DNA of 64,000 bases from Opitutia bacterium (lineage in GTDB: Bacteria > Verrucomicrobiota > Verrucomicrobiia > Opitutales > Seribacteraceae): NCBI GenBank assembly GCA_002721705.1, contig PBLJ01000043.1, positions 1 to 64,000 of the forward strand. The letters run 5' to 3'. Position 1 is the first letter of the stretch, and the number at the start of each line of letters is the position of its first letter. The translations under genes and the position numbers were made by a program. Below the pieces are notes generated by a model. The model ran no database searches. It saw only the letters and a program-made list of their open reading frames with translations, and was not told where the DNA came from. Positions 1 to 64,000 of this stretch are shown here, in pieces.

Positions 1-161
1 TAACTATCTCGACCTCATCTTTGGAAATTGAGGTGCTCAGGGCCTCCTTTTCCGCCTTTAGCTAAATTACCCCGTTCCACGTTTCACGCTTGTTGCCCGC
101 GAGTTTTTCCCGACAATGTCTGCCATTCCCCAGAACATACTAATCCCAACCCTGCGCCTTC

Positions 162-1139
162 ATGAACAAATTGATCTCCTTCGTCGCCTTCTTTGCTTTT
201 GCCGTTAGCTTTTCTCATGCGGAGAAAGTGGCCGCTGCCGATCCTTCCAAAGTCGATGAGGACTACGCCGTTCAAGGCGAGTACGTCGGTACCGTGAAAG
301 GAGAGGAGGGCGACAAGAAGCTAGGTTGCCAAGTCGTTGCCATGGGCAAGGGCAACTTCACGGCGAGGGGATTCGTTGGGGGCTTGCCCGGCGACGGTTG
401 GAACATGACCAAGGAGGAGATGATAAAAGGTTCCAAGGCCGACGACGGATCCGTAACTTTCGAAAACGACAAACATCGTGGGGTGATCAAGGACGGAGCC
501 ATGACCATTCATACCTTGGATGGCAAGAAAATCGGCTCCTTGAAGCGGGTGGTTCGGAAAAGCCCGACGCTTGGAGCCAAGCCCCCGAAAGGCGCGGTCA
601 TTCTTTTCGACGGTAAGAAACACGGGGCAGACCTTTGGAAGGGTGGTCGACAGACCGAGGACGGTTTGTTGATGGAGGGATGCACCAGTAAGCAAACCTT
701 CGGCGACTTCAAAATACACATCGAGTTTCGCACTCCGTACAAGCCCACGGCTCGTGGACAGGGCCGCGGCAACAGTGGGTTCTATGCCCATGGGCGCTAT
801 GAAGTGCAAGTGCTCGACTCCTTTGCCTTGGAAGGCAAGCACAACGAATGTGGTGGAATCTACTCGACCAAGGCTCCGCTCCTCAACATGTGTTATCCGC
901 CACTGACTTGGCAGACCTACGACGTCGACTTCACGGCGGCGAAATTCAAGGACGGCAAGAAGGTCGCCAACGCCGTCATGACGGTGCTCCACAACGGCGT
1001 GCTGATACACGACAAGACGGTTTGCGACCATGCCACTACGGCATCGCCCTTGAGGGAAGGCCCGCAACCCGGCCCCGTATTCTTCCAGAACCACGGCAAT
1101 CCCGTGCGTTATCGCAATATTTGGGTGGTGGAGAAATGA
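162..1139 (+). CDS. Secreted DUF1080 (3-keto-disaccharide hydrolase family) protein
   Basis: The 325-residue product begins with a Sec signal peptide (MNKLISFVAFFAFAVSFSHA, cleavage after SHA), so it acts in the periplasm or outside the cell. A small glycine-rich region (about residues 35-125) precedes a C-terminal DUF1080 domain (about 140-325), recognised from GAVILFDGKK, RGNSGFYAHGRYEVQVLDS and the closing FFQNHGNPVRYRNIW. DUF1080 proteins have a concanavalin-like fold and are linked to hydrolysis of 3-keto-glycosides. They are greatly expanded in Verrucomicrobiota and Planctomycetota. The stop overlaps the start of the next gene (ATGA), so the two are probably co-translated. Substrate is unknown. 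The family assignment is firm and enzymatic activity is inferred from the family. Confidence 0.88.
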   Translation: MNKLISFVAFFAFAVSFSHAEKVAAADPSKVDEDYAVQGEYVGTVKGEEGDKKLGCQVVAMGKGNFTARGFVGGLPGDGWNMTKEEMIKGSKADDGSVTFENDKHRGVIKDGAMTIHTLDGKKIGSLKRVVRKSPTLGAKPPKGAVILFDGKKHGADLWKGGRQTEDGLLMEGCTSKQTFGDFKIHIEFRTPYKPTARGQGRGNSGFYAHGRYEVQVLDSFALEGKHNECGGIYSTKAPLLNMCYPPLTWQTYDVDFTAAKFKDGKKVANAVMTVLHNGVLIHDKTVCDHATTASPLREGPQPGPVFFQNHGNPVRYRNIWVVEK

Positions 1140-2230
1140 CTTTTCCTTTTGCCAGGTGGTGGCAGCTTCTTTTCTTGCTGTTGCCATTGGTTCTGCCGGG
1201 ATGTGGTTCCGAGAACCAAAGCAAGTCAGCTGAGGTTGCTGAAGTGAAAACTTCGGCTCCCGCCGCAAAGGGTTCCCAAGAACCGGTTGGTGGCGGCGAC
1301 GAGGCGGATGGGGGTGGCGAGACCCTTGCAAAAGAGCCTTCCAACGTACCAGCTGACGGCGATAGCGATCCAAGCGCTGCTTCCGAGGCCCCCCCTGTTC
1401 TCTTTGGTCCCCGGGTGCAGCCTGAGGTGAAGCCCGGAACCCCGAACTTTTCTCCCAGGAGCGAAGCGGAAATCCGTGATATCCTGCGCAAGACGAACTC
1501 CAGTTATACCGGAGGAGGGAGCTTTCATCTCGACCAAGCCGGGAAAGAAATCATTGCTGCGGAATTGCCTTCCTGCGGTCTTAAGGACTTGTCTGCCTTG
1601 AAGGGGCTGAAGCTGGTGGGAATCGATCTCAGCGACAATCCCGTGGCGGATTTGCGTTTTCTTCGCGGCATGCCCCTGCAGACTATGTACTTGGAAAAGA
1701 CTGCCATCGTCGAGCTTACCCCACTCAAGGGCATGCCTCTTCGAGAATTAAGGCTCAATCAATGCAGTCGCCTTCGTTCCTTGGAAGGATTGGAAGGAGC
1801 CCAAATCCAAAACCTTTATTTGACCGACACGCAGGTTGCCGACCTCACTCCCTTGAAAGGCATGCCTCTTCAAGGACTTTGGCTGACCGGTTCGCCGGTG
1901 ACCGATCTCAAGCCATTGAAGAATTCGCCTTTGGTCAGCCTGACCTTGCATCGCACGCCGATCTCCGACCTGTCGGGCCTTCGGGATCTCCCTCGTCTGC
2001 AACGCGTCCACGTCGGTGAGACCCAGGTGACCGACTTGACTCCCTTGAAGGGCTTGGCCTTGACTCGCCTGGTCTTTACGCCCAGTCGCATCGAGAAAGG
2101 TATCGCGGTGGTCCGGAGCTTGCCCCGCATTCAACAGATAGGCACGCATTTCCTCGGAGGTTCCGCGGATGACGACCTTTTGGCGTCTGCCGCTTTTTGG
2201 GCGCGCTATGATGCCGGCGTCTTCAAGTAA
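1136..2230 (+). CDS. Leucine-rich-repeat lipoprotein
   Basis: The track ORF runs back to 848, but the real start is the ATG at 1136, which overlaps the previous stop (ATGA). The 364-residue product then opens with a lipoprotein signal ending in LVLPGC (Cys23). An acidic, low-complexity Ala/Ser/Pro linker follows (about 25-130). About eight leucine-rich repeats of 22-24 residues with the pattern DLTPLKGMPLQxLxLxxTxV fill residues 150-340. It is probably anchored in the outer membrane or periplasm and used for protein binding. Such LRR lipoproteins are common in PVC bacteria and have no assigned function. Co-translation with the DUF1080 protein suggests a shared process. Confidence 0.85.
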   Translation: MTFPFARWWQLLFLLLPLVLPGCGSENQSKSAEVAEVKTSAPAAKGSQEPVGGGDEADGGGETLAKEPSNVPADGDSDPSAASEAPPVLFGPRVQPEVKPGTPNFSPRSEAEIRDILRKTNSSYTGGGSFHLDQAGKEIIAAELPSCGLKDLSALKGLKLVGIDLSDNPVADLRFLRGMPLQTMYLEKTAIVELTPLKGMPLRELRLNQCSRLRSLEGLEGAQIQNLYLTDTQVADLTPLKGMPLQGLWLTGSPVTDLKPLKNSPLVSLTLHRTPISDLSGLRDLPRLQRVHVGETQVTDLTPLKGLALTRLVFTPSRIEKGIAVVRSLPRIQQIGTHFLGGSADDDLLASAAFWARYDAGVFK

Positions 2231-2237
2231 GACTGCT

Positions 2238-3068
2238 TCAACGTTCCGTATGGGGTTTTTCGAGCTCGAACAATTGAATGATTTTCGTGGGTAGTTCCCG
2301 ATCCTCGGCAGGACAACTGGTTTTCCAATCCTTCAAGAACCGGTAAAAGTCGCGAGGCTCGGAGGTTTTTTTCGCGTTTAAGTAAGCCACCGCTTTCCAT
2401 CGTTCGGGCTTTTCCTCGAAGAGCGGCAGCAATTGAGTCGCCAAGGTGGTGTTCAATTTTCGCTCCGCGTGGTTTTCCCTCAAGATTTTTGCGTTTTGCC
2501 GATACCATGAGGCAATGCTGGTGGACTCAGGCCAAGGGTGTTCATCGATTCGTTCTTTCAAGTAGATCCCGAGATGCTTGGCATAGCTCTTCCAGTTACG
2601 GTAGGGCGGCGAGTGCTCCCACGTCTTGCTCATGCGGCCCAAGGCGAAGAGGGATGCGCTTTCACAGATGGTCTCCTCGAACCATTGGTTCTCCCTGGAG
2701 CCAGCCTTGTAATTGCACATTATATGGCCGAACTCGTGTGCGAACTGAAAGGCGTACTGGGCCCAAAAACGGTGGCTAGTGGCCAAGTTAACGAAGTATT
2801 GTCCCTTGTCGCCTCGGCGAAAGAGCACGATGGGGCCTTCGGTCGAACGGTTGACCAGGATGGTGTCCAACTTCTTCTGAGCGGCATGAGGCCACAACTG
2901 GTTGGCGGTGGACGTCAGCACCGCATGGATGTCATCCAACGATGCTTCGCCCCATTTTGCTTCGAGTATCTTGATGTCCAGGGGGGCCTTGGCAGGCGCG
3001 GACGGGGACTCGTCGGCAACTCCCGCGAGAGAGCTCGCGAGGAAGATGGTGAGGAGGAGGTGTCTCAC
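2238..3068 (-). CDS. Exported HExxH putative metalloprotease
   Basis: The 276-residue product has a signal peptide (MRHLLLTIFLASSLAGVA). Its central zinc-binding motif HEFGH (His111-His115) is followed about 16 residues later by a Glu cluster, FEETICE, that could supply the third ligand in gluzincin fashion. I recognise no named peptidase family, so protease activity is inferred from the motif alone. The start is a GTG at 3068 that overlaps the TGA stop of the upstream hydrolase gene (GTGA), so translation is likely coupled. It is the last gene of a minus-strand group (FAD oxidoreductase, hydrolase, this gene) and is convergent with the LRR lipoprotein, 7 bases away. Confidence 0.72.
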   Translation of the reverse strand: MRHLLLTIFLASSLAGVADESPSAPAKAPLDIKILEAKWGEASLDDIHAVLTSTANQLWPHAAQKKLDTILVNRSTEGPIVLFRRGDKGQYFVNLATSHRFWAQYAFQFAHEFGHIMCNYKAGSRENQWFEETICESASLFALGRMSKTWEHSPPYRNWKSYAKHLGIYLKERIDEHPWPESTSIASWYRQNAKILRENHAERKLNTTLATQLLPLFEEKPERWKAVAYLNAKKTSEPRDFYRFLKDWKTSCPAEDRELPTKIIQLFELEKPHTER

Positions 3069-3949
3069 GGCGCCTTTATAGTGGGCTTACCCTTGAGCCA
3101 ACCTAGGGAAAGGAGGAATTTGTCCATTTGCAAGACCGTCTTCTCGTAGTAATTCCCCTTTTTCCCTTGGTTGAAGAAACCGTGAGGTTGCCCTGCGTAG
3201 ACTCGGAGTTCACTTCGACTACCGACGTCTTCCATCTTTTTCTGATAGGCTTCGGCAGTGGACACGGGGATCAAGCTATCCTTGTCCCCGAGAAAGGTGA
3301 TGGTGGGTGGCGATCCCTTGAGCAGGTTGTGGAAAGGCGAGATTTCCTTGTAACGAGCGGAGACTCTGGAGTGGCCGTATCCCTTGGGGCCGTTGTCGTA
3401 GACGGGATTGAAGAGCACGAGTGCATTGGGTTTCGAGGAAATGGAAAGGTCTTCACCTTCTTCTTCCAGTCCTGGCAGGTTGCCGGTGGCGGCCGCCACG
3501 TGACCGCCGGCTGAACCTCCTCCAGCGGCCAGTCGATTAGGGTCAATACCGAGTTTTCTGGCGTTCGCTCGAATCCAGCGAACCGCCGACTTGCCATCCT
3601 TGACGCATTCGAAGGGAGAAGTTCCTTGTCGGCTTTTCACGCGGTAATCCGCGGATATCGCGACCATGCCGCGCGAGGCTAGGTACTCGCAGTGGGGTTG
3701 GAATTGTTTGGGGTTTCCACCAGTCCACCCTCCGCCGAAAAAGAATACGATGGCGGGACGCTTGTCCTTTTTCGCATCATGGTCCTTGGGATAAAAGACG
3801 TTCAAGATCAGCTTGGAGCCGCTGACTTCCTTGTAGGTCATGACTTCCGCTCCCGGGAGAGGAGCGGGTGTCTTTGTTTCCTTGCCCGTCAGGGAGGAGA
3901 CCATACAGGCTAAAAGCAGGGTGGAGCAGACAGATAGGTGTTTCGTCAT
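3065..3949 (-). CDS. Secreted alpha/beta-hydrolase (HSL-like esterase)
   Basis: The track ORF extends to 4222, but the ATG at 3949 opens a proper signal peptide (MTKHLSVCSTLLLACMVSSL) and gives 294 residues. The fold is the BD-FAE/HSL-type alpha/beta hydrolase. Visible are an oxyanion-loop element FFGGGW (71-75), the nucleophile elbow GGGSAGGH (Ser146), an acid in GDKDSLIP and a catalytic His in GQPHGFF. Such exported esterases often deacylate plant or algal polysaccharides in Verrucomicrobiota, but the substrate here is unknown. It lies 56 bases downstream of the FAD oxidoreductase and overlaps the HExxH gene, so the three are probably one transcript. Confidence 0.85.
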   Translation of the reverse strand: MTKHLSVCSTLLLACMVSSLTGKETKTPAPLPGAEVMTYKEVSGSKLILNVFYPKDHDAKKDKRPAIVFFFGGGWTGGNPKQFQPHCEYLASRGMVAISADYRVKSRQGTSPFECVKDGKSAVRWIRANARKLGIDPNRLAAGGGSAGGHVAAATGNLPGLEEEGEDLSISSKPNALVLFNPVYDNGPKGYGHSRVSARYKEISPFHNLLKGSPPTITFLGDKDSLIPVSTAEAYQKKMEDVGSRSELRVYAGQPHGFFNQGKKGNYYEKTVLQMDKFLLSLGWLKGKPTIKAP

Positions 3950-4005
3950 GTCGTGTGCTTCGCAGTGTTTGGAACTTGGAAAATAGCGAGGTAAGGAGCC
4001 AAGGG

Positions 4006-6213
4006 TCAACTCTCGTAGGCTCGGATTGCGTAAACTTGCGCTCGATCCAAGCCATGAGTTCCGCGAATTTCCAATTCCAGGACGTTTGTCTTGACCGGCT
4101 TGAAACAGTGGGAGCGGAATCCTTGGTAATTGTCCGTGGTGGCATAGAGCTCGTCCCATTTGCCTTCGGGGTTTTGAGCCAACAAACGATAGGACCTGAC
4201 GATGGAGGAAACGGCGTTCCATTGACTGGGTTCTGGACGAGTGGGAAAGCGGTATTCCAGGGATGCGTCGAAGACCAAGTCGACCCGGTTGATGACCTGT
4301 GGTTCAGGCCATCGGGCCTCGATCCATTCAGGATACTTGAAGTCCGTCGGTTGGGAAATCCACAAGTTGGGCTGGCTGTCAGGGCGGATATCGGGAAGTG
4401 AAAGATTGCTGGAGTCGTAGACGGCTTGTGGAGGACTTGTCTTGAAGCAGAGGCTGGAAGCGGGGCCGGGCGACGCCGGCAATGCGTGTTGAAGGTTTGC
4501 GTAGGGGTTTCGCGCATTCACTCCTGAGCTGCGAGGCACAAGGCGCATTGCGCCTACCGGAGCGTTTTCCTTCAGGTGAGGAACAATCTTATCGTTTGCC
4601 TTGACCTTGAGGAATCGCCAGCCCGGACGAGCGGTTTTCGACTCGAAGGGGAATTCCACCCACTGTTCTTTGCCCTTCGGGGCGACTATGCTTGTCTCGG
4701 CCAAAGTTTGCGAGGGGATGGTGGAACCATTGGCCGGGCCTGCCAACAAGGTGGCTTCGAGCTCGGTTTTTTCGGTCAAGTTCAGCAACAAGGACACGGA
4801 ATCGATGGACCGAGTATTTGCCGGGAATTGGACAACCAGGTTATCTTGGGAGATTGGGAGGGGGCGATCGGCAGTTTCGCAAGAGCAGGCAGACAAGGTG
4901 GATGATACGGAAATCTCAGCTTTCGGAACAAGGTCGTCGGGATCAACGGTGTTTGCGTCCCAGACGTCGTGATTGCGCCGCAAGAGGGCTGTGCGCAGTG
5001 CCTTGCAAGCGACTTCCTTGGCTAGGCTGCGAGCCACGTGAGGGGCAAGGGTTGCGGTTGCTGCTGCGACTCCCACGGCTTCCCCCATGACGGCCGAGGT
5101 AAGAGGGGCTTGCAGGCCGAAGGCACCGTCCGGAGCCACACTTGCGTGGCCACCCGCGACGAAGAGGTTTTTCATTTTCTTCGGGTAAAGGCTGCGCAAG
5201 GGAACGACGAAGGGGCCCGGTTGCTCGACGTGCCCCAAGGGCGAGGTGGTAAAGGTATCGGTCCCGGCAAACCCGGCGCCTCCAGTCGCCACGGCATCGT
5301 GAAAGGGGGTTTGGGCCTTCATCTCATCGACCGTCAATACGTGGTCGCCGGCAATACGAGGGCCGGGTCTGGAGAGCAAGATCGGCGAAATCCACGAAAG
5401 CTCGTAATTGCGGGCACGATCCTTGAACTTGGAGTGGTTTTTCACGAAATCCCAAGCTGCATAGACGATTTCGCGAGCATCCGGCGAGGGTGCTTCCGGT
5501 ATCTCCCCGGCCCATTCCACGGCTACGACGTCTTCTGGTTTGGCCAGTAAGGCCTCGGCGAAAGCCACTCGTGGAGCGACTTCGTTTTGCTCCCAGTCGA
5601 TTCGTATCCATTCAGGTCGAACAAAGGACGTGTCTCCGGCCACTTTTCGTGCCCTCATATGAGTCACCAAGCGATTGCCTTCGGTCCATACACCGATCTT
5701 TTCACTAGCGGAATCATCTCTCTCAGGGAGCATTTCCAAGTCCAGGAACTGGCTCAGGATGGCATCACCCGTGCAGTCGATGAAGGTGCGGCCTCGAAAT
5801 TTTTCCCTCGTCCGTCCCATCATGCCATTTCCGAGGATAGACTCTACTCTGTCCCCACGATCATTACTCGTTGCCTCGACGATGGTCATTCCCTCGAACA
5901 GGTCCAGCTTGGGCTCTCCTCGCACGAGGTTCCTCAATACGCGATCCCATGTCTCGTAAGAGCCGACAGGGTCGAGACGTAGCTTCTCGAGCAGAATCTC
6001 ATCCACCAAGCCGGTTTCCCTCGCGTAGGCGAAATTGCACCGGTCAGCCCCATGCATGGGGGCGCGCGCTTCCGGACCAACGCGGCCACCCAATTGTTCC
6101 CGAGCCTCGATCAAAGCGACCAAGACGCCTTCGCGAGCGGCGGTCACGGCGGCGCAAATGCCGGCCAAGCCCGCTCCTACGACGACGACTTCATGCCTGT
6201 GAGACTTTTTCAT
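4006..6213 (-). CDS. FAD-dependent oxidoreductase with C-terminal accessory domain
   Basis: The 735-residue product starts with a dinucleotide-binding motif VVVVGAGLAGICAAVTAAREG, then EAREQLGGRVG, and has FIDCTGDAILSQFLDLE, typical of the PF12831 FAD oxidoreductases abundant in PVC bacteria. A second FAD contact, LFVAGGHASVAPDGAFGLQ, closes the catalytic half (to about residue 410). The C-terminal 300 residues resemble a beta-rich discoidin/F5-8-like accessory region (RWPEPQVINRVDLVFDASLEYR) suited to carbohydrate binding. There is no obvious signal peptide. The enzyme probably oxidises a sugar or sugar derivative, but the substrate is not determinable from sequence. It heads the group with the esterase and the HExxH protein. 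Confidence 0.8.
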   Translation of the reverse strand: MKKSHRHEVVVVGAGLAGICAAVTAAREGVLVALIEAREQLGGRVGPEARAPMHGADRCNFAYARETGLVDEILLEKLRLDPVGSYETWDRVLRNLVRGEPKLDLFEGMTIVEATSNDRGDRVESILGNGMMGRTREKFRGRTFIDCTGDAILSQFLDLEMLPERDDSASEKIGVWTEGNRLVTHMRARKVAGDTSFVRPEWIRIDWEQNEVAPRVAFAEALLAKPEDVVAVEWAGEIPEAPSPDAREIVYAAWDFVKNHSKFKDRARNYELSWISPILLSRPGPRIAGDHVLTVDEMKAQTPFHDAVATGGAGFAGTDTFTTSPLGHVEQPGPFVVPLRSLYPKKMKNLFVAGGHASVAPDGAFGLQAPLTSAVMGEAVGVAAATATLAPHVARSLAKEVACKALRTALLRRNHDVWDANTVDPDDLVPKAEISVSSTLSACSCETADRPLPISQDNLVVQFPANTRSIDSVSLLLNLTEKTELEATLLAGPANGSTIPSQTLAETSIVAPKGKEQWVEFPFESKTARPGWRFLKVKANDKIVPHLKENAPVGAMRLVPRSSGVNARNPYANLQHALPASPGPASSLCFKTSPPQAVYDSSNLSLPDIRPDSQPNLWISQPTDFKYPEWIEARWPEPQVINRVDLVFDASLEYRFPTRPEPSQWNAVSSIVRSYRLLAQNPEGKWDELYATTDNYQGFRSHCFKPVKTNVLELEIRGTHGLDRAQVYAIRAYES

Positions 6214-6291
6214 CCTGAAAAGATTGTCGAAAGATCGTAAGGATTGCCCGTGTATTCAAGTGAAACCGAATAAATGGCAAGCGCAGCCGCT

Positions 6292-6771
6292 CTACAACAA
6301 CTCCTTGGCATCCACAAGGACTTCGTCCGGATGAGCCTTGGCTTTCACCTTGTGGTAGGCCTTCAAGATCTTCCCATCGTTTCCAACGAGGAAGGACATA
6401 CGGTGGATTCCTTCGAATTTTCGCCCCATGAAAGTCTTTTCGCCCCATGTGCCGAAGGCTTTTACCACTTCGTGGGACTCATCGGCCACGAGAGCAAAGG
6501 GAAGGTCATGCTTGGCCCGGAACTTGTCGTGTGACTCCCAGGAGTCGCAACTCACTCCGACAATGGTCAGGCCAAGTGCGTCTAGTTCCTTTGCATTATC
6601 GCGAAACCCGCAGGCTTCCAAGGTGCAACCCGGAGTGTTGTCTCTTGGATAAAAGTACACCAAGTAAGGCGAGCCGGCGAGGTCGGAACTGGATCGCTCT
6701 TGGCCATCGGGACCGCGAAAATAAAACTGCGGGGCTTCGTCGCCTTCGCTCAACGGTTTTGCTTTTTCCAT
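6292..6771 (-). CDS. bcp: Peroxiredoxin, PrxQ/Bcp type
   Basis: The 159-residue protein has the PrxQ signature YPRDNTPGCTLEACGFRD. Peroxidatic and resolving cysteines are spaced C-x4-C, as in the intramolecular-disulfide PrxQ/Bcp class. The length matches the family. It reduces hydrogen peroxide and organic hydroperoxides in the cytoplasm using thioredoxin. The gene stands alone on the minus strand, 78 bases upstream of the FAD oxidoreductase, and may be transcribed with it. No regulator site was recognised. Confidence 0.93.
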   Translation of the reverse strand: MEKAKPLSEGDEAPQFYFRGPDGQERSSSDLAGSPYLVYFYPRDNTPGCTLEACGFRDNAKELDALGLTIVGVSCDSWESHDKFRAKHDLPFALVADESHEVVKAFGTWGEKTFMGRKFEGIHRMSFLVGNDGKILKAYHKVKAKAHPDEVLVDAKELL

Positions 6772-6874
6772 GCATCAGCTAAAAGACGAGTTTTTGCACC
6801 CGGGACAACACTAACTTGTTTAAATAAGCAATCGCCTAGGTCTTTTTTATCTCCACAATGGAATCGCGGACCCA

Positions 6875-7267
6875 GTGAAACCGCTCTTTCTTTTGCTTCC
6901 GTTCGTTTCGGCTGCCCTCGGGCAGGACCTCATCGGCCTGCGAGGTAAGGTGGGCGTTTTGGATAACCCGAGGAAGGTGGGACGTTTGGTGATCGACAAG
7001 CCCGGCGCCTATGAAAACTACCTTGTCGACAGCGGGTGGCAAGGGGGCAACCTAGTGAAAGTGACTTGTGACGACGTGATTATACGAAATTGCGAGATTC
7101 GCAATGCCACGGGGAACGGGATCGGATGCCTTGGCTTTGGCCCGAAGGTGGAGCGCAAGTGCCACATGGTACCCGGAGGAGTCGGGGAAGGTTGCCGCAA
7201 CACAGAGGAATTCCAGGTCGCCGAATGGCCCCGGGTTCTACGCGAGGAGATTCCCGTGCGAGATTAG
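6875..7267 (+). CDS. Truncated exported beta-helix-like protein, possibly a broken gene
   Basis: This 130-residue ORF starts with GTG and a good signal peptide (MKPLFLLLPFVSAALGQ). The next 80 residues look like the first coils of a right-handed parallel beta-helix (DDVIIRNCEIRNATGNGI), a fold that normally needs 250 or more residues. After about residue 95 the sequence loses beta-helix character and stops inside the 3' end of the convergent giant gene (4-base overlap). The likeliest reading is a 5' remnant of a larger gene cut off by rearrangement or frameshift. A short secreted protein remains possible. I did not find the missing coils in another frame. Confidence 0.45.
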   Translation: MKPLFLLLPFVSAALGQDLIGLRGKVGVLDNPRKVGRLVIDKPGAYENYLVDSGWQGGNLVKVTCDDVIIRNCEIRNATGNGIGCLGFGPKVERKCHMVPGGVGEGCRNTEEFQVAEWPRVLREEIPVRD

Positions 7268-10200
7268 CGACCGAAAAGACTGTCGATCGTGTCCGAAGTA
7301 CTTTCGCCTGTGCCTTCTTGATTCTCGATGCGAGTGAACACCGCGGTTACGGAAAGGTCCGAGGTTGCCGTGAACTGCGCTTGCGGAGTAGTGATGCCAT
7401 ATCCGCTCCAACCTGAAAATTCGAAGCCGTCGGCGGGTGCTGCGACCAAGGTGACGGTTTCGCCCTCTACGAAGGAACCGGTGCCCGTGACTGTTCCGCC
7501 ATTAACCGGCGAGATGGTCGCGGCTATTTCGTAAGTGGGCAGGGGGTTGGTCCAAAGCGTGTTGGCATAGTCGAAATACCAGAGACGACCATCGGCATTG
7601 GTTTGCAAGTTGCCGGTCGCGGTATCTTGGGCAAAGCGAATCCAGTCGCTTTTCGTCTTGTTCCAACAAGAGGGGAAGGTGTCTCCATTGGTCCACAACC
7701 ATCCTATTGTCTCGTGCCAGAACCAAAAGTCGCCGTTGGCCACCTGATCGACGTAGATCCAACCGAAGTCGTAATGGTAAGACCAGTTGTCGTCCACTTG
7801 GTTGAAAAAACCGAACCAGTGGCTTTGTTTCCACCCAGCTTCCAAATCCGTGGCATTGAGCTCATAGGAAAGTTCGCCGACATCGTCGTGGGCGACGAAA
7901 TGAGCGGTCAGGGCAATTTCTTGAGTAACCGGCACGGCGATGCTTGTGGCGTTGTAGTCCGAAAGGAAGAGACCGCTCCAGTGAGAGAAACTGTAACCAT
8001 GGGCCGGCGTGGCGACGAGGTTGGCGGAGGATGCGTAGTCGTAGGTTCCGGATCCATTCGTCGTGCCTGCTGCGAGTGGATCGGTTTGCAGATTCACCTC
8101 ATAAGTTGCTTGGGCGAAGGTTGCGGTCACGGTTTGCGTGTCCGAGATGGTCACGGTGGTGGAAGATGCATTGGCATCGGCAAGGCCTTCACCGTTCCAT
8201 CCAGCGAAGACGTAGCCATTGCTTGGGAAAGCGGTCACGGTAGCGGTTTGGCCGTAGGTGAAGGTCGTGCCGTCCGCGGCCACGGTGCCTCCGCCATTGG
8301 CATCGACGGCAACGTTCAAGGTGTATACGGCTGCCTCGAAATTGGCCGTTAAGTTGCGATCTGCGGACATGCTTACGGTGGTGGAGGATGCGTTGCTGTC
8401 CGTGGCGCCATTGCCGCTCCAGCTTTCGAAGACGTAGCCCGGATTGGGAGCGGCCACAATCGCGACCTGGGAACCGTAGCCATAGGTGCCTGCTCCTGAA
8501 ACACTTCCTCCAGTTCCCGCGGTGAGGGAAAGGGATTGCTGGTTAAGGCTGAAATTCGCTTGCGCGACGTAACTGCCGTTGGCGTCGGCCGTGGTCGAGG
8601 TGGCGTTGGCGTCGGCGATCAATCCACTGTTGTCGATCACCTGGATGGCGGCTCCCATCCCGGAATGCACCCCGCAGTAGTAATAGAACAAGGAGGGCGT
8701 GTCTTCGTCGATTGTGAGCGTTACCACGCCGCTGGTGGCTTTCGAGTTCGTTACGCCAATAGTGATTTCACCTAGGTAGGAGTTTCCTCCGCCGGAAGAG
8801 TCGGTGCTGAAATAAAAGGGATGCGCGCTGGTAGTGGTTCCATCGAGGCTGAATTGGTAGGTCATGCCTCGCACGAGAGTTAGGGGTGGACTTTCGTCGC
8901 CGTCGATGAACAAGGCGTTGGAGGAGGTGGCGTATTGCCGAGCGCCCGCCGTGACGGAGAACTCCATGGTGCCATTGACTTCCCATCCCGCGAAAGTGTA
9001 GCCGGTGTCGGCGGTTGCGGTGATTGCGGCGCTTTGACCCATGCTGTAATTGCCGTCTCCCGTAACCGAGCCCCCGGTGGTTGCATGGAGATCGATTGCA
9101 AGGGTCATGGCGGAGAAGTGAGCGGTTGCGTTGGTGTCCGAGCCTTGGTCCAAGGTTATGGTCGTGGAGGAGGATGCAGGCGATGCAAGGGTTCCTCCCG
9201 ATGCGTTCCAACCCAAGAACCAAAAGCCTGCGTTGGCCGTTGCGTTGATCTCCACGGGGCTGTTTTCATCGTGTGTTCCTCCGCCTGTCGTGGAGCCTCC
9301 TCCTATGGGGTTGGCGAAGGTTTGCAGAACGTATTGGTTGGTCGGGATGAGGTCGAAGCTGGCCGTCAGGTTTCGGTCTTGGGTCATGGACACGGTGGTA
9401 GTGGAGGAACTCGGGTTAGCTGCCCCGTTTCCGCTCCATCCCGTGAAAAAGTATCCTGAATCAGCTGTCGCCGAGACGTTGGCGTCGACGCCGTAACTGT
9501 AATTCCCTTCTCCCGAAACGGATCCTCCGGCAGTTGCGGAGAGCGTCAGGACGTGAACGTCTGCCTCGAAGTTGGCTGTGAGGGTGGAGTCGGCGGTCAA
9601 GGTTATGGTGGTAGAGGCGGAACTGGAGTCGGCCACGGTGGCCCCGCTCCAGTTTACGAAATGATAACCCGCGCTGGGCGTGGCGGTGACGACCTGGCTT
9701 GTACCGTAGTCGAAGGTGCCTCCGCTGGAGACGGTTCCCCCGGTTCCCGCGGTGAGGGTGAGAACGTGCTGGTCGATGGCGAAACTGGCGGAGACCGTGC
9801 GGTTTTGATCCATCGTCACGGTCGTGCTGGCGGAACTCGAACTCGCCACGCCGGCTCCCGCCCAGCTGACGAAGTGGTATCCGGTGGTCGGGCTGGCGGT
9901 GACGTTCGCATCGGTTCCATAATCAAAAGTTCCGTCTCCGGAGACGGTTCCACCCGTTCCTGCGTTCAAGGTGAGGACGTGTTGGTCGATGGCGAAATTC
10001 GCGGTGACGGTTCGGTTTTGATCCATCGTGGCGGTGGTGGTCGGGTCATTCGCGTCCGCCACGGCGTCCCCGGTCCAGTTTACGAAGTGGTAGCCCGTCG
10101 AAGGCGTGGCAACGAGATTGGCAACGTCTCCATGGGTGAAGTTCCCGTCACCCGTAGCGGTTCCACCCGCTCCGCTGCCGACAGTCAGCAGGTATTGATT

Positions 10201-11838
10201 CAATGCGAAATTCGCGATCAAGTTTTCCGCTTGGGTCAAGGTGATCGTCGTGGAAGCCGCGGTTGCGTCCGTCACCGTGGCTCCGGTCCAGCCCGTGAAG
10301 TGATATCCCGTGGAGGGCGTGGCCGTGATCGACGCGCTGGTTCCATGATCGTAGGTGCCTGCGCCGGATACCTCGCCACCTGTTCCCGCGGTCAAGCCGA
10401 GGGCGTATTGCAGGATGGTGAAGTTCGCGGTGGCGGATTGGTTGGAGGTAAGGGAGGAAATGCTGAAGGTGGAGTTGGTCCCGCTGGCATCTCCGGACCA
10501 TGAATTGAAGGCGTAGCCGGTGGCGGGCGTGGCGGTGAGAGCGACGGAAGCACCTTCAATATAGGTGCCGGCGCCCGTGACTGATCCCCCTGCCGCTGGC
10601 GATGCGTTGGCGTCGACGTAGTAGGTGGGCCAGCGTCCGTCGGCCACGAGGTTGCGCTTGAATTTTGGCCAGTCGCTGTCGGCAAGGGGGTTGCCCATGT
10701 TGATGGCGTACAGTTTGTCATCGAAACAACCGAAGAGCAGGTAACCGTTCGCAGTCAGCGTCAGCGAGGAGTCGACGACTCCTCCCACGGTGATGCTGGC
10801 CGAGGTGCTCGTCCACGCCAGCGTTCCGTTGGACTCGTAGACGGACACCACGTTGTTGCCCCCTCCAACGTAGGCGGCCACGTATACTTTGCCCGTTGAA
10901 TCGACCACCGGCGTTGAATAAAAGACGTCTCCAACGGCGGCATTCCAGTACTCGATGCCACCGACTGGATCCAAGGCCCGAAGGTAGCCGTCTCTCGAAA
11001 CGAGGTAGAGGTTGCCCTCCGGACCAAGTACGGGAGAAACGTCGATGGCTTCGCCCGTCTCGTAGGACCAGTTGAGGCTGGCGCTCGTGGTGTTGTCCGC
11101 AATCGAGTAAAAGAAGCCGTTGCTGCAACCGAAGTAGACGTTGCCCGAAAGATCCAAGGCCGGGGAGCACAGGATGGTGTTGTTGCTTTCGGCCACTACG
11201 TCGGGCACGGTATAGGACCACTTCAAGGTACCGTCCTCGTTGAGGGCGTGAAGGGACCCGTTGTCGTCCCCGAAATAGATCGTGCCGTCCGCTCCGATGG
11301 CGGGGGACGAGTTGATTTCATCGCCCACGAAATAGGACCATTTCTCCGAACCGTTCGACTCCAAGGCGTAAAAGAAATAATCATTGGAACCGAAATAGAT
11401 CACTCCACCGGCTCCAATCGCGGGCGAACTCGTGATCGCGCTGTCGGTCTCAAAGCTCCATTTGCTGGCCCCCGTGGTCGGGTCGACGGCGTACATCTTG
11501 TTGTCCCAAGACCCTATGTATATGGTGCCGTCGCTTCCGATGGCTGGAGAGGAGTCCAGCCAGTCGGTCGCTTCTTCAAAGGTCCATTTCAGGGTGCCGT
11601 TGCTTTCTAGGGCATACAGCTTGTCGTCTCCCGAGCCGACGTATACGGTGCCGTCCTCGGCGACTGCCGGCGAGGAATACACGTTCCCTCCAGTAAGGTA
11701 AGTCCAACCCCAGCTTTCCGTTTGCAATTGAGCCCGCGACTCGTTTGCACCGAGAAGAGTCAAGGCAAGAGCAAGAAAAGTCCCCCCACCGGTTCTCCCA
11801 GCGAAGTGCGAATATCTGGTGACGAGTCTTTCGGGCAT
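7264..11838 (-). CDS. Giant secreted surface protein: PQQ-like propeller, InlB-type repeats, inserted cupredoxin
   Basis: The 1524-residue product has a signal peptide ending ESRA|QLQ. Residues 40-385 form a PQQ-like beta-propeller with repeated blades (SSPAIGSDGTIYIGSWDN). From about 395 onward come about 12 InlB-type repeats of roughly 75 residues (TAGTGGTVSGDGTFDYG ... GYHFVNWSG ... TANF). One repeat is interrupted at about 955-1075 by a cupredoxin-like domain with His1006 and C1055-GV-H1058-SG-M1061. A Trp/Tyr-rich module (FGWIYVDQ, IGWLWTNG) precedes the last repeat and a short Ser/Thr tail. The role is probably adhesion or environmental binding at the surface. It sits 51 bases downstream of the histidine kinase and may be co-transcribed with it. 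Confidence 0.82.
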   Translation of the reverse strand: MPERLVTRYSHFAGRTGGGTFLALALTLLGANESRAQLQTESWGWTYLTGGNVYSSPAVAEDGTVYVGSGDDKLYALESNGTLKWTFEEATDWLDSSPAIGSDGTIYIGSWDNKMYAVDPTTGASKWSFETDSAITSSPAIGAGGVIYFGSNDYFFYALESNGSEKWSYFVGDEINSSPAIGADGTIYFGDDNGSLHALNEDGTLKWSYTVPDVVAESNNTILCSPALDLSGNVYFGCSNGFFYSIADNTTSASLNWSYETGEAIDVSPVLGPEGNLYLVSRDGYLRALDPVGGIEYWNAAVGDVFYSTPVVDSTGKVYVAAYVGGGNNVVSVYESNGTLAWTSTSASITVGGVVDSSLTLTANGYLLFGCFDDKLYAINMGNPLADSDWPKFKRNLVADGRWPTYYVDANASPAAGGSVTGAGTYIEGASVALTATPATGYAFNSWSGDASGTNSTFSISSLTSNQSATANFTILQYALGLTAGTGGEVSGAGTYDHGTSASITATPSTGYHFTGWTGATVTDATAASTTITLTQAENLIANFALNQYLLTVGSGAGGTATGDGNFTHGDVANLVATPSTGYHFVNWTGDAVADANDPTTTATMDQNRTVTANFAIDQHVLTLNAGTGGTVSGDGTFDYGTDANVTASPTTGYHFVSWAGAGVASSSSASTTVTMDQNRTVSASFAIDQHVLTLTAGTGGTVSSGGTFDYGTSQVVTATPSAGYHFVNWSGATVADSSSASTTITLTADSTLTANFEADVHVLTLSATAGGSVSGEGNYSYGVDANVSATADSGYFFTGWSGNGAANPSSSTTTVSMTQDRNLTASFDLIPTNQYVLQTFANPIGGGSTTGGGTHDENSPVEINATANAGFWFLGWNASGGTLASPASSSTTITLDQGSDTNATAHFSAMTLAIDLHATTGGSVTGDGNYSMGQSAAITATADTGYTFAGWEVNGTMEFSVTAGARQYATSSNALFIDGDESPPLTLVRGMTYQFSLDGTTTSAHPFYFSTDSSGGGNSYLGEITIGVTNSKATSGVVTLTIDEDTPSLFYYYCGVHSGMGAAIQVIDNSGLIADANATSTTADANGSYVAQANFSLNQQSLSLTAGTGGSVSGAGTYGYGSQVAIVAAPNPGYVFESWSGNGATDSNASSTTVSMSADRNLTANFEAAVYTLNVAVDANGGGTVAADGTTFTYGQTATVTAFPSNGYVFAGWNGEGLADANASSTTVTISDTQTVTATFAQATYEVNLQTDPLAAGTTNGSGTYDYASSANLVATPAHGYSFSHWSGLFLSDYNATSIAVPVTQEIALTAHFVAHDDVGELSYELNATDLEAGWKQSHWFGFFNQVDDNWSYHYDFGWIYVDQVANGDFWFWHETIGWLWTNGDTFPSCWNKTKSDWIRFAQDTATGNLQTNADGRLWYFDYANTLWTNPLPTYEIAATISPVNGGTVTGTGSFVEGETVTLVAAPADGFEFSGWSGYGITTPQAQFTATSDLSVTAVFTRIENQEGTGESTSDTIDSLFGR
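7324..10656 (-). repeat. Array of about 12 InlB-type protein repeats
   Basis: Within the giant gene about 12 tandem units of roughly 220-240 bases encode the InlB B-repeat pattern (GG-x-V-x-G-x-G-x-F-x-Y-G, GYHFxxWxG, TxTANF). Units near 9560-10020 are the most alike (HVLTLTAGTGGTVS repeated). This fits recent duplication or gene conversion, while outer units have diverged. One unit carries the cupredoxin insertion and a Trp-rich module separates the last two. Such arrays are prone to length variation and assembly collapse. Confidence 0.75.
8610..8965 (-). other. Cupredoxin-like domain inserted in an InlB repeat
   Basis: About 120 codons interrupt one InlB-type unit between its GYTFAGW strand and its closing QANF strand. 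The insert has the layout of a type-1 copper domain: SAHPFYF supplies one His (His1006), and YYYCGVHSGMG supplies Cys1055, His1058 and Met1061. All four classical ligands are therefore visible. Copper binding is inferred from the motif. Confidence 0.65.
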
Positions 11839-11889
11839 GGGCGGATTCAGGCTACTTTGTCTGGGTTTGTCGGGTTATGCAAGAAATCG

Positions 11890-13386
11890 TCATGCCTCTT
11901 CATTGGTATCGTTTGCTCGAATTAAAACGAGGAAGCAGGCGCCTTCGGGGCCATTGCTTTCGAGGGAGAGTTCCGCCCCAGCTCGTTCCACCAGTTGCTG
12001 GGAGATGGACAACCCGACGCCCGATCCCCCCTCCTTGCGACTGGTTCTGGGCGCAAAAGGGCTTTCCACGACGTCGTCCGGCAAGCCGGGCCCGGTGTCA
12101 CGAACGCGAAAGGCGACTCGGTTATTCCCCTCGAGTGTGCAGTCCAGTGAGACTTGGCTTTGTTCGGGGGTCGCCTCGATGGCGTTTTGACCCAGGTTGA
12201 ACAAGGCGAGGACGAGCAGGTTTGCTCCCAGGTTGTCGATGGAGGCTTCGGGCAAATTGCCTGCGACTTGCAGGCTTACACCTTTCTCGTCAGCCAGTGG
12301 CGCAAGGCGTTTTTCCAAGATGGTCATCATTTCGTCCACGGTGAAGGCATAGGAAACGCCCTCCGAAGTTTGTTCCTGCAGGACCTGCAGGGCTTCCTCG
12401 ACCATGTTTTGCATGGATCCGGCAGCTTGCGCGACAAGTTGGATTTCCTCGTCCGAGGGGTCGCTTGATTCTCGCCCTTTGACGAATTCGCGAAGCCCGG
12501 CCAAAGGGTTCTTCAAGCCGTGCATAAGATGAGCGGAAATCGACCCGAGAGTGGCCGACTTGCTGGCCAAGACCAGTTTCTCGTTTGCTTGGGCCAGCTT
12601 TTCACTTCGTTCGGCAAGCAACTGGCTCGAACGCTGGAGGCGGTTGAAGAAAAACCATAAAATGCCCGCGATGATCAAGCCCCCGGCCAAGAAGGCGATT
12701 CCCGCTTGTTGACGCAAATTGTCGTCCAAGGCGGTGAGTTCCTCAACTACTTCCGTTCCATTGAGCAAGAAGCGAGCATAACCGGTCGGTTTCTCGCCTT
12801 TGTCGCGGAGAAAGGCCATGGTGACGATTAATTCGGGGTTGGAACCGGTCTCGTTTCTCAAGTCGACGAGAGGAGTTCCTTTGCTTACTGTGGCGCGAAT
12901 GGCCTGCGACAGAGGGGTCTTGTCTGTCAGATTCGGTCGACTGTCACGTCTCAGTCCATCAGGGGCAAACAAGTCGACTTCCTTTGCTAAACCAAGGCCC
13001 CATACTGCGATTTCGTCAATCGGGTCCAGCGGTTCCTCCAGGGACGAAGAAGGCGACTGGTTCCCAAGAATTATTTCATTGATGAACGGATCGTCGGACA
13101 CAGAGAAGGAAGGATCCGCCAGAATGGGTAAGGATGAAATGGATTGATTTCCCTCGAAGTCGATATTCAGGGCGGCTTCCTCGAATCTTCGATATTCGCT
13201 CGTCACTACTTGCTCGAAGGAACTGGCGGCGCGATCCAGTATTCGACCCCTGATTTCCTGGCGAAGTTCGAGCGTAACGTAGCCCACGATGCCGCCGAAG
13301 GTCGCCAAGATGGCAAGCGAGACCACGATCATGCTTGCCCGATTCAGGGGGCGGGTTGGTAGTCCGATGGTGGTTCGATCGGTCAT
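11890..13386 (-). CDS. Membrane sensor histidine kinase without a linked response regulator
   Basis: The 498-residue product has two membrane segments (about 18-40 and 228-248) that flank a 185-residue periplasmic sensor region. A coiled-coil signalling helix follows. The phosphoacceptor box is HLMHGLKNPLAG (His289, NtrB-like, with Gly after the His). The ATPase domain has N-box NLGQNAIEA, G1 RDTGPGLP and G2 GGSGVGLS. No HAMP domain is evident, and no response regulator is encoded in the flanks or anywhere in the window. The start ATG overlaps the stop of the upstream barrel gene (ATGA), and the giant InlB gene follows 51 bases later. It may sense an envelope signal relevant to those surface proteins. 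Confidence 0.88.
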   Translation of the reverse strand: MTDRTTIGLPTRPLNRASMIVVSLAILATFGGIVGYVTLELRQEIRGRILDRAASSFEQVVTSEYRRFEEAALNIDFEGNQSISSLPILADPSFSVSDDPFINEIILGNQSPSSSLEEPLDPIDEIAVWGLGLAKEVDLFAPDGLRRDSRPNLTDKTPLSQAIRATVSKGTPLVDLRNETGSNPELIVTMAFLRDKGEKPTGYARFLLNGTEVVEELTALDDNLRQQAGIAFLAGGLIIAGILWFFFNRLQRSSQLLAERSEKLAQANEKLVLASKSATLGSISAHLMHGLKNPLAGLREFVKGRESSDPSDEEIQLVAQAAGSMQNMVEEALQVLQEQTSEGVSYAFTVDEMMTILEKRLAPLADEKGVSLQVAGNLPEASIDNLGANLLVLALFNLGQNAIEATPEQSQVSLDCTLEGNNRVAFRVRDTGPGLPDDVVESPFAPRTSRKEGGSGVGLSISQQLVERAGAELSLESNGPEGACFLVLIRANDTNEEA

Positions 13387-14612
13387 AGCGAACGCTCACC
13401 TCCAATGGTCACGACGTTGGCGTTGTATTCGTAGGAGCGGTCATTTGACTTGTTTTGTTCTCGTTGCCACTCCAAGAATCCGGACCAATCCGAGCCGAAA
13501 GAGCGTTCCAGCAAAAGGGAGGTCTCCCAGGTGGCTCGATTGAGTTTCGAGCTACCATCGTCACCGAGTTGCGCTTTGTAATCGTAGCGCGACCAGCCCA
13601 GCTTTACGGTGGCTTTCCAACTACCTGCTTGACGAGCCAGGCTGATACGGCCTCGGCTCAGGTTGTAGTCGTAGTAGCCCAAACCATTGTCCAAGACTCC
13701 GGAAAATTCGGCGTTGGCATGGAAACTCCATAGTTTGTGTTCGCTGAAATGTTGCGTCCATTGGATGCCTCCGCCCATCGATCGGCGCTTCAGGCTGCCT
13801 CCCAAGGGAATTCCTTGGCGATCTCTTTGGGTGCGTTCGTCGTACTCGCGTCGCTTTCCGGACAGTTCGAGTTCAATCTTGGAGCCATGGGAAAAATGCC
13901 TTCCGAGAAAGATTCTTATATGGGTCTCGTAGTGATCCTCGGCGGAGTCTTCGTAAAGCACCCGGAGTCCAGCGAACTCCGCCCCGACAAAGCCATTTTC
14001 GCCCGCAGGGGCCCGCAGGAAGGGGCGTAGCTCGAATTGATTTGCCTGCACCGTTGCGCTCGCTTGGTCGAACTCGTTGTAGGACGCATCATAAACTTGG
14101 TCGTAAAAGGTATATTTCAGCTGTAAGCCGCTTTCCAATGCGTCTTGCCCCATCCATGCCAGCTCGTTTTGCACCATGAACAGGCTCGAGAAGTCCATCG
14201 ACTCCACGTCTTGGTAGGCATTGAGTTCCCCGAATGCATAAAGATAGGTCTGGAATCCTTTGTCCGAGTAGGGCCGATATAGAAAGGTGTCGAAACTGGT
14301 GCGCAGGAAAACGCTGGAATCTTTTGCAAAAGGAGAAAGCAAGACGTTGTCGGCATACCCTAAGTCGAGCCGGAAGCTAAAGTCTTTGTCCCACTTGGAA
14401 GGTTTTGGCAGTGCGGGGGGAGAAACGGAAGGGGTGTTTTCGGAGGAAGGCTTGGGCATTTCCATCAAGGGAGCGTCGTCCCCGAAGATCAGTTGGTCGA
14501 GAAACTCTTCCTCGGTCGTTTGCCCGTTGGCCAAGCATACTGGTATCACCCAAGCAAGAAGGGGAATCGTCCTTTTCCATATACCTGCACAGTACAAGCC
14601 GAGCATACCCAT
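13383..14612 (-). CDS. Putative outer-membrane beta-barrel protein
   Basis: The track start at 14654 is TTG (with a GAGG upstream). The ATG at 14612 gives a simpler signal peptide (hydrophobic TIPLLAWVIPVCLANG before QTTEEE) and 409 residues. After an acidic/Pro linker (about 45-80) the protein is a run of alternating amphipathic strands with turn motifs and aromatic girdles (FRLDLGYADNVLLSP, FLRTSFDTFLYRP, WSFHANAEFSG). This is typical of a 14-18 strand outer-membrane barrel. No named family was recognised. Its last four bases overlap the histidine kinase start, which argues for a shared function and coupled translation. Confidence 0.65.
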   Translation of the reverse strand: MGMLGLYCAGIWKRTIPLLAWVIPVCLANGQTTEEEFLDQLIFGDDAPLMEMPKPSSENTPSVSPPALPKPSKWDKDFSFRLDLGYADNVLLSPFAKDSSVFLRTSFDTFLYRPYSDKGFQTYLYAFGELNAYQDVESMDFSSLFMVQNELAWMGQDALESGLQLKYTFYDQVYDASYNEFDQASATVQANQFELRPFLRAPAGENGFVGAEFAGLRVLYEDSAEDHYETHIRIFLGRHFSHGSKIELELSGKRREYDERTQRDRQGIPLGGSLKRRSMGGGIQWTQHFSEHKLWSFHANAEFSGVLDNGLGYYDYNLSRGRISLARQAGSWKATVKLGWSRYDYKAQLGDDGSSKLNRATWETSLLLERSFGSDWSGFLEWQREQNKSNDRSYEYNANVVTIGGERSL

Positions 14613-14695
14613 GACTATTTTAACGATAAATGTCCAAAAAACTGACGTGTTCAAGCATTGCCTCGTTCTTTAGCGTTTACCTGCCTTCGTTCGCC

Positions 14696-14732
14696 AACAA
14701 AAAAGGCGAGCCGCCTTTTGAGGCGACCCGCC
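14696..14732 (-). terminator. Rho-independent terminator
   Basis: On the minus strand, 32 bases after the stop at 14765, GGCGGGTCGCC pairs with GGCGGCTCGCC around a six-base loop TCAAAA. The 11-bp stem has two G-U wobbles and is followed directly by TTTTTT. It should end the transcript of the two duplicated secreted proteins. It is the clearest intrinsic terminator I found in the window. Confidence 0.85.
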
Positions 14733-14764
14733 GATTCTGAATAAACTAGTCGGTAACTTGTCGT

Positions 14765-15868
14765 TTAGTCATCGGTGCGACGATCACCGCTTTGGGCGTT
14801 GTCGCGAATGGCTTCACGGAGGGCTTTCTTAGCCTCTTTCAGTTCCTGATGGTGCTCCTTTTGAGCTGCCTTGAAAGCAGCGATCATTGCCGCGCGATCC
14901 TCTTCGGACGCGTCCTTGAGGGCCTTGTGCAGGTCGTGGCGAGCTTTGCCCAATTGTTGGTGGAAACCTCGCACGGCGTCGGCCTTTTCCTTGACTGCGG
15001 CGGGAGGTTCCGGCCGATCGACTTTTTCGTGCTCGGGACGGTTTTCCTTTATCGCCTCGTGCAGTGCCTTACCAGCTGCCATTTGAGCTTCGATGGCGTC
15101 CTTGTTATCTGCTTTGAAAGCTTCTGCCGCGGCTTTGACGTCCTCTCTGGTGGCATCGTCGCCGAGTGCATCGATCTTGGTTTTCAAGGCATCGCGAAGA
15201 GCCTTTTGACCAGCTTCGAAGGCATCCACTTGGATTTGGAGTGCGTCAGGCAATTCCGGACGCGGTTGCTTTGGGCGGAAAGGAGCTGGAGGTTTGGGTT
15301 TTCCACCGCCGCCAAGTTGACCACCTGGTTTTTCACCAGGCTTCTCGCCGCCACCTGGCTTTTCACCGGGTTTTTCGCCGCCGCCGGGCTTCTCGGGTCG
15401 GCGCTTGGCTGCCGGGGCGCCTGGCTTTGGCTGGACGCGATCATCTATACCATCTCTGTCCGAATCGATGAAATCCGCGGTTTTCGGTCCTGGGATTATA
15501 AAGCCGTCTTCACCTAACCAGAGGCCGAACTTCCCCTTTTCGGGTTTGGGCTTGGGGTCAGGACCACCAGTGTCGGGCTTTTCTTTTTTCTCCGAGTCAG
15601 CCTTCAAGTTTTCTTCAATCCATTTCGCCAAGGTGCTGCTTCCCATGCCGAATCCACCTGGCAATGGGCGGAGATCCCTAGTTTGGATGGCGGGAGGTTT
15701 TCCCCAGTGAGGAGGAAAGGGCTTGGGCTTTATCAACACAGGTTTGGCTTCGATCGGCTTTACCTTAATCGAGGTAGCGGTGCCTGGTTCGGACTTGTCC
15801 TGAGCTAGGGCCATGGAACCCAGTCCCAAAACGGATAGGGCGATCAACGTTGCTAGTAATTTCTTCAT
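14765..15868 (-). CDS. Secreted Lys/Pro-rich helical protein, paralogue A
   Basis: Start moved from the track's 15919 to the ATG at 15868, which opens the signal peptide MKKLLATLIALSVLGLGSMALAQ (367 residues). The mature part has a conserved segment HWGKPPAIQTRDLRPLPGG followed by GFGMGSSTLAKWIEENL, then a calcium-loop-like DSDRDGIDD and a GEKPGEKPGG repeat. The 120-residue C-terminus is highly charged and helical (AVRGFHQQLGKARHDLHKAL, KEHHQELKEAKKALREAI). Its last 83 residues differ from the neighbouring paralogue at only six positions. I recognise no family. A periplasmic or extracellular coiled-coil role is likely. It is probably second in a two-gene transcript. Confidence 0.8.
   Translation of the reverse strand: MKKLLATLIALSVLGLGSMALAQDKSEPGTATSIKVKPIEAKPVLIKPKPFPPHWGKPPAIQTRDLRPLPGGFGMGSSTLAKWIEENLKADSEKKEKPDTGGPDPKPKPEKGKFGLWLGEDGFIIPGPKTADFIDSDRDGIDDRVQPKPGAPAAKRRPEKPGGGEKPGEKPGGGEKPGEKPGGQLGGGGKPKPPAPFRPKQPRPELPDALQIQVDAFEAGQKALRDALKTKIDALGDDATREDVKAAAEAFKADNKDAIEAQMAAGKALHEAIKENRPEHEKVDRPEPPAAVKEKADAVRGFHQQLGKARHDLHKALKDASEEDRAAMIAAFKAAQKEHHQELKEAKKALREAIRDNAQSGDRRTDD
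15321..15397 (-). repeat. 30-bp minisatellite encoding GEKPGEKPGG
   Basis: Two full 30-base units (15321-15350 and 15351-15380) and a partial third encode the ten-residue repeat GEKPGEKPGG. The two full units differ at four bases, all synonymous, so the peptide is kept while the DNA drifts. Paralogue B has only a single GEKPGEKPGG stretch here. Confidence 0.8.
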
Positions 15869-15938
15869 TTTGGCTTTCGTTTCGTAGTTTGTGAAAAATA
15901 AACCGTGATCTTCAATCAACTGGTTGGTAACTTATCGA

Positions 15939-17201
15939 TTAGTCATCCGAACGACGATCACCTGTTTGGGCGTTGTCGCGAATAGCTTCGCGGAGGGCTT
16001 TCTTGGCCTCCTTGAGTTCTTGGTGGTGCTCCTTCTGAGCTTCCTTGAAGGTTGCGATCATTGCGGCGCGATCTTCTTCGGATGCTTCCTTCAGCGCCTT
16101 GTGCAGGTCGTGGCGAGCCTTGCCCAATTGTTGGTGGAAACCTCGCACGGCATCGGCCTTTTCCTTGACTTCGGCGGGAGGTTCCGGGCGATCGATTTTG
16201 ACGTGATCGGGACGGTTCGCTTCCATTTCCTTGTGAATGTCTTCGGCCATTTCCTTGGCTTGGTCGATGAACTTGGCGTGGTTTTCACGGAAGGTTTCGG
16301 CGGCTTTGCGAACGTCTTCCTTGGTGGCGTCGTCTCCCAGTTGGTCGAGAGAAGCCTTCAATTCCCTGCGTAGCAAATCCTGCAGACCCTTGTAGTCATC
16401 CATCTTTTCCTGCAATGCCTCGGGGAGTTCGGGGCGAGCAGGCTTTTTGGGACGGAACGGCACCGGAGGCTTGGCTTGTTCTTCCTTGCCCAATAATCCG
16501 CCTGGCTTTTCACCGGGCTTCTCGCCGGGTTTTACTTCAGGTTTCGAAGGTTTGCCGAAGATCAGCTTGTAGACTTCCTCGTCGGATCGATTTTTTCCGG
16601 TGCTTTCATCGAAGCGAGGAGAACCACCGATAAAAACCATGTCTTCTGGGATCTTCATGCCCCCCTTGACCCATTCCTCGAATGTAGGAGCTTTCTCAAC
16701 CGGTTCGGGCTTGGGTTTAGGCTTTTCCTTCTGTTTATCCGCTTCCAAGTTTTCCTCTATCCAGCGAGCCAAGGTGCTGCTTCCTTGTCCGAAGCCACCG
16801 GGCAGGGGTCGGAGATCCTTTGTCTGGGCAGCGGGAGGCTTGCCCCAATGGACGGGGAAAGGTTTGGGATTGATGCCGGGATCGGGAGGGAAAACGCAGA
16901 TCACGATCTGAGGTTCTTTCCTCAGTTGGGCCAACCGATTTTCCATGTCGGCCAATTCCTTCTTGTATTGTTCCTCTCCTGCTTCCGTAAATTTGGCTCT
17001 GGTCGCAAAATCTTTCTTCTTTGCAATCATTTCCTCGAGCTTTGCGATCTCGGGGTTGGCCCCGGCTGGAACAGGTTTGGCTACGGCCGGCTTTTCCTGA
17101 ATCGAGGCAACCGCACCTGGTTCAGGCTTATCTGCAGCTAGAGCCATGAAACCCAATCCCCAAACGGATAGTGCGGTCAGTGTTGCTAGTAATTTCTTCA
17201 T
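15939..17201 (-). CDS. Secreted Lys/Pro-rich helical protein, paralogue B
   Basis: The ATG at 17201 (not the track's 17273) opens the signal peptide MKKLLATLTALSVWGLGFMALAA, nearly the same as paralogue A, and gives 420 residues. It shares the HWGKPP-QT-DLRPLPGGFG-GSSTLA-WIEENL signature and the C-terminal charged helices (77 of the last 83 residues identical to A). It differs by an extra N-terminal coiled-coil segment (IAKLEEMIAKKKDFATRAK, about 45-90), a different middle (VKGGMKIPEDMVFIGG) and no calcium-like loop. The pair is a tandem duplication whose ends are held similar while the middles diverge. A promoter candidate lies just upstream. The function is unknown. Confidence 0.8.
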   Translation of the reverse strand: MKKLLATLTALSVWGLGFMALAADKPEPGAVASIQEKPAVAKPVPAGANPEIAKLEEMIAKKKDFATRAKFTEAGEEQYKKELADMENRLAQLRKEPQIVICVFPPDPGINPKPFPVHWGKPPAAQTKDLRPLPGGFGQGSSTLARWIEENLEADKQKEKPKPKPEPVEKAPTFEEWVKGGMKIPEDMVFIGGSPRFDESTGKNRSDEEVYKLIFGKPSKPEVKPGEKPGEKPGGLLGKEEQAKPPVPFRPKKPARPELPEALQEKMDDYKGLQDLLRRELKASLDQLGDDATKEDVRKAAETFRENHAKFIDQAKEMAEDIHKEMEANRPDHVKIDRPEPPAEVKEKADAVRGFHQQLGKARHDLHKALKEASEEDRAAMIATFKEAQKEHHQELKEAKKALREAIRDNAQTGDRRSDD

Positions 17202-17243
17202 TTTGGCTATTTTGGTGTGATGTTCATTACAAGAAAACCGTGA

Positions 17244-17273
17244 TTTATAAGGCAAATCCCGCGCCCAATTCAA
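17244..17273 (-). promoter_or_regulatory. Candidate sigma-70-like promoter for the duplicated secreted proteins
   Basis: On the minus strand TTGAAT (-35) is separated by 18 bases from TATAAA (-10), or by 17 from TTATAA. The -10 lies about 42 bases upstream of the ATG at 17201. It fits a vegetative promoter for both paralogues, with the transcript ending at the 14696 terminator. This is from sequence only and PVC promoter rules are not well defined. Confidence 0.4.
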
Positions 17274-17449
17274 TTAATTCCGTAAGGTGCTAAACAACAA
17301 CTAGTAAAGCGAATTTCAGGTAAGTCGATAGGTATGCTTGTTGTTAGGATTTGGGAACTTTACCCAAAAGAACGAGCTTCGTTTGGGGAATAATGCCCAA
17401 CCCATAAGTCACTTGACGGGTCCATGGAGACAAGGAAAAGTAGCTATTC

Positions 17450-17905
17450 ATGACGGAAACTGACTCAGAATCCATGAAGCCTGAAGAAGTCAGGCAAAAG
17501 GCTTTTCAGGTCATGAGGGAGGCTCGTTTTCCTCAATTGGCCTCGTTGGACGGCGACCAACCTAGACTAAGACCCGTTTCGCCGGTGAAGACGGATGGGT
17601 TCGTGGTCTACGTTGCCAACTTACGGAGTTACCACAAGACGGGCGAGATTGCATCCAACCCGAAGGTCGAACTGTGTTATTTGGATCAAGGACACGACCA
17701 AGTGCGCATCACGGGCATCGCCGAGATGGTGAAAGACCATGCCTTGTTGCAGGAAATTTGGGACGAAAACCCGCTTTTGCGGAAATACCTCGGGACGATC
17801 GACAACCCTGAGCTGATCGTTTACTGCATCCGACCGACAAGGGTTCGTTACATGAAGGAATGGGCCTTGCAATACCACGAGGCTCCGATCGAGGGCGAAG
17901 CTTGA
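17450..17905 (+). CDS. Pyridoxamine-5'-phosphate-oxidase-like FMN-binding protein
   Basis: The 151-residue protein has the split-barrel flavin-binding pattern of the PNPOx-like superfamily: FPQLASLDGDQPRLRPVSP, then KTGEIASNPKVELCYLD and a late beta-strand region. Length and order fit the general-stress/heme-utilisation branch rather than true PdxH. It is probably a cytoplasmic FMN- or F420-dependent redox protein with unknown substrate. It is monocistronic, preceded by a 248-base intergenic region and convergent with the ankyrin gene. Confidence 0.8.
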   Translation: MTETDSESMKPEEVRQKAFQVMREARFPQLASLDGDQPRLRPVSPVKTDGFVVYVANLRSYHKTGEIASNPKVELCYLDQGHDQVRITGIAEMVKDHALLQEIWDENPLLRKYLGTIDNPELIVYCIRPTRVRYMKEWALQYHEAPIEGEA

Positions 17906-17924
17906 AAATGGGTAGTTGGTCTGT

Positions 17925-20384
17925 TTAACGGCGACCGAGTTCCCAGCTTGTCTTACCTCCATGCAGACGAAGTAATTGCACGGCTTCCGGGCTTTCATGC
18001 GCGACGTCGAGGGGCGTGATTCCTTCGTCGCCGAAGCGGGCATTTATGTCGAGTCCGAGGTCGAGGAGTCGTGAAATGAGTTCCTTGTCCTTGCTGAAGG
18101 CGGCAGCGTGCATCAGGGTGTAACCTTCCACGGCTACGATTTTGGGATCCGCTTTCTTCTTTAGCAGAAAATCGAAAATTTCCCGATTTCCGGAAATGGT
18201 GGAGAAGAGCAACGCGGTGCCGCCAAACCCATCGAGCAGGTCGACGGGTGTGCCTTTGTCTAGAAGTTTGCTTAGTGTGCCCTTGTCGCCTAAGCCGGCT
18301 GCGACGTGCAAAGGATACTTTGTCTTGACGCCAATGGCCTTGAGTCTGTCGACGATCTTGGCATGTCCGCCGGCGGCGGCGAGCTCCAGGAGTCCGGTAT
18401 CGTGCTTGTCGCGAGCTTTCGGATCAGCGGCAAGGGAGAGGAAAATCTCGAGGATTTCCTGTTCTCCACGAAGAGCTGCGGTCATGGCAGGGGTTTCACC
18501 TTCCTCGGTTTTGGCGTTCACGTCCGCCCCATTCTCGAGCAGTAGTTTCACGACCTCGACGTTTCGTCCCCAAGTCGCGCTGTGTAGCGGGGTACCTTTG
18601 TCACGGCCTTGCAAGTTGATGAGTCCGCCGTTGCGTAGAAGGTAATGAAAGACTTCGGGGGATCCTCGATAGGCGGCGAAATGCATGGGAGTGTGGCCGG
18701 ATCGATCGGGAGCGTTGATCAAGGCGCCGGTTCTTACTTCCTGGTCTACTTCTCGCAGGTTGTTTTGAGCGATCGCTCGAAAAAGGTTCGTGTTTTTCCG
18801 ATCGGTGAATTCCGTTTCCAAACGCTTCGCGAGGGTGGCCAATGCATTGCGTTTCTTGTCTCGCAGGTGGATGCGAAGCAGGAGGTCTCCGTTATCCTCG
18901 GCGGAGAGGTTGGCTTGTTCGAATTCCTCGAGGACGTCCATGGACATGAGGAATTCGTAATGAGCCGGTATGGATTCCCGCAAGGAACGAGCGTACGCCT
19001 TGAAGTCGAAATGAACGAGAAGTGGGCCTTCGGACAAGGCCCTGCGTTGTTTCTTCGACAGTGGCCGTACTGGTTTACCTGTCCTGATTTCCCGGCGATG
19101 ATCTGGAGTGGTGAAGAAAAGGTGGTTGTCTTTTCGTTCCCTGCTCAGACCCGAGCTCGCCAGGAGGTAGTCGAACAAGTTATTTTCATTGGCGGTGGCC
19201 ATTAGAAGGTCGAGCTTTCTAGGGTTCCCGATTTTCGCTCCGAGGAAGAATGCGTTGGGGGCTTCGGCCCAATCCGGAAAGGCTACCTCTTCGGTCAATA
19301 TTGGAATGGCTTTGCGATGATGGCTCAGGGCAAAGACCAGGTCTCCATCAAAGGCAGCGATCATGTCCTTTATGGAAAATGCCGGGAGAGAGGCATCCTT
19401 TTCCGCTGTTTTCTCTTCTTTTACGGTCAATGAATCGAAGATATCCTCGAGGACTTGCCGATTGATGGAAATTCCGCCATAGGCAATGGCGTCTCCGGGC
19501 AAGGAGGCCACGAGCTTTGGGTCCACGGGACCACGGAAGAGGCTTTTGCCGTCCTTGGGTAGGTGTTGGAGCTTCAGGTCGAAACGTCCATCGAAGAACT
19601 GAGTCGTGATCGACAGGTTTCCGGAGAGGGCGCGAAGCGTTTTTATGATGCGTTCGAATTGGGGATCGGGAGAATAGCTGAGCGCAAAGCGGGCGAAATT
19701 CTCGTAATTGAAGTAAAAGGATAGGTCATAGGGCCGCTGCAAGTGCGTTTGGAGTGGGCTTGGGGGATTCGCCTTCTTCCTCGCATCCAGAATTTGGTGG
19801 GCCAGAAGATTCAGTCGATCCGAAATATCCGAGGGTTTTTCTTCATTCTGAACCAAGGGAGAATCCATGGCCGAGGGAGCGGCGAAAAGAACCAGCAGGA
19901 GACGGCCTCGCTGGGCAAAGAGGAACGGCAGGCCGGATTTCGAACGAATGGTTACCCCTTTGCTTTTCTTGGGTTCGATGCCAAAGTTTTCGCCGAGCGC
20001 GTCCAAGTGGCCATTCAGAGCTTCCTTGTTTGTCACGGAGGCCAAGATTCCAAGAATCAAGCCCTTTCCTCCTTCGACGTCCACTTGGGCAAACACGTGT
20101 GTTGGCGATTTCAAGTTGATTCCCAATTTCCGGGGATCGCGAACAATTGCCTTCAGGCTTTCGTTGAGACCGCGATTGTTCTCGATGGTGGGAAGCCAGT
20201 GCTTGAGCTTTGCATATTCGGCTTTTTCAAGGAGTTTGCCCAGTCGCAGGGACAGGGTGAGGAAGCTGTCTTCCGGCACTGTCGAATCCAAGGGCGAAAC
20301 CTCAAGGGGTTTTTCCGCCCCCCAAGCCGGGTTTGCGCCAAGCAAGAAGCCGACGGCCAACCATAGGGTGAATGCAGTTTTCAT
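17925..20384 (-). CDS. Exported ankyrin-repeat protein with large N-terminal domain
   Basis: The track ORF starts at 20870 inside ribE. The ATG at 20384 gives a signal peptide (MKTAFTLWLAVGFLLGANPAWG) and 819 residues. Residues 35-510 form an unnamed domain that resembles DUF3352/DUF4836-type exported proteins (PEDSFLTLSLRLGKLLEKA; LGINLKSPTHVFAQVD). From about 520 there are seven or eight ankyrin repeats (GHTPMHFAAYRGSPEVFHYLL, GTPLHSATWGRNVEVVKLLL). The product is periplasmic or outer-membrane associated and probably binds proteins. It is divergent from ribE across 136 bases. Confidence 0.75.
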   Translation of the reverse strand: MKTAFTLWLAVGFLLGANPAWGAEKPLEVSPLDSTVPEDSFLTLSLRLGKLLEKAEYAKLKHWLPTIENNRGLNESLKAIVRDPRKLGINLKSPTHVFAQVDVEGGKGLILGILASVTNKEALNGHLDALGENFGIEPKKSKGVTIRSKSGLPFLFAQRGRLLLVLFAAPSAMDSPLVQNEEKPSDISDRLNLLAHQILDARKKANPPSPLQTHLQRPYDLSFYFNYENFARFALSYSPDPQFERIIKTLRALSGNLSITTQFFDGRFDLKLQHLPKDGKSLFRGPVDPKLVASLPGDAIAYGGISINRQVLEDIFDSLTVKEEKTAEKDASLPAFSIKDMIAAFDGDLVFALSHHRKAIPILTEEVAFPDWAEAPNAFFLGAKIGNPRKLDLLMATANENNLFDYLLASSGLSRERKDNHLFFTTPDHRREIRTGKPVRPLSKKQRRALSEGPLLVHFDFKAYARSLRESIPAHYEFLMSMDVLEEFEQANLSAEDNGDLLLRIHLRDKKRNALATLAKRLETEFTDRKNTNLFRAIAQNNLREVDQEVRTGALINAPDRSGHTPMHFAAYRGSPEVFHYLLRNGGLINLQGRDKGTPLHSATWGRNVEVVKLLLENGADVNAKTEEGETPAMTAALRGEQEILEIFLSLAADPKARDKHDTGLLELAAAGGHAKIVDRLKAIGVKTKYPLHVAAGLGDKGTLSKLLDKGTPVDLLDGFGGTALLFSTISGNREIFDFLLKKKADPKIVAVEGYTLMHAAAFSKDKELISRLLDLGLDINARFGDEGITPLDVAHESPEAVQLLRLHGGKTSWELGRR

Positions 20385-20520
20385 CAGTCGATGGAATCTT
20401 CGAGGAAGGGTTTCACTCCAATGTTTGGACAAGGAATCAAAGGGGTCAAACGTTCTTTCGCGTTGCTTTTCGGATGGTCTGGAGCGTAATGGATGCACTG
20501 TAAGGAGAAGCAGGAGATTT

Positions 20521-21120
20521 ATGTTCACTGGAATCGTGGAGGAAACGGGAGAAGTCTCATCCTTCGAGCAAACGGAACGAGGGCGTAGGCTTGCGGTGGT
20601 TGGCGACGTCGCCATCGTCGACCTTTCGGTTGGCGATAGTTTGGCCGTCGATGGTTGTTGCCTGACCGTTTGTCTTTTGGAAGGAGCCACTGTTTGGTTC
20701 GATCTTCTGGAGGAAACCATTGCGTGTACGAATTTTGGATCTCTCCAAGCTGGGAGGCGCGTCAACTTGGAGCGCAGTTTGGCCGCGAACGGCCGCTTGG
20801 GCGGGCACTTTCTCAGCGGGCACGTGGATGAAACAGGTGAAGTCACGGTTTTTGAAAAGCGAGGAGACAACTACTTTCTTGAAGTGAAAGCTTCTCCTTC
20901 TTCCGCAAAGTACCTTGCGCCCAAAGGATCGGTGGCGATCAACGGGGTATCTCTGACCGTTTGCGAGGTGAATGGGAGCGTCTTTTCAGTTTGGCTGATC
21001 CCGCATACTTTGGAGACGACCAATTTAGGACAACTTGAAGCAGGCCGCACGGTTAACTTGGAGTTCGACCTCCTGGCCAAGTACGTCGAGAGCCTGTTGG
21101 CCATGGAGCGAAAGGAATGA
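20521..21120 (+). CDS. ribE: Riboflavin synthase, alpha subunit
   Basis: The track ORF begins at 19867 on the antisense of the ankyrin gene. The true start is the ATG at 20521, preceded by GCAGGAG, giving 199 residues, the normal length. The two tandem lumazine-binding domains are clear: MFTGIVEETGEV at the start and GHFLSGHVDETGEV at about residue 97, each followed by its own SLTV/CLTV strand. It dismutates two 6,7-dimethyl-8-ribityllumazine molecules to riboflavin. No FMN riboswitch is visible upstream. It overlaps the UDG gene by 4 bases and is first in a three-gene operon with UDG and thiN. Confidence 0.95.
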   Translation: MFTGIVEETGEVSSFEQTERGRRLAVVGDVAIVDLSVGDSLAVDGCCLTVCLLEGATVWFDLLEETIACTNFGSLQAGRRVNLERSLAANGRLGGHFLSGHVDETGEVTVFEKRGDNYFLEVKASPSSAKYLAPKGSVAINGVSLTVCEVNGSVFSVWLIPHTLETTNLGQLEAGRTVNLEFDLLAKYVESLLAMERKE

Positions 21121-21995
21121 GCGTGAAATTGGGAGAACGACTGCAAGCCGTCGAGGAGGAGCTTCGTCGCTGGCGGGAGGAGGGAGAGACTGCCGTTTTC
21201 GTTGAAGAATCGACCTTGCAGGTGGTTCGAGATCTCGTCCGTTCGAGCCAGCCGAAAAGAGAACCTGCCGCCCCTTCCGCGGCCAAGCCTGCGAAACCAC
21301 GTCCACCTTCCCGAGTTCGCAAAGCAGCCGCAAAGCCCAGCCTCCCGGAACCGCCGGTCTTGGCCATACCCGATGGGGATAAAACGATGCGGTTGGAATG
21401 GTTGCGAGACCGGGTTTTGAATTGTTCCACTTGCCTAGCCAACCTGAATCCCAAGGGGAAGGTGGTTTTCGGAGGAGGAGATTCCGAGGCCGATCTTTTC
21501 TTTTGCGGCGAGGCTCCAGGGGCAGACGAGGAAATTGCTGGCGAACCTTTTGTCGGCGCAGCCGGGCAGTTCCTTGACAAAATCATCAAGGGCATGGGAC
21601 TGGCGCGAGAGCAGGTCTACGTGGCGAACGTCATGAAATGGCGTCCACAGCACGACAACCCTTATGGGAATCGTCCGCCAACCCAGGACGAAATGAACTT
21701 TTGCCTACCTTACCTGAAAGCCCAAATCGAAATCATTCAACCCAAGGTCATCGTTGCTCTTGGGGCCACCGCGGTGAGCGGATTGCTCGGGCCGGATCCG
21801 CAACGGCGGATGGGGAAAGTCCGTGGGCAATGGTTCGAGTTCGAAGAGGTTCCGTTGATGATCACCTTTCATCCTTCCTATCTCTTGCGCAATGAAAGTA
21901 AAAGGACGAAGCGCCAAGTGTGGGAGGATATGCTTCAAGTCATGGAGCAGGTCGACTTGCCGATTTCGGAGCGACAAAGGGATTTCTACACCTGA
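21117..21995 (+). CDS. Family 4-type uracil-DNA glycosylase
   Basis: The 292-residue protein carries GEAPGADEE-x-GEPFVGAAGQ and FHPSYLLR, the two active-site motifs of family 4 UDGs that excise uracil from DNA. Cluster-type cysteines appear as CSTC (about 103-106) and in NFC. The position that is usually KCRPP is KWRPQ, so one of the four expected [4Fe-4S] ligands is Trp. An 85-residue Pro/Ala/Lys-rich N-terminal extension precedes the domain. The start ATG overlaps the ribE stop (ATGA). Confidence 0.88.
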   Translation: MSVKLGERLQAVEEELRRWREEGETAVFVEESTLQVVRDLVRSSQPKREPAAPSAAKPAKPRPPSRVRKAAAKPSLPEPPVLAIPDGDKTMRLEWLRDRVLNCSTCLANLNPKGKVVFGGGDSEADLFFCGEAPGADEEIAGEPFVGAAGQFLDKIIKGMGLAREQVYVANVMKWRPQHDNPYGNRPPTQDEMNFCLPYLKAQIEIIQPKVIVALGATAVSGLLGPDPQRRMGKVRGQWFEFEEVPLMITFHPSYLLRNESKRTKRQVWEDMLQVMEQVDLPISERQRDFYT

Positions 21996-22001
21996 GGTCG
22001 T

Positions 22002-22006
22002 GGAGG
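22002..22006 (+). promoter_or_regulatory. Shine-Dalgarno that fixes the TTG start of thiN
   Basis: GGAGG lies 7 bases before a TTG codon at 22014, where no in-frame ATG exists before the essential VVIVLGGDPP strand. It supports initiation at TTG. Confidence 0.7.
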
Positions 22007-22013
22007 CGGGATC

Positions 22014-22634
22014 TTGAAAGTAGTTATCGTGTTGGGCGGCGATCCACCGGCCACCGTTTTGTTGGATTGGCGAATGCGAACCGCCGATTTCTCGATTGCC
22101 GCCGATGCCGGAATGAACGCCTTTGCGGAGGCTGGCCTGGAGCCGGATCTCCTGATTGGCGACATGGACTCCTTCAATCCCGATGAAGCCGACTTAGTCT
22201 GCGAAATTCAGCGAATCACCGATCAGGGCACTACGGATTTCGAGAAGGCTTTGGGTTGTCCGGAGGCGCGTCAAGCGGATGAAATCGTGGTGCTTGGTGG
22301 AACGGGGGGGCGGAGCGACCACTTTCTCAATAATTTGCTTCTGGCAGCGGGTTTGCCGCAATCCCAAAACGTTCTTTTCGAGGGGGAATGCGAGATTCTT
22401 TATCGGGTAACCACTGAACGACCCCTCGCCTTGGAAGGTTTGGCGGGACAGAGCATCAGTTTCACGCCGGTCGTAGTGTGTGAGGGCGTGACGGTCACGG
22501 GCGTGCGGTGGCCGCTCACTGAAGCCTCCATGGGGCCAGGTCGACAATTGAGCCAAAGCAACGTGGTGGAAGCTGAAGACCTTCGGGTCAGCCTGGCAAC
22601 CGGGATCCTTTACGCAGTTGTCCAAAAACGCTGA
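22014..22634 (+). CDS. thiN: Thiamine pyrophosphokinase
   Basis: The 206-residue protein matches the bacterial/eukaryotic TPK fold: IAADAGMNAF, LIGDMDSF (metal/ATP), DQGTTDFEKAL and GGTGGRSDHFLNNLLLA. It transfers pyrophosphate from ATP to thiamine to give ThDP. Use of TPK implies salvage of free thiamine. Translation starts at a TTG with a strong Shine-Dalgarno. It follows UDG by 18 bases in the ribE operon and is convergent with the methyltransferase gene. Confidence 0.92.
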   Translation: MKVVIVLGGDPPATVLLDWRMRTADFSIAADAGMNAFAEAGLEPDLLIGDMDSFNPDEADLVCEIQRITDQGTTDFEKALGCPEARQADEIVVLGGTGGRSDHFLNNLLLAAGLPQSQNVLFEGECEILYRVTTERPLALEGLAGQSISFTPVVVCEGVTVTGVRWPLTEASMGPGRQLSQSNVVEAEDLRVSLATGILYAVVQKR

Positions 22635-22635
22635 A

Positions 22636-23199
22636 TCAACTTTTTTTCCGTACTAGGAAAGCGAGAGGCGAACTCATGTCTCCTCCGGTGGTTTCCGTGG
22701 AGATTGCGTATTTTTCCGAGGATAGGTTGCTGCAGTGATCCTCGACCGCGCGAGCCTCTTCGCTGCCGCCTGGATGACCGCGATAGGTGGTGACGGCCAA
22801 CAAACCGTTCGGGGCTAACCATTCCGTCGACGCTTCCAGTCCCGCGATCGTGGTGGAAGGGCGCGTAACGACGGATTTGTCGCTGCCGGGTAAAAAACCC
22901 AAGTTGAAGGTGATGGCTTGGGTTCGTCGACGAATTTCCTGAGGCAGGACGTCGCTCATGCCCTCATGTCCTTCATGGTAAAGGAGACAACGGTCGAGCA
23001 CGCCGGCTTCCTGCAGCCTTCTCCTGCTGGAGGTCAAGGCCTCTTCCTGCAGGTCGAAACCATGCACCTTGCCTGTTGTCCCGACCAGACGGCAGAGAAA
23101 CAAGAGGTCGTGACCGTTGCCGACGGTGGCGTCCACCGCGACGTCTCCGGTTCTCAACGTTTCGGCCAAGGCGAGGTGGACTTTTTCCACCAATCTCAT
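22636..23199 (-). CDS. mnmM: MnmM/YtqB-type tRNA wobble-uridine methyltransferase
   Basis: The 187-residue Rossmann methyltransferase belongs to the PF06962 (YtqB) family: DATVGNGHDLLFLCRLVG is the SAM motif, NLGFLPGSDK the family hallmark, and TYRGHPGG lies near the end. In Bacillus subtilis this family (MnmM) methylates 5-aminomethyl-(2-thio)uridine at tRNA position 34. The gene start overlaps the stop of the MnmC-like oxidoreductase gene by 4 bases (ATGA), so the two are translationally coupled. The preceding step of the same pathway is the natural function of that partner. Earlier annotations as rRNA methylase refer to the same family. Confidence 0.82.
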   Translation of the reverse strand: MRLVEKVHLALAETLRTGDVAVDATVGNGHDLLFLCRLVGTTGKVHGFDLQEEALTSSRRRLQEAGVLDRCLLYHEGHEGMSDVLPQEIRRRTQAITFNLGFLPGSDKSVVTRPSTTIAGLEASTEWLAPNGLLAVTTYRGHPGGSEEARAVEDHCSNLSSEKYAISTETTGGDMSSPLAFLVRKKS

Positions 23200-24305
23200 G
23201 AGTGGTCAAGAGAGTCGAAGCGAAGCAGGTCGATTTCCGGGGCTAAAGGTTTTCCTTGAAGGAGATGATCGGCGAAGTCCTCGGCCAATTTCGGAATCCA
23301 TGAAGCGCCTTTTGAGCCAAAGCCATTAAACAAGGCGAGGGAGGGGTTTGCGGGATGACGACCCAAGATGGGCAGGCGATCGCGGGTGCCGGCTCGCAAG
23401 CCGCAACCTTGGCCAATTACTTGGGGAGGGGAGACGAGAAAGCCGGCCAATCCCTCGAGAATTTTTTCACGACCGTCCCGGGAAGGGCCGCTCGTTAGGT
23501 CGTCGTGGTCGTAAGTGGAGCCTGCTCGCAAGGAATCATCCGCGCTCGACAAGAGCCAAAAGCCGGACTGGAGCATTTCATCTGCAGCCGGGGGCTTCGC
23601 CTTCAGTGTAAGGGTTTCACCACGAGTGGGAGCGAATGGCCATTCGTTGAACCATGGGTTTTCGACCACCTTGGCTCCTTCACAGAACACGACGCACGTG
23701 GCTTCCACGTTTTCCCAGCTTCCTCCTTTTTCGAGAACCTGCAAATCTCGGTGATCAAAGAGGCTTTCCTTCCATGCCCCTTGTTCCCGAAGTTCCCGGC
23801 GCATGGTGTCGGCGACCTTTTCGACGTCGACCCATGCCACCTCTCTTATCTCATAGCTTCCCAAAGGATCTCGCCATCCTTTGCTTTCCCAATGCCCCGG
23901 GGGGAATTCTTCCCCGAGATAGGGGGCGAAGGAAGCATTCAGCCTTCTTTTGCGGAAGCGAACGCGTTCCTCCTCGTTCTTGATGAAGCGAAGAATATGG
24001 CCTTCCCTGAGCAAGGGAACCTTCCAGCGGTTGGAGAGTTCACGATAAAATTGCCTTGCATGGGGCAGGAAATGCTCTGCCAGCCATGATTTCGCCAGCC
24101 TCTTGCCTGTTACGGGATTCATGATCCCCGCGGCCACGGGGGTGGCCGCCAAAGGAAGTGTTTTTCCTGACATCAGGCAATTCGCTCCCCGCTTCATCAA
24201 GGATCGGGTCAGCAGGCAACCGGCCAAGCCTTGGCCGACGATCAAGAAATCATACCTCGTTTTCAAAGTTGTTTGTGACGATAGCTTCGGAGGAGAGAGT
24301 CGCAA
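23196..24305 (-). CDS. DAO-family FAD oxidoreductase resembling the MnmC oxidase domain
   Basis: The 369-residue protein begins with an FAD motif, FLIVGQGLAGCLLTRSL. It shares several stretches with the C-terminal (FAD) half of E. coli MnmC as I recall it: AAGIMNPVTGKRL, RQFYREL, CGLRAGTRDRLPILG and GFGSKGASWIP. That domain oxidises carboxymethylaminomethyl-uridine-34 to aminomethyl-uridine, the substrate of MnmM. Overlap with mnmM strengthens the call. It could instead be a generic D-amino-acid or glycine oxidase. The start is uncertain: 24305 is TTG and a second in-frame TTG lies at 24266, neither with a good Shine-Dalgarno. Confidence 0.7.
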   Translation of the reverse strand: MRLSPPKLSSQTTLKTRYDFLIVGQGLAGCLLTRSLMKRGANCLMSGKTLPLAATPVAAGIMNPVTGKRLAKSWLAEHFLPHARQFYRELSNRWKVPLLREGHILRFIKNEEERVRFRKRRLNASFAPYLGEEFPPGHWESKGWRDPLGSYEIREVAWVDVEKVADTMRRELREQGAWKESLFDHRDLQVLEKGGSWENVEATCVVFCEGAKVVENPWFNEWPFAPTRGETLTLKAKPPAADEMLQSGFWLLSSADDSLRAGSTYDHDDLTSGPSRDGREKILEGLAGFLVSPPQVIGQGCGLRAGTRDRLPILGRHPANPSLALFNGFGSKGASWIPKLAEDFADHLLQGKPLAPEIDLLRFDSLDHS

Positions 24306-24340
24306 GGCGATAGATTTGCATTCGCCAAGTCCTGTTTGGT

Positions 24341-26122
24341 GTGGACTTGGATGGGTTTTGCGAAGAAGTTGTCCAAGTGAAAGGTCAAAGACCCGAGAGG
24401 CAGGCGCGAAAGCCTTCCGACAAGACGTCGATAGAAGAACCTACAGGTCTTATTCTTCTGTTTGCATCGATCATGATAGCTCTGGTGGCTTCCTTGGTCT
24501 GGATTACCTACAGCGCCCGAACTTCTTCCAGTCCGGACCCTGATCGAGAGGTTGCGAGGGCTGGCAATGAGCCGCGCGAAGCCCGCAATCGCGCAAAGAA
24601 GGAGAAATCCATCTTGAAACGGGACGAGTCCAACGCTTCGCAACATGAGAGTCCTTCGGGTAGGGAACCGCTTCCCCAAGAGTTGCTGGACGCCTTGCTC
24701 GACAATAGTTTTAGGTTCCGCGACATCGTGGTGCGATTTTCCTCGGACGAGTCCTTGAGGGATTTCGCCGCCAAGGCGGGTGAAAGAGGATTGTCTATTG
24801 AGAAGGACTTGGCTCGTCTGGGTTTGTTGCGGGTGCGTTTGGACAGTGGCCGTCAAGCCCGCGAATTATTTGAATTACTCCCCGAAGACAGCGAACCCGA
24901 GCCCAATTTTCCGGTGCTCGTTCCCGAGTTGCCCGAGACGGAAAACGTTCGTGGCATCGCCTCCTTCGGCAGGGGTGCCACGGCGTGGCTGGATGCTCCC
25001 GAGGATCGTTCTTCCTGGGGGGCGGGCGTGGTCGTGGCGGTGCTCGACACGGGAGTCGATTTTTCCCATCCCTCTCTCGCTGGAATACAAGGCACCTCCA
25101 TCGATTTGGTGGAGGGCGAAGCGCCGGATGATTCCTATTTCGGCCACGGCACGGCGGTGGCATCGATCATTGCGGGCGACCCCGATGCCGTGGGAGGGTT
25201 GGCTCCGAAAGCCGAAATTCTCAGTTTCCGAGTTCTCGACGGAGAGGGGGTGGGGAATGCCTACGTCGTGGCAAACGGTATAGTCCAAGCGGTGGACCGG
25301 GGAGCCGACGTCATAAACCTCAGCCTTGGTTCAAGTGGCCACAGCTTCGCCATGGAGAAAGCCATCGGGTATGCCGTCGAAAACAATGTCTTGGTTGTGG
25401 CTTCGGTGGGCAACGATGGTCAAAAGGGAGTTACTTTCCCGGCGCGTTTCGATGGAGTGATCGGCGTGACCGCGGTGGACAAGAAAGGAAGCCAAGCCAT
25501 TTTCGCCAATTACGGCGATGGCGTCGATATCGCGGCTCCGGGGGCTGGCGTGCATGCGGCTTGGGCGGAAGACCAACTTGTGTCCTTCAGCGGCACTTCC
25601 GCTTCCACCCCGTTCGTTACAGGCGCCTTGGCCGGCTTGATTTCCCAGAACCGGGCGATGCCCAAGGCGCAACTGGTCGAGCTGTTGTACCAGCACGCCA
25701 ACGACGATCCCATGCCGGGCGTCGATCCTTACGTCGGGAAGGGCATCCTCGACTTGGGACGCGTCTTGGGACGGGAGGAAAAAGGAATATACGACATGGC
25801 GATCACGGGCTATTACTTTGATCCCAAGTACTTCGATCGTCCGGGATCCACTCCTTTTCTCGTTTCGGTCCAAAACCAGGGTACCGAGTGGGTCGACCGC
25901 GCTACCTTGGAGATCAATTTCGGAGAAGTCAGCAAGACCTTGCATTTCTCGAACTTGGGTGTGGGAGAAGTGAAAAGCATCGAGTTGCAGCTGGAAGAAA
26001 AACATGCCAAGGATCCCGACGGCACCCGCATTCGGTCCAGTCTCGTGATCGACTCTCATCCAGACGGCGACATGAATAACAACCTGCGAATCACTCGCAT
26101 CACCTTGCCGGTGGATGATTGA
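24341..26122 (+). CDS. Membrane-anchored subtilisin-like serine protease (S8)
   Basis: The 593-residue product starts at GTG and has a signal-anchor at about 36-57 (GLILLFASIMIALVASLVWI). A propeptide-like region (115-190) follows, then the S8 domain with Asp236 (AVLDTGVDFSHPS), His269 (GHGTAVASI) and Ser420 (SGTSASTPF), all intact, plus the oxyanion Asn in SVGNDG. The C-terminal 120 residues (FLVSVQNQGTEWVDRATLEI) look like a CARDB-type beta-sandwich. It is probably tethered to the inner membrane with the protease in the periplasm. It is divergent from the MnmC-like gene with only 35 bases between. Confidence 0.9.
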   Translation: MDLDGFCEEVVQVKGQRPERQARKPSDKTSIEEPTGLILLFASIMIALVASLVWITYSARTSSSPDPDREVARAGNEPREARNRAKKEKSILKRDESNASQHESPSGREPLPQELLDALLDNSFRFRDIVVRFSSDESLRDFAAKAGERGLSIEKDLARLGLLRVRLDSGRQARELFELLPEDSEPEPNFPVLVPELPETENVRGIASFGRGATAWLDAPEDRSSWGAGVVVAVLDTGVDFSHPSLAGIQGTSIDLVEGEAPDDSYFGHGTAVASIIAGDPDAVGGLAPKAEILSFRVLDGEGVGNAYVVANGIVQAVDRGADVINLSLGSSGHSFAMEKAIGYAVENNVLVVASVGNDGQKGVTFPARFDGVIGVTAVDKKGSQAIFANYGDGVDIAAPGAGVHAAWAEDQLVSFSGTSASTPFVTGALAGLISQNRAMPKAQLVELLYQHANDDPMPGVDPYVGKGILDLGRVLGREEKGIYDMAITGYYFDPKYFDRPGSTPFLVSVQNQGTEWVDRATLEINFGEVSKTLHFSNLGVGEVKSIELQLEEKHAKDPDGTRIRSSLVIDSHPDGDMNNNLRITRITLPVDD

Positions 26123-26127
26123 GGACC

Positions 26128-26643
26128 CTAGGTTTCGAGATCGACTCTCGAAAAGGGAGTTTTCTCGGTTGCGAAGACATAGTGAGAGTCAAAGCCATCG
26201 CTGAGCAAATCCCGGGTGCTGCGATTGAGCGTGGGGTGGATGAGTTCGGGTTCGATTTCAGCCAGAGGCATCAACACGAAGTCGCGTTTCACGATGCCGG
26301 GGTGGGGGAGCAGTAGTTCCGTGCTTTCAAGCTCCAAGTCCCCGTAGAGGAGTAGGTCCAAGTCGATGGTTCTGGGGCCGTTTTCACGGACTACTTCCTT
26401 GCCTAGTTCATCTTCGATTTCCTGTAATCGCCCCAGCAAGGCGAGTGGGCTCAAGTCCGTCTTCACCTTGACCACTGCGTTGAGGAAATCGGGCTGATCG
26501 GGGAACCCGAAAGGTTTCGAACGGTAGAGTGAGGATGACTTTTCCAAGGAGGCGAAAGCCTTCATTTTACTCAAGGCTCGGCCGAAGGTTTCGCCCACCG
26601 CGCCTTGGTTGCCGCCCAGCCCTATGAATGTTTCAGCGTTCAA
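26128..26643 (-). CDS. folK: HPPK, 6-hydroxymethyl-dihydropterin pyrophosphokinase
   Basis: The 171-residue protein has the HPPK pattern: FIGLGGNQG at the start, PDFLNAVV, and the signature ENGPRTIDLDLLLYGD, then LLLPHPGIVKRDFVLMPLAEIEP. It transfers pyrophosphate from ATP to 6-hydroxymethyl-7,8-dihydropterin. It is the last gene of the folate operon and its start overlaps the end of folB by 11 bases. The gene is convergent with the subtilase (5 bases apart). Confidence 0.94.
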   Translation of the reverse strand: MNAETFIGLGGNQGAVGETFGRALSKMKAFASLEKSSSLYRSKPFGFPDQPDFLNAVVKVKTDLSPLALLGRLQEIEDELGKEVVRENGPRTIDLDLLLYGDLELESTELLLPHPGIVKRDFVLMPLAEIEPELIHPTLNRSTRDLLSDGFDSHYVFATEKTPFSRVDLET

Positions 26644-26983
26644 CCTCGACTCGGATTTCCCTCAGCCCAAGGCGACGAGTGTATCGTGGTTTATCCACGG
26701 CCAGACGAACCCCATCGACTGCGAATGCGTCCATGAGGTGATCGGCCAATTGCTCGGCGAACCGTTCGAGGGTCTTCCCTTCGTAAGCCAAGGCAAATGC
26801 CTTGACCTTTTCAATCACCTCGCGGTAGTCCACGCCCTCGCTAAGGTCGTCGTTGGCCACGACTGTTTCGAATCCGCATTCCATGGACAGGGTGACGTAA
26901 AGGTCCTGCGGCGCTTTTTGCTCTTCCTCGAGGAGGCCGATGCGAGCCATTACTTCTATTCCGTCCAAGGTGATTCTGCCCAT
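26633..26983 (-). CDS. folB: Dihydroneopterin aldolase
   Basis: The track ORF starts at 27202 inside folP. The ATG at 26983 gives 116 residues, normal for the family. GRITLDGIEVMARIGLLEEEQ is the N-terminal strand with the conserved Gly-Glu segment. SEGVDYREVIEKVKAF and TLERFAEQLADHLMD follow, with the catalytic Tyr/Glu/Lys region as in FolB. It cleaves dihydroneopterin to 6-hydroxymethyl-dihydropterin and glycolaldehyde, feeding FolK. It lies 14 bases after folP and overlaps folK by 11 bases. Confidence 0.92.
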   Translation of the reverse strand: MGRITLDGIEVMARIGLLEEEQKAPQDLYVTLSMECGFETVVANDDLSEGVDYREVIEKVKAFALAYEGKTLERFAEQLADHLMDAFAVDGVRLAVDKPRYTRRLGLREIRVEVER

Positions 26984-26997
26984 TTGTCCGATACGGT

Positions 26998-27825
26998 TCA
27001 GGTTTTCGAGGGTGGAGTCAACGCTAGCCCCACCTTGATTGCCTGGGCGGTTTCGAGGACGTCGTGGGTACGAATCACTTCCGTCCCTTGGGCAACTGCA
27101 TGGACGGCGGCTACCAGTGAACCAGGCAATCTTTCCTCGATGGCAGCTCCAGTGAGTTTTTCTATCCAGGACTTGCGCGAAGCGCCGATGAGAACTCCCC
27201 ATGCAGGATCCATCAACTGCTCGAGATTTTGCATGAGTTCCAGGTTGTGCTCCAGGGTTTTCCCGAACCCTATGCCGGGATCAATCCACACCTTGGGCAA
27301 GTTTCGTCGTTCCATGGCATCTTTCTTGGAATCGAAGAATGCTTTCACTTCCTCCACCACGTTTCCATAGCTCGGATCGTCCTGCATGTTGCGAGGATCA
27401 CCTTGGGCGTGCATCAGTACAAGCCCAGCCTGGCGTTCTTCCGCCAAGTCGAGCAATGACTCGTTTCCTCCGGATACGTCGTTGACCAAGTGGGCTCCTT
27501 CATCGAGGGCCGCCTGCTGGGTTTCACGATTGCGGCTGTCGATTGAAATCAGGAACCGATCCTTTGGCAATGCCTGCAGGATGGGCATTACGCGGCTCAA
27601 TTCCTCCTTTACTGGAACGGGTTGGCTGCCTGGGCGCGTGCTTTCTCCTCCTAGGTCTATGATTGAGGCGCCTTCCTCAATCATTCGATGAGCCCGCTCC
27701 ACCGCTTGCGCCGGGTCGAAGTAGAGACCGCCGTCACTGAACGAATCGGGTGTCGCGTTCAGAATCCCCATGATCGCGGGAAAACGGAGGTCGACCCGCA
27801 GGCCGTTGCATTGTAGATCAGGCAT
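26998..27825 (-). CDS. folP: Dihydropteroate synthase
   Basis: The 275-residue TIM-barrel enzyme has both DHPS signatures, MGILNATPDSFSDGG and IDLGGESTRPGS. Also present are LVNDVSGG, MHAQGDPRNMQ and the late GASRKSWI. It joins p-aminobenzoate to hydroxymethyl-dihydropterin pyrophosphate and is the target of sulfonamides. It overlaps the pabC end by 8 bases and is followed by folB. Both arms of the pathway meet at this enzyme, which suits its central position in the operon. Confidence 0.95.
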   Translation of the reverse strand: MPDLQCNGLRVDLRFPAIMGILNATPDSFSDGGLYFDPAQAVERAHRMIEEGASIIDLGGESTRPGSQPVPVKEELSRVMPILQALPKDRFLISIDSRNRETQQAALDEGAHLVNDVSGGNESLLDLAEERQAGLVLMHAQGDPRNMQDDPSYGNVVEEVKAFFDSKKDAMERRNLPKVWIDPGIGFGKTLEHNLELMQNLEQLMDPAWGVLIGASRKSWIEKLTGAAIEERLPGSLVAAVHAVAQGTEVIRTHDVLETAQAIKVGLALTPPSKT

Positions 27826-28615
27826 CGAGTGAGGCGAGATGAGATTGCTTGATTTTCTGGTAGGTTTCTCGGGCCGTTCCCAGAACTGTTTCCTTCCGGG
27901 AGCGCCATCCGACTTCCGGTATGCGAGCGACCCCGACCACTTCCTTGCCCGACCCCGTGGCGAGGATTTCCGTGAATTCCGGAAGGTCGGTCAAGGAGAC
28001 GGGACGACGTTCCACGGTGAAGCGTTCGCCTAGTTCCGGCAGCAATTTGGCCAAGGTGATGCCAGGTAACACCTTGGTTTCCGGAGCGACCAGAACGTCG
28101 TCCTTGACGAAAATGAGATTCGAGGTGGCTCCCTCGCCCAATTCTGCTTCCGGGGAAAGCAAAAGCGCTTCCTCACCTGCGCGTTGCAACTGGAGCACGT
28201 GCTCGTATAGTTTGTGGTCGAGTGATTTGGCCTCGGGGCTCGGGCGGACGTATGGCAGAAGCCGACCCTCGACCCATGAACCGATTGCCGGCAACGGGCG
28301 GGCTTCCAGCTGGAAGAGGTTTCCCAGCACGGACACGCGAAGAAGCTGGGGCGAGGGCAAGGTGGTTTCTTGCCGGAATGAAAGTATTTTGTCCCGTATC
28401 GCCGAAAGTGGGGAGGGAGGTTCCATGCCCAATCGCTCCAAGGAGTCCGCCAGCCGGGTTAAGTGGTCTTCGAGGAAAAGCGGCCAAGCGGGATCGCCGT
28501 CGATCCGGAGCGTAGTGTAAGCTCCGGGTATGCCCCAGGGGTTCACGCAAGGAACGGAGGCAAGCTCTTTATTCCAGGCAAGTCGTGAGGACGTTTCCGA
28601 TGAGTTCGCGGCCAT
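27818..28615 (-). CDS. pabC: Aminodeoxychorismate lyase (class IV aminotransferase fold)
   Basis: The 265-residue PLP enzyme of the class IV fold has the catalytic Lys in SLDHKLYEHVLQ and the phosphate-binding segment EGATSNLIFVKDD, followed by PGITLAKLL. Context (pabA upstream, folP downstream) favours 4-amino-4-deoxychorismate lyase, which releases p-aminobenzoate and pyruvate, over branched-chain or D-amino-acid aminotransferase. The only reasonable start, ATG 28615, lies 47 bases inside pabA, an unusually long overlap for this operon. Confidence 0.85.
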   Translation of the reverse strand: MAANSSETSSRLAWNKELASVPCVNPWGIPGAYTTLRIDGDPAWPLFLEDHLTRLADSLERLGMEPPSPLSAIRDKILSFRQETTLPSPQLLRVSVLGNLFQLEARPLPAIGSWVEGRLLPYVRPSPEAKSLDHKLYEHVLQLQRAGEEALLLSPEAELGEGATSNLIFVKDDVLVAPETKVLPGITLAKLLPELGERFTVERRPVSLTDLPEFTEILATGSGKEVVGVARIPEVGWRSRKETVLGTARETYQKIKQSHLASLDA

Positions 28616-29141
28616 GGTCGGTTAAAAAGGATTCGGGATGGTACTGAAACCCAAAGAGGCGAAGGTCAAGGTTCTCGAAGGACAGGGGGACGCGCCGATG
28701 CTGGTCCCACGCGGTCACGGTTACGCTGTCGGGCAGGCTGGGAGGAGCGATTTGCAGGGAGTGGTAACGTCCTACGTGAAAAGGCTCGGAAAGGCCCCTG
28801 TAGGCGCAGGATCCGGCTTCCAGTTTAATGGGTGTCCGGGCTCCGTGCAACACCGTGTCTTGTCGCCTGGTGCGGGCGCCTTCCTCTTCCAGGATTAATT
28901 GAAAACCCAGGCAGACGCCAATGATGGGCTTCCGACCCCGCCATTTTCGAAAGATGCTTTTCGTATCCGGATAGTCCGCGGGGCAACCGGGGCCCGGAGA
29001 GAAAGCCAGTATGCGAATCTCCTCTTCGTCGGCGATGCGGGAGGCTTCCTTGCGATCCGCCACCCTGACTTCCCCGAATTCACTCAAGAGATGCTCGAGG
29101 TTGCGAGTGAAGGAATCGCGATGATCGATGAGGAGAATCAT
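28569..29141 (-). CDS. pabA: Aminodeoxychorismate synthase, glutamine amidotransferase subunit
   Basis: The 190-residue class I amidotransferase has IDHRDSFTRNLEHLL, the oxyanion/nucleophile motif GVCLGFQ (catalytic Cys) and FQYHPESF (His-Glu). It supplies ammonia from glutamine to PabB. A second, separate TrpG is encoded at 44599-45183, so this copy is probably dedicated to folate rather than shared. Its start overlaps the pabB stop (ATGA), which favours stoichiometric synthesis of the two subunits. Confidence 0.9.
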   Translation of the reverse strand: MILLIDHRDSFTRNLEHLLSEFGEVRVADRKEASRIADEEEIRILAFSPGPGCPADYPDTKSIFRKWRGRKPIIGVCLGFQLILEEEGARTRRQDTVLHGARTPIKLEAGSCAYRGLSEPFHVGRYHSLQIAPPSLPDSVTVTAWDQHRRVPLSFENLDLRLFGFQYHPESFLTDHGRELIGNVLTTCLE

Positions 29142-30364
29142 TGCAGCGCGTCCAGCAAGGCTTGGGCCTTGATTTGGTTCTCCTTGCGTTCGTACTCGGG
29201 CGTCGAGTCAACCACGATACCTCCACCGGTTTGCGCGAAACTGCGTTCGCCGGCAGTCACGATGGCCCGAATAATGAGGTTGAGGCGAAGGTCTCCATTG
29301 TCCTCGATCGTCCCGAATGAGCCTGTGTACGGGCCCCGGAAACAGGGTTCCAGTGAGTCGATCAATTCCATCGCCCGGTATTTCGGGCAACCGGTTATGG
29401 TACCCCCAGGAAGCATGGCTCTAAGGATTTCCGGCACTTCCACGCCGGGCCGAAGTCTGCCCTCGATGGTCGAGGTAAGGTGATGCAGGTGGGAATAGGT
29501 CTCGACTTCGCGAAAGCGCATTATTTTCACCGATCCCGGAAGGCAGACGGTGGATAAATCATTACGTTCCAAGTCGACCAGCATATTGTGCTCCCTCCGT
29601 TCCTTGACGTTGTCGAGAAAGGATTCGTCCGCTTCGCGGTCCCAGGTGCCTCCTATGGGGCGGGTCACGAGATGGTCGCCTTTTTTGATGAGGACGGTTT
29701 CAGGTGAACAACTGACTATGGAGAAGTCTTCTCCGCGCAACACGAAGGATTCGGGCGAGGGGTTGATGGTTTCGAGTTGGGTGTAGGCGGTGATTGGGTC
29801 GACCCCGCCTTCGACTTCAAATCGTTGGGAAATCTTGATCTGGTAGACGTTGCCGTCCAGGATTTCCTCGCGAGCCTGCAGGAAAATCTGACGATAGGAC
29901 TCAAAGTCGAGGTTGCACCTGGGCGAGTCTCTTTGCGCGGTGGCGTCATGCCCGGAACCTTTCGTTTCCTCGTTCAAAATGGATTCGAGGGCGGCGGTTC
30001 TTTGTGCCGAATACGACTCGACCTCGATCCCTTCGGGCGTGACCCGGAGGACGGATCGCGGGCGGCCAAACCAGCCTCCCGGCAAATCCAGATCTCGCTT
30101 GGCTTGGCATTGCAACCCGGCCAACCCGGCAAGGAATTCATAGGAGAAAAACCCTACCCACCCCGAGAAGCTCAGGTCACTTGGTGAGCGCGGAGCCAGG
30201 AGTTTTTCCAAGGAATCAGAAGGGGAATCGGCGTTCAGTTCGAGGACTTCCTCGAAGTCGAGGAATGCGAGATGCGTGCCGTCCGGTTCCCGACGCAAAG
30301 CCCACGGGGCTTCCAGCACTCCCAACAGGGCAAGGAAACTTTCATTCTCGAGCTTGGTATTCAT
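29138..30364 (-). CDS. pabB: Aminodeoxychorismate synthase component I (chorismate-binding)
   Basis: The ATG at 30364 (not the track's 30769) gives 408 residues and overlaps the HAD stop (ATGA). The chorismate-binding domain is clear: GNVYQIKISQRF, SCSPETVL, EHNMLVDLERNDL, the signature PGGTITGCPKYRAMELI and TGGGIVVDSTPEYE. The position of the covalent Lys of E. coli PabB (PIKGT) reads PIGGT here (Gly238), as in lysine-less relatives. An anthranilate-type reaction therefore cannot be excluded from the motif alone. The gene context with pabA, pabC and folP strongly favours folate. Confidence 0.85.
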   Translation of the reverse strand: MNTKLENESFLALLGVLEAPWALRREPDGTHLAFLDFEEVLELNADSPSDSLEKLLAPRSPSDLSFSGWVGFFSYEFLAGLAGLQCQAKRDLDLPGGWFGRPRSVLRVTPEGIEVESYSAQRTAALESILNEETKGSGHDATAQRDSPRCNLDFESYRQIFLQAREEILDGNVYQIKISQRFEVEGGVDPITAYTQLETINPSPESFVLRGEDFSIVSCSPETVLIKKGDHLVTRPIGGTWDREADESFLDNVKERREHNMLVDLERNDLSTVCLPGSVKIMRFREVETYSHLHHLTSTIEGRLRPGVEVPEILRAMLPGGTITGCPKYRAMELIDSLEPCFRGPYTGSFGTIEDNGDLRLNLIIRAIVTAGERSFAQTGGGIVVDSTPEYERKENQIKAQALLDALQ

Positions 30365-31044
30365 GCTGCCAGTTTTTCTAGGATAGCAGGCACCTCGGGC
30401 AAGCCGCGGGCTCGCAAGCCCGACCCTTTTTGCTTGGTCAACAGGATGGCTTTCCATCCCGCGTTGCGGGCGCCGTCGGCATCCTTCGCTTGGTCGTCCC
30501 CAACGTGCAGGAATGCGGAGGACGGCAAGCCCAGCGCTTTCTCCACGGATCGAAATATGGCGGGATCCGGTTTCGCTTGTCCGAGTTCGAAGGAAACGAA
30601 GACCCGTTCGAAAAAGGCGGATACCCCCAAGTCTCGCAGGACGTTCTTCAAGCGGGTATCGTTGTTGGAAAGAACGGCCATTCGAAAACCGCGGTCTCGC
30701 AGTTCCTTGAGCGTGGATTGGGCTCCCTCGAGAAGTCGCCAACTGTCTCCACGTCCGAAAAATTCCCAAAGCTCCTCGAAGACCGAATCCAGTTCATCGA
30801 CTGGGCAGAAGCCCGCCAACGAGCCGGCCACCACGCTTTTCCAATATACTTTCGGAGCGAAGGCGGATTCTTTCTGGCTGGTTTGCGTAGCCTCGAAGGT
30901 TGCCCGGAAATTGCGCTCGATCGCCTCGGGATCGGCGGCGAGTCCACGGTCTCGCAACACCTTGGCATAGGATTCGCCGACCGATGGGTCGGGAACCATC
31001 AGCGTACCGGCGGCGTCGAAGGTGATAACTTGGATTTCAGGCAT
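30361..31044 (-). CDS. HAD-superfamily phosphatase heading the folate operon
   Basis: The ATG at 31044 is preferred to the TTG at 31086 and gives 227 residues. HAD motifs are visible: ITFDAAGTL (motif I; the second Asp of DxD is replaced by Ala, as in some HDHD3-like members), VLSNND (II), a Lys in GQAKPDPAIF (III) and HVGDDQAKDADGARNAG (IV). The cap insert lies between I and II. It hydrolyses a small phosphate ester, identity unknown. Since it overlaps pabB and leads an otherwise purely folate operon, it is a candidate dihydroneopterin monophosphate phosphatase. A general house-cleaning phosphatase is the alternative. Confidence 0.82.
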   Translation of the reverse strand: MPEIQVITFDAAGTLMVPDPSVGESYAKVLRDRGLAADPEAIERNFRATFEATQTSQKESAFAPKVYWKSVVAGSLAGFCPVDELDSVFEELWEFFGRGDSWRLLEGAQSTLKELRDRGFRMAVLSNNDTRLKNVLRDLGVSAFFERVFVSFELGQAKPDPAIFRSVEKALGLPSSAFLHVGDDQAKDADGARNAGWKAILLTKQKGSGLRARGLPEVPAILEKLAA

Positions 31045-31152
31045 GGAACTGATAAAGGTAATGTTTTCCCGTGTGGACGTTTGCAATCATTCGCGCAAGG
31101 AAAACCCTATAAACGAATATATTTTCGAACTAAACAAGCGAACTAGGAGACT

Positions 31153-32142
31153 GTGAAGAAGTTATTGGCAGGGCAGGCGTTCACCATCGGACTGGTCTGC
31201 GTGATATGCTTGGCCTATTGGTTTCCCGAGCATGGACTCGAGGGTGGATCCTTGGGTGCGGAATACACGACCTTGGCCGGGGTCGCGCTGATTTTCTTTC
31301 TGCAGGGACTGACCTTGTCGAGCGCTTCCCTGCGCAAGGGTTTCACTGCTTGGCGACTTCACCTCTTTGTACTCTTTTTCGGTTTTGTCTTTCTTCCCTT
31401 GGCCGCTTGGTTTGTCGTCGAGCGGGGTTGGGTGCCCGAACGAGTGGCGCCGGGATTGATATTTCTCGCCATTTTGCCCACCACCATATCCACGTCGGTG
31501 ATTTACAGCGCCGAGTCGAAAGGAGATGCCTCGGCTGCCACCTTTTGCGCCGTCCTCTCCAATCTGTTGGCCATTTTCGTGGTGCCGGCTTGGGCCGCTT
31601 ACTTGATTTTCCCCGGTTTGGCGGAGCATGCGCCCGGGGACGGTGACACCGCGTTTCTGACGCATTTCCTGTGGCGCTTGTTTTGGTTGATCGCCTTTCC
31701 CTTGTTCGTGGGGCTTTTTTCCCAGCGTTTTCTGCATCGCTTCGTCGCCGGAAAGGAAGGATGGGTGCGAAAGACGTGTTTCGCTTGCGTCTTGTTCATT
31801 GCTTACGCCGGTTTCTGCAAGGGGGTGGATCAACGCGGTGATTCGTTCGGGGGAGACTTTTTTCAAGAAGTGTTCTTTTGGACGTTTGCCTTTGTGTTGT
31901 TTTCCAACCTCGCCGCCGTCATGGCCCTCAGGTTTTCCCGCCTGTCTTGGCCTCTCGTGATAACGGGTTTTTTCGCGGCCACGCAAAAGTCATTGGCGGT
32001 CGGTTTGCCGATGGCATATTTGCTCTTCGGGCAAGGTAACCTGGATATACTTTTCCCGCTTATTGTCTGCCATCCTGTGCAATTATTGCTAGGAGCGGCA
32101 CTTTGTTCACGGCTTCGCTCCGCCTCGTCTCGGTCTTCATGA
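31153..32142 (+). CDS. Bile acid:sodium symporter-like transporter (SBF-like, PF13593)
   Basis: The 329-residue protein has about ten hydrophobic segments from the N-terminus on (FTIGLVCVICLAYWF, GVALIFFLQGL, FVLFFGFVFLPLAAWFVV). It also has the conserved motifs LPTTISTSVIYS and FCAVLSNLLAIFVVP of the YfeH/SBF-like branch of the bile acid/Na+ symporter superfamily. It probably imports or exports an organic anion with sodium, substrate unknown. The start is GTG with TAGGAGA close upstream. It is divergent from the HAD gene and may be transcribed with map. Confidence 0.85.
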   Translation: MKKLLAGQAFTIGLVCVICLAYWFPEHGLEGGSLGAEYTTLAGVALIFFLQGLTLSSASLRKGFTAWRLHLFVLFFGFVFLPLAAWFVVERGWVPERVAPGLIFLAILPTTISTSVIYSAESKGDASAATFCAVLSNLLAIFVVPAWAAYLIFPGLAEHAPGDGDTAFLTHFLWRLFWLIAFPLFVGLFSQRFLHRFVAGKEGWVRKTCFACVLFIAYAGFCKGVDQRGDSFGGDFFQEVFFWTFAFVLFSNLAAVMALRFSRLSWPLVITGFFAATQKSLAVGLPMAYLLFGQGNLDILFPLIVCHPVQLLLGAALCSRLRSASSRSS

Positions 32143-32193
32143 GAATAGTCTTTTTTGTTGAACCTTGGGCGGTTTCGTAGGATTGACGAACGA

Positions 32194-32979
32194 ATGGTTT
32201 GTAAAACTTACAAGCAAAAACAGAAGATGCGCGACGCTTGCAGAGCGGCGGCTACCATCTTGGACAAGCTGTGCAAAATGGTCGCCGTGGGCGTCACTAC
32301 CTACGACTTGGACCAAGAGGGTAAGCGCTTGATGGACGAATGCGAGGTCAAGAGCGCCTGCTACGGATATCGCGCAGGCTCACGCATTTTCCCGGCCCAT
32401 ACCTGCCTTTCCGTGAACGACGAAGTGGTGCACGGCATTGGCGACAAGAAAAGAGTCCTGAAGGACGGCGACGTCATATCGGTAGACGTCTGCGTTTCCA
32501 TGGATGGGCATATCGGCGACAATTGCCGCACCGTGCCGGTCGGCTTGGTTAGCCCGGAGATTGATCGTTTGTTGAAAGTGACGAAGGAGGCCATGTACCT
32601 AGGCATCGACCAGGCGATCCATGGCAATCGGGTGGGGGACGTTTCCCATGCCGTGCAGAGTTGCGTGGAAGGCGCAGGCTTTGCGGTGATCACCAATTTC
32701 GTTGGGCATGGCGTGGGCAAGTCCCTGCACGAGGAGCCGCAAATCCCCAATTACGGGAAGCCCGGCACCGGGCCCAAGTTGAAGAGGGGCTTGACGGTGG
32801 CCATCGAACCCATGGTCAACATGAAGAACAAGGACATCCGGATGGCTTCGGATGGATGGACCGCCCTGGCCATCGACGGTATGCCCTCGGCTCACTTCGA
32901 GCACACCATAATGGTCGGCAACGACCGTCCCGAGATTCTTACCATACCCGAGGGAGCCGAGGCTTCGCCGGGAGAATGA
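32194..32979 (+). CDS. map: Methionine aminopeptidase, type I
   Basis: The track starts at a TTG (32155). The ATG at 32194 aligns with the usual MAP N-terminus (KQKMRDACRAAA) and gives 261 residues. All five metal ligands are present: Asp in ISVDVCV, Asp in HIGDNCRT, His in GHGVGKSLHEEPQI, Glu in AIEPMVN and Glu in FEHTIMV. It removes the initiator Met from nascent proteins in the cytoplasm. It follows the transporter by 51 bases and precedes the exonuclease by 10 bases. Confidence 0.95.
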   Translation: MVCKTYKQKQKMRDACRAAATILDKLCKMVAVGVTTYDLDQEGKRLMDECEVKSACYGYRAGSRIFPAHTCLSVNDEVVHGIGDKKRVLKDGDVISVDVCVSMDGHIGDNCRTVPVGLVSPEIDRLLKVTKEAMYLGIDQAIHGNRVGDVSHAVQSCVEGAGFAVITNFVGHGVGKSLHEEPQIPNYGKPGTGPKLKRGLTVAIEPMVNMKNKDIRMASDGWTALAIDGMPSAHFEHTIMVGNDRPEILTIPEGAEASPGE

Positions 32980-32989
32980 GTGTACGGAC

Positions 32990-33853
32990 ATGTTGAAGTC
33001 CATACAGCCCACGGTCCTATGCTTCGACGTGGAGTGGATACCGGATCCCAAGGCGGCGGAGGTCCTGCATTACGTCGACTTGTCCGAGCCGGGCAACGAG
33101 CTCGAGGCGTTCGAGACCCTTTGGAAGGAGGAAGGCAAGGCGGACGAGAAAAACCCGCAACCTTACCTCAAAACCATCCTTTGCCGCATCGTGTCGATTG
33201 CAGGCATCGTGCGGGAAAAAAACATGGGAAAAGTCAGTTTACGGTTGTTTTCCATGCCCACGGATCCGGATGACCCTGAAAAATGCGAAGAGGCTCGGAT
33301 CTTGTCTGGATTCATCCGCGCGGTAGGTGAGAAGAAGCCCCAGATCGTGGGATACAACTCGGCTAATGCCGACCTGCCCATCATTACCCAGCGAGCCATT
33401 ATCCATGGCTTGAGCGCTCCTGGCTTTGCCGAGCGCCCCAACAAACCCTGGGAAGGCGTCGACTACTTCGATTCCCGCAACAGCGAGTACAACGTCGATC
33501 TTTGTCCCATGCTGGGGCGGTTCGCCCAAACTCCCAGCTTGCACCAGGCTGCGTCCCTTTCGGGTATTCCCGGCAAGATGGGAGTGAGCGGAGCTTCCGT
33601 GGCGGAGCTCTGGCTGGAGGGCAAAACCCGGGAAATCGTCGAGTACAACGAATACGACGCGTTCACCACCTTTTTGCTTTGGGCTCGTGTCGCGCACTTC
33701 GCCAACCTCCTTTCCGATCAGCAGTACGCCGACGAGCAACGCCTTACCCGCGAACTTCTCGAGCAGGAAATCGCAGGCGGCAAAGAGCACTTGGTTCCCT
33801 ACGTCGAGGAGTGGGATCGCTTGCGAGAGCTAACCGGACAAGCGGATATTTAA
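32990..33853 (+). CDS. Predicted 3'-5' exonuclease, PolB exonuclease-2 family
   Basis: The 287-residue protein matches PF10108 (DNA_pol_B_exo2), a stand-alone DEDDy exonuclease related to the proofreading domain of family B polymerases. Exo I is CFDVEWIPD (Asp and Glu), Exo II is IVGYNSANADLPII (Asn...Asp) and Exo III is EYNEYDAFTTFLLW (Tyr-x3-Asp). The length fits the family. It probably acts in DNA repair or processing in the cytoplasm. It is 10 bases after map, so likely in the same transcript. Confidence 0.87.
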   Translation: MLKSIQPTVLCFDVEWIPDPKAAEVLHYVDLSEPGNELEAFETLWKEEGKADEKNPQPYLKTILCRIVSIAGIVREKNMGKVSLRLFSMPTDPDDPEKCEEARILSGFIRAVGEKKPQIVGYNSANADLPIITQRAIIHGLSAPGFAERPNKPWEGVDYFDSRNSEYNVDLCPMLGRFAQTPSLHQAASLSGIPGKMGVSGASVAELWLEGKTREIVEYNEYDAFTTFLLWARVAHFANLLSDQQYADEQRLTRELLEQEIAGGKEHLVPYVEEWDRLRELTGQADI

Positions 33854-33919
33854 GCCAGCTTTGGGCGGTTTCCCTTTAATCGTAACCTTGCAACGCGAAC
33901 ACCAACGGAGACACACGCC

Positions 33920-34201
33920 ATGCTGAACTGGAAATCATTGCTCATAGGATTAGCTCTCGGACTAGTGGTCACTTTGACCATGGGCTTCGACGACGAAGGC
34001 CAGGAAGGCCGCTATCAACTGGAAGGGGCGGACGTCTACTTCCTGAACTCCCAAAGCGGGAAAGGGTTCGAGCAGGCTCATCTCGTGAAGATCGATACCA
34101 AGACCGGCAAGGTCTATATGCACACCCAAATCCTGGCTGCAGGCGCCCCGCCCACCGACAAGTGGATGGATATCACGGGCAAGGCTTACCGGACTCGCTG
34201 A
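33920..34201 (+). CDS. Small membrane-anchored or secreted protein of unknown function
   Basis: The 93-residue product has an N-terminal hydrophobic stretch (LLIGLALGLVVTLTMGF) acting as an uncleaved anchor or signal peptide. A compact polar domain of about 65 residues follows (GADVYFLNSQSGKGFEQAH, VYMHTQIL). CGGAG lies upstream of the ATG. Its 3' end overlaps the convergent helicase gene by 16 bases. I recognise no family. The clear signal and start support a real gene. Confidence 0.65.
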   Translation: MLNWKSLLIGLALGLVVTLTMGFDDEGQEGRYQLEGADVYFLNSQSGKGFEQAHLVKIDTKTGKVYMHTQILAAGAPPTDKWMDITGKAYRTR

Positions 34202-36681
34202 AGGCGGCTCTCGTGCCGCTTGCGCTGCCCCGGCTCCAATGGTGGCAGATAGGGTAGTTCCTCGCTCCTTGCGTTTGTCTCGCCAAGGGCCCGGGCCTGA
34301 GTCTGCAATTCTTGCCAACGCTTCCACTCCATGCTGGGCGCATTCGCGATAAGCGAGAGGATGGACCTCCATTCCAAGATTGCTCGTTCCAGGTCACCCG
34401 GCCGTAGTTCCTCGTCGAAAAGGTCGCGTTTGCCTTCCGGGTGAACCAAAGCTTCACGGACCGCTTCGGCCGCCCCGTCCCCGTATTCGGGAGGCACGCC
34501 CTTTCGGAGATAGCCTTCGCAGGTGACGTCGCCGTAGGTTCGTCGGCAAATCGCGCCGAGACGACTCCCTTGTCCCGCTAGGGCAGCGAAACGATGGCCC
34601 GCCCGTAAATTGGCCAAGTCCTGGATCATTTCATCGATCGGATAGGCTTCGTCCTCGAGGGCGGCGGCTACCGCCAGGCCTTCTCCTTGATGAAAGAAAC
34701 TGAACACGATGCCTCGTCGGGTGGGATGAGCCTGCGCATCGATCAAGCCTAGGCGGAACCATGCTTCCGCCAGGCAGTTATCGCTAAAAGGTTCGCTTGC
34801 GGCTTCGTTGGAGAAAGGAGAAACCCATTCCTGTCGACGTTTGCGTAGGGGGGGATTCAGCAGAATCTTGCCGTTTTTGTCCTTCCACCCGAAGGCTTGC
34901 GCTTCGAGGTACTCGAGGCGCACGCTCAGGATACCGTTTTTCTCGATCAGTTCCTTCCACCTGCCGCCAAAGGTGAGTTCCGGAAACAGTGGCCCCAGCA
35001 TGCGTTCCAACCTGTCCAAGTCCCACAGCTTTTTTCCATACCTTCCTAATTTCTTGGGATTCGTTTCCAGGAAATGTTTTCGCAGGCGGCGACGAAAGGA
35101 CTTCAACAACTCCACCTGCCCTTGGCCTTCCTCCTCCGGGAACCGCGCGATCGGCAATTCCCGGCCGTATCTACGGTTTTCGCCGCGACCGGTTTTCCAG
35201 ACCGAGCCCGCCTTCACTTTCTCCAATGTTTGGGGACACGAAAGCGCTTCCCTCCATTCCTCTCCAAAATAAAAGAAAGCCTCGCCCAAAGGCCCTTTTA
35301 CCGGACCTCCCCGGCGCTCCCATCGGCCCTCGGAATTCAGCATCTCGATGACCTCGTCGCGAGAGGGGTCGCGGTCCTCGGACTTAGGGGCCTTTGCTTG
35401 GTTCGCCTGGGTTCGTTGTTTCGACAGAAAGGCAGCGAATCCGAGAGGAATGGGCTCTTCGCGAAAGAGTCGGCCGCCGAATTCTTCCGCCGCTTGGGCG
35501 GGGGAACGCTTGTCGTCCGCTGCCGCCCGCATTACTTGAAGCAAGGAGCTCCAGTCGACGCGGGCCGAGGGTCGGAGGGGGAGGGGACGAGCCTCGCTCA
35601 AGCGGGCTTTGTTCGGTACGACGATGGCGTAGCCGCGTTCATCCAGTCCCCGCCGTCCGGCCCGGCCGAACATTTGCAGCAACTCATCCGGACGCAGGAG
35701 TCGGCGTTCGTCTTCGACCCGGTATTCGCGATCCGTCACGATGACCGATCGCATGGAAAAGTTCACCCCCGCTCCGAGTCCTGTGGTGGAAACGACCGCT
35801 CGCAGTTGGCCTGCCTTGGCCAAGGGTTCGATGAGTCCAGCCCGCTGCTTGTAGTCCAAGCCGCTGTGGTGCGGGGCGATGCGTCGCTTGAGCAGTTTGG
35901 TCAAGCGCTTCCCGGCCAATTGCTTTTGTTCCGAACTGAGGGAAAGCGGTTCGGTCTCCGGTAATTCGTAGGCTAATTGTTGGGCAATGTCTTCGGCCGC
36001 CAATCTTTTCGGGGCAAAGAGCAGCAAAGGTCCCATGTTCGCCCGCAAGGCAGCCGCCACGATCCTCGGCCAATGCCCGCGGACGGATTCCGAGAAATGG
36101 CGGGGCAGGGCATCGGCGAAAACTTCATCGAGCGGGACCGGGCGCTTGCCTTCGCTTACCAGTTCCACTTTGCGACCATTTGATTCCAGCCAGTCGGCCA
36201 CTGTTTCGGGATTCGCCACGCTGCCGCTCATCAGCAGCAATTGGGTCTTCGGTGGAGCCATGGCCAGAACCACCTCGTAATTCACGCCTCGCTGCAGGTC
36301 GCCCAGCATCTGGTACTCGTCGACCACCATCAGGTCGGGGCCTTGGCCCCTGAGGATCGACGATCGTTGCGTCTCCAAGGTGGCCACCGTGACTTGGGCA
36401 TCGGGATGAAAACGGAGGTCTCCCGTGCATACCCCGACGTCCCAACCTTTCTCCATCCATTCCCTCGCTTTGTCGTTGGCGAGGGCTCGGGTGGGCACGG
36501 TGTAGATGGCTCTGCCCCTCCAACCCGAGTCCATCAGCATCTCGAAGACAAAGGTTTTGCCGGCTCCGGTGGGTGCGTGCAAGACCACGTCGAGACCTTC
36601 CCTCAGGTAACGCAGTGCTTCCTGCTGCCAGAGGTCGGGAACCAGCAATTTGTGATCGAACGCCTTGTCTTGGTCTTGCAT
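34186..36681 (-). CDS. Ski2-like DEAD/DEAH-box helicase
   Basis: The 831-residue SF2 helicase has motif I HAPTGAGKTFVFEML, motif Ia TVPTRALANDK, motif II VVDEYQML (DEYQ rather than DExH/DEAD), motif III MSGSVANP and, in RecA2, TTGLGAGVNF and LLQMFGRAGRRGLDERG (motif VI). This ordering matches Ski2/Hel308-type enzymes that unwind RNA or branched DNA. The C-terminal 430 residues, beyond the helicase core, are Lys/Arg-rich and not recognised, and may include winged-helix and ratchet parts. It is divergent from folA (76 bases). Substrate (RNA versus DNA) is unresolved. Confidence 0.85.
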   Translation of the reverse strand: MQDQDKAFDHKLLVPDLWQQEALRYLREGLDVVLHAPTGAGKTFVFEMLMDSGWRGRAIYTVPTRALANDKAREWMEKGWDVGVCTGDLRFHPDAQVTVATLETQRSSILRGQGPDLMVVDEYQMLGDLQRGVNYEVVLAMAPPKTQLLLMSGSVANPETVADWLESNGRKVELVSEGKRPVPLDEVFADALPRHFSESVRGHWPRIVAAALRANMGPLLLFAPKRLAAEDIAQQLAYELPETEPLSLSSEQKQLAGKRLTKLLKRRIAPHHSGLDYKQRAGLIEPLAKAGQLRAVVSTTGLGAGVNFSMRSVIVTDREYRVEDERRLLRPDELLQMFGRAGRRGLDERGYAIVVPNKARLSEARPLPLRPSARVDWSSLLQVMRAAADDKRSPAQAAEEFGGRLFREEPIPLGFAAFLSKQRTQANQAKAPKSEDRDPSRDEVIEMLNSEGRWERRGGPVKGPLGEAFFYFGEEWREALSCPQTLEKVKAGSVWKTGRGENRRYGRELPIARFPEEEGQGQVELLKSFRRRLRKHFLETNPKKLGRYGKKLWDLDRLERMLGPLFPELTFGGRWKELIEKNGILSVRLEYLEAQAFGWKDKNGKILLNPPLRKRRQEWVSPFSNEAASEPFSDNCLAEAWFRLGLIDAQAHPTRRGIVFSFFHQGEGLAVAAALEDEAYPIDEMIQDLANLRAGHRFAALAGQGSRLGAICRRTYGDVTCEGYLRKGVPPEYGDGAAEAVREALVHPEGKRDLFDEELRPGDLERAILEWRSILSLIANAPSMEWKRWQELQTQARALGETNARSEELPYLPPLEPGQRKRHESRLQRVR

Positions 36682-36757
36682 TGTGGGTTACTTGCCAAAA
36701 GATGTCTTCTGCTTGGAAAACGCAAACCGTTCCCGTTTCATCCCTTAAACAAAAAGC

Positions 36758-37231
36758 ATGATCAACCTCATAGTTGCCTGCGCCCGCAACCGAGTGATCG
36801 GCAAGGATGGTCGCTTGCCTTGGAGGATAAGCGAGGACTGGGAGTATTTCCTCGAGAAAACCAGGCAAGGCACCTTGGTCATGGGACGTCGCTGCTATGA
36901 CGAGATGGGCAAGCACCTGCTCGACCGCAAAGTGGTCGCCCTCAGTCGCAATCCCACGCAATCATTTGAGCATGCCCGCAAGGCGAGTTCCTTGCCCGAG
37001 GCCCTCGAGATGGCCCAGTCAAACGACGGCGACGTCTGGATTTGCGGCGGACAGGCCATCTACGAGGAAGCCATGCCTTTGGCCGACCGCTTGTACCTCA
37101 CGCTCATCGACGCCGAATACGAAGGGGACGTCTTCTTTCCCCCATGGGAGGATCAGTTTACCAACGAACTTGCACGCCGTGAAATGGTTTTGGCTGGGCT
37201 TCGCTTGGTATTTGTGGTCCTCGAAAGATAA
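36758..37231 (+). CDS. folA: Dihydrofolate reductase
   Basis: The 157-residue protein has the DHFR N-terminus NLIVACARNRVIGKDGRLPW, the catalytic Asp in ISEDWEYF (equivalent to E. coli Asp27), the NADPH-binding LVMGRRCYDEMG and VWICGGQAIYEEAMPLAD. It reduces dihydrofolate to tetrahydrofolate and is the trimethoprim target. It is physically separate from the seven-gene folate operon at 26.1-31 kb. The cys operon follows on the same strand after 85 bases. Confidence 0.95.
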   Translation: MINLIVACARNRVIGKDGRLPWRISEDWEYFLEKTRQGTLVMGRRCYDEMGKHLLDRKVVALSRNPTQSFEHARKASSLPEALEMAQSNDGDVWICGGQAIYEEAMPLADRLYLTLIDAEYEGDVFFPPWEDQFTNELARREMVLAGLRLVFVVLER

Positions 37232-37276
37232 AAATAGGGAACCGATCTCCCAAGTTTATGACGTTGAATGAGATTT

Positions 37277-37296
37277 GCGTTTTCCAGAGGAAACGC
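37277..37296. other. Imperfect dyad upstream of cysC
   Basis: GCGTTTTCC-AGA-GGAAACGC forms an 8-bp stem with one bulged T in the 85-base gap between folA and cysC. It is followed only by TTTAA, so it is a poor terminator. It may be an operator or leader hairpin for the sulfate operon. Confidence 0.3.
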
Positions 37297-37316
37297 TTTA
37301 ATGGTTCGTCTTTCTC

Positions 37317-37922
37317 ATGATACCAGCGGAGTTATATCCCACCACCGACGTCTTGATGTCTCGTTCGGCAAAGGAGGAGCGCTTAGGGCAACGGGCCAAG
37401 GTGTTTTGGCTGTATGGTTTGTCGGGTTCCGGCAAGACCACGCTGGCCGCCGCCTTCGAGCGACGCCTGCACGAGGAGGGCTTGTTCAGCGTGGTGCTGG
37501 ACGGGGACAACGTGCGGAGCGGCTTGAACAAGGACTTGGGCTTCAGTGACGAGGATCGTTCGGAAAATATCCGGCGCATTGCGGAAGCGGCCAAACTCTT
37601 CGTTGAGAATGGCGTGTTGACCATAGTTTCATTCATCACGCCGCGGGAGAGATTTCGTCGCATGGCGCGTGAAATAGTGGGAGAAAACGACTTTCTCGAA
37701 GTGTACGCGAAAGCTTCCTACGAAACTTGTGAAAAACGAGACGTAAAGGGCCTTTACGCCAAGGCGAACGCAGGAAAGATACGAGATTTTACGGGGCAGC
37801 AATCGAATTTCGAGGAACCATCCGCCCCGTGGCTTGTCCTCGATACCGAGGTTTCCACGCCGGAAGAGTCCTTGGAGCAACTTTGGGAGTCTTCCCAAAA
37901 GTTGGTTTTGCCCTCGGCCTGA
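37317..37922 (+). CDS. cysC: Adenylylsulfate (APS) kinase
   Basis: The 201-residue kinase has P-loop GLSGSGKTT (Lys40), LDGDNVRSGLNKDLGFS, and RDVKGLYAKANAGKIRDFTG, the APS kinase signatures. It phosphorylates APS to PAPS with ATP. The segment FISP, which in E. coli holds the phosphorylated Ser109, reads FITP, a conservative change. The gene is first in cysC-cysD-cysN and is 23 bases before cysD. No reductase (cysH) or transporter is in this window. Confidence 0.94.
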   Translation: MIPAELYPTTDVLMSRSAKEERLGQRAKVFWLYGLSGSGKTTLAAAFERRLHEEGLFSVVLDGDNVRSGLNKDLGFSDEDRSENIRRIAEAAKLFVENGVLTIVSFITPRERFRRMAREIVGENDFLEVYAKASYETCEKRDVKGLYAKANAGKIRDFTGQQSNFEEPSAPWLVLDTEVSTPEESLEQLWESSQKLVLPSA

Positions 37923-37945
37923 GGTAACCTGCCTTCTTTTTCGTC

Positions 37946-38851
37946 ATGCGAACCTACAACATCACGCACCTCAAGCAATTGGAGTCGGAAGCTATTTTCG
38001 TGATGCGCGAAACGGCGGCTCAGTTCGAGCGTCCCGCCTTGCTCTTTTCCGGTGGCAAGGACTCCATCGTGATGGCTCACTTGGCGGCCAAGGCATTCAC
38101 GCCCGCCAAGATGCCGTTTCCCTTGGTCCACGTGGACACGGGGCACAATTTTCCCGAAACCTTGGAATACAGGGATCGTTTCGTGGAAAAGGTGGGAGGC
38201 CGCTTGCTGGTCGGTTTGGTGCAGGACTCGATAGATCGAGGCACAGCCCAGGAGGAATCCGGGGTGAATCCCAGTCGCAACGCTCTCCAATCGGTCACTT
38301 TGCTGGAAACCATAGAAGAACACCAGTTCGACGCTTGCCTCGGCGGTGGCAGACGAGACGAGGAGAAAGCCCGGGCTAAGGAACGGTTCTTTTCACATCG
38401 CGACGCTTTTGGCCAGTGGGATCCCAAGAACCAGCGGCCCGAATTATGGAATCTCTTCAACGGACGCATGGCTCCGGGAGAAAATTTTAGGGTGTTTCCC
38501 TTGAGCAACTGGACCGAGATGGATGTTTGGCAATACGCCTTGGTCGAGGAAATCGACTTGCCTTCCCTTTATTTTGCCCATGAACGCAAGGTGTTCGAGC
38601 GCAACGGCTCTCTCTTGGCCGAGTCGGAACACGTTGAGCTTGCCGAAAACGAAACCGTTTCCACGGAAACCGTTCGGTTTCGCACCATCGGAGACGTTAC
38701 CTGCACGGGTGCCGTGCGATCGGAGGCCTCCACCCTCGAGGAAGTGATTCGCGAGGTCGCTGCCTCCCGTGACACCGAGCGAGGCAGCCGGGCGGACGAC
38801 CGTCGCTCGGAAGCGGCCATGGAAGACCGCAAGAAACAAGGCTATTTTTAA
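37946..38851 (+). CDS. cysD: Sulfate adenylyltransferase small subunit
   Basis: The 301-residue protein has the PP-loop LLFSGGKDSIVMAHL, THLKQLESEAIFVMRE at the N-terminus, GGGRRDEEKARAKER and the C-terminal RGSRADDRRSEAAMEDRKKQGYF that is typical of CysD. With CysN it makes APS from ATP and sulfate, coupled to GTP hydrolysis. The length matches the family (about 302 residues in E. coli). It is separated from cysN by 27 bases, and the pair forms the CysDN heterodimer. Confidence 0.96.
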   Translation: MRTYNITHLKQLESEAIFVMRETAAQFERPALLFSGGKDSIVMAHLAAKAFTPAKMPFPLVHVDTGHNFPETLEYRDRFVEKVGGRLLVGLVQDSIDRGTAQEESGVNPSRNALQSVTLLETIEEHQFDACLGGGRRDEEKARAKERFFSHRDAFGQWDPKNQRPELWNLFNGRMAPGENFRVFPLSNWTEMDVWQYALVEEIDLPSLYFAHERKVFERNGSLLAESEHVELAENETVSTETVRFRTIGDVTCTGAVRSEASTLEEVIREVAASRDTERGSRADDRRSEAAMEDRKKQGYF

Positions 38852-38878
38852 ATGGAGCGAACGTTTGGACGTTAGGTG

Positions 38879-40153
38879 ATGAGCGAGGAAAAGAGCTACT
38901 TGGACATGGATTTGCTGCGGTTCAGCACCGCGGGCAGCGTGGATGATGGCAAGAGCACTCTCATCGGGCGCCTCTTCTACGACACCAAGGCGATCTTCGA
39001 GGATCAACTCGAGGCGATTGAGCAAAGCAGTCGGCAACGAGGGGACGAGAACGTCAACTTGGCTCTGCTCACGGACGGTCTGCGGGCCGAGCGAGAGCAA
39101 GGGATCACGATCGACGTCGCCTACCGCTACTTCGCTACTCCACGACGCAAGTTCATCATCGCCGATACGCCGGGACACGTCCAGTACACCCGCAATATGG
39201 TGACGGGCTCTTCCACCGCCAACTTGGCCCTCATCCTCGTCGACGCCCGCAAAGGCGTGATCGAGCAGACCTGTCGGCATGCCTTCATAGCCGACCTTCT
39301 CGGCATCAAGCACGTCGCTCTTTGCGTGAACAAGATGGACTTGGTGGGATACGAGCAAGAAGCCTACGAAAAGGTGCGTCGCCAATTCGGTGACTTCGCT
39401 TCTCGCCTCGAAAACGTGGTGGATCTCACCTTTTTCCCGATCAGTGCCCTGCAAGGCGACAACGTGGTGGAGAAATCGGCCAACATGCCTTGGTACGACG
39501 GTCCCACCTTGCTCTATCACATGGAGACCGTTTACGTCGGGTCCGACGCCAATCACGTCGACGCCCGGTTTCCCGTGCAGTGGGTGGTTCGACCGCATTC
39601 CGACGAGCATCACGATTACCGTGGATATGCCGGGCGCGTAGCAGGCGGGGTCTTCAAGCCGGGAGACGAGGTCGTTATCTTGCCCTCGGGTTTTCGATCC
39701 CGCGTGAAGAACATTCAAGTGGGAGACGAGGAGCTCAACGAAGCCTATTATCCGCTTTCCGTTTCGATTACCTTGGACGACGACGTCGACGTGAGCCGCG
39801 GTGACATGCTGGTCAAGCCCAACAACCAACCTCGTATCACGCAGGACCTGGACGCCATGATCTGCTGGTTTTCCGACGGCAAGACTTTGCGGCAAGGCGG
39901 TAAATACCTTTTTCGGCACACCACCAAGGAGGCTCAAGCCATCGTCACCGACGTCCGATATAAAGTCGACGTCAACACGCTCCACAAGATCGAGGACGAT
40001 TCCGAATTCAAGATGAACGACGTCGGGCGCATTGCCTTGCGGGTCTCTCAACCCGTCTTTCACGACACTTACCGACGCAACCGCAACACCGGTAGCTTCA
40101 TTCTCGCGGATCCCTTCACCAACGAGACCCTCGCCGCCGGCATGCTGCGCTGA
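38879..40153 (+). CDS. cysN: Sulfate adenylyltransferase large subunit, GTPase
   Basis: The track starts at a GTG (38876) directly before an ATG (38879). The ATG is preferred, giving 424 residues. It is an EF-Tu-like GTPase: G1 GSVDDGKSTLIGRL, G2 region REQGITIDVAYR, G3 ADTPGHVQYTRNM and G4 NKMDL, followed by two beta-barrel domains. It drives APS formation by CysD. There is no fused APS kinase domain, in keeping with the separate cysC. It is the last gene of the operon and convergent with the PHP gene, 22 bases away. Confidence 0.96.
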   Translation: MSEEKSYLDMDLLRFSTAGSVDDGKSTLIGRLFYDTKAIFEDQLEAIEQSSRQRGDENVNLALLTDGLRAEREQGITIDVAYRYFATPRRKFIIADTPGHVQYTRNMVTGSSTANLALILVDARKGVIEQTCRHAFIADLLGIKHVALCVNKMDLVGYEQEAYEKVRRQFGDFASRLENVVDLTFFPISALQGDNVVEKSANMPWYDGPTLLYHMETVYVGSDANHVDARFPVQWVVRPHSDEHHDYRGYAGRVAGGVFKPGDEVVILPSGFRSRVKNIQVGDEELNEAYYPLSVSITLDDDVDVSRGDMLVKPNNQPRITQDLDAMICWFSDGKTLRQGGKYLFRHTTKEAQAIVTDVRYKVDVNTLHKIEDDSEFKMNDVGRIALRVSQPVFHDTYRRNRNTGSFILADPFTNETLAAGMLR

Positions 40154-40175
40154 AGCCTCTCGGCCAAACGCTAGT

Positions 40176-42209
40176 TCAGGGCGAAGCCTCGAGGAACTCG
40201 GAAAAACCCGTTCGGATCGCGGGAGAGGCTTTTTCCCAAGCGGCCTCGGCTTTTGTTTCTTTCAGGTCGACACCACGCACGGTGAGCAAGGCGGCGACTT
40301 GCACCGCCACCGACGAGTCGAAATCACTTAGCTTGGCCAAGGTTTCCGCAAGCATGGGCTTCTTTTCCACGAGGCGTTCCGCATAGCCGCGAGGCGAGGT
40401 GTATTTACCATCGCCGTCGAAATCGAGCCAGATGGGGTTGGTGGCCCCGATTACGCGGGAAACGTATTCTTTGCTTTTATGCTGATAGGGACGTGGTATT
40501 TCCCAAAAAGGCTTGGTCACGCCCGACCCGTTGGCAATGGCGACGAGATGAATGTCATGGGTGAATTTCGGCAGTTCCACCTTCAAGTCGGCCTTGGTGA
40601 TTGCGTTGGGGGCGGATTCCACCTCGCTTTCCCAAATCGGCAAGCCGTTTCCGTAGAGGACGACTCGAGTCGCATCCACCCAACGCGGACCCAACACTTG
40701 GATGCGGGCCGTCGCCTTGGAGGGAAGTTTCGTGGCCAAGTCTCCCACCTCGAAACGCTCCTCTACCCGGAGATGCGTCAACAAGCCCATGCTTACGAGG
40801 GCCCGTCCTTCGCGGAATGCTCGACAGGCCGCGGCCAAGTCAACGTTGGCGGGGTCCTTGTCCGGGCACTGCAGGTAGGTGCGGCCTTGTCCCAAGAGGT
40901 AGCGATTGACGTCGTGTGTGTCGCTTGAGCCGGCCGCAGTCACGCGCTTGCCGGCATTCAGCAGGGCGAACCAATCCTCGAAAGGACCCGTGTAGTCCGC
41001 TTGGAGGGCGGCCGAAGTGATTACCTCGATCGCGTCCATCTCCAAGCCTCCTTCCCGTTGGCTCTCCCCTGACGCCCGGTTGAAATGGGAGGGATCGGTG
41101 GGAGAGAAGTTGGAGTGCACGTTGCGCGGATGGTTCAGGAGAATGACCTCGACTCCCGGGGTCGCCCGTATGGACTTGAAAAGCTCTTTCCAGCTTTCCG
41201 TTTCATGGTTGGGCAGGGGAGCGCCTTTCTTGATCGGGAATGCATTGAAGTGACCGACTTTCGTGGTGACTTCGTTGCCTATTACGGTGGTGAAGAAGGC
41301 ACTTGCCCCAGCCGCCTCTTGATACGGGCCGTAATCCGCATGGTGGTTATGGTCGGTCGAGATGGGCAACTCCAAGCCTTCTCCCGCAATGGTGGGAATG
41401 CGCTCCTCCACCGTGGAATCGCCGTGACCGCTGAAGGTCTTGACGTGAACGTGAGGATCGCAACTGATCCAGCCTTCGGTGGGAACCTCGCGATCAAGAG
41501 ATAGCCGAATGGATCGAGTTTCTCCCTCGGCGACCCGGACCTTGGCCGTGGCTACGCCGTATTCGAAGCCTCGCGAGGCATAGACTAGGTACTTGCCAGG
41601 CAGCACGCCCGCCGTTGTCTTTCCTTCCAAGGAATAAACCACGCCTGTACGAACGGCGACTAGGGGTGAAGCCTCCACCTGGAGAGGCATGAGGTAGTCC
41701 TTTTCATTCGTTATGGTGATGCGACAGGGCAGGGGGGCTCCTTTCGAGTCAGTGACTCGTACCTCGAGAAAGCTTTGTCGGAGGGCGTCTTCACGTGCTT
41801 TGTTCACTAGGAACGCGCCCCCCACGAAAACGTCGTCCAAGGCGGTGGGCGCTGCAATCGAGAGCCTGTTTTCCCCGTCTTTCAAGGTTTTGGCAGGCAC
41901 CTTGAGGGTGTGCAGCATCTTGGACTCAAAGCGCTCCAGATTCCCCAGTCGCTTCCCGTTCAGGGACACTCTCCAACCTTGTTTGACGTCGTCTTGCCGA
42001 ATGAAAAGGGTGGATTCTTCTTGGTTTGCCTTTGCCTCGAATGTCACGGAGAGGTTGCGCCCGTGCGGTTCGCTGCTCCTGAATTCATTCCATTCCGGCA
42101 ATCCCTTGGTTCCCAAATGGAAAATTTCCGAGGTTACTTCCTCACGCTCGGCAAGCAGGGGGAAGGTAACGAAGAAAGCGGCGAGGGTAAGGGCTAGAAC
42201 AGGCTTCAT
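40176..42209 (-). CDS. Secreted CehA/McbA-like PHP-domain metallohydrolase
   Basis: The ATG at 42209 (not 42242) opens the signal peptide MKPVLALTLAAFFVTFPLLA, giving 677 residues. The N-terminal half holds beta-sandwich regions that may bind a ligand. The PHP domain starts near residue 260 with metal motifs DPHVHV-KTFSGHGD, STDHNHHADY, LLNHPRNVHSNF and AAGSSDTHDVNR. PHP proteins are metal-dependent phosphoesterases or hydrolases, and CehA-like ones are exported. Substrate unknown. It is the last gene of the minus-strand directon that begins at the LysM amidase, 13 bases after the DUF481 gene. Confidence 0.82.
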   Translation of the reverse strand: MKPVLALTLAAFFVTFPLLAEREEVTSEIFHLGTKGLPEWNEFRSSEPHGRNLSVTFEAKANQEESTLFIRQDDVKQGWRVSLNGKRLGNLERFESKMLHTLKVPAKTLKDGENRLSIAAPTALDDVFVGGAFLVNKAREDALRQSFLEVRVTDSKGAPLPCRITITNEKDYLMPLQVEASPLVAVRTGVVYSLEGKTTAGVLPGKYLVYASRGFEYGVATAKVRVAEGETRSIRLSLDREVPTEGWISCDPHVHVKTFSGHGDSTVEERIPTIAGEGLELPISTDHNHHADYGPYQEAAGASAFFTTVIGNEVTTKVGHFNAFPIKKGAPLPNHETESWKELFKSIRATPGVEVILLNHPRNVHSNFSPTDPSHFNRASGESQREGGLEMDAIEVITSAALQADYTGPFEDWFALLNAGKRVTAAGSSDTHDVNRYLLGQGRTYLQCPDKDPANVDLAAACRAFREGRALVSMGLLTHLRVEERFEVGDLATKLPSKATARIQVLGPRWVDATRVVLYGNGLPIWESEVESAPNAITKADLKVELPKFTHDIHLVAIANGSGVTKPFWEIPRPYQHKSKEYVSRVIGATNPIWLDFDGDGKYTSPRGYAERLVEKKPMLAETLAKLSDFDSSVAVQVAALLTVRGVDLKETKAEAAWEKASPAIRTGFSEFLEASP

Positions 42210-42222
42210 GAGTAAAAATATA

Positions 42223-43269
42223 TCACTCCCACAAGAAAACAATTCGAGTGTAATAACGCACGTCCAGCCTTTCCTTGCCGCTTGCCGGGCGGCTGTTGTA
42301 GTCGTTTGCGATGCCGGTCCGAAGTTTCCAGAAACCGCTGGAACTCAGGGGTATTTCCAGTCCGGTGTCATGGGTCACGCGATAATCGGGGAAGTTCTGT
42401 ATACTGGGAACGTAGTCTAACTCCGTCACCAGAGAGAGGAAATCGTTCATTTTATAGGTATGTTCGAGTCCAATGTCCAAGGCGGGGGCGCTTTCGTTTC
42501 CGTTTTCATAGGACTCGAAGCGGAAGCCGAGACCGGAACGGAGGTTCAAGGTTTGGTTTTCGCGAGCCATCAACGCATACTTTATGCCAGCGGCTGAGGT
42601 GGAGCGCAGGTTGACGTCCTCGAGCTTGTCCGATTCCAGGTCGCTTTTTACGTACCATGCGGTTTTTTCACCGAAAAACGAACTATGCTCGACGCCTGCC
42701 TTCGTCTCGTCCGTCGTCGTTTCGCCGCTTTTGTTGTTTTTATGTGATGAAAGATGGAACTTGGTCGTTACTTTCTCATTGCCGTAACTGGCCTTGAATT
42801 GGGAAGCGAGGCCGAAGTCTTCCGAATTGCCCGAGCTTCCGGTGAGGTCGAAGGAAATGCTGGACTTCCACTTCTTGCGAAGTTTCTCCTTGGCTTCCCG
42901 TTGGGCGATCAAGACCGGGTCCTCGTCAGCGGCGCGCCATAGTTGGCGAATGCCTACAGGCGGTGTTTGCACGGGATCGAGGCCGGATACCAAGACAGGT
43001 AGTCCGGGCCTGTCCAATACCTTGCCTTTTGGCTCGCGACCATCTTCCAGTCTCAGGAAAGCCTCCTCGTCCGTCGATAATCCCAGCACTTCGGACAGTT
43101 CGATGCGTACCGCCCCGGCGAAGTTCGTTTCCATGTCGAGGAAGCCATCATCGATGCCGACGATGCGACCTTGCAGAATGGAGCCGTCTTTTGTTCGGAC
43201 GACGTCGGCGGTGAGAGAAAGCCCCGTTGCCAGGGCGGAAAGGCAGATAAACAGGCGAAAAGCATTCAT
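42223..43269 (-). CDS. DUF481-like outer-membrane protein
   Basis: The ATG at 43269 gives 348 residues with signal peptide MNAFRLFICLSALATGLSLTA. A short beta-rich N-terminal domain (VVRTKDGSILQGRIVGIDDG, GLSTDEEAFLRLEDGRE) is SH3-like. The C-terminal 230 residues have the strand pattern of DUF481 barrels (SSISFDLTGSSGNSEDFGLA, TKFHLSSHKNNKSGE, LRSGLGFRFESY). DUF481 proteins such as YdiY are salt- or envelope-stress induced. The function is unknown. It is 40 bases downstream of the HIT gene. Confidence 0.78.
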   Translation of the reverse strand: MNAFRLFICLSALATGLSLTADVVRTKDGSILQGRIVGIDDGFLDMETNFAGAVRIELSEVLGLSTDEEAFLRLEDGREPKGKVLDRPGLPVLVSGLDPVQTPPVGIRQLWRAADEDPVLIAQREAKEKLRKKWKSSISFDLTGSSGNSEDFGLASQFKASYGNEKVTTKFHLSSHKNNKSGETTTDETKAGVEHSSFFGEKTAWYVKSDLESDKLEDVNLRSTSAAGIKYALMARENQTLNLRSGLGFRFESYENGNESAPALDIGLEHTYKMNDFLSLVTELDYVPSIQNFPDYRVTHDTGLEIPLSSSGFWKLRTGIANDYNSRPASGKERLDVRYYTRIVFLWE

Positions 43270-43309
43270 TGTGATTGAAGAGAGAGTGAGAGACTTGGCG
43301 TCGAGAGCC

Positions 43310-43654
43310 TCAACCCGGGGGCCAAGACAACGGACGTCCTCCGAGGACGTGGACGTGAAGGTGAGGCACGGACTCACCTCCATGAGACCCGTTGTTCACT
43401 ATGATGCGGAAGCCTTCTTCCAGGTTTTCGGAAAGGGCGGCCTTGCGAGCTACAAGTAGCAGGTGGCCAAGGAGTTGAGCATCTTCTTCTGCGGCTTCCC
43501 CGATGCGAGGTATGGGCTTTCTCGGAATGACGAGCAAATGGGTGGGGGCTTGCGGGTTGACGTCGCGCAGGACGACGCAGTGGTCATCTTGATGAACGAA
43601 GTCACCGGGTATTTCCCCTTCGATGATTTTCGTAAATAGCGTTTTATCGGTCAT
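43310..43654 (-). CDS. HIT-family nucleotide hydrolase
   Basis: The 114-residue protein has the HIT pattern: FTKIIEGEIPGDFVHQDD at the start, HLLVIPRKPIP in the middle and the histidine triad SVPHLHVHVLGG at the end. It is of the HINT (HinT/purine nucleoside phosphoramidase) type by length and sequence. It hydrolyses AMP-linked phosphoramidates in the cytoplasm. It follows the unknown gene 43661-44140 by 6 bases. Confidence 0.95.
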   Translation of the reverse strand: MTDKTLFTKIIEGEIPGDFVHQDDHCVVLRDVNPQAPTHLLVIPRKPIPRIGEAAEEDAQLLGHLLLVARKAALSENLEEGFRIIVNNGSHGGESVPHLHVHVLGGRPLSWPPG

Positions 43655-43660
43655 TTCCCG

Positions 43661-44140
43661 TTATACGAAGAGTATGGTTAAGGTGTTTTGGGGAGAGGCC
43701 TTTTCGATCGCAGTCTTCTCTATGAAGGAAACGAGGTCATGGTAGAGAGCCGCCCGGTTCCTTGTCCAACGTTTCGGTGGCGGGCAAAGCTTTTGACGGA
43801 GCCCGCTGACTACGAGAAGCCCTCTGGAATGAGCGGTGAGCTTGTCTAGTTTTTCCAATACGTTGGCACGCAACCACAAAGGGTCGATGGAGTCCTGACG
43901 CAAGTCCCAGTGGACGATGGATGAAAACCGACGTTTGCCGGGATCGTGCAACTCCACGATTCTCGCAACGTTGGCATCGTAGTCGGCGGGTGGAAGATCG
44001 GGCCCATCCTCGGTTCGGAGAAACCGAAGCACCGCGGTGATTTGCTCAGTCTTCGAGGAGGCTCCGCCAGTGAGCAACGACAGGAGGGAGTTCAGGTACG
44101 TGAGGCGCGCAAAATCGTCCGGTCTATTCACTTTGCTCAC
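43661..44140 (-). CDS. Unknown protein between nrdR and the HIT gene
   Basis: The track gives 44302, but the upstream part overlaps nrdR. GTG at 44140 (or 44131) yields about 159 residues and starts just before the nrdR stop. The product is mostly helical and soluble, with segments DDFARLTYLNSLLSLLTGG, RFSSIVHWDLRQDSIDPL and a basic LCPPPKRWTRNRAALYHDL. No signal peptide and no family was recognised. Tight packing in a conserved-type neighbourhood supports a real gene. The exact start is uncertain. Confidence 0.55.
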   Translation of the reverse strand: MSKVNRPDDFARLTYLNSLLSLLTGGASSKTEQITAVLRFLRTEDGPDLPPADYDANVARIVELHDPGKRRFSSIVHWDLRQDSIDPLWLRANVLEKLDKLTAHSRGLLVVSGLRQKLCPPPKRWTRNRAALYHDLVSFIEKTAIEKASPQNTLTILFV

Positions 44141-44585
44141 GCCCCATGTCTGCGATGCCACGGGAGAAATCCTCGGCATCGCGATAATCTTCGTAAAAGC
44201 TGGCGAAGCGCAACCAAGCGATCTCGTCGATGCGTTGGAGTCGAACCAAGATGGCTTCGGCGATGGCGCGACTGGGGAATTCCACGTCATATTCGTTCTC
44301 AAGGCGTTTCATCACTTCCGAAACAAGTAACTCGATTTGCTCGAACTCGAGGGGGCGTTTTTCGGTGGCCTTGCGTATGCCTGTGATGATTTTCCTGCGA
44401 TCGAAACTTTCTCGTCGACCGTCTCGCTTCACAACCATGGCATCTTCTCTCAAGATCTCCTCGATAGTCGAGAAACGGTGTCCGCAGGCGATGCATTCCC
44501 GGCGTCGACGAATCGACGCGGATTCCTTTCCCGCGCGGGTTTCAAGAACCTTCGTGTCGGTCGATGAACATTTTGGACAGCGCAT
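44124..44585 (-). CDS. nrdR: Transcriptional repressor NrdR
   Basis: The ATG at 44585 gives 153 residues. The zinc ribbon CPKCSS...CIACGHRF is at the N-terminus, and the ATP-cone VVKRDGRRESFDRRKIITGI follows. It senses dATP/ATP and represses ribonucleotide reductase genes. No reductase gene or obvious NrdR-box is visible in this window, so its targets are elsewhere. It is 13 bases after trpG and overlaps the next gene. Confidence 0.96.
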   Translation of the reverse strand: MRCPKCSSTDTKVLETRAGKESASIRRRRECIACGHRFSTIEEILREDAMVVKRDGRRESFDRRKIITGIRKATEKRPLEFEQIELLVSEVMKRLENEYDVEFPSRAIAEAILVRLQRIDEIAWLRFASFYEDYRDAEDFSRGIADMGREQSE

Positions 44586-44598
44586 GAGATGAAATTCC

Positions 44599-45183
44599 TC
44601 AGGATGCCTCGCTTTGGCAGAGATCAATGAAGTTTTGCAGGATGCTCATGCCATGCTCCGTAGCCAGCGATTCGGGATGAAACTGAACGCTCCAGACTGG
44701 TAGTTCCTTGTGTTGCAGAGCCATGATTTCGCTTTCCTCGGTTTCGGCCGTAATTTCCAGGCATTCGGGCAGACTTGGCCGATCCAGGATGAGAGAATGA
44801 TAACGAGTGGCGGAAAAAGATGCCGGAATGCCCGAAAAAAGACCTTTCCCGTCGTGCTGGATGGAAGAGGTCTTGCCGTGCATCAAGCGGTTGGCCCGAA
44901 CCACCTTGCCGCCGAAGTGTTGCCCCACGCATTGGTGCCCGAGGCAGACCCCAAGGATAGGTTTGCGGCCTGCAAAGGCCTCGATCACTTCAAGGCTGAC
45001 GCCTGCTTGATCGGGATCGCATGGCCCTGGAGAAACGAGTAAAGCGTCCGGATTCAAAGCGACCGCTTCCTCTGCCGAGATGGCATCGTTGCGGTGTACG
45101 TCTTGCTCCACTCCAAGTTGGCCGAAATATTGGACCAAGTTGTAGGTGAAAGAGTCGAAGTTGTCTATGACGAGCAGCTTCAT
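44599..45183 (-). CDS. trpG: Anthranilate synthase component II (glutamine amidotransferase)
   Basis: The ATG at 45183 (not 45249) gives 194 residues. Class I amidotransferase motifs are complete: [24 protein letters not shown] (catalytic Cys) and VQFHPES (His-Glu). It resembles TrpG/PabA. Since a separate PabA lies in the folate operon, this copy is probably the tryptophan one, although neither trpE nor other trp genes are in the window. A shared role cannot be excluded. It lies between the LysM amidase (22 bases) and nrdR (13 bases). Confidence 0.85.
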
Positions 45184-45205
45184 GGCGGTCGGAATCGGGT
45201 GTGCT

Positions 45206-46096
45206 TCAAGAACTGGACCGCCTTGTGGCCAAACGCTTGCGGAAGGCATCGAGCGAGAAATTCTTGCCGGGGCACACGGTGTGTCCCGGGTGTAGCCCCT
45301 TGTGCGAGGTGATCTTGGAATACGGGATGCCGGTTCGTCGGGCTAGGTATCGACATAATCCCTCCAGGCTTTTCAGCTGGCTTTCAGTAGGTTTTCGCAA
45401 CTCAAAGTTTCCGATCAAGCAAATGCCGATGCTTTCCCTGTTCCACTGCAGTCGTTTTACGTGGCCACCATCCTGTTGATTCTTCCAGCGACCACCTATG
45501 TAAATTTCACCGTTCTTCGCCTTGCGCGATCCGTTCGATATCACAAAGTGATAGGCCAATCCATTCGCCATGCCACGAGCTTTGTGAACTCGGTGCATAT
45601 TGAGGGCATCGTCGACGTTGGTGGCGCTGTGATGGATCACGATGCGTTTCCATTTGCCTTTTTTCGGCAAGGTTTTGTCCAGGGCCTTGATGACGGCGGC
45701 ATCGAGCAGGGGAGGGAGGGACCCTCCCTTTCCCAAGGGGATCATGAGTTTCTGGCCGACTCGAATCAGGTCCGGTTTACTGATCTGGTTGTAGGCGGCC
45801 AACTTGCTGGAACTTATTCGGTAGCGCGATGCGATCACGCTCAGGCTTTCTCCTGGTTTTACTATGTGCGGAGCTTCCAGGACGAAGCCATCCGGTATTT
45901 TTAATTTCTTTCCGGAAACCAAGAGGTTGGGATCGCGAATGCCATTTATTATCTGGAGGGCGTTTACGGAGACGCCGTAGCGATTGGCTATGCCGCCCAA
46001 GGTCTCGTTTTTCTTCACGAGGTGGACACGCTCAGCCCACGCGGTCATGACAAAGACCAGCGCACCCATCGAAATCCCTACCCAACGGAGAAGCAT
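45206..46096 (-). CDS. LysM-domain N-acetylmuramoyl-L-alanine amidase
   Basis: The ATG at 46096 (the track's 46141 is TTG) gives 296 residues with a signal peptide ([20 protein letters not shown]). Two LysM domains follow: [19 protein letters not shown] and [19 protein letters not shown]. An Amidase_2 domain comes next, with zinc ligands in [12 protein letters not shown] and [13 protein letters not shown], and the [14 protein letters not shown] strand. It cleaves the lactyl-amide bond between MurNAc and L-Ala in peptidoglycan. LysM should target it to glycan. It is first in a seven-gene minus-strand directon. Confidence 0.92.
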
Positions 46097-46294
46097 TTGT
46101 CCCTTTGACTCTTTCTTGTGGCAATTCGTTCGATAGCGCAACCGCTAAACTCATTTTGTGGATAAGTTCTCTTTTGTTATCTTCGCGAAAACGCGCTCTG
46201 TCGCAGGCTTTCACACCCTTGTTTTTTTTGCAAAATTTTCCTTTCGAACGGAGATTGATGAAATCCGATGAATTTAAGGATTGTCATAGTCTAC

Positions 46295-46314
46295 CGACTT
46301 ATAAGAGTAAGTCG
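46295..46314. promoter_or_regulatory. Perfect 7-bp dyad upstream of the giant surface gene
   Basis: CGACTTA-TAAGAG-TAAGTCG is a perfect inverted repeat centred 57 bases upstream of the GTG at 46362, in a 265-base divergent gap shared with the LysM amidase gene. It could be an operator or a leader hairpin. No good promoter boxes were found around it. Confidence 0.35.
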
Positions 46315-46361
46315 CACACGATGTCGCTGCTGCCCGCCATGCCAATAATTTTCACAATGCC

Positions 46362-49300
46362 GTGAGGTTCACTTTTCCCCAGCTCCCGGTTTTCGTTGTT
46401 TTCGCCCTTGGTTTGCTCCAAGCCGCGTCCCTTCTGCACGGTGGTGTCATTTACGTAAAGAAAAGCGGAGGCAACGACAGCAACGATGGTTCCTCTTGGG
46501 CGAACAGCGTCCAAACCCTGAAGAAGGCGCTCGAGTTGGCCAACGACGAAATCTGGATGGCTTCGGGTCAATACGGAGACACCGTCACGGACAACAACAC
46601 CGATGACACCAAGACCGATGAACAAGCTGATTCCATGTTCACGGTATCCAGCGCGATAAAAATCTATGGGGGATTCAATGGCACCGAGGCATCACCCGAT
46701 GATCGGACTTGGTCTGGTAACAAATATTCCGGACACCCATCGTCCGCCACCACGATCATGGGGAGCTCCAGCATCAGACCCTTGTACTTGAAGGCCAACG
46801 TTCGATTGGATGGTCTGACTATTTCAGGAGGTACTAGCGTCGCCGGTAATGGAGGGGGCGTGTACGTCAAGAGCGGCGCGACCTTTTGGAAATGCAAAGT
46901 TCAAAGCAATTCCTCTACCGGCAATGGTGGTGGCATCTACGTTAAATCGGGAACCGTCAACTTCATCTGGACCCAAGTGATTAGCAACACCGCTTCGGGA
47001 ACCTCTCAAGGTGGAGGCGTCTACACGGAAGCCGGAACCTTCAAGGCGTATAATTCAACCTTTCAGAGCAATACCGCCTACCAATTCGCCGCCGGCAAAT
47101 TCCAAGGTACGCCATCGTTCTATTGTTGCTTGTTCAAGTCTTCCACCACGACTGGAGGCAACAGCGCCATCGGTAAATCGTTGGAAGTAGTGGGAGGCGC
47201 CCAATTCCATTATTGTACCTTTGAGGAATCCCTTGGTTCCACTCTCTATATCGTGTATTCATCGGGCGAGCCGACTTTTAAGGGATGTCTTTGGACCGCG
47301 GCGTCTTCCGGCTTCAAGGGCACCAAGCACAATGATTCCGTGCAAGGGTCTTCCCCCGCTTCCACTGTATCCACCGATGCCTTGCCCACTGACTTGCATG
47401 ACTTCGACAATGACGGCAATACAGTGGAACGTTTGCCGGTGGACTTGAACGGCAAGGTGAGAAATGACGATGCGAGCGACAATTTCGATAATCATGGAGC
47501 CATTTCGAAGGAAGCTGCGACCTTCACCACCTACACAGTCACCGTGTCGGGTATCAGCACTTCACCCTTGTTCGACGAGGAGGCTTGGGACGGGATCAAG
47601 GTCGGCAGTTCATCCACCACGCTCAAGAGCTTCGAGGCTCAAATCGGAGAATCGCCGGTGCTCAAGGCTAACCCTCCCACGCACTGGGAATTCGCCGGAT
47701 GGAATGGCGATCCCTCCAGTCTGGGCGATTTGACTCTTCCCGCCGTGAGCGCTCCGGTGAGCGTCACGGCATCCTTCACCCCGATTGAGTACACCGCCAC
47801 TTTGCTGTCGCCCCAAACCCTGATCACCGTGGGTGAACAAATCCTCGACGTATCGGCTTCCTACACCGCTGGGGAATCAGGTACTGCGGAGTTCGACGGC
47901 GGACTGCAGGCAACAACTGGCAGCAACCCGAACTTGTTGACCGTGACCTCCATATCCCCGGAGGGATACCGCCTGAAGGACTGGATAATAAAGAAAACCA
48001 CCTCCGACAACGTGGAGACCACGGTGAATGCATCGGAAAGCAATGGTGAATACAACTCAACCAGTCCCCTCGTTTTGAGTTGGGAGGCGAACTGGGAGAT
48101 CACGCCCGTTTACACCATAGCGGTTTATGACCTTACGATCGAGGAATCCGTCACGAATTACAGCGACGACACGGCGTCTTTTCTCGCTTCCTTCGGTGGC
48201 ACCACGGGTTTGGTCAACGGCTCCCAAGTGACTGTCGAAGTCAAGCCAAGTGAGGGCCACCAGCTGGAATACGTCACGATTACCGATGCCTCGGGGCAAG
48301 ACCTTAACCACACGGCGCTGCTGGACGCGAACGGCAAAACCCCAGTCCTCAACTTGAGCGAGACGACCGGCGAGGGCACCCTGACTTTCGCCTTGGGGGG
48401 AGACATGGGATACGACGTCCGTATCAAGGGCTACTTTCTTCCCGTATCCTATCTCATCAACGTGGATGCCGTGATTGCCCAAGACGTGGAACCCCTGGAC
48501 GTTCTGCCAGGCAGTGAATACACCATCACCAAAGTCGAAGGTGATGATCCCTTGCCCAACGGATGGTGGAAGAAGGGTACCGTCCTGAAGCTGGACGCGA
48601 ACATCTTGTCGTATGCCACGGATCCCAACAAGATCGAGGTGACTTGGGAATTTGAGGGCACGAAGACCAAGGAGAAGACTTACTACCTGACCGTTGACAA
48701 GGCCCTTGATATTACGGTCAGTTTCAACATCGATCGCTACGAGTTGAAGCATAGGGTTTTCTTTGACGAAGGAAACGCCACCTACGTCGAATTGAAGTCT
48801 CAGTACCTCTATGACGACAACGTCAGTACGGCTGTTGAATTCGATGCCACGGGATATGAATTCAATGGCACTAGGTTTGCCGATGACCCGGACAACCTCG
48901 CTCCGGACTCTTTTATAATGAGAGACGACGTTATCCTCGAGACCCGCTTTCTCCGTAAGGAACACGTGGTCTCCGTGAGTGGATGGACGAAAGACGAAAA
49001 CGGCACCCTCATTCCGGGCGGTGGCGACGTTGCCATCACTCCTCCTGGTTACAAGTTTGATCATGACGAACCGATTTCGCTTAAGGCGGAGCCCGACACC
49101 TCCTATCAATTCGCCTATTGGCTCAAGGACGACAACGTCACCAAGTGGCCAACCGACCTCAGAAGTTCCGACAACCCAGTGTCCGTCGACCTGACCGAGC
49201 CGCTGACCCTGAAGGCGGTTTTCGAGCCTCGCCAGTATCAATTCAATTTCCTCTCCGAACCACGAAGCGGAGGTGGTTGGTTCGCCGAGAACGTAAGCTT

Positions 49301-50720
49301 CGCCGATGGTACCACGGCCTTCTTCACTCATGGCGACGTCATAGAGATTCAAGCGGCACCCGCCGCGGGTTACGACATTAACGGATCCATTACCTTGGTG
49401 GACTTCGCAGGCGCTCCGCTTTCATACCAGTCTCATTCCGGCACCACCAAGAGGATCACCCTCACGGTTCTTTCGGATGCCAACGTATCGGCCGTATTCT
49501 CCAAGGATTACGGCGACTACGACGGGGATGGCTTGGATAATTACACGGAGAGCATCTATGGCAGCAACCTATACCTAAGCGACAGCGATGGCGATGGCAT
49601 GGACGACAAGTGGGAAATTACCTACGGTCTCAATCCCATCGATCCCAACGATTCTCAATACGACGAAGATTACGACAATTTGACCAACTTGCATGAATAC
49701 CAAAGTGGAACCTTTCCCCGGAATCCCGATTCAAATGGCGACGGCATAGTCGACGTCTACGACCCCAAGGATATTTCGGTAGCGTTGCAGGAAGGATACT
49801 TTTTCGTTCGCATCGACGTCGTGCCATTCGGCGCGGGTATCGTTACGGGGGAGGGTGCCTATGAAAGCAACGCCACCGCCTCCATCACCCTCTTCAAGGA
49901 AACCCCTGGTTACGTCTTCGTGAATTGGCAGGGCGATCTTTCCGGCAGCGATCGAAACGGTACCGTGTCGATCGATTCGAACAAGACTATCATCGCTAAT
50001 TTCGCCTTCGACAACCGTGACAGCGACGGGGATGGCATAGACAATTATACCGAAGGCCTTTATGGCACCGATGCTTCCAAGACGGACACTGATGGGGACG
50101 GCATGCGAGACGACGTCGAGATCGCCGCTTTGACTGCCATTGCCGACCTTAACGTCACGGGTGTTTTCGATCCGAATAAGAGCGACTCCGCTTTCCTTTC
50201 ATACTTAAGTGGTCTCAACGTTTCGACTGGCGGCGCAGGGGCGGACTCCAATGGGTCGAGCCTTCTCTACGACTTCATCAACGGCTGGTTTTACACCTCC
50301 GCCCATGGTTGGTCTTTTGCGGCTTCCAGTTCCTCGATGGTTTACAACGCCAACGTGGCGACTTGGTTGAGTTTCCAGAAAGACAGCAACGCCAACTTCA
50401 AGATTTTGCAGTGGGACAAGCCGACGAGCCAGTGGGTCGATTATGGAAATTCTTCCGTCTCCGGGCATTACAGTTTGACCGTGACGAAGAACGTATCCGC
50501 GGGAGGTGAAGTTTCGCCAAGCAGTTCCTATCCTGCGGGGACTAATCTTCAAATCGAGGCGCGGGCGAATCCCGGCTATAAATTCATTGGATGGGAGGGC
50601 GACGTCATCTCATCCAGTCCATCCGTCACTTTCCCCATCAACGAGAACACCGCGGTGCAGGCCATTTTCCTTACCGATGAGCAGGTTTCCAGCCTCCTGG
50701 ATGGAACGCAGGGCAACTGA
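46362..50720 (+). CDS. Giant secreted surface protein: beta-helix, InlB repeats, calcium-loop repeats
   Basis: The 1452-residue product begins at GTG with a signal peptide (MRFTFPQLPVFVVFALGLLQAASLLHG). Residues 25-320 form a right-handed beta-helix (NGGGVYVKSG, NGGGIYVKSG, QGGGVYTEAG). About nine diverged InlB-type repeats follow (KFIGWEGDVISS; YVFVNWQGDLSG). Thrombospondin-3-like calcium loops (DYDGDGLDN, DSDGDGMDD, DSNGDGIVD, DSDGDGIDN, DTDGDGMRD) lie at about 1050-1260. A Trp/Tyr module (INGWFYTSAHGWSF) then precedes a final InlB unit and a short tail. The architecture parallels the PQQ/InlB protein at 7.3 kb. It is probably a calcium-stabilised adhesin or glycan-binding surface protein. 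An outer-membrane barrel follows 20 bases later. Confidence 0.8.
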   Translation: MRFTFPQLPVFVVFALGLLQAASLLHGGVIYVKKSGGNDSNDGSSWANSVQTLKKALELANDEIWMASGQYGDTVTDNNTDDTKTDEQADSMFTVSSAIKIYGGFNGTEASPDDRTWSGNKYSGHPSSATTIMGSSSIRPLYLKANVRLDGLTISGGTSVAGNGGGVYVKSGATFWKCKVQSNSSTGNGGGIYVKSGTVNFIWTQVISNTASGTSQGGGVYTEAGTFKAYNSTFQSNTAYQFAAGKFQGTPSFYCCLFKSSTTTGGNSAIGKSLEVVGGAQFHYCTFEESLGSTLYIVYSSGEPTFKGCLWTAASSGFKGTKHNDSVQGSSPASTVSTDALPTDLHDFDNDGNTVERLPVDLNGKVRNDDASDNFDNHGAISKEAATFTTYTVTVSGISTSPLFDEEAWDGIKVGSSSTTLKSFEAQIGESPVLKANPPTHWEFAGWNGDPSSLGDLTLPAVSAPVSVTASFTPIEYTATLLSPQTLITVGEQILDVSASYTAGESGTAEFDGGLQATTGSNPNLLTVTSISPEGYRLKDWIIKKTTSDNVETTVNASESNGEYNSTSPLVLSWEANWEITPVYTIAVYDLTIEESVTNYSDDTASFLASFGGTTGLVNGSQVTVEVKPSEGHQLEYVTITDASGQDLNHTALLDANGKTPVLNLSETTGEGTLTFALGGDMGYDVRIKGYFLPVSYLINVDAVIAQDVEPLDVLPGSEYTITKVEGDDPLPNGWWKKGTVLKLDANILSYATDPNKIEVTWEFEGTKTKEKTYYLTVDKALDITVSFNIDRYELKHRVFFDEGNATYVELKSQYLYDDNVSTAVEFDATGYEFNGTRFADDPDNLAPDSFIMRDDVILETRFLRKEHVVSVSGWTKDENGTLIPGGGDVAITPPGYKFDHDEPISLKAEPDTSYQFAYWLKDDNVTKWPTDLRSSDNPVSVDLTEPLTLKAVFEPRQYQFNFLSEPRSGGGWFAENVSFADGTTAFFTHGDVIEIQAAPAAGYDINGSITLVDFAGAPLSYQSHSGTTKRITLTVLSDANVSAVFSKDYGDYDGDGLDNYTESIYGSNLYLSDSDGDGMDDKWEITYGLNPIDPNDSQYDEDYDNLTNLHEYQSGTFPRNPDSNGDGIVDVYDPKDISVALQEGYFFVRIDVVPFGAGIVTGEGAYESNATASITLFKETPGYVFVNWQGDLSGSDRNGTVSIDSNKTIIANFAFDNRDSDGDGIDNYTEGLYGTDASKTDTDGDGMRDDVEIAALTAIADLNVTGVFDPNKSDSAFLSYLSGLNVSTGGAGADSNGSSLLYDFINGWFYTSAHGWSFAASSSSMVYNANVATWLSFQKDSNANFKILQWDKPTSQWVDYGNSSVSGHYSLTVTKNVSAGGEVSPSSSYPAGTNLQIEARANPGYKFIGWEGDVISSSPSVTFPINENTAVQAIFLTDEQVSSLLDGTQGN

Positions 50721-50740
50721 ATCATTCGCACCTTCTTGTA

Positions 50741-51898
50741 ATGAGTTCACGCTCTACGATCATTTGTAGTCTGTTTTCCGTCGTTGCCTTCTCGGTCCTA
50801 GGAGGGGTGAGCTCGCTGCATGCCGTCAACGAAGAGGACGTCAATACAGTCACGAGCTTTCCGCTGGCTTACGAAGACCTCGAAGAGAAAAGCGTCTATC
50901 ACCAGAATAACCTGCGGAAAATTAAAAGCGATCTCAATGATTACGGGGATGAGGTGCATGATCTGCGCCGAAGGTTCGATCGTTTGTTTTACGACAAGGA
51001 TACGAATTTACCCAAGGCCAAGAAGTTCGAGGTGGGCCAAAAAATCACTTTGCCTACCGGTGACCGCTCCTCCCGCGACAGGTTTGATGATTACGGAACG
51101 GTGCGACGTCCGGTCCGATCCGATTATCCCAAGCCAAGGTCAAGAAACGACCAAACCCCTTCCCCGCCCGTGGTGATCAGTCCTCAGGCCTCAGTAGAGA
51201 AGCGACCTCCCAGTGAACGGCCGCCGTTACCGAAGAACGACGACAGGCCTAACCAGCCCCTCGCCTCCAATGCTCGGCCTCAACCCGAGGACGAAAATTC
51301 TCCCCTTGCCATCATCGTGAAGGATTCCTCAACCAGTGATTCCGGTGAAACCATCAACTTTCCCGTGACCGCCGTCGAGTCCACGAAAGACTCTCCTTCA
51401 CGGAAATTCGATTATTACGTTCTACCCCGAATCGGCTTTGCAGTACCTACCGAAGGCGATGCGGAAGCAGGGATGTCCTTGGCAGTGGCTGCGGGCGTCA
51501 TTCGGGGAGATTGGCGTTACGGTGTGGATTTCTCTTACCTGTCGAGCGAAGCCTCGTTCACCGAGAACATCATCGTCGGTAGCACCCCTTTTCCCCATCA
51601 GGGTGAATATGAGCATTCGGCTTACTCTTTTCTCGTGAACGTCACCCGGGAGATTGAACTCCCCGCCAATTGGATAGGGTCGATCGGCTTCGGTGTCGGT
51701 GGAGGCTGGAGTGTTTCCGAGAAAACGCTTCTAGTGAAATTGAACTCGGTGAAGGATTCCGGTTTTGCATGGCAGTTAGGATTGGGAGCCCGACGTCCAT
51801 TCGGAGACTCCACCTCTATTTACCTTGGCTATCGTTACCTTGGCCATCCCTCCGTGCCGTCTCACAACTTCGAGGCGGGAGCCGAGATCGATTTCTGA
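50741..51898 (+). CDS. Putative outer-membrane beta-barrel with Pro-rich linker
   Basis: The 385-residue product has a signal peptide (IICSLFSVVAFSVLGGVSSLHA) and a short helical region (LRKIKSDLNDYGDEVHDLRRR). A Pro/Arg/Asp-rich linker spans about 110-215. A C-terminal barrel of about eight strands (DYYVLPRIGFAVP, AYSFLVNVTREIEL, SIYLGYRYLGH) ends in Phe as outer-membrane proteins usually do. No family was recognised. It is 20 bases after the giant surface gene and 4 bases before the DUF374 gene, so the three are very likely one operon. A role in anchoring or exporting the giant protein is possible but unproven. Confidence 0.7.
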   Translation: MSSRSTIICSLFSVVAFSVLGGVSSLHAVNEEDVNTVTSFPLAYEDLEEKSVYHQNNLRKIKSDLNDYGDEVHDLRRRFDRLFYDKDTNLPKAKKFEVGQKITLPTGDRSSRDRFDDYGTVRRPVRSDYPKPRSRNDQTPSPPVVISPQASVEKRPPSERPPLPKNDDRPNQPLASNARPQPEDENSPLAIIVKDSSTSDSGETINFPVTAVESTKDSPSRKFDYYVLPRIGFAVPTEGDAEAGMSLAVAAGVIRGDWRYGVDFSYLSSEASFTENIIVGSTPFPHQGEYEHSAYSFLVNVTREIELPANWIGSIGFGVGGGWSVSEKTLLVKLNSVKDSGFAWQLGLGARRPFGDSTSIYLGYRYLGHPSVPSHNFEAGAEIDF

Positions 51899-51902
51899 AT
51901 CC

Positions 51903-52622
51903 ATGGCCGATGCTCCGCAGCGCGAGACGCCGGCGGGGGGCGAAGTCAAGGGACTGAGCCTTGGCAAACGACTGCTCGTTTTTCCCATTGCCTGTATTTT
52001 TCGACTTTGGCTGCGAAGCTTGCGCATGCGCTTGTCGGAGGAGTTTCGTTCCGAATTGGAGGACGTCGAACACCCTACCGTGGTCATCGTTTGGCACAAT
52101 CGTCTCAGCGTCGCCGCGGAGTACGTCCGCCGCTTTCGTCGCGGTCGTCGGCTCTGTGGCTTAGTCAGCGGTAGCCGCGACGGCGCTTGGCTGGAGACTT
52201 TTTTCAGGGCGATCGGGATCCTGGTGACTCGCGGATCCCGCAAACGAAGAGGTTCGCAGGCAATAAGGGAATTGATTGGCCAATTGAAGGAAGGTCACGA
52301 CGTCGGGATTACTCCCGATGGTTCACGTGGACCTTGCTACGAAGCCAAGCCGGGAGCTCTTCTCGTGGCCAAGGTTTCCAAGGCCCCCGTGTTGTTGTTG
52401 TCCTTCGAATTCTCTTCGGCCTGGCGCTTGAATTCCTGGGACGGCTTTTACCTGCCGAAGCCATTCAGTCGAGTCACGGTGCTTGGCAAGCGTCTCGAGG
52501 GCGGGTTTTTCGACGACATGGAGACCGAGGATGCGGTTGCCACCGTGAACAGTGGCTTGATGAACATTACGAAGGATACCGTGAAGGCTCCTCCTCGCGC
52601 CGTACGCGAGAAAAACGATTAA
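51903..52622 (+). CDS. DUF374 lysophospholipid acyltransferase-like protein
   Basis: The ATG at 51903 (not 51825) gives 239 residues. DUF374 motifs are clear: VVIVWHNRLSVA (HN in place of HxxxxD), SGSRDGAWLETFFRAIG, RGSRKRRGSQAIREL, TPDGSRGPCYEAKPGAL and WDGFYLPKPFSR. The family belongs to the LPLAT acyltransferase fold and is linked to lipid A or phospholipid acylation. It is cytoplasmic-side membrane associated by a hydrophobic segment (RLLVFPIACIFRLW). It overlaps ispH convergently by 4 bases (TTAA). Confidence 0.85.
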   Translation: MADAPQRETPAGGEVKGLSLGKRLLVFPIACIFRLWLRSLRMRLSEEFRSELEDVEHPTVVIVWHNRLSVAAEYVRRFRRGRRLCGLVSGSRDGAWLETFFRAIGILVTRGSRKRRGSQAIRELIGQLKEGHDVGITPDGSRGPCYEAKPGALLVAKVSKAPVLLLSFEFSSAWRLNSWDGFYLPKPFSRVTVLGKRLEGGFFDDMETEDAVATVNSGLMNITKDTVKAPPRAVREKND

Positions 52623-53485
52623 AGCTTTTCCAGTTTCTCGCAGACCGAGTCGATTATGAAGTCCGGCGTGGAAGCCCCAGCCGTCACGCCCACCACATCA
52701 TAATTTTGGATGGCATCGAGGTCGAGTTCCTCGGCCGTTTCCACGTGGAAGGTGGGACGGTTTTTCGTGGTAGCCAATTTCGCCAGTTTCTTGGTGTTGG
52801 CGGAATGACGACCGCCGATGACCACCACGGCCTCGGCTCCCTCGTCGACCAACCATTGCAGGTCGGACTGTCTTTCCTTGGTTGCCCCGCAGACCGTGTC
52901 GAACACGACGAGGTCAGGGTATTTCGATGAGAGGTAAACCGCGAGTTCCTCGAACTCATGCGAAAACATGGTGGATTGCGATACCATCGCTACTTTTCCC
53001 TCGAAGCTCGGCAACGCGTCGATGTCTTCCTTCGTTTGGACAACGTGCCCGCGTTCTCCCGCATAGCCAAGCAAGCCAATCGCTTCCGGATGATCGGGGT
53101 CTCCGAAAATCACCACATCGTAACCTTTCTGGGCATGCCAACGAACCTTGCCTGCAATGATGCCGACGTCGGGGCAAGTGGCGTCCTTGAAGGACATGTC
53201 GAGGGATTTGAGGTATTGCCGCCGCTGAGGGGAAATGCCGTGCGCCCGCACCACCACCACGCCGTCCTCGGCATCCTTTTCCGATACTTCGATGTCCGAC
53301 TGGCTCTTGTAATCACCGACTTCCCGTATGCCTTCTTTACGCAAGGCGTCCATCATTTGGTTGTTGTGGATCAAGGGGCCATCGGCGTAGGCCTTTCGCC
53401 CCGCCTTGGTTTCATCGCGAGCCAAGTTGATGGCTCGTTCCACGCCCCAGCAAAAGCCGGCGCTTTTTGCTCGCAACACTTTCAT
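52619..53485 (-). CDS. ispH: 4-hydroxy-3-methylbut-2-enyl diphosphate reductase
   Basis: The 288-residue iron-sulfur enzyme has three cysteine positions in AKSAGFCWGVERAI, KDATCPDVGIIAGK and FDTVCGATKERQ, which bind the [4Fe-4S] cluster. VVRAHGIS, SQSTMF and GRHSANTKKL are conserved. It catalyses the last step of the MEP isoprenoid pathway, making IPP and DMAPP. It is monocistronic, convergent with DUF374 and divergent from the exported methyltransferase. Confidence 0.95.
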   Translation of the reverse strand: MKVLRAKSAGFCWGVERAINLARDETKAGRKAYADGPLIHNNQMMDALRKEGIREVGDYKSQSDIEVSEKDAEDGVVVVRAHGISPQRRQYLKSLDMSFKDATCPDVGIIAGKVRWHAQKGYDVVIFGDPDHPEAIGLLGYAGERGHVVQTKEDIDALPSFEGKVAMVSQSTMFSHEFEELAVYLSSKYPDLVVFDTVCGATKERQSDLQWLVDEGAEAVVVIGGRHSANTKKLAKLATTKNRPTFHVETAEELDLDAIQNYDVVGVTAGASTPDFIIDSVCEKLEKL

Positions 53486-53569
53486 CAGTGAGTTGCCACC
53501 CTAACGACCTGCGACTTGTGTTCAATATTGATTTGCCTTGTAGGCGCAGAAAACCACAAGGTGTTTCGC

Positions 53570-54316
53570 ATGAACCACCGCTCCTTGTCCTTTTCTTTTC
53601 TCAGCCTCTTCGTCCTTGGCTCCTGCGGTTATGCCGCCGACAAGCCGAAAGCCGAAAGCCGCTACCAAAAAGCCTCGGTCGCCAGCCGCGACGGCATAGG
53701 CAAGCTGTACATGGGCCGCGAAATCTCCCAGGTCATGGGTCACTTGGGCGCTGGTTGGCTGGAACGGTCGGGGCGCGAAAAGGAGGAACGCACCGACCTG
53801 CTGGTCAAAAACCTCGGTCTCAAGCCCTCCGACGTCGTGGCCGACATTGGAGCAGGCTCCGGTTACTTCAGTTTTCGCATGGCCAAGCTCGTGCCCGAGG
53901 GGAAGGTCTACGCCGTCGATATCTCCAAGCAAATGCTGGCCATCGTTCGCGCCCGCATGGGTAAATGGAAGGTCGACAACGTGGTTCCCGTCATGAGTGA
54001 GATCACCGACGTCAAGTTGCCCCCCAACTCGGTTGACCTCGCTCTCATCGTGGACGCCTACCACGAGTTCGATCATCCGTGGGAGATGGCCACCTCCATT
54101 CTCAAGTCACTCAAGCCGGGAGGACGCCTCGTGCTCATCGAGTATCGCATGGAGGATCCCACCGTACCGATCAAGCGCCTGCACAAGATGACCGAGGCAC
54201 AAGCCCGCAAGGAAATGAAAGCCGCCGGATTCGAGTGGGTCGAAACCAAGACCATGCTGCCCCAGCAACACTTCATGGTCTACCGCAAGCCGATGCCGAA
54301 AAAGCGGGTGGATTAA
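53570..54316 (+). CDS. Class I SAM methyltransferase with an N-terminal export signal
   Basis: The ATG at 53570 gives 248 residues and opens with MNHRSLSFSFLSLFVLGSCGYAAD, a signal peptide (LGSC resembles a lipobox). The methyltransferase core follows: VVADIGAGSGYFSFRMAKL (motif I), KVYAVDISKQML (II), DLALIVDAYHEFDHPW and LKPGGRLVLIEYR. Such exported SAM methyltransferases recur in PVC and proteobacterial genomes and have no clear substrate, since SAM is not known in the periplasm. The track start at 53516 adds residues that weaken the signal. It stands alone with the POT gene 68 bases later. Confidence 0.78.
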   Translation: MNHRSLSFSFLSLFVLGSCGYAADKPKAESRYQKASVASRDGIGKLYMGREISQVMGHLGAGWLERSGREKEERTDLLVKNLGLKPSDVVADIGAGSGYFSFRMAKLVPEGKVYAVDISKQMLAIVRARMGKWKVDNVVPVMSEITDVKLPPNSVDLALIVDAYHEFDHPWEMATSILKSLKPGGRLVLIEYRMEDPTVPIKRLHKMTEAQARKEMKAAGFEWVETKTMLPQQHFMVYRKPMPKKRVD

Positions 54317-54384
54317 GTTTATGAAATGCTGCTTGCGACAATTTTCGAGTTAGCCAACTGATTTTTCACTCCTAGCGTAGCGAC

Positions 54385-55845
54385 ATGGCCGAAACAAATT
54401 ACGTCACAGCTCCGATCAAGAGCAAGGAGATGCCCAAGGGGATCCCATACATCATCGGCAATGAGGCGGCAGAGCGGTTTTCGTTCTATGGCATGAGAGG
54501 CATTCTCATGGCCTACATGACTTTTTACCTCACGCAACCCAACGGTCAACTTGATGTGTTCTCCGAGGACGAAGCTCAGGTGTGGACTCACAGGTTCATA
54601 GCCTCGGCCTACTTCTTTCCCATCATCGGAGGACTGCTCAGCGATGCTTTCTTTGGCAAGTTTCGAACAATTATTTCATTGTCCTTGGTATACTGCGCCG
54701 GTCACGCATGTCTGGCCATGATGGAGATGTTTGGCGACACGCATGCGTGGCTTTTCATGGGATTGGTTCTAATCGCAATTGGCTCCGGTGGCATAAAACC
54801 ATGCGTCTCCGCTCACGTCGGCGACCAATTCGGGCAATCGAACAGTCACTTGCTATCACGGGTTTTTGGCTGGTTTTACTTTTCCATAAACTTCGGGGCG
54901 TTTTTAAGCGGTATGATCACTCCCTTCCTGCTCGAGGCAACCGCAGGAGCTGGAATGGGAGCCAAGGTGTATCCTTATTTCGTATGGCTGGTCGGGGAAC
55001 GCGCTCCTGACGAGGTTATATTCGGTTCCCATTACGCCTTTGGCTTGCCGGGTGTTCTCATGTTGCTGGCGACTTGGGTATTTTGGCTGGGCAGGAACAA
55101 ATTCATCCATATCCAACCACGTGGGGGCCGTGCTTACTTCAAGGAGACTTTTTCTGTAGAAGGGAAGAAAGCGATCGGTCGAATTTCGATCATTTTTGCC
55201 TTCATCATCATGTTTTGGGCATTATTCGACCAAATCGGCACCTCTTGGCAGATTCAAGCGCGCAGCCTTGACCGATCGATCCCCGATTGGATTCCTGTCT
55301 TCGGTGGAGGCGAGATGTTGGCCGCTCAGGTTGCCGCTGTATTCAATCCCCTTTTCATCCTGCTGCTAATTCCTTTATTCAACTATCTTATATATCCTTT
55401 TCTGGCCCGTTTCTTTACCCTCACGCCTTTGCGTAAAATAGGGATTGGTTTATTCGTAATGGGCTTGGCATTCGCCATGGTGGCATTTGTCCAAGTTGCC
55501 TTGGACAACGGGCATACCCCGCACATGGGTTGGCAAATTTTGGCCTGTGCCCTGTTGACCTCCTCAGAGGTGATGGTTTCCATTACTGGCCTGGAGTTTG
55601 CCTACACCCAGGCTCCACGCCAAATGAAGTCGTTCATTCTCTCTCTTTTCTTGCTGACCGTCTCTCTGGGCAATATCCTTGCCGGTGAAGTGAAAGCCAT
55701 TCTGATCAATACCGATGGTTCCTCTAAATTGCCGGGAGCTCAGGAGTTTTGGCTTTGGACGGGGCTCATAATAATAACTGCTGTAGTTTTTGTTTTCGTC
55801 GCGCGCTCCTATCATCCTAAGGAATATCTTCAGGTGGAGAAATAG
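54385..55845 (+). CDS. Proton-dependent oligopeptide transporter (POT/PTR family)
   Basis: The 486-residue major-facilitator protein has about 12 hydrophobic helices and the POT signature NEAAERFSFYGMRGILMAYM (ExxERFxYYG). AIGSGGIKPCVSAHVGDQFG and FYFSINFGAFLSG also match PTR2 motifs. It imports di- and tripeptides with protons across the inner membrane. The loop between helices 6 and 7 contains the usual FKETFSVEGKKAIGR stretch. It is monocistronic and upstream of A2M by 113 bases. Confidence 0.93.
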   Translation: MAETNYVTAPIKSKEMPKGIPYIIGNEAAERFSFYGMRGILMAYMTFYLTQPNGQLDVFSEDEAQVWTHRFIASAYFFPIIGGLLSDAFFGKFRTIISLSLVYCAGHACLAMMEMFGDTHAWLFMGLVLIAIGSGGIKPCVSAHVGDQFGQSNSHLLSRVFGWFYFSINFGAFLSGMITPFLLEATAGAGMGAKVYPYFVWLVGERAPDEVIFGSHYAFGLPGVLMLLATWVFWLGRNKFIHIQPRGGRAYFKETFSVEGKKAIGRISIIFAFIIMFWALFDQIGTSWQIQARSLDRSIPDWIPVFGGGEMLAAQVAAVFNPLFILLLIPLFNYLIYPFLARFFTLTPLRKIGIGLFVMGLAFAMVAFVQVALDNGHTPHMGWQILACALLTSSEVMVSITGLEFAYTQAPRQMKSFILSLFLLTVSLGNILAGEVKAILINTDGSSKLPGAQEFWLWTGLIIITAVVFVFVARSYHPKEYLQVEK

Positions 55846-55943
55846 TCTACCCCTCTATCCTGATTTGCATCCATTTCAGCGTTTTTTTGAACGTCGGGAC
55901 AAATTAGCTTGTCAGTAGCTATTACCCGTGGTTATCACGGACT

Positions 55944-55950
55944 TAGGAGG
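55944..55950 (+). promoter_or_regulatory. Strong Shine-Dalgarno of the A2M gene
   Basis: TAGGAGG lies 8 bases before the ATG at 55959, a stronger site than most in this window. A small hairpin CCGTG-GTTAT-CACGG (55926-55940) sits directly before it and could influence access. Confidence 0.6.
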
Positions 55951-55958
55951 ACAGTTTA

Positions 55959-58900
55959 ATGAATGATGGGAAGAATGAAGCTTCGGCGGCGCCGCGTTTG
56001 GGTGTCGTTGGATGGGTGGTTTTGAATCTGATCGCGATCCTTTGGATCCGGCATGAGTTACTACAGGTCGTGGGTGGCGACGCGCCTCCCCCGGGGCACG
56101 AGGGGCCGCAGTTGCGGGTCGTGGCGATGTCACCGGATGAGACCGCCGATGCGGACGACGCGGATCGTCTCACCTTTGTCTTCAACCAGGACGTCGTGAC
56201 CGAGGAGGAACTCGGCAAGCGATTGACTTGGACTCCTTTCAAGCTCGATCCGGAGCCACGCCCTTCCGGCCAATGGAGCTGGGTCAAGCCTGCCGTGCTA
56301 GAGTACAAATTGGCTGAACGATTACCACCCGGCAATCGCTTCGACGTATCGGCGAGCGACGATTACGTTCGCTGGGTCGGAATGCCACTGGTGGGAGACA
56401 AGAAATTCAGTTTTTCCACCCGTGCTCTCGCGGTGAAGGAATGTTTTCTTCATTCCCAGGATCACCTCACTACCAAGATCAAGCTGCGTTTCAACCAACC
56501 GGTTGATCCGAACGCCCTCGACGAAGGCTTGGTTTGCCGCGTTCCCGGCTCCGACGAAAACTTGCAATGGGAGCTTCTCGCTCCCGAGGTCGGCTCCGAA
56601 TTCTCGCTTTCCGTTGCCACGCCGGAGGATCGTCTCATTGAAATGACCTTGGCCGAGGGCTTGGCTCCCGTGATGGGGTCGCTTGGCTTGAGCGAACCTT
56701 ATTCCCATACCGTACGTCTTTCGCCCGTCTTCGGGGCCACGGATGCCCGCGCTCCTTATTGGCGAGGCATTGAGCGCAGTGTTTCCGTTCATCTGCGTTT
56801 CAATCGCGAACTCGACGCCACTCAGCCCATTCCCGTAGTCAAGATCACCCCGGAGACCGATCCCTTCACCGTCAGCATACATGGCAATTCGCTTGTCTTG
56901 AACGGCCCTTTCGAACGAGGTGACGGTTCCTACACGGCTCGCGTGCCAGGCGCCGTCCTTGCCTATGACGGAGAGTCTTCTCCCCCGGGCGCAGGTTTTG
57001 CCTTCAACGTTCCGCAACGGAGCCCGACGGTTAATTTTCCCCATTCCAATGGATTCCTCAGTCCGCGCGGACACCTTGGCCTGGACTTGGAGACCGCAGC
57101 GGTGGGCACGATTACTTTTACCGCTCATCGCATCTACCGCAACAACCTTGGGCATTACCTGCGAGGAAGGACGCGTTTCATGGGTAAAAGCGTGGCCAAC
57201 GAAGAAGTTCCCATCGCCAAGGATGGGGGACAAGTGGTCCAAACCGTTCTTGATTTGAAAGGATTGCTGGGCAAGGAGCCCTTGGGGGTTTATCACATCG
57301 GGGCCAATGCCATCGAGCACCGCTGGACCAATGATCATGCATTCGTCACCATCACCGACCTTTGCCTGACCACCAAGCGAAGTTCGCAGGGTGTGTTCGT
57401 ATGGGTGACTTCCTTGAAAGATGCAGCCCCCGTTGAGGGCGCCGTGGTCGTGGTTCACTCCGACAGCAACCAATTCCTCGTCCAAGGCCGCACGGACGCG
57501 ACCGGGGTAGTGGAACTGAAGGTGCCCGCCGATCATCCCGATGGTCAACCTTGGCTGGTGACCGCGGAAAAAGATGATGACCTCAGTTACCGCATTCTCG
57601 ATAGGCGCAAATGGCACCTTCCCGACGTGGCCCAAGGAGGTCGTGTTCCAGCCGAGGCCTACGACCTCTTTCTCTATCCCGAGCGTGGTGTCTATCGCCC
57701 CGGCGACGTGGTTCGTCTTTCAGGCATTCTCCGAGAACTGGATGGCTCGGTTCCTCCTGAAATTCCCTTGGAAGCCCATGCTTGGCAACCCGATGGCCGC
57801 AAGATCAAGACCTGGAAAGTTCCTTTGGGTGAAGATGCTTTGTTTCACACGGAATTCGCTTCCGATCAAGATGGACAGACGGGGTACTATCGTTTCGCGG
57901 TGGGATTGGCGGGTTCGGAGGAGTTCTTCGGCGAGACCAAGGTCATGGTGGAGGCCTTTCAACCGATCCGGATTGAGGCGCATGCCACTGCGGAAAACCC
58001 TTTGTTTTCACCCGGAGACGAACACGTGGCTAATTTGTCGGCCCGTTACCTCTTTGGTACTCCGGCAAGCAACGCGATTTGGGTAGTGAACGGTTCGTAT
58101 CATCGCGTTCCCTACGTAAGCGAACGCTATTCGCGGTTTAAATTTCAGGTTCTTGACGGGGAGTCGGTTCGTCGTTCCTCGCGGAACGATGGTATAACCG
58201 ACGAGGCTGGCAACGCCGCGATCCGGCTGGATGACACGCGTATCCGCAACCTGCCGGGCCTTTGGGAGGGCCGTTTTTACGCTACTGTGACCATGCCGGG
58301 AGGGCGTTCGGTGAGCGACTCATTTACCTTTCGGTCCGATCCCCTGGGACGGCACCTGGGGCTCGCTTTTCCGTCCGATTTCCCTCACCCGCCGGGTAAA
58401 TCCTTCGACATGGAAGTGGTCATGGTGGATGAGAAAGACCAGCCCATCGATCCTGTGGAACTCGAGGTTTTGCTCGAGCGAGTGGACCGTAGCTGGGTGT
58501 TGCAGCAAGTGAACGGCGATCGCGTTTGGCGAAGGCAGGAAACCTTTACCTTGATCAAACGCCTTTCCCTGCCCGCCGAGGCCGAGGCCGATCCCGTGCG
58601 CTCGGTTTCACTAAGTTGTCCGTCGGCCGGATCCTTTCGCGTCACCGCCCGTGATCTCGAGGGGGGAGCGAGAGCTCAGGCATCCTTTTACGTTTCCGCT
58701 TACGGAGATCGTACCGATCCTGCCTTGGCCAGTCCCCATCGCGTTACGATGAAACTGGAAGGCGAAAAGCCTCGTGCCGGCGAAATGGCCAGCATACGAG
58801 TCGTCGCCCCGTTTGCTGGTCGGTTGCTGGTTTCCTTGGAAACCGATGCTCCGATCGGGCATCGCGTGATTATGATGGAAAAACCCGAAGCCGTGGTCGA

Positions 58901-61367
58901 ATTACCGATTCCCGATTCGGTGCGTGGAAGCGCCTTTGTATCGGCCACCGTGATCCGACCTCTTGACTTGGAGTCACCTGATTGGAAACCACACCGCGCC
59001 TATGGCTTGATGCGCTTGCCAATAGACCATTCCGCCCAACGCCTGGCGGTCGCCGTCGAAGGCCCCTCCAAGGTGGAACCGGAAGAGGAAGTGAAGCTCC
59101 GCGTGGAAGTGCCCAAGGATACTCTCGAGGGAGGTCCCGCCCAGGTTCACTTATGGGCCGTGGACGAGGGCATACTGCTTGTGAGCGACCACGCGACCCC
59201 GGATCCTCACGGCCATTTCTTCGCGCCAAGGCGTAATCTTGTGGACTCCGGGGATCTCTACCTCGAGCTGTTGCCCGATTACAAGCGCCCCGCGAGCATG
59301 GATCGAACCGGGGCCGGAGGTAAAGGGAACGTCCCTCCTTCCTTGGTCAAGGCGCAACCGCGGAAACCGAACGTGCTTTGGCATACCTTTGCCAAGACCG
59401 ACCTCAATGGGTCTTACGAAACCACCTTTACCACGCCTGACTTCACGGGAGAATTGCGATTCATGGCCGTGGTCGTAGCCGGTGACGCGTACGGTTCTTC
59501 CGAACATGCCCTGACCGTTACCACTCCTTTGCTGGTGGAGCCGTCGTGGCCGCGTTTCGTTGCTCCCGGCGATCGTTTCCGCGTGCCGGTCAAGGTCTTC
59601 AATGAAACCGAGAATGCTTGCTCCGCCCATTTGGACTTCTCCCTGGAAGGTCCTGTGGAGGCGGATTGGGAGTCAGGCTCCAAAGTCCGCCTCGGACCCA
59701 AGGAGTCCAAGACCCTGTGGTTGTCAGGCAAGGCCACCGACCTCGGTCACGTTTCCGCCATCGTGCGAGTGAAGGCAGGCGAATTGCATGCCGATTCCAA
59801 GGCCAAGTTCTTTGTTCGTCCCGCTTCGACACTTCTCGTTGAAAGAAGCGTCCTGGAGGTCGAGGCAGGCGAGGAAAGCCTTATCGAGGTACCTGATTCC
59901 TTCGTGGGTGAAGGTGTCCGCACGACCGTCACCGTTTCGCCTCATCCCTCGGTGGACCTTCGCCCGGTCGTGGACCGATTGATGGCTTATCCCCATGGTT
60001 GCCTAGAGCAAACTTCCAGTCGCATAGCTCCCATGCTCTTCGCCGCCGATCTATTCGAGGGAGCCAAGTCCGAATACTTGAACCGCATGGTCAAGGCCGG
60101 GTTGCAGCGCCTAGCTTCCATGCAGACCGTATCCGGAGGCCTCTCCTATTGGCCTAGGAATCCGGCTCCTTATACTTGGGGTACCTGCTATGCCTCGTTT
60201 CTCGTCTCCGAAGCCAAGGTGGCAGGGTACGAAGCAAAGGGTCTGGATCAAGCAGCCTTGGCCAAATATCTCGAGCTTTGTCTTCGCAAGAACAAAGTGG
60301 ACCTCAACCAGCAGGCGTTTCTTTGCCGTACTCTAGCGGTCTTCGACAAGCCGCAGGTGTCCCGGCAATCCTTTCTTCTCGACAACCTGGAAAAACTAGA
60401 CCTGGCGGGACGTTCCCACTTGGCCTCCGCGTGGTTGGCTTGCGGGCGTCCCGACAAGGCTCAGCAGTCCTTGCCCGAGGGTAGCCTCGAGCTTGATCCC
60501 GTGGCTCGGTCGACCGGGGGCAGACTTACTTCCCCCATCGCTCAGGACGCTTTTCTCCTGATGACTCTTCTTTCACTCGATTCGAAGCACCCATGGATAC
60601 CGAAAGTAGTGAACCGGATGGAGCTTTCCCGAAAGACGGGAGGATTGCGGAGCACCTTGGACGATGGCCTAGCGGTCGCCGCCCTGAGTCGTTACCAAGC
60701 CGGTATCCAAAAGCCCCAAGGAGACTTCAAGGGCACCTTGGGTGAGAAGGATGGGGAGACTCATGCCTTTTCCAGTGAAAGTCCCAAGCGAGTCGTTTTC
60801 AAGGGTAGGGCCCCCATACGCCTTACTAGTGAGGGATCCGGCCCGCTTTACGTTTCCATAAAATCCGAGGGAGTGGGCTTGGTCGCGAGCGCAGCTGAAA
60901 AAGACAGCGGCATCCAGGTTCGCAGACGCTGGCTGGATGAAAACGGCGAAGTCCTTCGGGATTGGGCTCCGATTGACTCAAAGAAAGGCTTTCTGCCCTT
61001 GCGCTTGAAGGTCGGCCAACTCGTGCGGGTGGAGGTCAAGCTGTCCACGCGTGGACGCGGCAACCTCAACAACGTCGCGGTGGTGGATGCCTTGCCCGGT
61101 GGCATGGAGGTGGAAAATCCTCGTCTGTCCACTTCCGCGCCGAGGCATCGACAGCGCTTTGCCGAACCCGACCGAGTCGAGTTCCTCGATGACCGGGTGG
61201 TTCTCTTTGCTTCCGCCAATGGCTTCCCCCAGACCTACTCCTACTCCCTGCGAGCCATTTCTCAAGGTGACTTCACTCTGCCGCCCGTGCAAGCCACCTG
61301 CATGTATGATTCCGCCCTGTCTTCCATACATGGCTCAGGCGCGCTCAAGATCGACCCGAATCAATGA
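55959..61367 (+). CDS. Bacterial alpha-2-macroglobulin (YfhM-like), thioester type
   Basis: The 1802-residue product has an N-terminal membrane anchor (GVVGWVVLNLIAILWI). A long series of macroglobulin-like beta-sandwich domains follows, including a bait-type region, CUB/TED domains with the intact thioester motif PHGCLEQ (Cys1348-Gln1351), and a receptor-like C-terminal domain. It is a periplasmic broad-range protease trap, anchored at the inner membrane. The stop overlaps the pbpC start (ATGA), the classical arrangement in which A2M guards the periplasm while PBP1C repairs peptidoglycan. Length is slightly above the E. coli homologue (about 1650). Confidence 0.93.
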   Translation: MNDGKNEASAAPRLGVVGWVVLNLIAILWIRHELLQVVGGDAPPPGHEGPQLRVVAMSPDETADADDADRLTFVFNQDVVTEEELGKRLTWTPFKLDPEPRPSGQWSWVKPAVLEYKLAERLPPGNRFDVSASDDYVRWVGMPLVGDKKFSFSTRALAVKECFLHSQDHLTTKIKLRFNQPVDPNALDEGLVCRVPGSDENLQWELLAPEVGSEFSLSVATPEDRLIEMTLAEGLAPVMGSLGLSEPYSHTVRLSPVFGATDARAPYWRGIERSVSVHLRFNRELDATQPIPVVKITPETDPFTVSIHGNSLVLNGPFERGDGSYTARVPGAVLAYDGESSPPGAGFAFNVPQRSPTVNFPHSNGFLSPRGHLGLDLETAAVGTITFTAHRIYRNNLGHYLRGRTRFMGKSVANEEVPIAKDGGQVVQTVLDLKGLLGKEPLGVYHIGANAIEHRWTNDHAFVTITDLCLTTKRSSQGVFVWVTSLKDAAPVEGAVVVVHSDSNQFLVQGRTDATGVVELKVPADHPDGQPWLVTAEKDDDLSYRILDRRKWHLPDVAQGGRVPAEAYDLFLYPERGVYRPGDVVRLSGILRELDGSVPPEIPLEAHAWQPDGRKIKTWKVPLGEDALFHTEFASDQDGQTGYYRFAVGLAGSEEFFGETKVMVEAFQPIRIEAHATAENPLFSPGDEHVANLSARYLFGTPASNAIWVVNGSYHRVPYVSERYSRFKFQVLDGESVRRSSRNDGITDEAGNAAIRLDDTRIRNLPGLWEGRFYATVTMPGGRSVSDSFTFRSDPLGRHLGLAFPSDFPHPPGKSFDMEVVMVDEKDQPIDPVELEVLLERVDRSWVLQQVNGDRVWRRQETFTLIKRLSLPAEAEADPVRSVSLSCPSAGSFRVTARDLEGGARAQASFYVSAYGDRTDPALASPHRVTMKLEGEKPRAGEMASIRVVAPFAGRLLVSLETDAPIGHRVIMMEKPEAVVELPIPDSVRGSAFVSATVIRPLDLESPDWKPHRAYGLMRLPIDHSAQRLAVAVEGPSKVEPEEEVKLRVEVPKDTLEGGPAQVHLWAVDEGILLVSDHATPDPHGHFFAPRRNLVDSGDLYLELLPDYKRPASMDRTGAGGKGNVPPSLVKAQPRKPNVLWHTFAKTDLNGSYETTFTTPDFTGELRFMAVVVAGDAYGSSEHALTVTTPLLVEPSWPRFVAPGDRFRVPVKVFNETENACSAHLDFSLEGPVEADWESGSKVRLGPKESKTLWLSGKATDLGHVSAIVRVKAGELHADSKAKFFVRPASTLLVERSVLEVEAGEESLIEVPDSFVGEGVRTTVTVSPHPSVDLRPVVDRLMAYPHGCLEQTSSRIAPMLFAADLFEGAKSEYLNRMVKAGLQRLASMQTVSGGLSYWPRNPAPYTWGTCYASFLVSEAKVAGYEAKGLDQAALAKYLELCLRKNKVDLNQQAFLCRTLAVFDKPQVSRQSFLLDNLEKLDLAGRSHLASAWLACGRPDKAQQSLPEGSLELDPVARSTGGRLTSPIAQDAFLLMTLLSLDSKHPWIPKVVNRMELSRKTGGLRSTLDDGLAVAALSRYQAGIQKPQGDFKGTLGEKDGETHAFSSESPKRVVFKGRAPIRLTSEGSGPLYVSIKSEGVGLVASAAEKDSGIQVRRRWLDENGEVLRDWAPIDSKKGFLPLRLKVGQLVRVEVKLSTRGRGNLNNVAVVDALPGGMEVENPRLSTSAPRHRQRFAEPDRVEFLDDRVVLFASANGFPQTYSYSLRAISQGDFTLPPVQATCMYDSALSSIHGSGALKIDPNQ

Positions 61368-63382
61368 TTCTCCGCTTTTTGAAACGGCGCTGGAAAGCGT
61401 TGGCTCTCGTGCTCGGGGGATGCTTCTTGGCCCTTGTCGGCTTTTACCTTTGGGCTAGGTATTATTCTCCTTTCGATGAGGAGTTGCTGGAAAATTTTCC
61501 GCAAAGCGTCGTCCTCAGGGATCAACAAGGCAACGTCGTGTTCGCGACCGTCGGTTCGGATGACCAATGGCGTCTCCCCGTCTCCTTGGATGCCATGTCC
61601 CCTTGGCTGATCCAGGCGACCATCGCCCTCGAGGATGAACGCTTCGAATCGCATGGAGGTGTCGACGGATTGGCCGTGCTGCGGGCAACCAGCAGCAACC
61701 TCCAAACTGGTCGCGTGGTCTCCGGAGCCAGTACTCTGGATATGCAGGTTTGCCGCATGTTGACGGGAGGCCCGAGGAATTTTTCCAGCAAAGCGAAAGA
61801 GGCCGTGGCGTCGCTCCGCTTAAACGAGTTGCGCAGCAAGGACGAAATCCTCGAATTCTATCTTAACATCGCTCCTTATGGAGGCAACTTGCGTGGGGTC
61901 GAGGCGGCGTCCCGCTCTTATTTCCTTAAAAGCGCCAACCAGCTCAGCTTGGCCGAGGCATCCTTGTTGGCCGGGTTGCCCCAGTCTCCCGAGAGATTAC
62001 GACCGGATCGCCACTTGACGGCCGCCTTGACGCGCCGAGACAAGGCCTTGGATCGTATGGTCGAGCTCGAGATGATATCCGAACAAATGGCGGAGGATGC
62101 GCGTACGGAACCGATGAAGATAGCAGGAAGGTATCCCGTTGAGCCGGTTGCTCCGCATTATTCCTTGAGAGCCTTGGCCCGCAGGCCGGAAGGAGGAACG
62201 GTTCTTTTGCAGGTGGATCTCCAAAAAGAAGTCGAACGAGTCCTCCAGTCACACCTTCTGCGATTGCCGCTTGGCGCGGAAATCGCAGTCTCGGTCATTG
62301 AGGTCGAGAGCGGGGCTGTGGTCGCGATGGCAGGCTCCAGTAACTTTTTGGACCCCGTCCACGGTCAAGTGAATGGAACCCTTGCCTCACGCTCCCCTGG
62401 ATCCACCCTCAAGCCCTTTGTCTTTGCCGCCGCCATGGAGCAAGGCCGAATCAACCGCAATACCAACCTCAAGGACGTTCCCGCTACCTTTGCAGGGTGG
62501 TCGCCGCGGAATTTCGACCGTGGGTTTGCCGGTGAGGTCACGGTGGAGGAAGCGCTTCAGCGTTCCCTCAACCTGCCGGCGGTTTTCCTGGCTCGCGAGA
62601 TGGGGCTGACCCGTTGCATTGGCTTGATGGAGGCCTGTGGCGTGGGCTTGCCTGATGACGCCGCCACCCGAGGAGGCCTGGCCTTGGTCCTGGGCGCCAC
62701 TGAAACCAACCTGCTCTCTCTCACCAATGCGTATGCCACGGTAGGACGCGGGGGTATACGCGTAAAACCGCGCTTTTTCGCCGACGAGACGAAGCAAAGC
62801 TTTCGCGTCCTGCAGGAGAGCACTTGTGCGCGATTGGACTGGATGCTTTCTTCTTTTCGGGTTTCTCCAGCCAGTCGCGCTTCTCCTGGGAATTCCTGGT
62901 ACATGAGCAAGACTGGCACTAGTTCCGGCAAAAGAGACGCTTGGTCCATTGGCCACAACGGCAAATTCGCCGTGGGTGTTTGGGTCGGGCGTTTTTCAGG
63001 CATGGGAGACGAGGCCTTCGTCGGAACCACGGCGGCGGAACCTTTACTGGCCAAGTTGTTCGACCTTTCTCCGATCCGCGTCGACCAAGCGCCTCCCGAA
63101 CCCGAACCTTTGCTCGTTCGTCGCCCTCTCGCTCCCTCCTATGCCTCCAAGGCAAAGCTGGACATTTTGTTTCCCGAGGACGGAGCCGTGTATCAAGCCA
63201 CTCCCGATTTCGTCCTCTTGTTCCCCAAGGCTTCGCGGCCAAATGGCCTGAAGTGGTTCCTCAACGATCGCTTGTTGAGAGATGACACCTCGTCCCATCT
63301 CAAGGTAGGGAAGGGTACCCACGTGCTGAGTTGCATGCCCCCCGACGGCGACGGGGCATCCATTCGCTTCCAAGTTCGCTAG
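61364..63382 (+). CDS. pbpC: Penicillin-binding protein 1C (bifunctional)
   Basis: The 672-residue product has an N-terminal membrane segment (ALVLGGCFLALVGFYLW). The GT51 glycosyltransferase carries the catalytic Glu in IALEDERFESHGGVD, and ILEFYLNIAPYGGNLRG follows. A transpeptidase domain has Ser347 in SPGSTLKPF, SLN and KTGTSSGKRDAW (Lys516). The C-terminal BiPBP-type domain (LDILFPEDGAVYQ) is present. It polymerises and cross-links peptidoglycan and pairs with A2M. It overlaps A2M by 4 bases at the start and the convergent repeat gene by 4 bases at the end. Confidence 0.94.
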   Translation: MILRFLKRRWKALALVLGGCFLALVGFYLWARYYSPFDEELLENFPQSVVLRDQQGNVVFATVGSDDQWRLPVSLDAMSPWLIQATIALEDERFESHGGVDGLAVLRATSSNLQTGRVVSGASTLDMQVCRMLTGGPRNFSSKAKEAVASLRLNELRSKDEILEFYLNIAPYGGNLRGVEAASRSYFLKSANQLSLAEASLLAGLPQSPERLRPDRHLTAALTRRDKALDRMVELEMISEQMAEDARTEPMKIAGRYPVEPVAPHYSLRALARRPEGGTVLLQVDLQKEVERVLQSHLLRLPLGAEIAVSVIEVESGAVVAMAGSSNFLDPVHGQVNGTLASRSPGSTLKPFVFAAAMEQGRINRNTNLKDVPATFAGWSPRNFDRGFAGEVTVEEALQRSLNLPAVFLAREMGLTRCIGLMEACGVGLPDDAATRGGLALVLGATETNLLSLTNAYATVGRGGIRVKPRFFADETKQSFRVLQESTCARLDWMLSSFRVSPASRASPGNSWYMSKTGTSSGKRDAWSIGHNGKFAVGVWVGRFSGMGDEAFVGTTAAEPLLAKLFDLSPIRVDQAPPEPEPLLVRRPLAPSYASKAKLDILFPEDGAVYQATPDFVLLFPKASRPNGLKWFLNDRLLRDDTSSHLKVGKGTHVLSCMPPDGDGASIRFQVR

Positions 63383-64000
63383 GGCTGGGGAAAGCCTTTT
63401 ACTTCTCCGCCGGCAACGGGAAGGTGGGGCGCGTTGGCCACGCGCCATGCTTCCGCTGCAGTTACGTTCAGTCGGCTCCAGTTTCTCAGGACCTGACGAA
63501 CGGATGCATCTCGACGATTGTTGTCCATGATGGCGTTTGCCCAGTCGGCGGCGGTTTGAGGTTCGCGGGAGGTCACGCGGTTGACGAAGGTCTGCAGGAC
63601 GGGATCCGTTTCCTCGGTTCGTGGGTAGTCGTTGAGCCATTTCGCCGTGGCGGCGGGATCCTTGAACGCCCAGTAATTGACGACTTGCGTCATGCCGTGC
63701 ACGCGAGTGGCACTGTCCTCCAGACTCCCCGCCCACTTCGCGGCGTCGGGTGGGCTCTTGCGGCTCCATTGGGCCACCAAGGCGCTGACTACCCGGTTGC
63801 ACCCTTCACCCGGTTCGAGGCTTTTCACCCACTTCGAGCAACTCTCGGGGTCGCGTTTGGCTACGGCCGCGCCTACTTGCCCAAGCAGGCCATTCCGAAA
63901 ATTGGGATCATCGTTGGGCAATGAACTGGCCCAAGTCATGGCCTCCTCGATGCCTTTCTCAAGGTAGCGCTGGGCGAGCAGGTTGGAGGCTTGCCAGCGG
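63379..64000 (-). CDS. Trp-rich tandem-repeat protein (partial, 5' end beyond window)
   Basis: The reading frame runs off the right edge, so the true start is outside. The visible 207 residues are repeats of about 35-40 residues with the pattern DPxAAxKWxxxLxxxxxRxxxxxxVVxxW (DPESCSKWVKSLEPGEGCN, DPAATAKWLNDYPR, EPQTAADWANAIMDN). This alpha-solenoid type (TPR/HEAT-like in appearance) is frequent in Verrucomicrobiales as secreted proteins of unknown function. The stop overlaps pbpC through the palindromic CTAG. Confidence 0.7.
   Translation of the reverse strand, partial: RWQASNLLAQRYLEKGIEEAMTWASSLPNDDPNFRNGLLGQVGAAVAKRDPESCSKWVKSLEPGEGCNRVVSALVAQWSRKSPPDAAKWAGSLEDSATRVHGMTQVVNYWAFKDPAATAKWLNDYPRTEETDPVLQTFVNRVTSREPQTAADWANAIMDNNRRDASVRQVLRNWSRLNVTAAEAWRVANAPHLPVAGGEVKGFPQP

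Follow-up and report, generated by a model that had tools for sequence, protein, structure and literature searches.

A flavin-dependent oxidase family paired with the methyltransferase MnmM, a predicted functional counterpart of the fused tRNA enzyme MnmC

Introduction

Do two overlapping bacterial genes, one for an FAD-dependent oxidase and one for the tRNA methyltransferase MnmM, together perform the two steps that E. coli entrusts to the fused enzyme MnmC (MnmC(m)-MnmC(o)), and do they derive from it? The question arises from a window of 64,000 nucleotides, the whole stretch of Opitutia bacterium DNA analysed here. A sequence-only reading had called this pair a split MnmC, and had proposed that the oxidase supplies the step preceding MnmM as an independent solution.

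According to the 2023 paper in which MnmM was identified, no MnmC(o)-like enzyme was then known from organisms with MnmM, and one should likewise be encoded wherever MnmC(m) is an orphan, Bacteroides being one of the examples given (PMC9976899). In the Gram-positive route, MnmL is listed as the radical SAM enzyme (PMC12548931; NCBIfam TIGR01212).

Results

Structure of the locus

The oxidase and the methyltransferase are indeed encoded by separate genes, which overlap on the minus strand (Table 1). Translational coupling of oxidase and MnmM through the shared ATGA is likely, judging from the arrangement of the codons. The oxidase frame (24305 to 23196) comprises 369 codons when counted from the most upstream TTG. 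Its start is uncertain, lying at TTG 24305 or TTG 24266, and relatives fit TTG 24266 better. The methyltransferase frame (23199 to 22636) encodes 187 amino acids.

Table 1. Features of the oxidase-MnmM locus and its flanks, in window coordinates.
Feature	Position	Strand	Remarks
FAD-dependent oxidase, DAO fold; proposed MnmC(o)-like tRNA cmnm5(s2)U34 oxidase	23196..24305	-	Upstream partner
MnmM (YtqB) tRNA nm5(s2)U34 methyltransferase	22636..23199	-	NF053511, nearest structures, catalytic residues
ATGA overlap of 4 bases (oxidase stop TGA, MnmM start ATG)	23196..23199	-	Read from sequence
Thiamine pyrophosphokinase	22014-22634		Downstream of pair, convergent
Subtilase	24341-26122		Upstream of pair, divergent
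GFGSKG motif of oxidase	23307..23324	-	Matches GSRG in the FAD-binding G619 region of E. coli MnmC (PMC3648344 Table 2)
GLRAGTRDRLPILG motif of oxidase	23361..23402	-	Arg matches E. coli MnmC R567 and the glycine oxidase GLRPGTKD Arg
AAGIMNPVTGKRL of oxidase	24096..24134	-	Marks the new oxidase family; not common to MnmC

The methyltransferase is MnmM

Assignment of the downstream gene to YtqB/MnmM was borne out. The protein scores 182.3 bits with the NCBIfam equivalog NF053511, above the cut-off of 135, and the solved structures closest to it are those of YtqB/MnmM. B. subtilis MnmM needs D34, N101, Y141, H144, K110, Y104 and K11 (PMC9976899); the window protein keeps D34, N101, K110, Y141 and H144. 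K11 is histidine, as it is in 56 of 68 related sequences. The U34-stacking Y104 is phenylalanine (22894-22896, minus strand), a position held by tyrosine in 67 of the 68 MnmM sequences compared; in B. subtilis MnmM, Y104F leaves about a third of the activity (PMC9976899).

Profiles, fold and motifs of the oxidase

The oxidase belongs to the DAO proteins (Pfam PF01266, 86.7 bits). TIGR03197 (MnmC1) is the best NCBIfam model, but its 66.8 bits are far under the cut-off of 174.2. This score alone decides nothing about identity, since an unrelated paralogue of generic DAO type, also encoded in this genome, reaches 60 bits with the same model. The ThiO model TIGR02352 ranks second. Its profile matches all 24 family members, weakly, and a thiamine pyrophosphokinase gene adjoins the pair, as would suit a glycine oxidase ThiO serving thiamine synthesis whose adjacency to MnmM is incidental. 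The window oxidase, however, reaches no more than 52 bits with the ThiO model, whose cut-off is 250.8, and the kinase gene is convergent to the pair.

Fold search does not discriminate between MnmC and glycine oxidase. The AlphaFold model (pLDDT 93.9) matches the MnmC1 fold, but in Foldseek it lies about equally close to glycine oxidase, which provides the best matches, and to iminodiacetate oxidase. All three enzymes oxidise an N-CH2-COO- group, the group that cmnm5U presents. Close structural matches to the iminodiacetate oxidase IdaA and to sarcosine oxidases also accord with an enzyme whose substrate is a small molecule, either an N-carboxymethyl or a secondary amine, and whose link to MnmM has some other cause, such as shared regulation. 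That explanation is hard to square with the genomic linkage, fusions and partner exchange described below, and we consider it highly improbable.

Three motifs had been put forward as common to the oxidase and MnmC, and they fared differently. GFGSKGASWIP stands: it resembles ALGSRGLCSAP of E. coli MnmC and is specific against ThiO. GLRAGTRDRLPILG does match (GVRCATRDHLPMVG), but it matches GLRPGTKDGKPYIG of ThiO as well. AAGIMNPVTGKRL is not an MnmC sequence, E. coli carrying QGALYPLLSK there, and marks the new oxidase family instead. The flavin-site sequence is GSKG in the family, GSRG in MnmC(o) and HYRNG in ThiO; GS[K/R]G is thus common to the family and MnmC(o), whereas ThiO and DadA are without it. 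Together with GS[K/R]G, equivalents of the MnmC flavin-site residues G518, R567, G578 and G619 were found in the window oxidase and its family, the arginine being invariant in 24 members. In loci L087-L166 the presence of GSKG carries no independent weight, as the GTDB scan that yielded them was seeded with this pattern; it was not used as a seed for the phylum loci or for the comparisons with MnmC and ThiO.

The oxidase family forms its own clade

Phylogenetic trees were built from 68 sequences and, more carefully, from 39. The oxidase and its relatives form their own clade (99/99) and MnmC(o) a separate one (96/98), with ThiO and DadA apart. Descent by splitting of MnmC is rejected, since the oxidase branches outside MnmC(o); to the extent that the trees can tell, neither the oxidase nor MnmM descends from MnmC. 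Joining the family with MnmC(o) is not rejected (AU p = 0.30), whereas grouping it with ThiO is (AU p = 0.011). The oxidase therefore does not fall within the glycine/sarcosine oxidase clade: a branch of 100/97 support divides ThiO and DadA from the oxidase family, MnmC(o) and PDB 22zt.

PDB 22zt chain A, solved as a 'Predicted D-Amino Acid Dehydrogenase', has GLGSKG and groups weakly (89/83) with the oxidase family, on a very long branch; it may be another tRNA oxidase. Genus g26 of the same class (L043-L048; genomes of about 3 Mb) has a highly divergent oxidase, with 28-31% identity, and carries MnmM at a distant locus.

The oxidase and MnmM occur together

Among 195 genomes of the phylum, 40 have the oxidase, 28 have MnmM and 27 have both, a profile in keeping with the proposed pairing. 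The oxidase is present in 27 of 28 MnmM genomes and in 13 of the 167 others (genome-level p = 3e-22). Related genomes are not independent, and the genus-level figure is the fairer one: the oxidase is present in 14 of the 15 genera with MnmM and in 7 of the 93 remaining genera (Fisher p = 1e-11). No partner methyltransferase was detected in five of the 40 genomes with the oxidase, and in one of these five the oxidase is seen only at a contig end. A stand-alone TIGR01212 protein, a possible MnmL, occurs in addition in three genomes with MnmM and the oxidase.

A scan of GTDB genomes returned 377 relatives of the oxidase, and we examined the best 80 of them. Their hosts are Verrucomicrobiota, Bacteroidota, KSB1, Schlesneria (Planctomycetota) and a few gammaproteobacterial MAGs. 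In 29 of these best 80 the gene immediately after the oxidase, on the same strand, is MnmM, and the phylum set adds five adjacent pairs, including the window's own, giving about 34 distinct loci. No oxidase relative was found in the plasmid collection searched. A Piscirickettsia salmonis plasmid carries a stand-alone MnmC oxidase half (L207:1690-3095), just upstream of which lies a 43-codon remnant annotated as an MnmC-family methyltransferase.

Among the gene clusters that recur beside the oxidase, MnmM is the most widespread and no thi genes were recognised. Taken with the low profile score, the rejected grouping, GSKG in place of HYRNG and the existence of oxidase-MnmM fusions, this makes a ThiO function very unlikely.

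Fusions and exchange of partners

In five loci of the best 80 (L092, L119, L134, L135 and L146) the oxidase and MnmM form a single open reading frame, and Pfam and NCBIfam confirmed both domains in one frame for the fusions tested. The hosts are four Schlesneria planctomycete MAGs and one gammaproteobacterial MAG. Two fusion events are suggested by the placement of the fused oxidases, which occupy two distinct regions of the oxidase tree, with the MAG assignment of the gammaproteobacterial fusion being uncertain.

MnmM is not the only partner. In most Bacteroidota genomes examined, and likewise in six genomes of the verrucomicrobial family f21, the oxidase is accompanied by a stand-alone MnmC2 (DUF752; 218-326 aa) and MnmM is missing. 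Five of the f21 genomes carry a stand-alone TIGR01212 protein in addition, so that the first step there could in principle be performed by either enzyme. Since its partner may be MnmM or MnmC2, the oxidase tracks the pathway rather than one neighbour. The oxidase (p = 3e-5) and MnmM are both absent from all 40 of the 195 phylum genomes that have an MnmL-MnmC2 fusion, which a small-molecule substrate would also leave hard to account for.

The MnmL-MnmC2 fusions (L078-L086, e.g. L079:1315-3069, minus strand) are mostly 565-660 aa long; in them MnmC2 (DUF752) comes after a radical SAM domain of the MnmL/YtqA type that passes the TIGR01212 cut-off. They are possibly another one-protein replacement of MnmC.

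Proteins some 700 aa long that match PF05430, present in order-mates (G045, G075, G088, G140, G161 and others), were first read as fused MnmC. The four proteins scanned are fusions of the tRNA-guanine transglycosylase Tgt with a C-terminal MnmC2-like domain (PF05430, 51-55 bits): L191:1964-4027, L192:1916-4030 and L194:1967-4042, all on the minus strand, and L199:1-1944 on the plus strand. Such fusions, found in order-mates and others, place two enzymes of wobble position 34 within one protein.

Pathway genes in the genome of origin

The assembly to which the window belongs measures 3.54 Mb in 95 contigs and is 89% complete; gene absences in it are provisional. It has MnmG and one MnmM. Within this assembly we found no fused MnmC, no MnmC-type PF05430 methyltransferase and no MnmL (TIGR01212) over the cut-off of 180, the best match reaching 24 bits. 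The oxidase-MnmM pair is therefore the only visible route to mnm5(s2)U, and the only recognised candidate in the assembly for the last two steps, cmnm5(s2)U to mnm5(s2)U.

MnmEG can make nm5U directly from ammonium, so that a methyltransferase can work without an oxidase (PMC9976899). With nm5 arising in this way, the oxidase might act at another point of the same pathway, on a different U34 side chain or in repair or proofreading. The known pairing of domains in MnmC, and the arginine and GS[K/R]G held in common with MnmC(o), favour the same chemistry instead, and we regard action at another point as very unlikely.

Discussion

We predict that the oxidase and MnmM are a two-protein functional replacement of MnmC, with a probability of about 0.8. 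The operon structure, the phylogenetic profile, the five fusions and the lack of recognised alternatives in the assembly give good support to the view that the oxidase provides the step before MnmM, as an independent solution. We infer the substrate, the order of steps and the direction of the chemistry as follows. MnmE-MnmG would add the carboxymethylaminomethyl group (cmnm5) to U34 of certain tRNAs. The FAD oxidase would then act on the N-carboxymethyl group, which is an N-substituted glycine, and oxidise its C-N bond to an imine, whose hydrolysis would yield glyoxylate and aminomethyl-uridine (nm5). Finally, MnmM would move a methyl group from SAM onto nm5, giving mnm5(s2)U. The two genes would form one unit of transcription and translation.

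The pair and E. coli MnmC are alike in their two-step logic and in the oxidase fold, and the two oxidases have GS[K/R]G and the conserved flavin-site glycines and arginine in common. They differ in that MnmC is one fused protein with a DUF752 methyltransferase, whereas the pair consists of separate overlapping genes with MnmM and an oxidase of a separate clade. Moreover, the oxidase half is C-terminal in MnmC but N-terminal in the oxidase-MnmM fusions. 'Split MnmC' is thus wrong as a statement of descent but probably right as one of function: the pair is probably a parallel assembly of the two-step pathway of MnmC.

MnmM performs the last step in the MnmL-MnmM route of Gram-positive bacteria (YtqA/YtqB) as well, but the first step there is assigned to the radical SAM enzyme MnmL, in whose place the pair has an FAD oxidase. 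ThiO and IdaA resemble the oxidase in fold and, as predicted for the oxidase, in the type of N-CH2-COO- chemistry. ThiO is nevertheless separate phylogenetically and at the flavin site, and it is with tRNA methyltransferases, not thi genes, that the oxidase is linked.

In the non-subscription literature searched we found no description of the oxidase family or of an oxidase-MnmM fusion; there may be an earlier report. A 2024 J. Bacteriol. paper reportedly deals with Gram-positive routes to mnm5s2U.

On a broader scale we think it reasonably probable that an unnamed family of tRNA oxidases converts cmnm5 to nm5 in Verrucomicrobiota, Bacteroidota, KSB1 and some Planctomycetota, that its partner can be MnmM or the unrelated methyltransferase MnmC2, that it was fused with MnmM independently of MnmC, and that bifunctional enzymes for wobble uridine have more than one origin. 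Beside MnmL in Gram-positive bacteria, the family offers a specific candidate, open to experimental test, for much of the remaining MnmC(o)-like step, in Verrucomicrobiota and Bacteroidota. The natural oxidase-MnmM fusion would be a second, convergent MnmC. Together, these arrangements suggest that different enzymes for both steps have been combined freely across bacteria.
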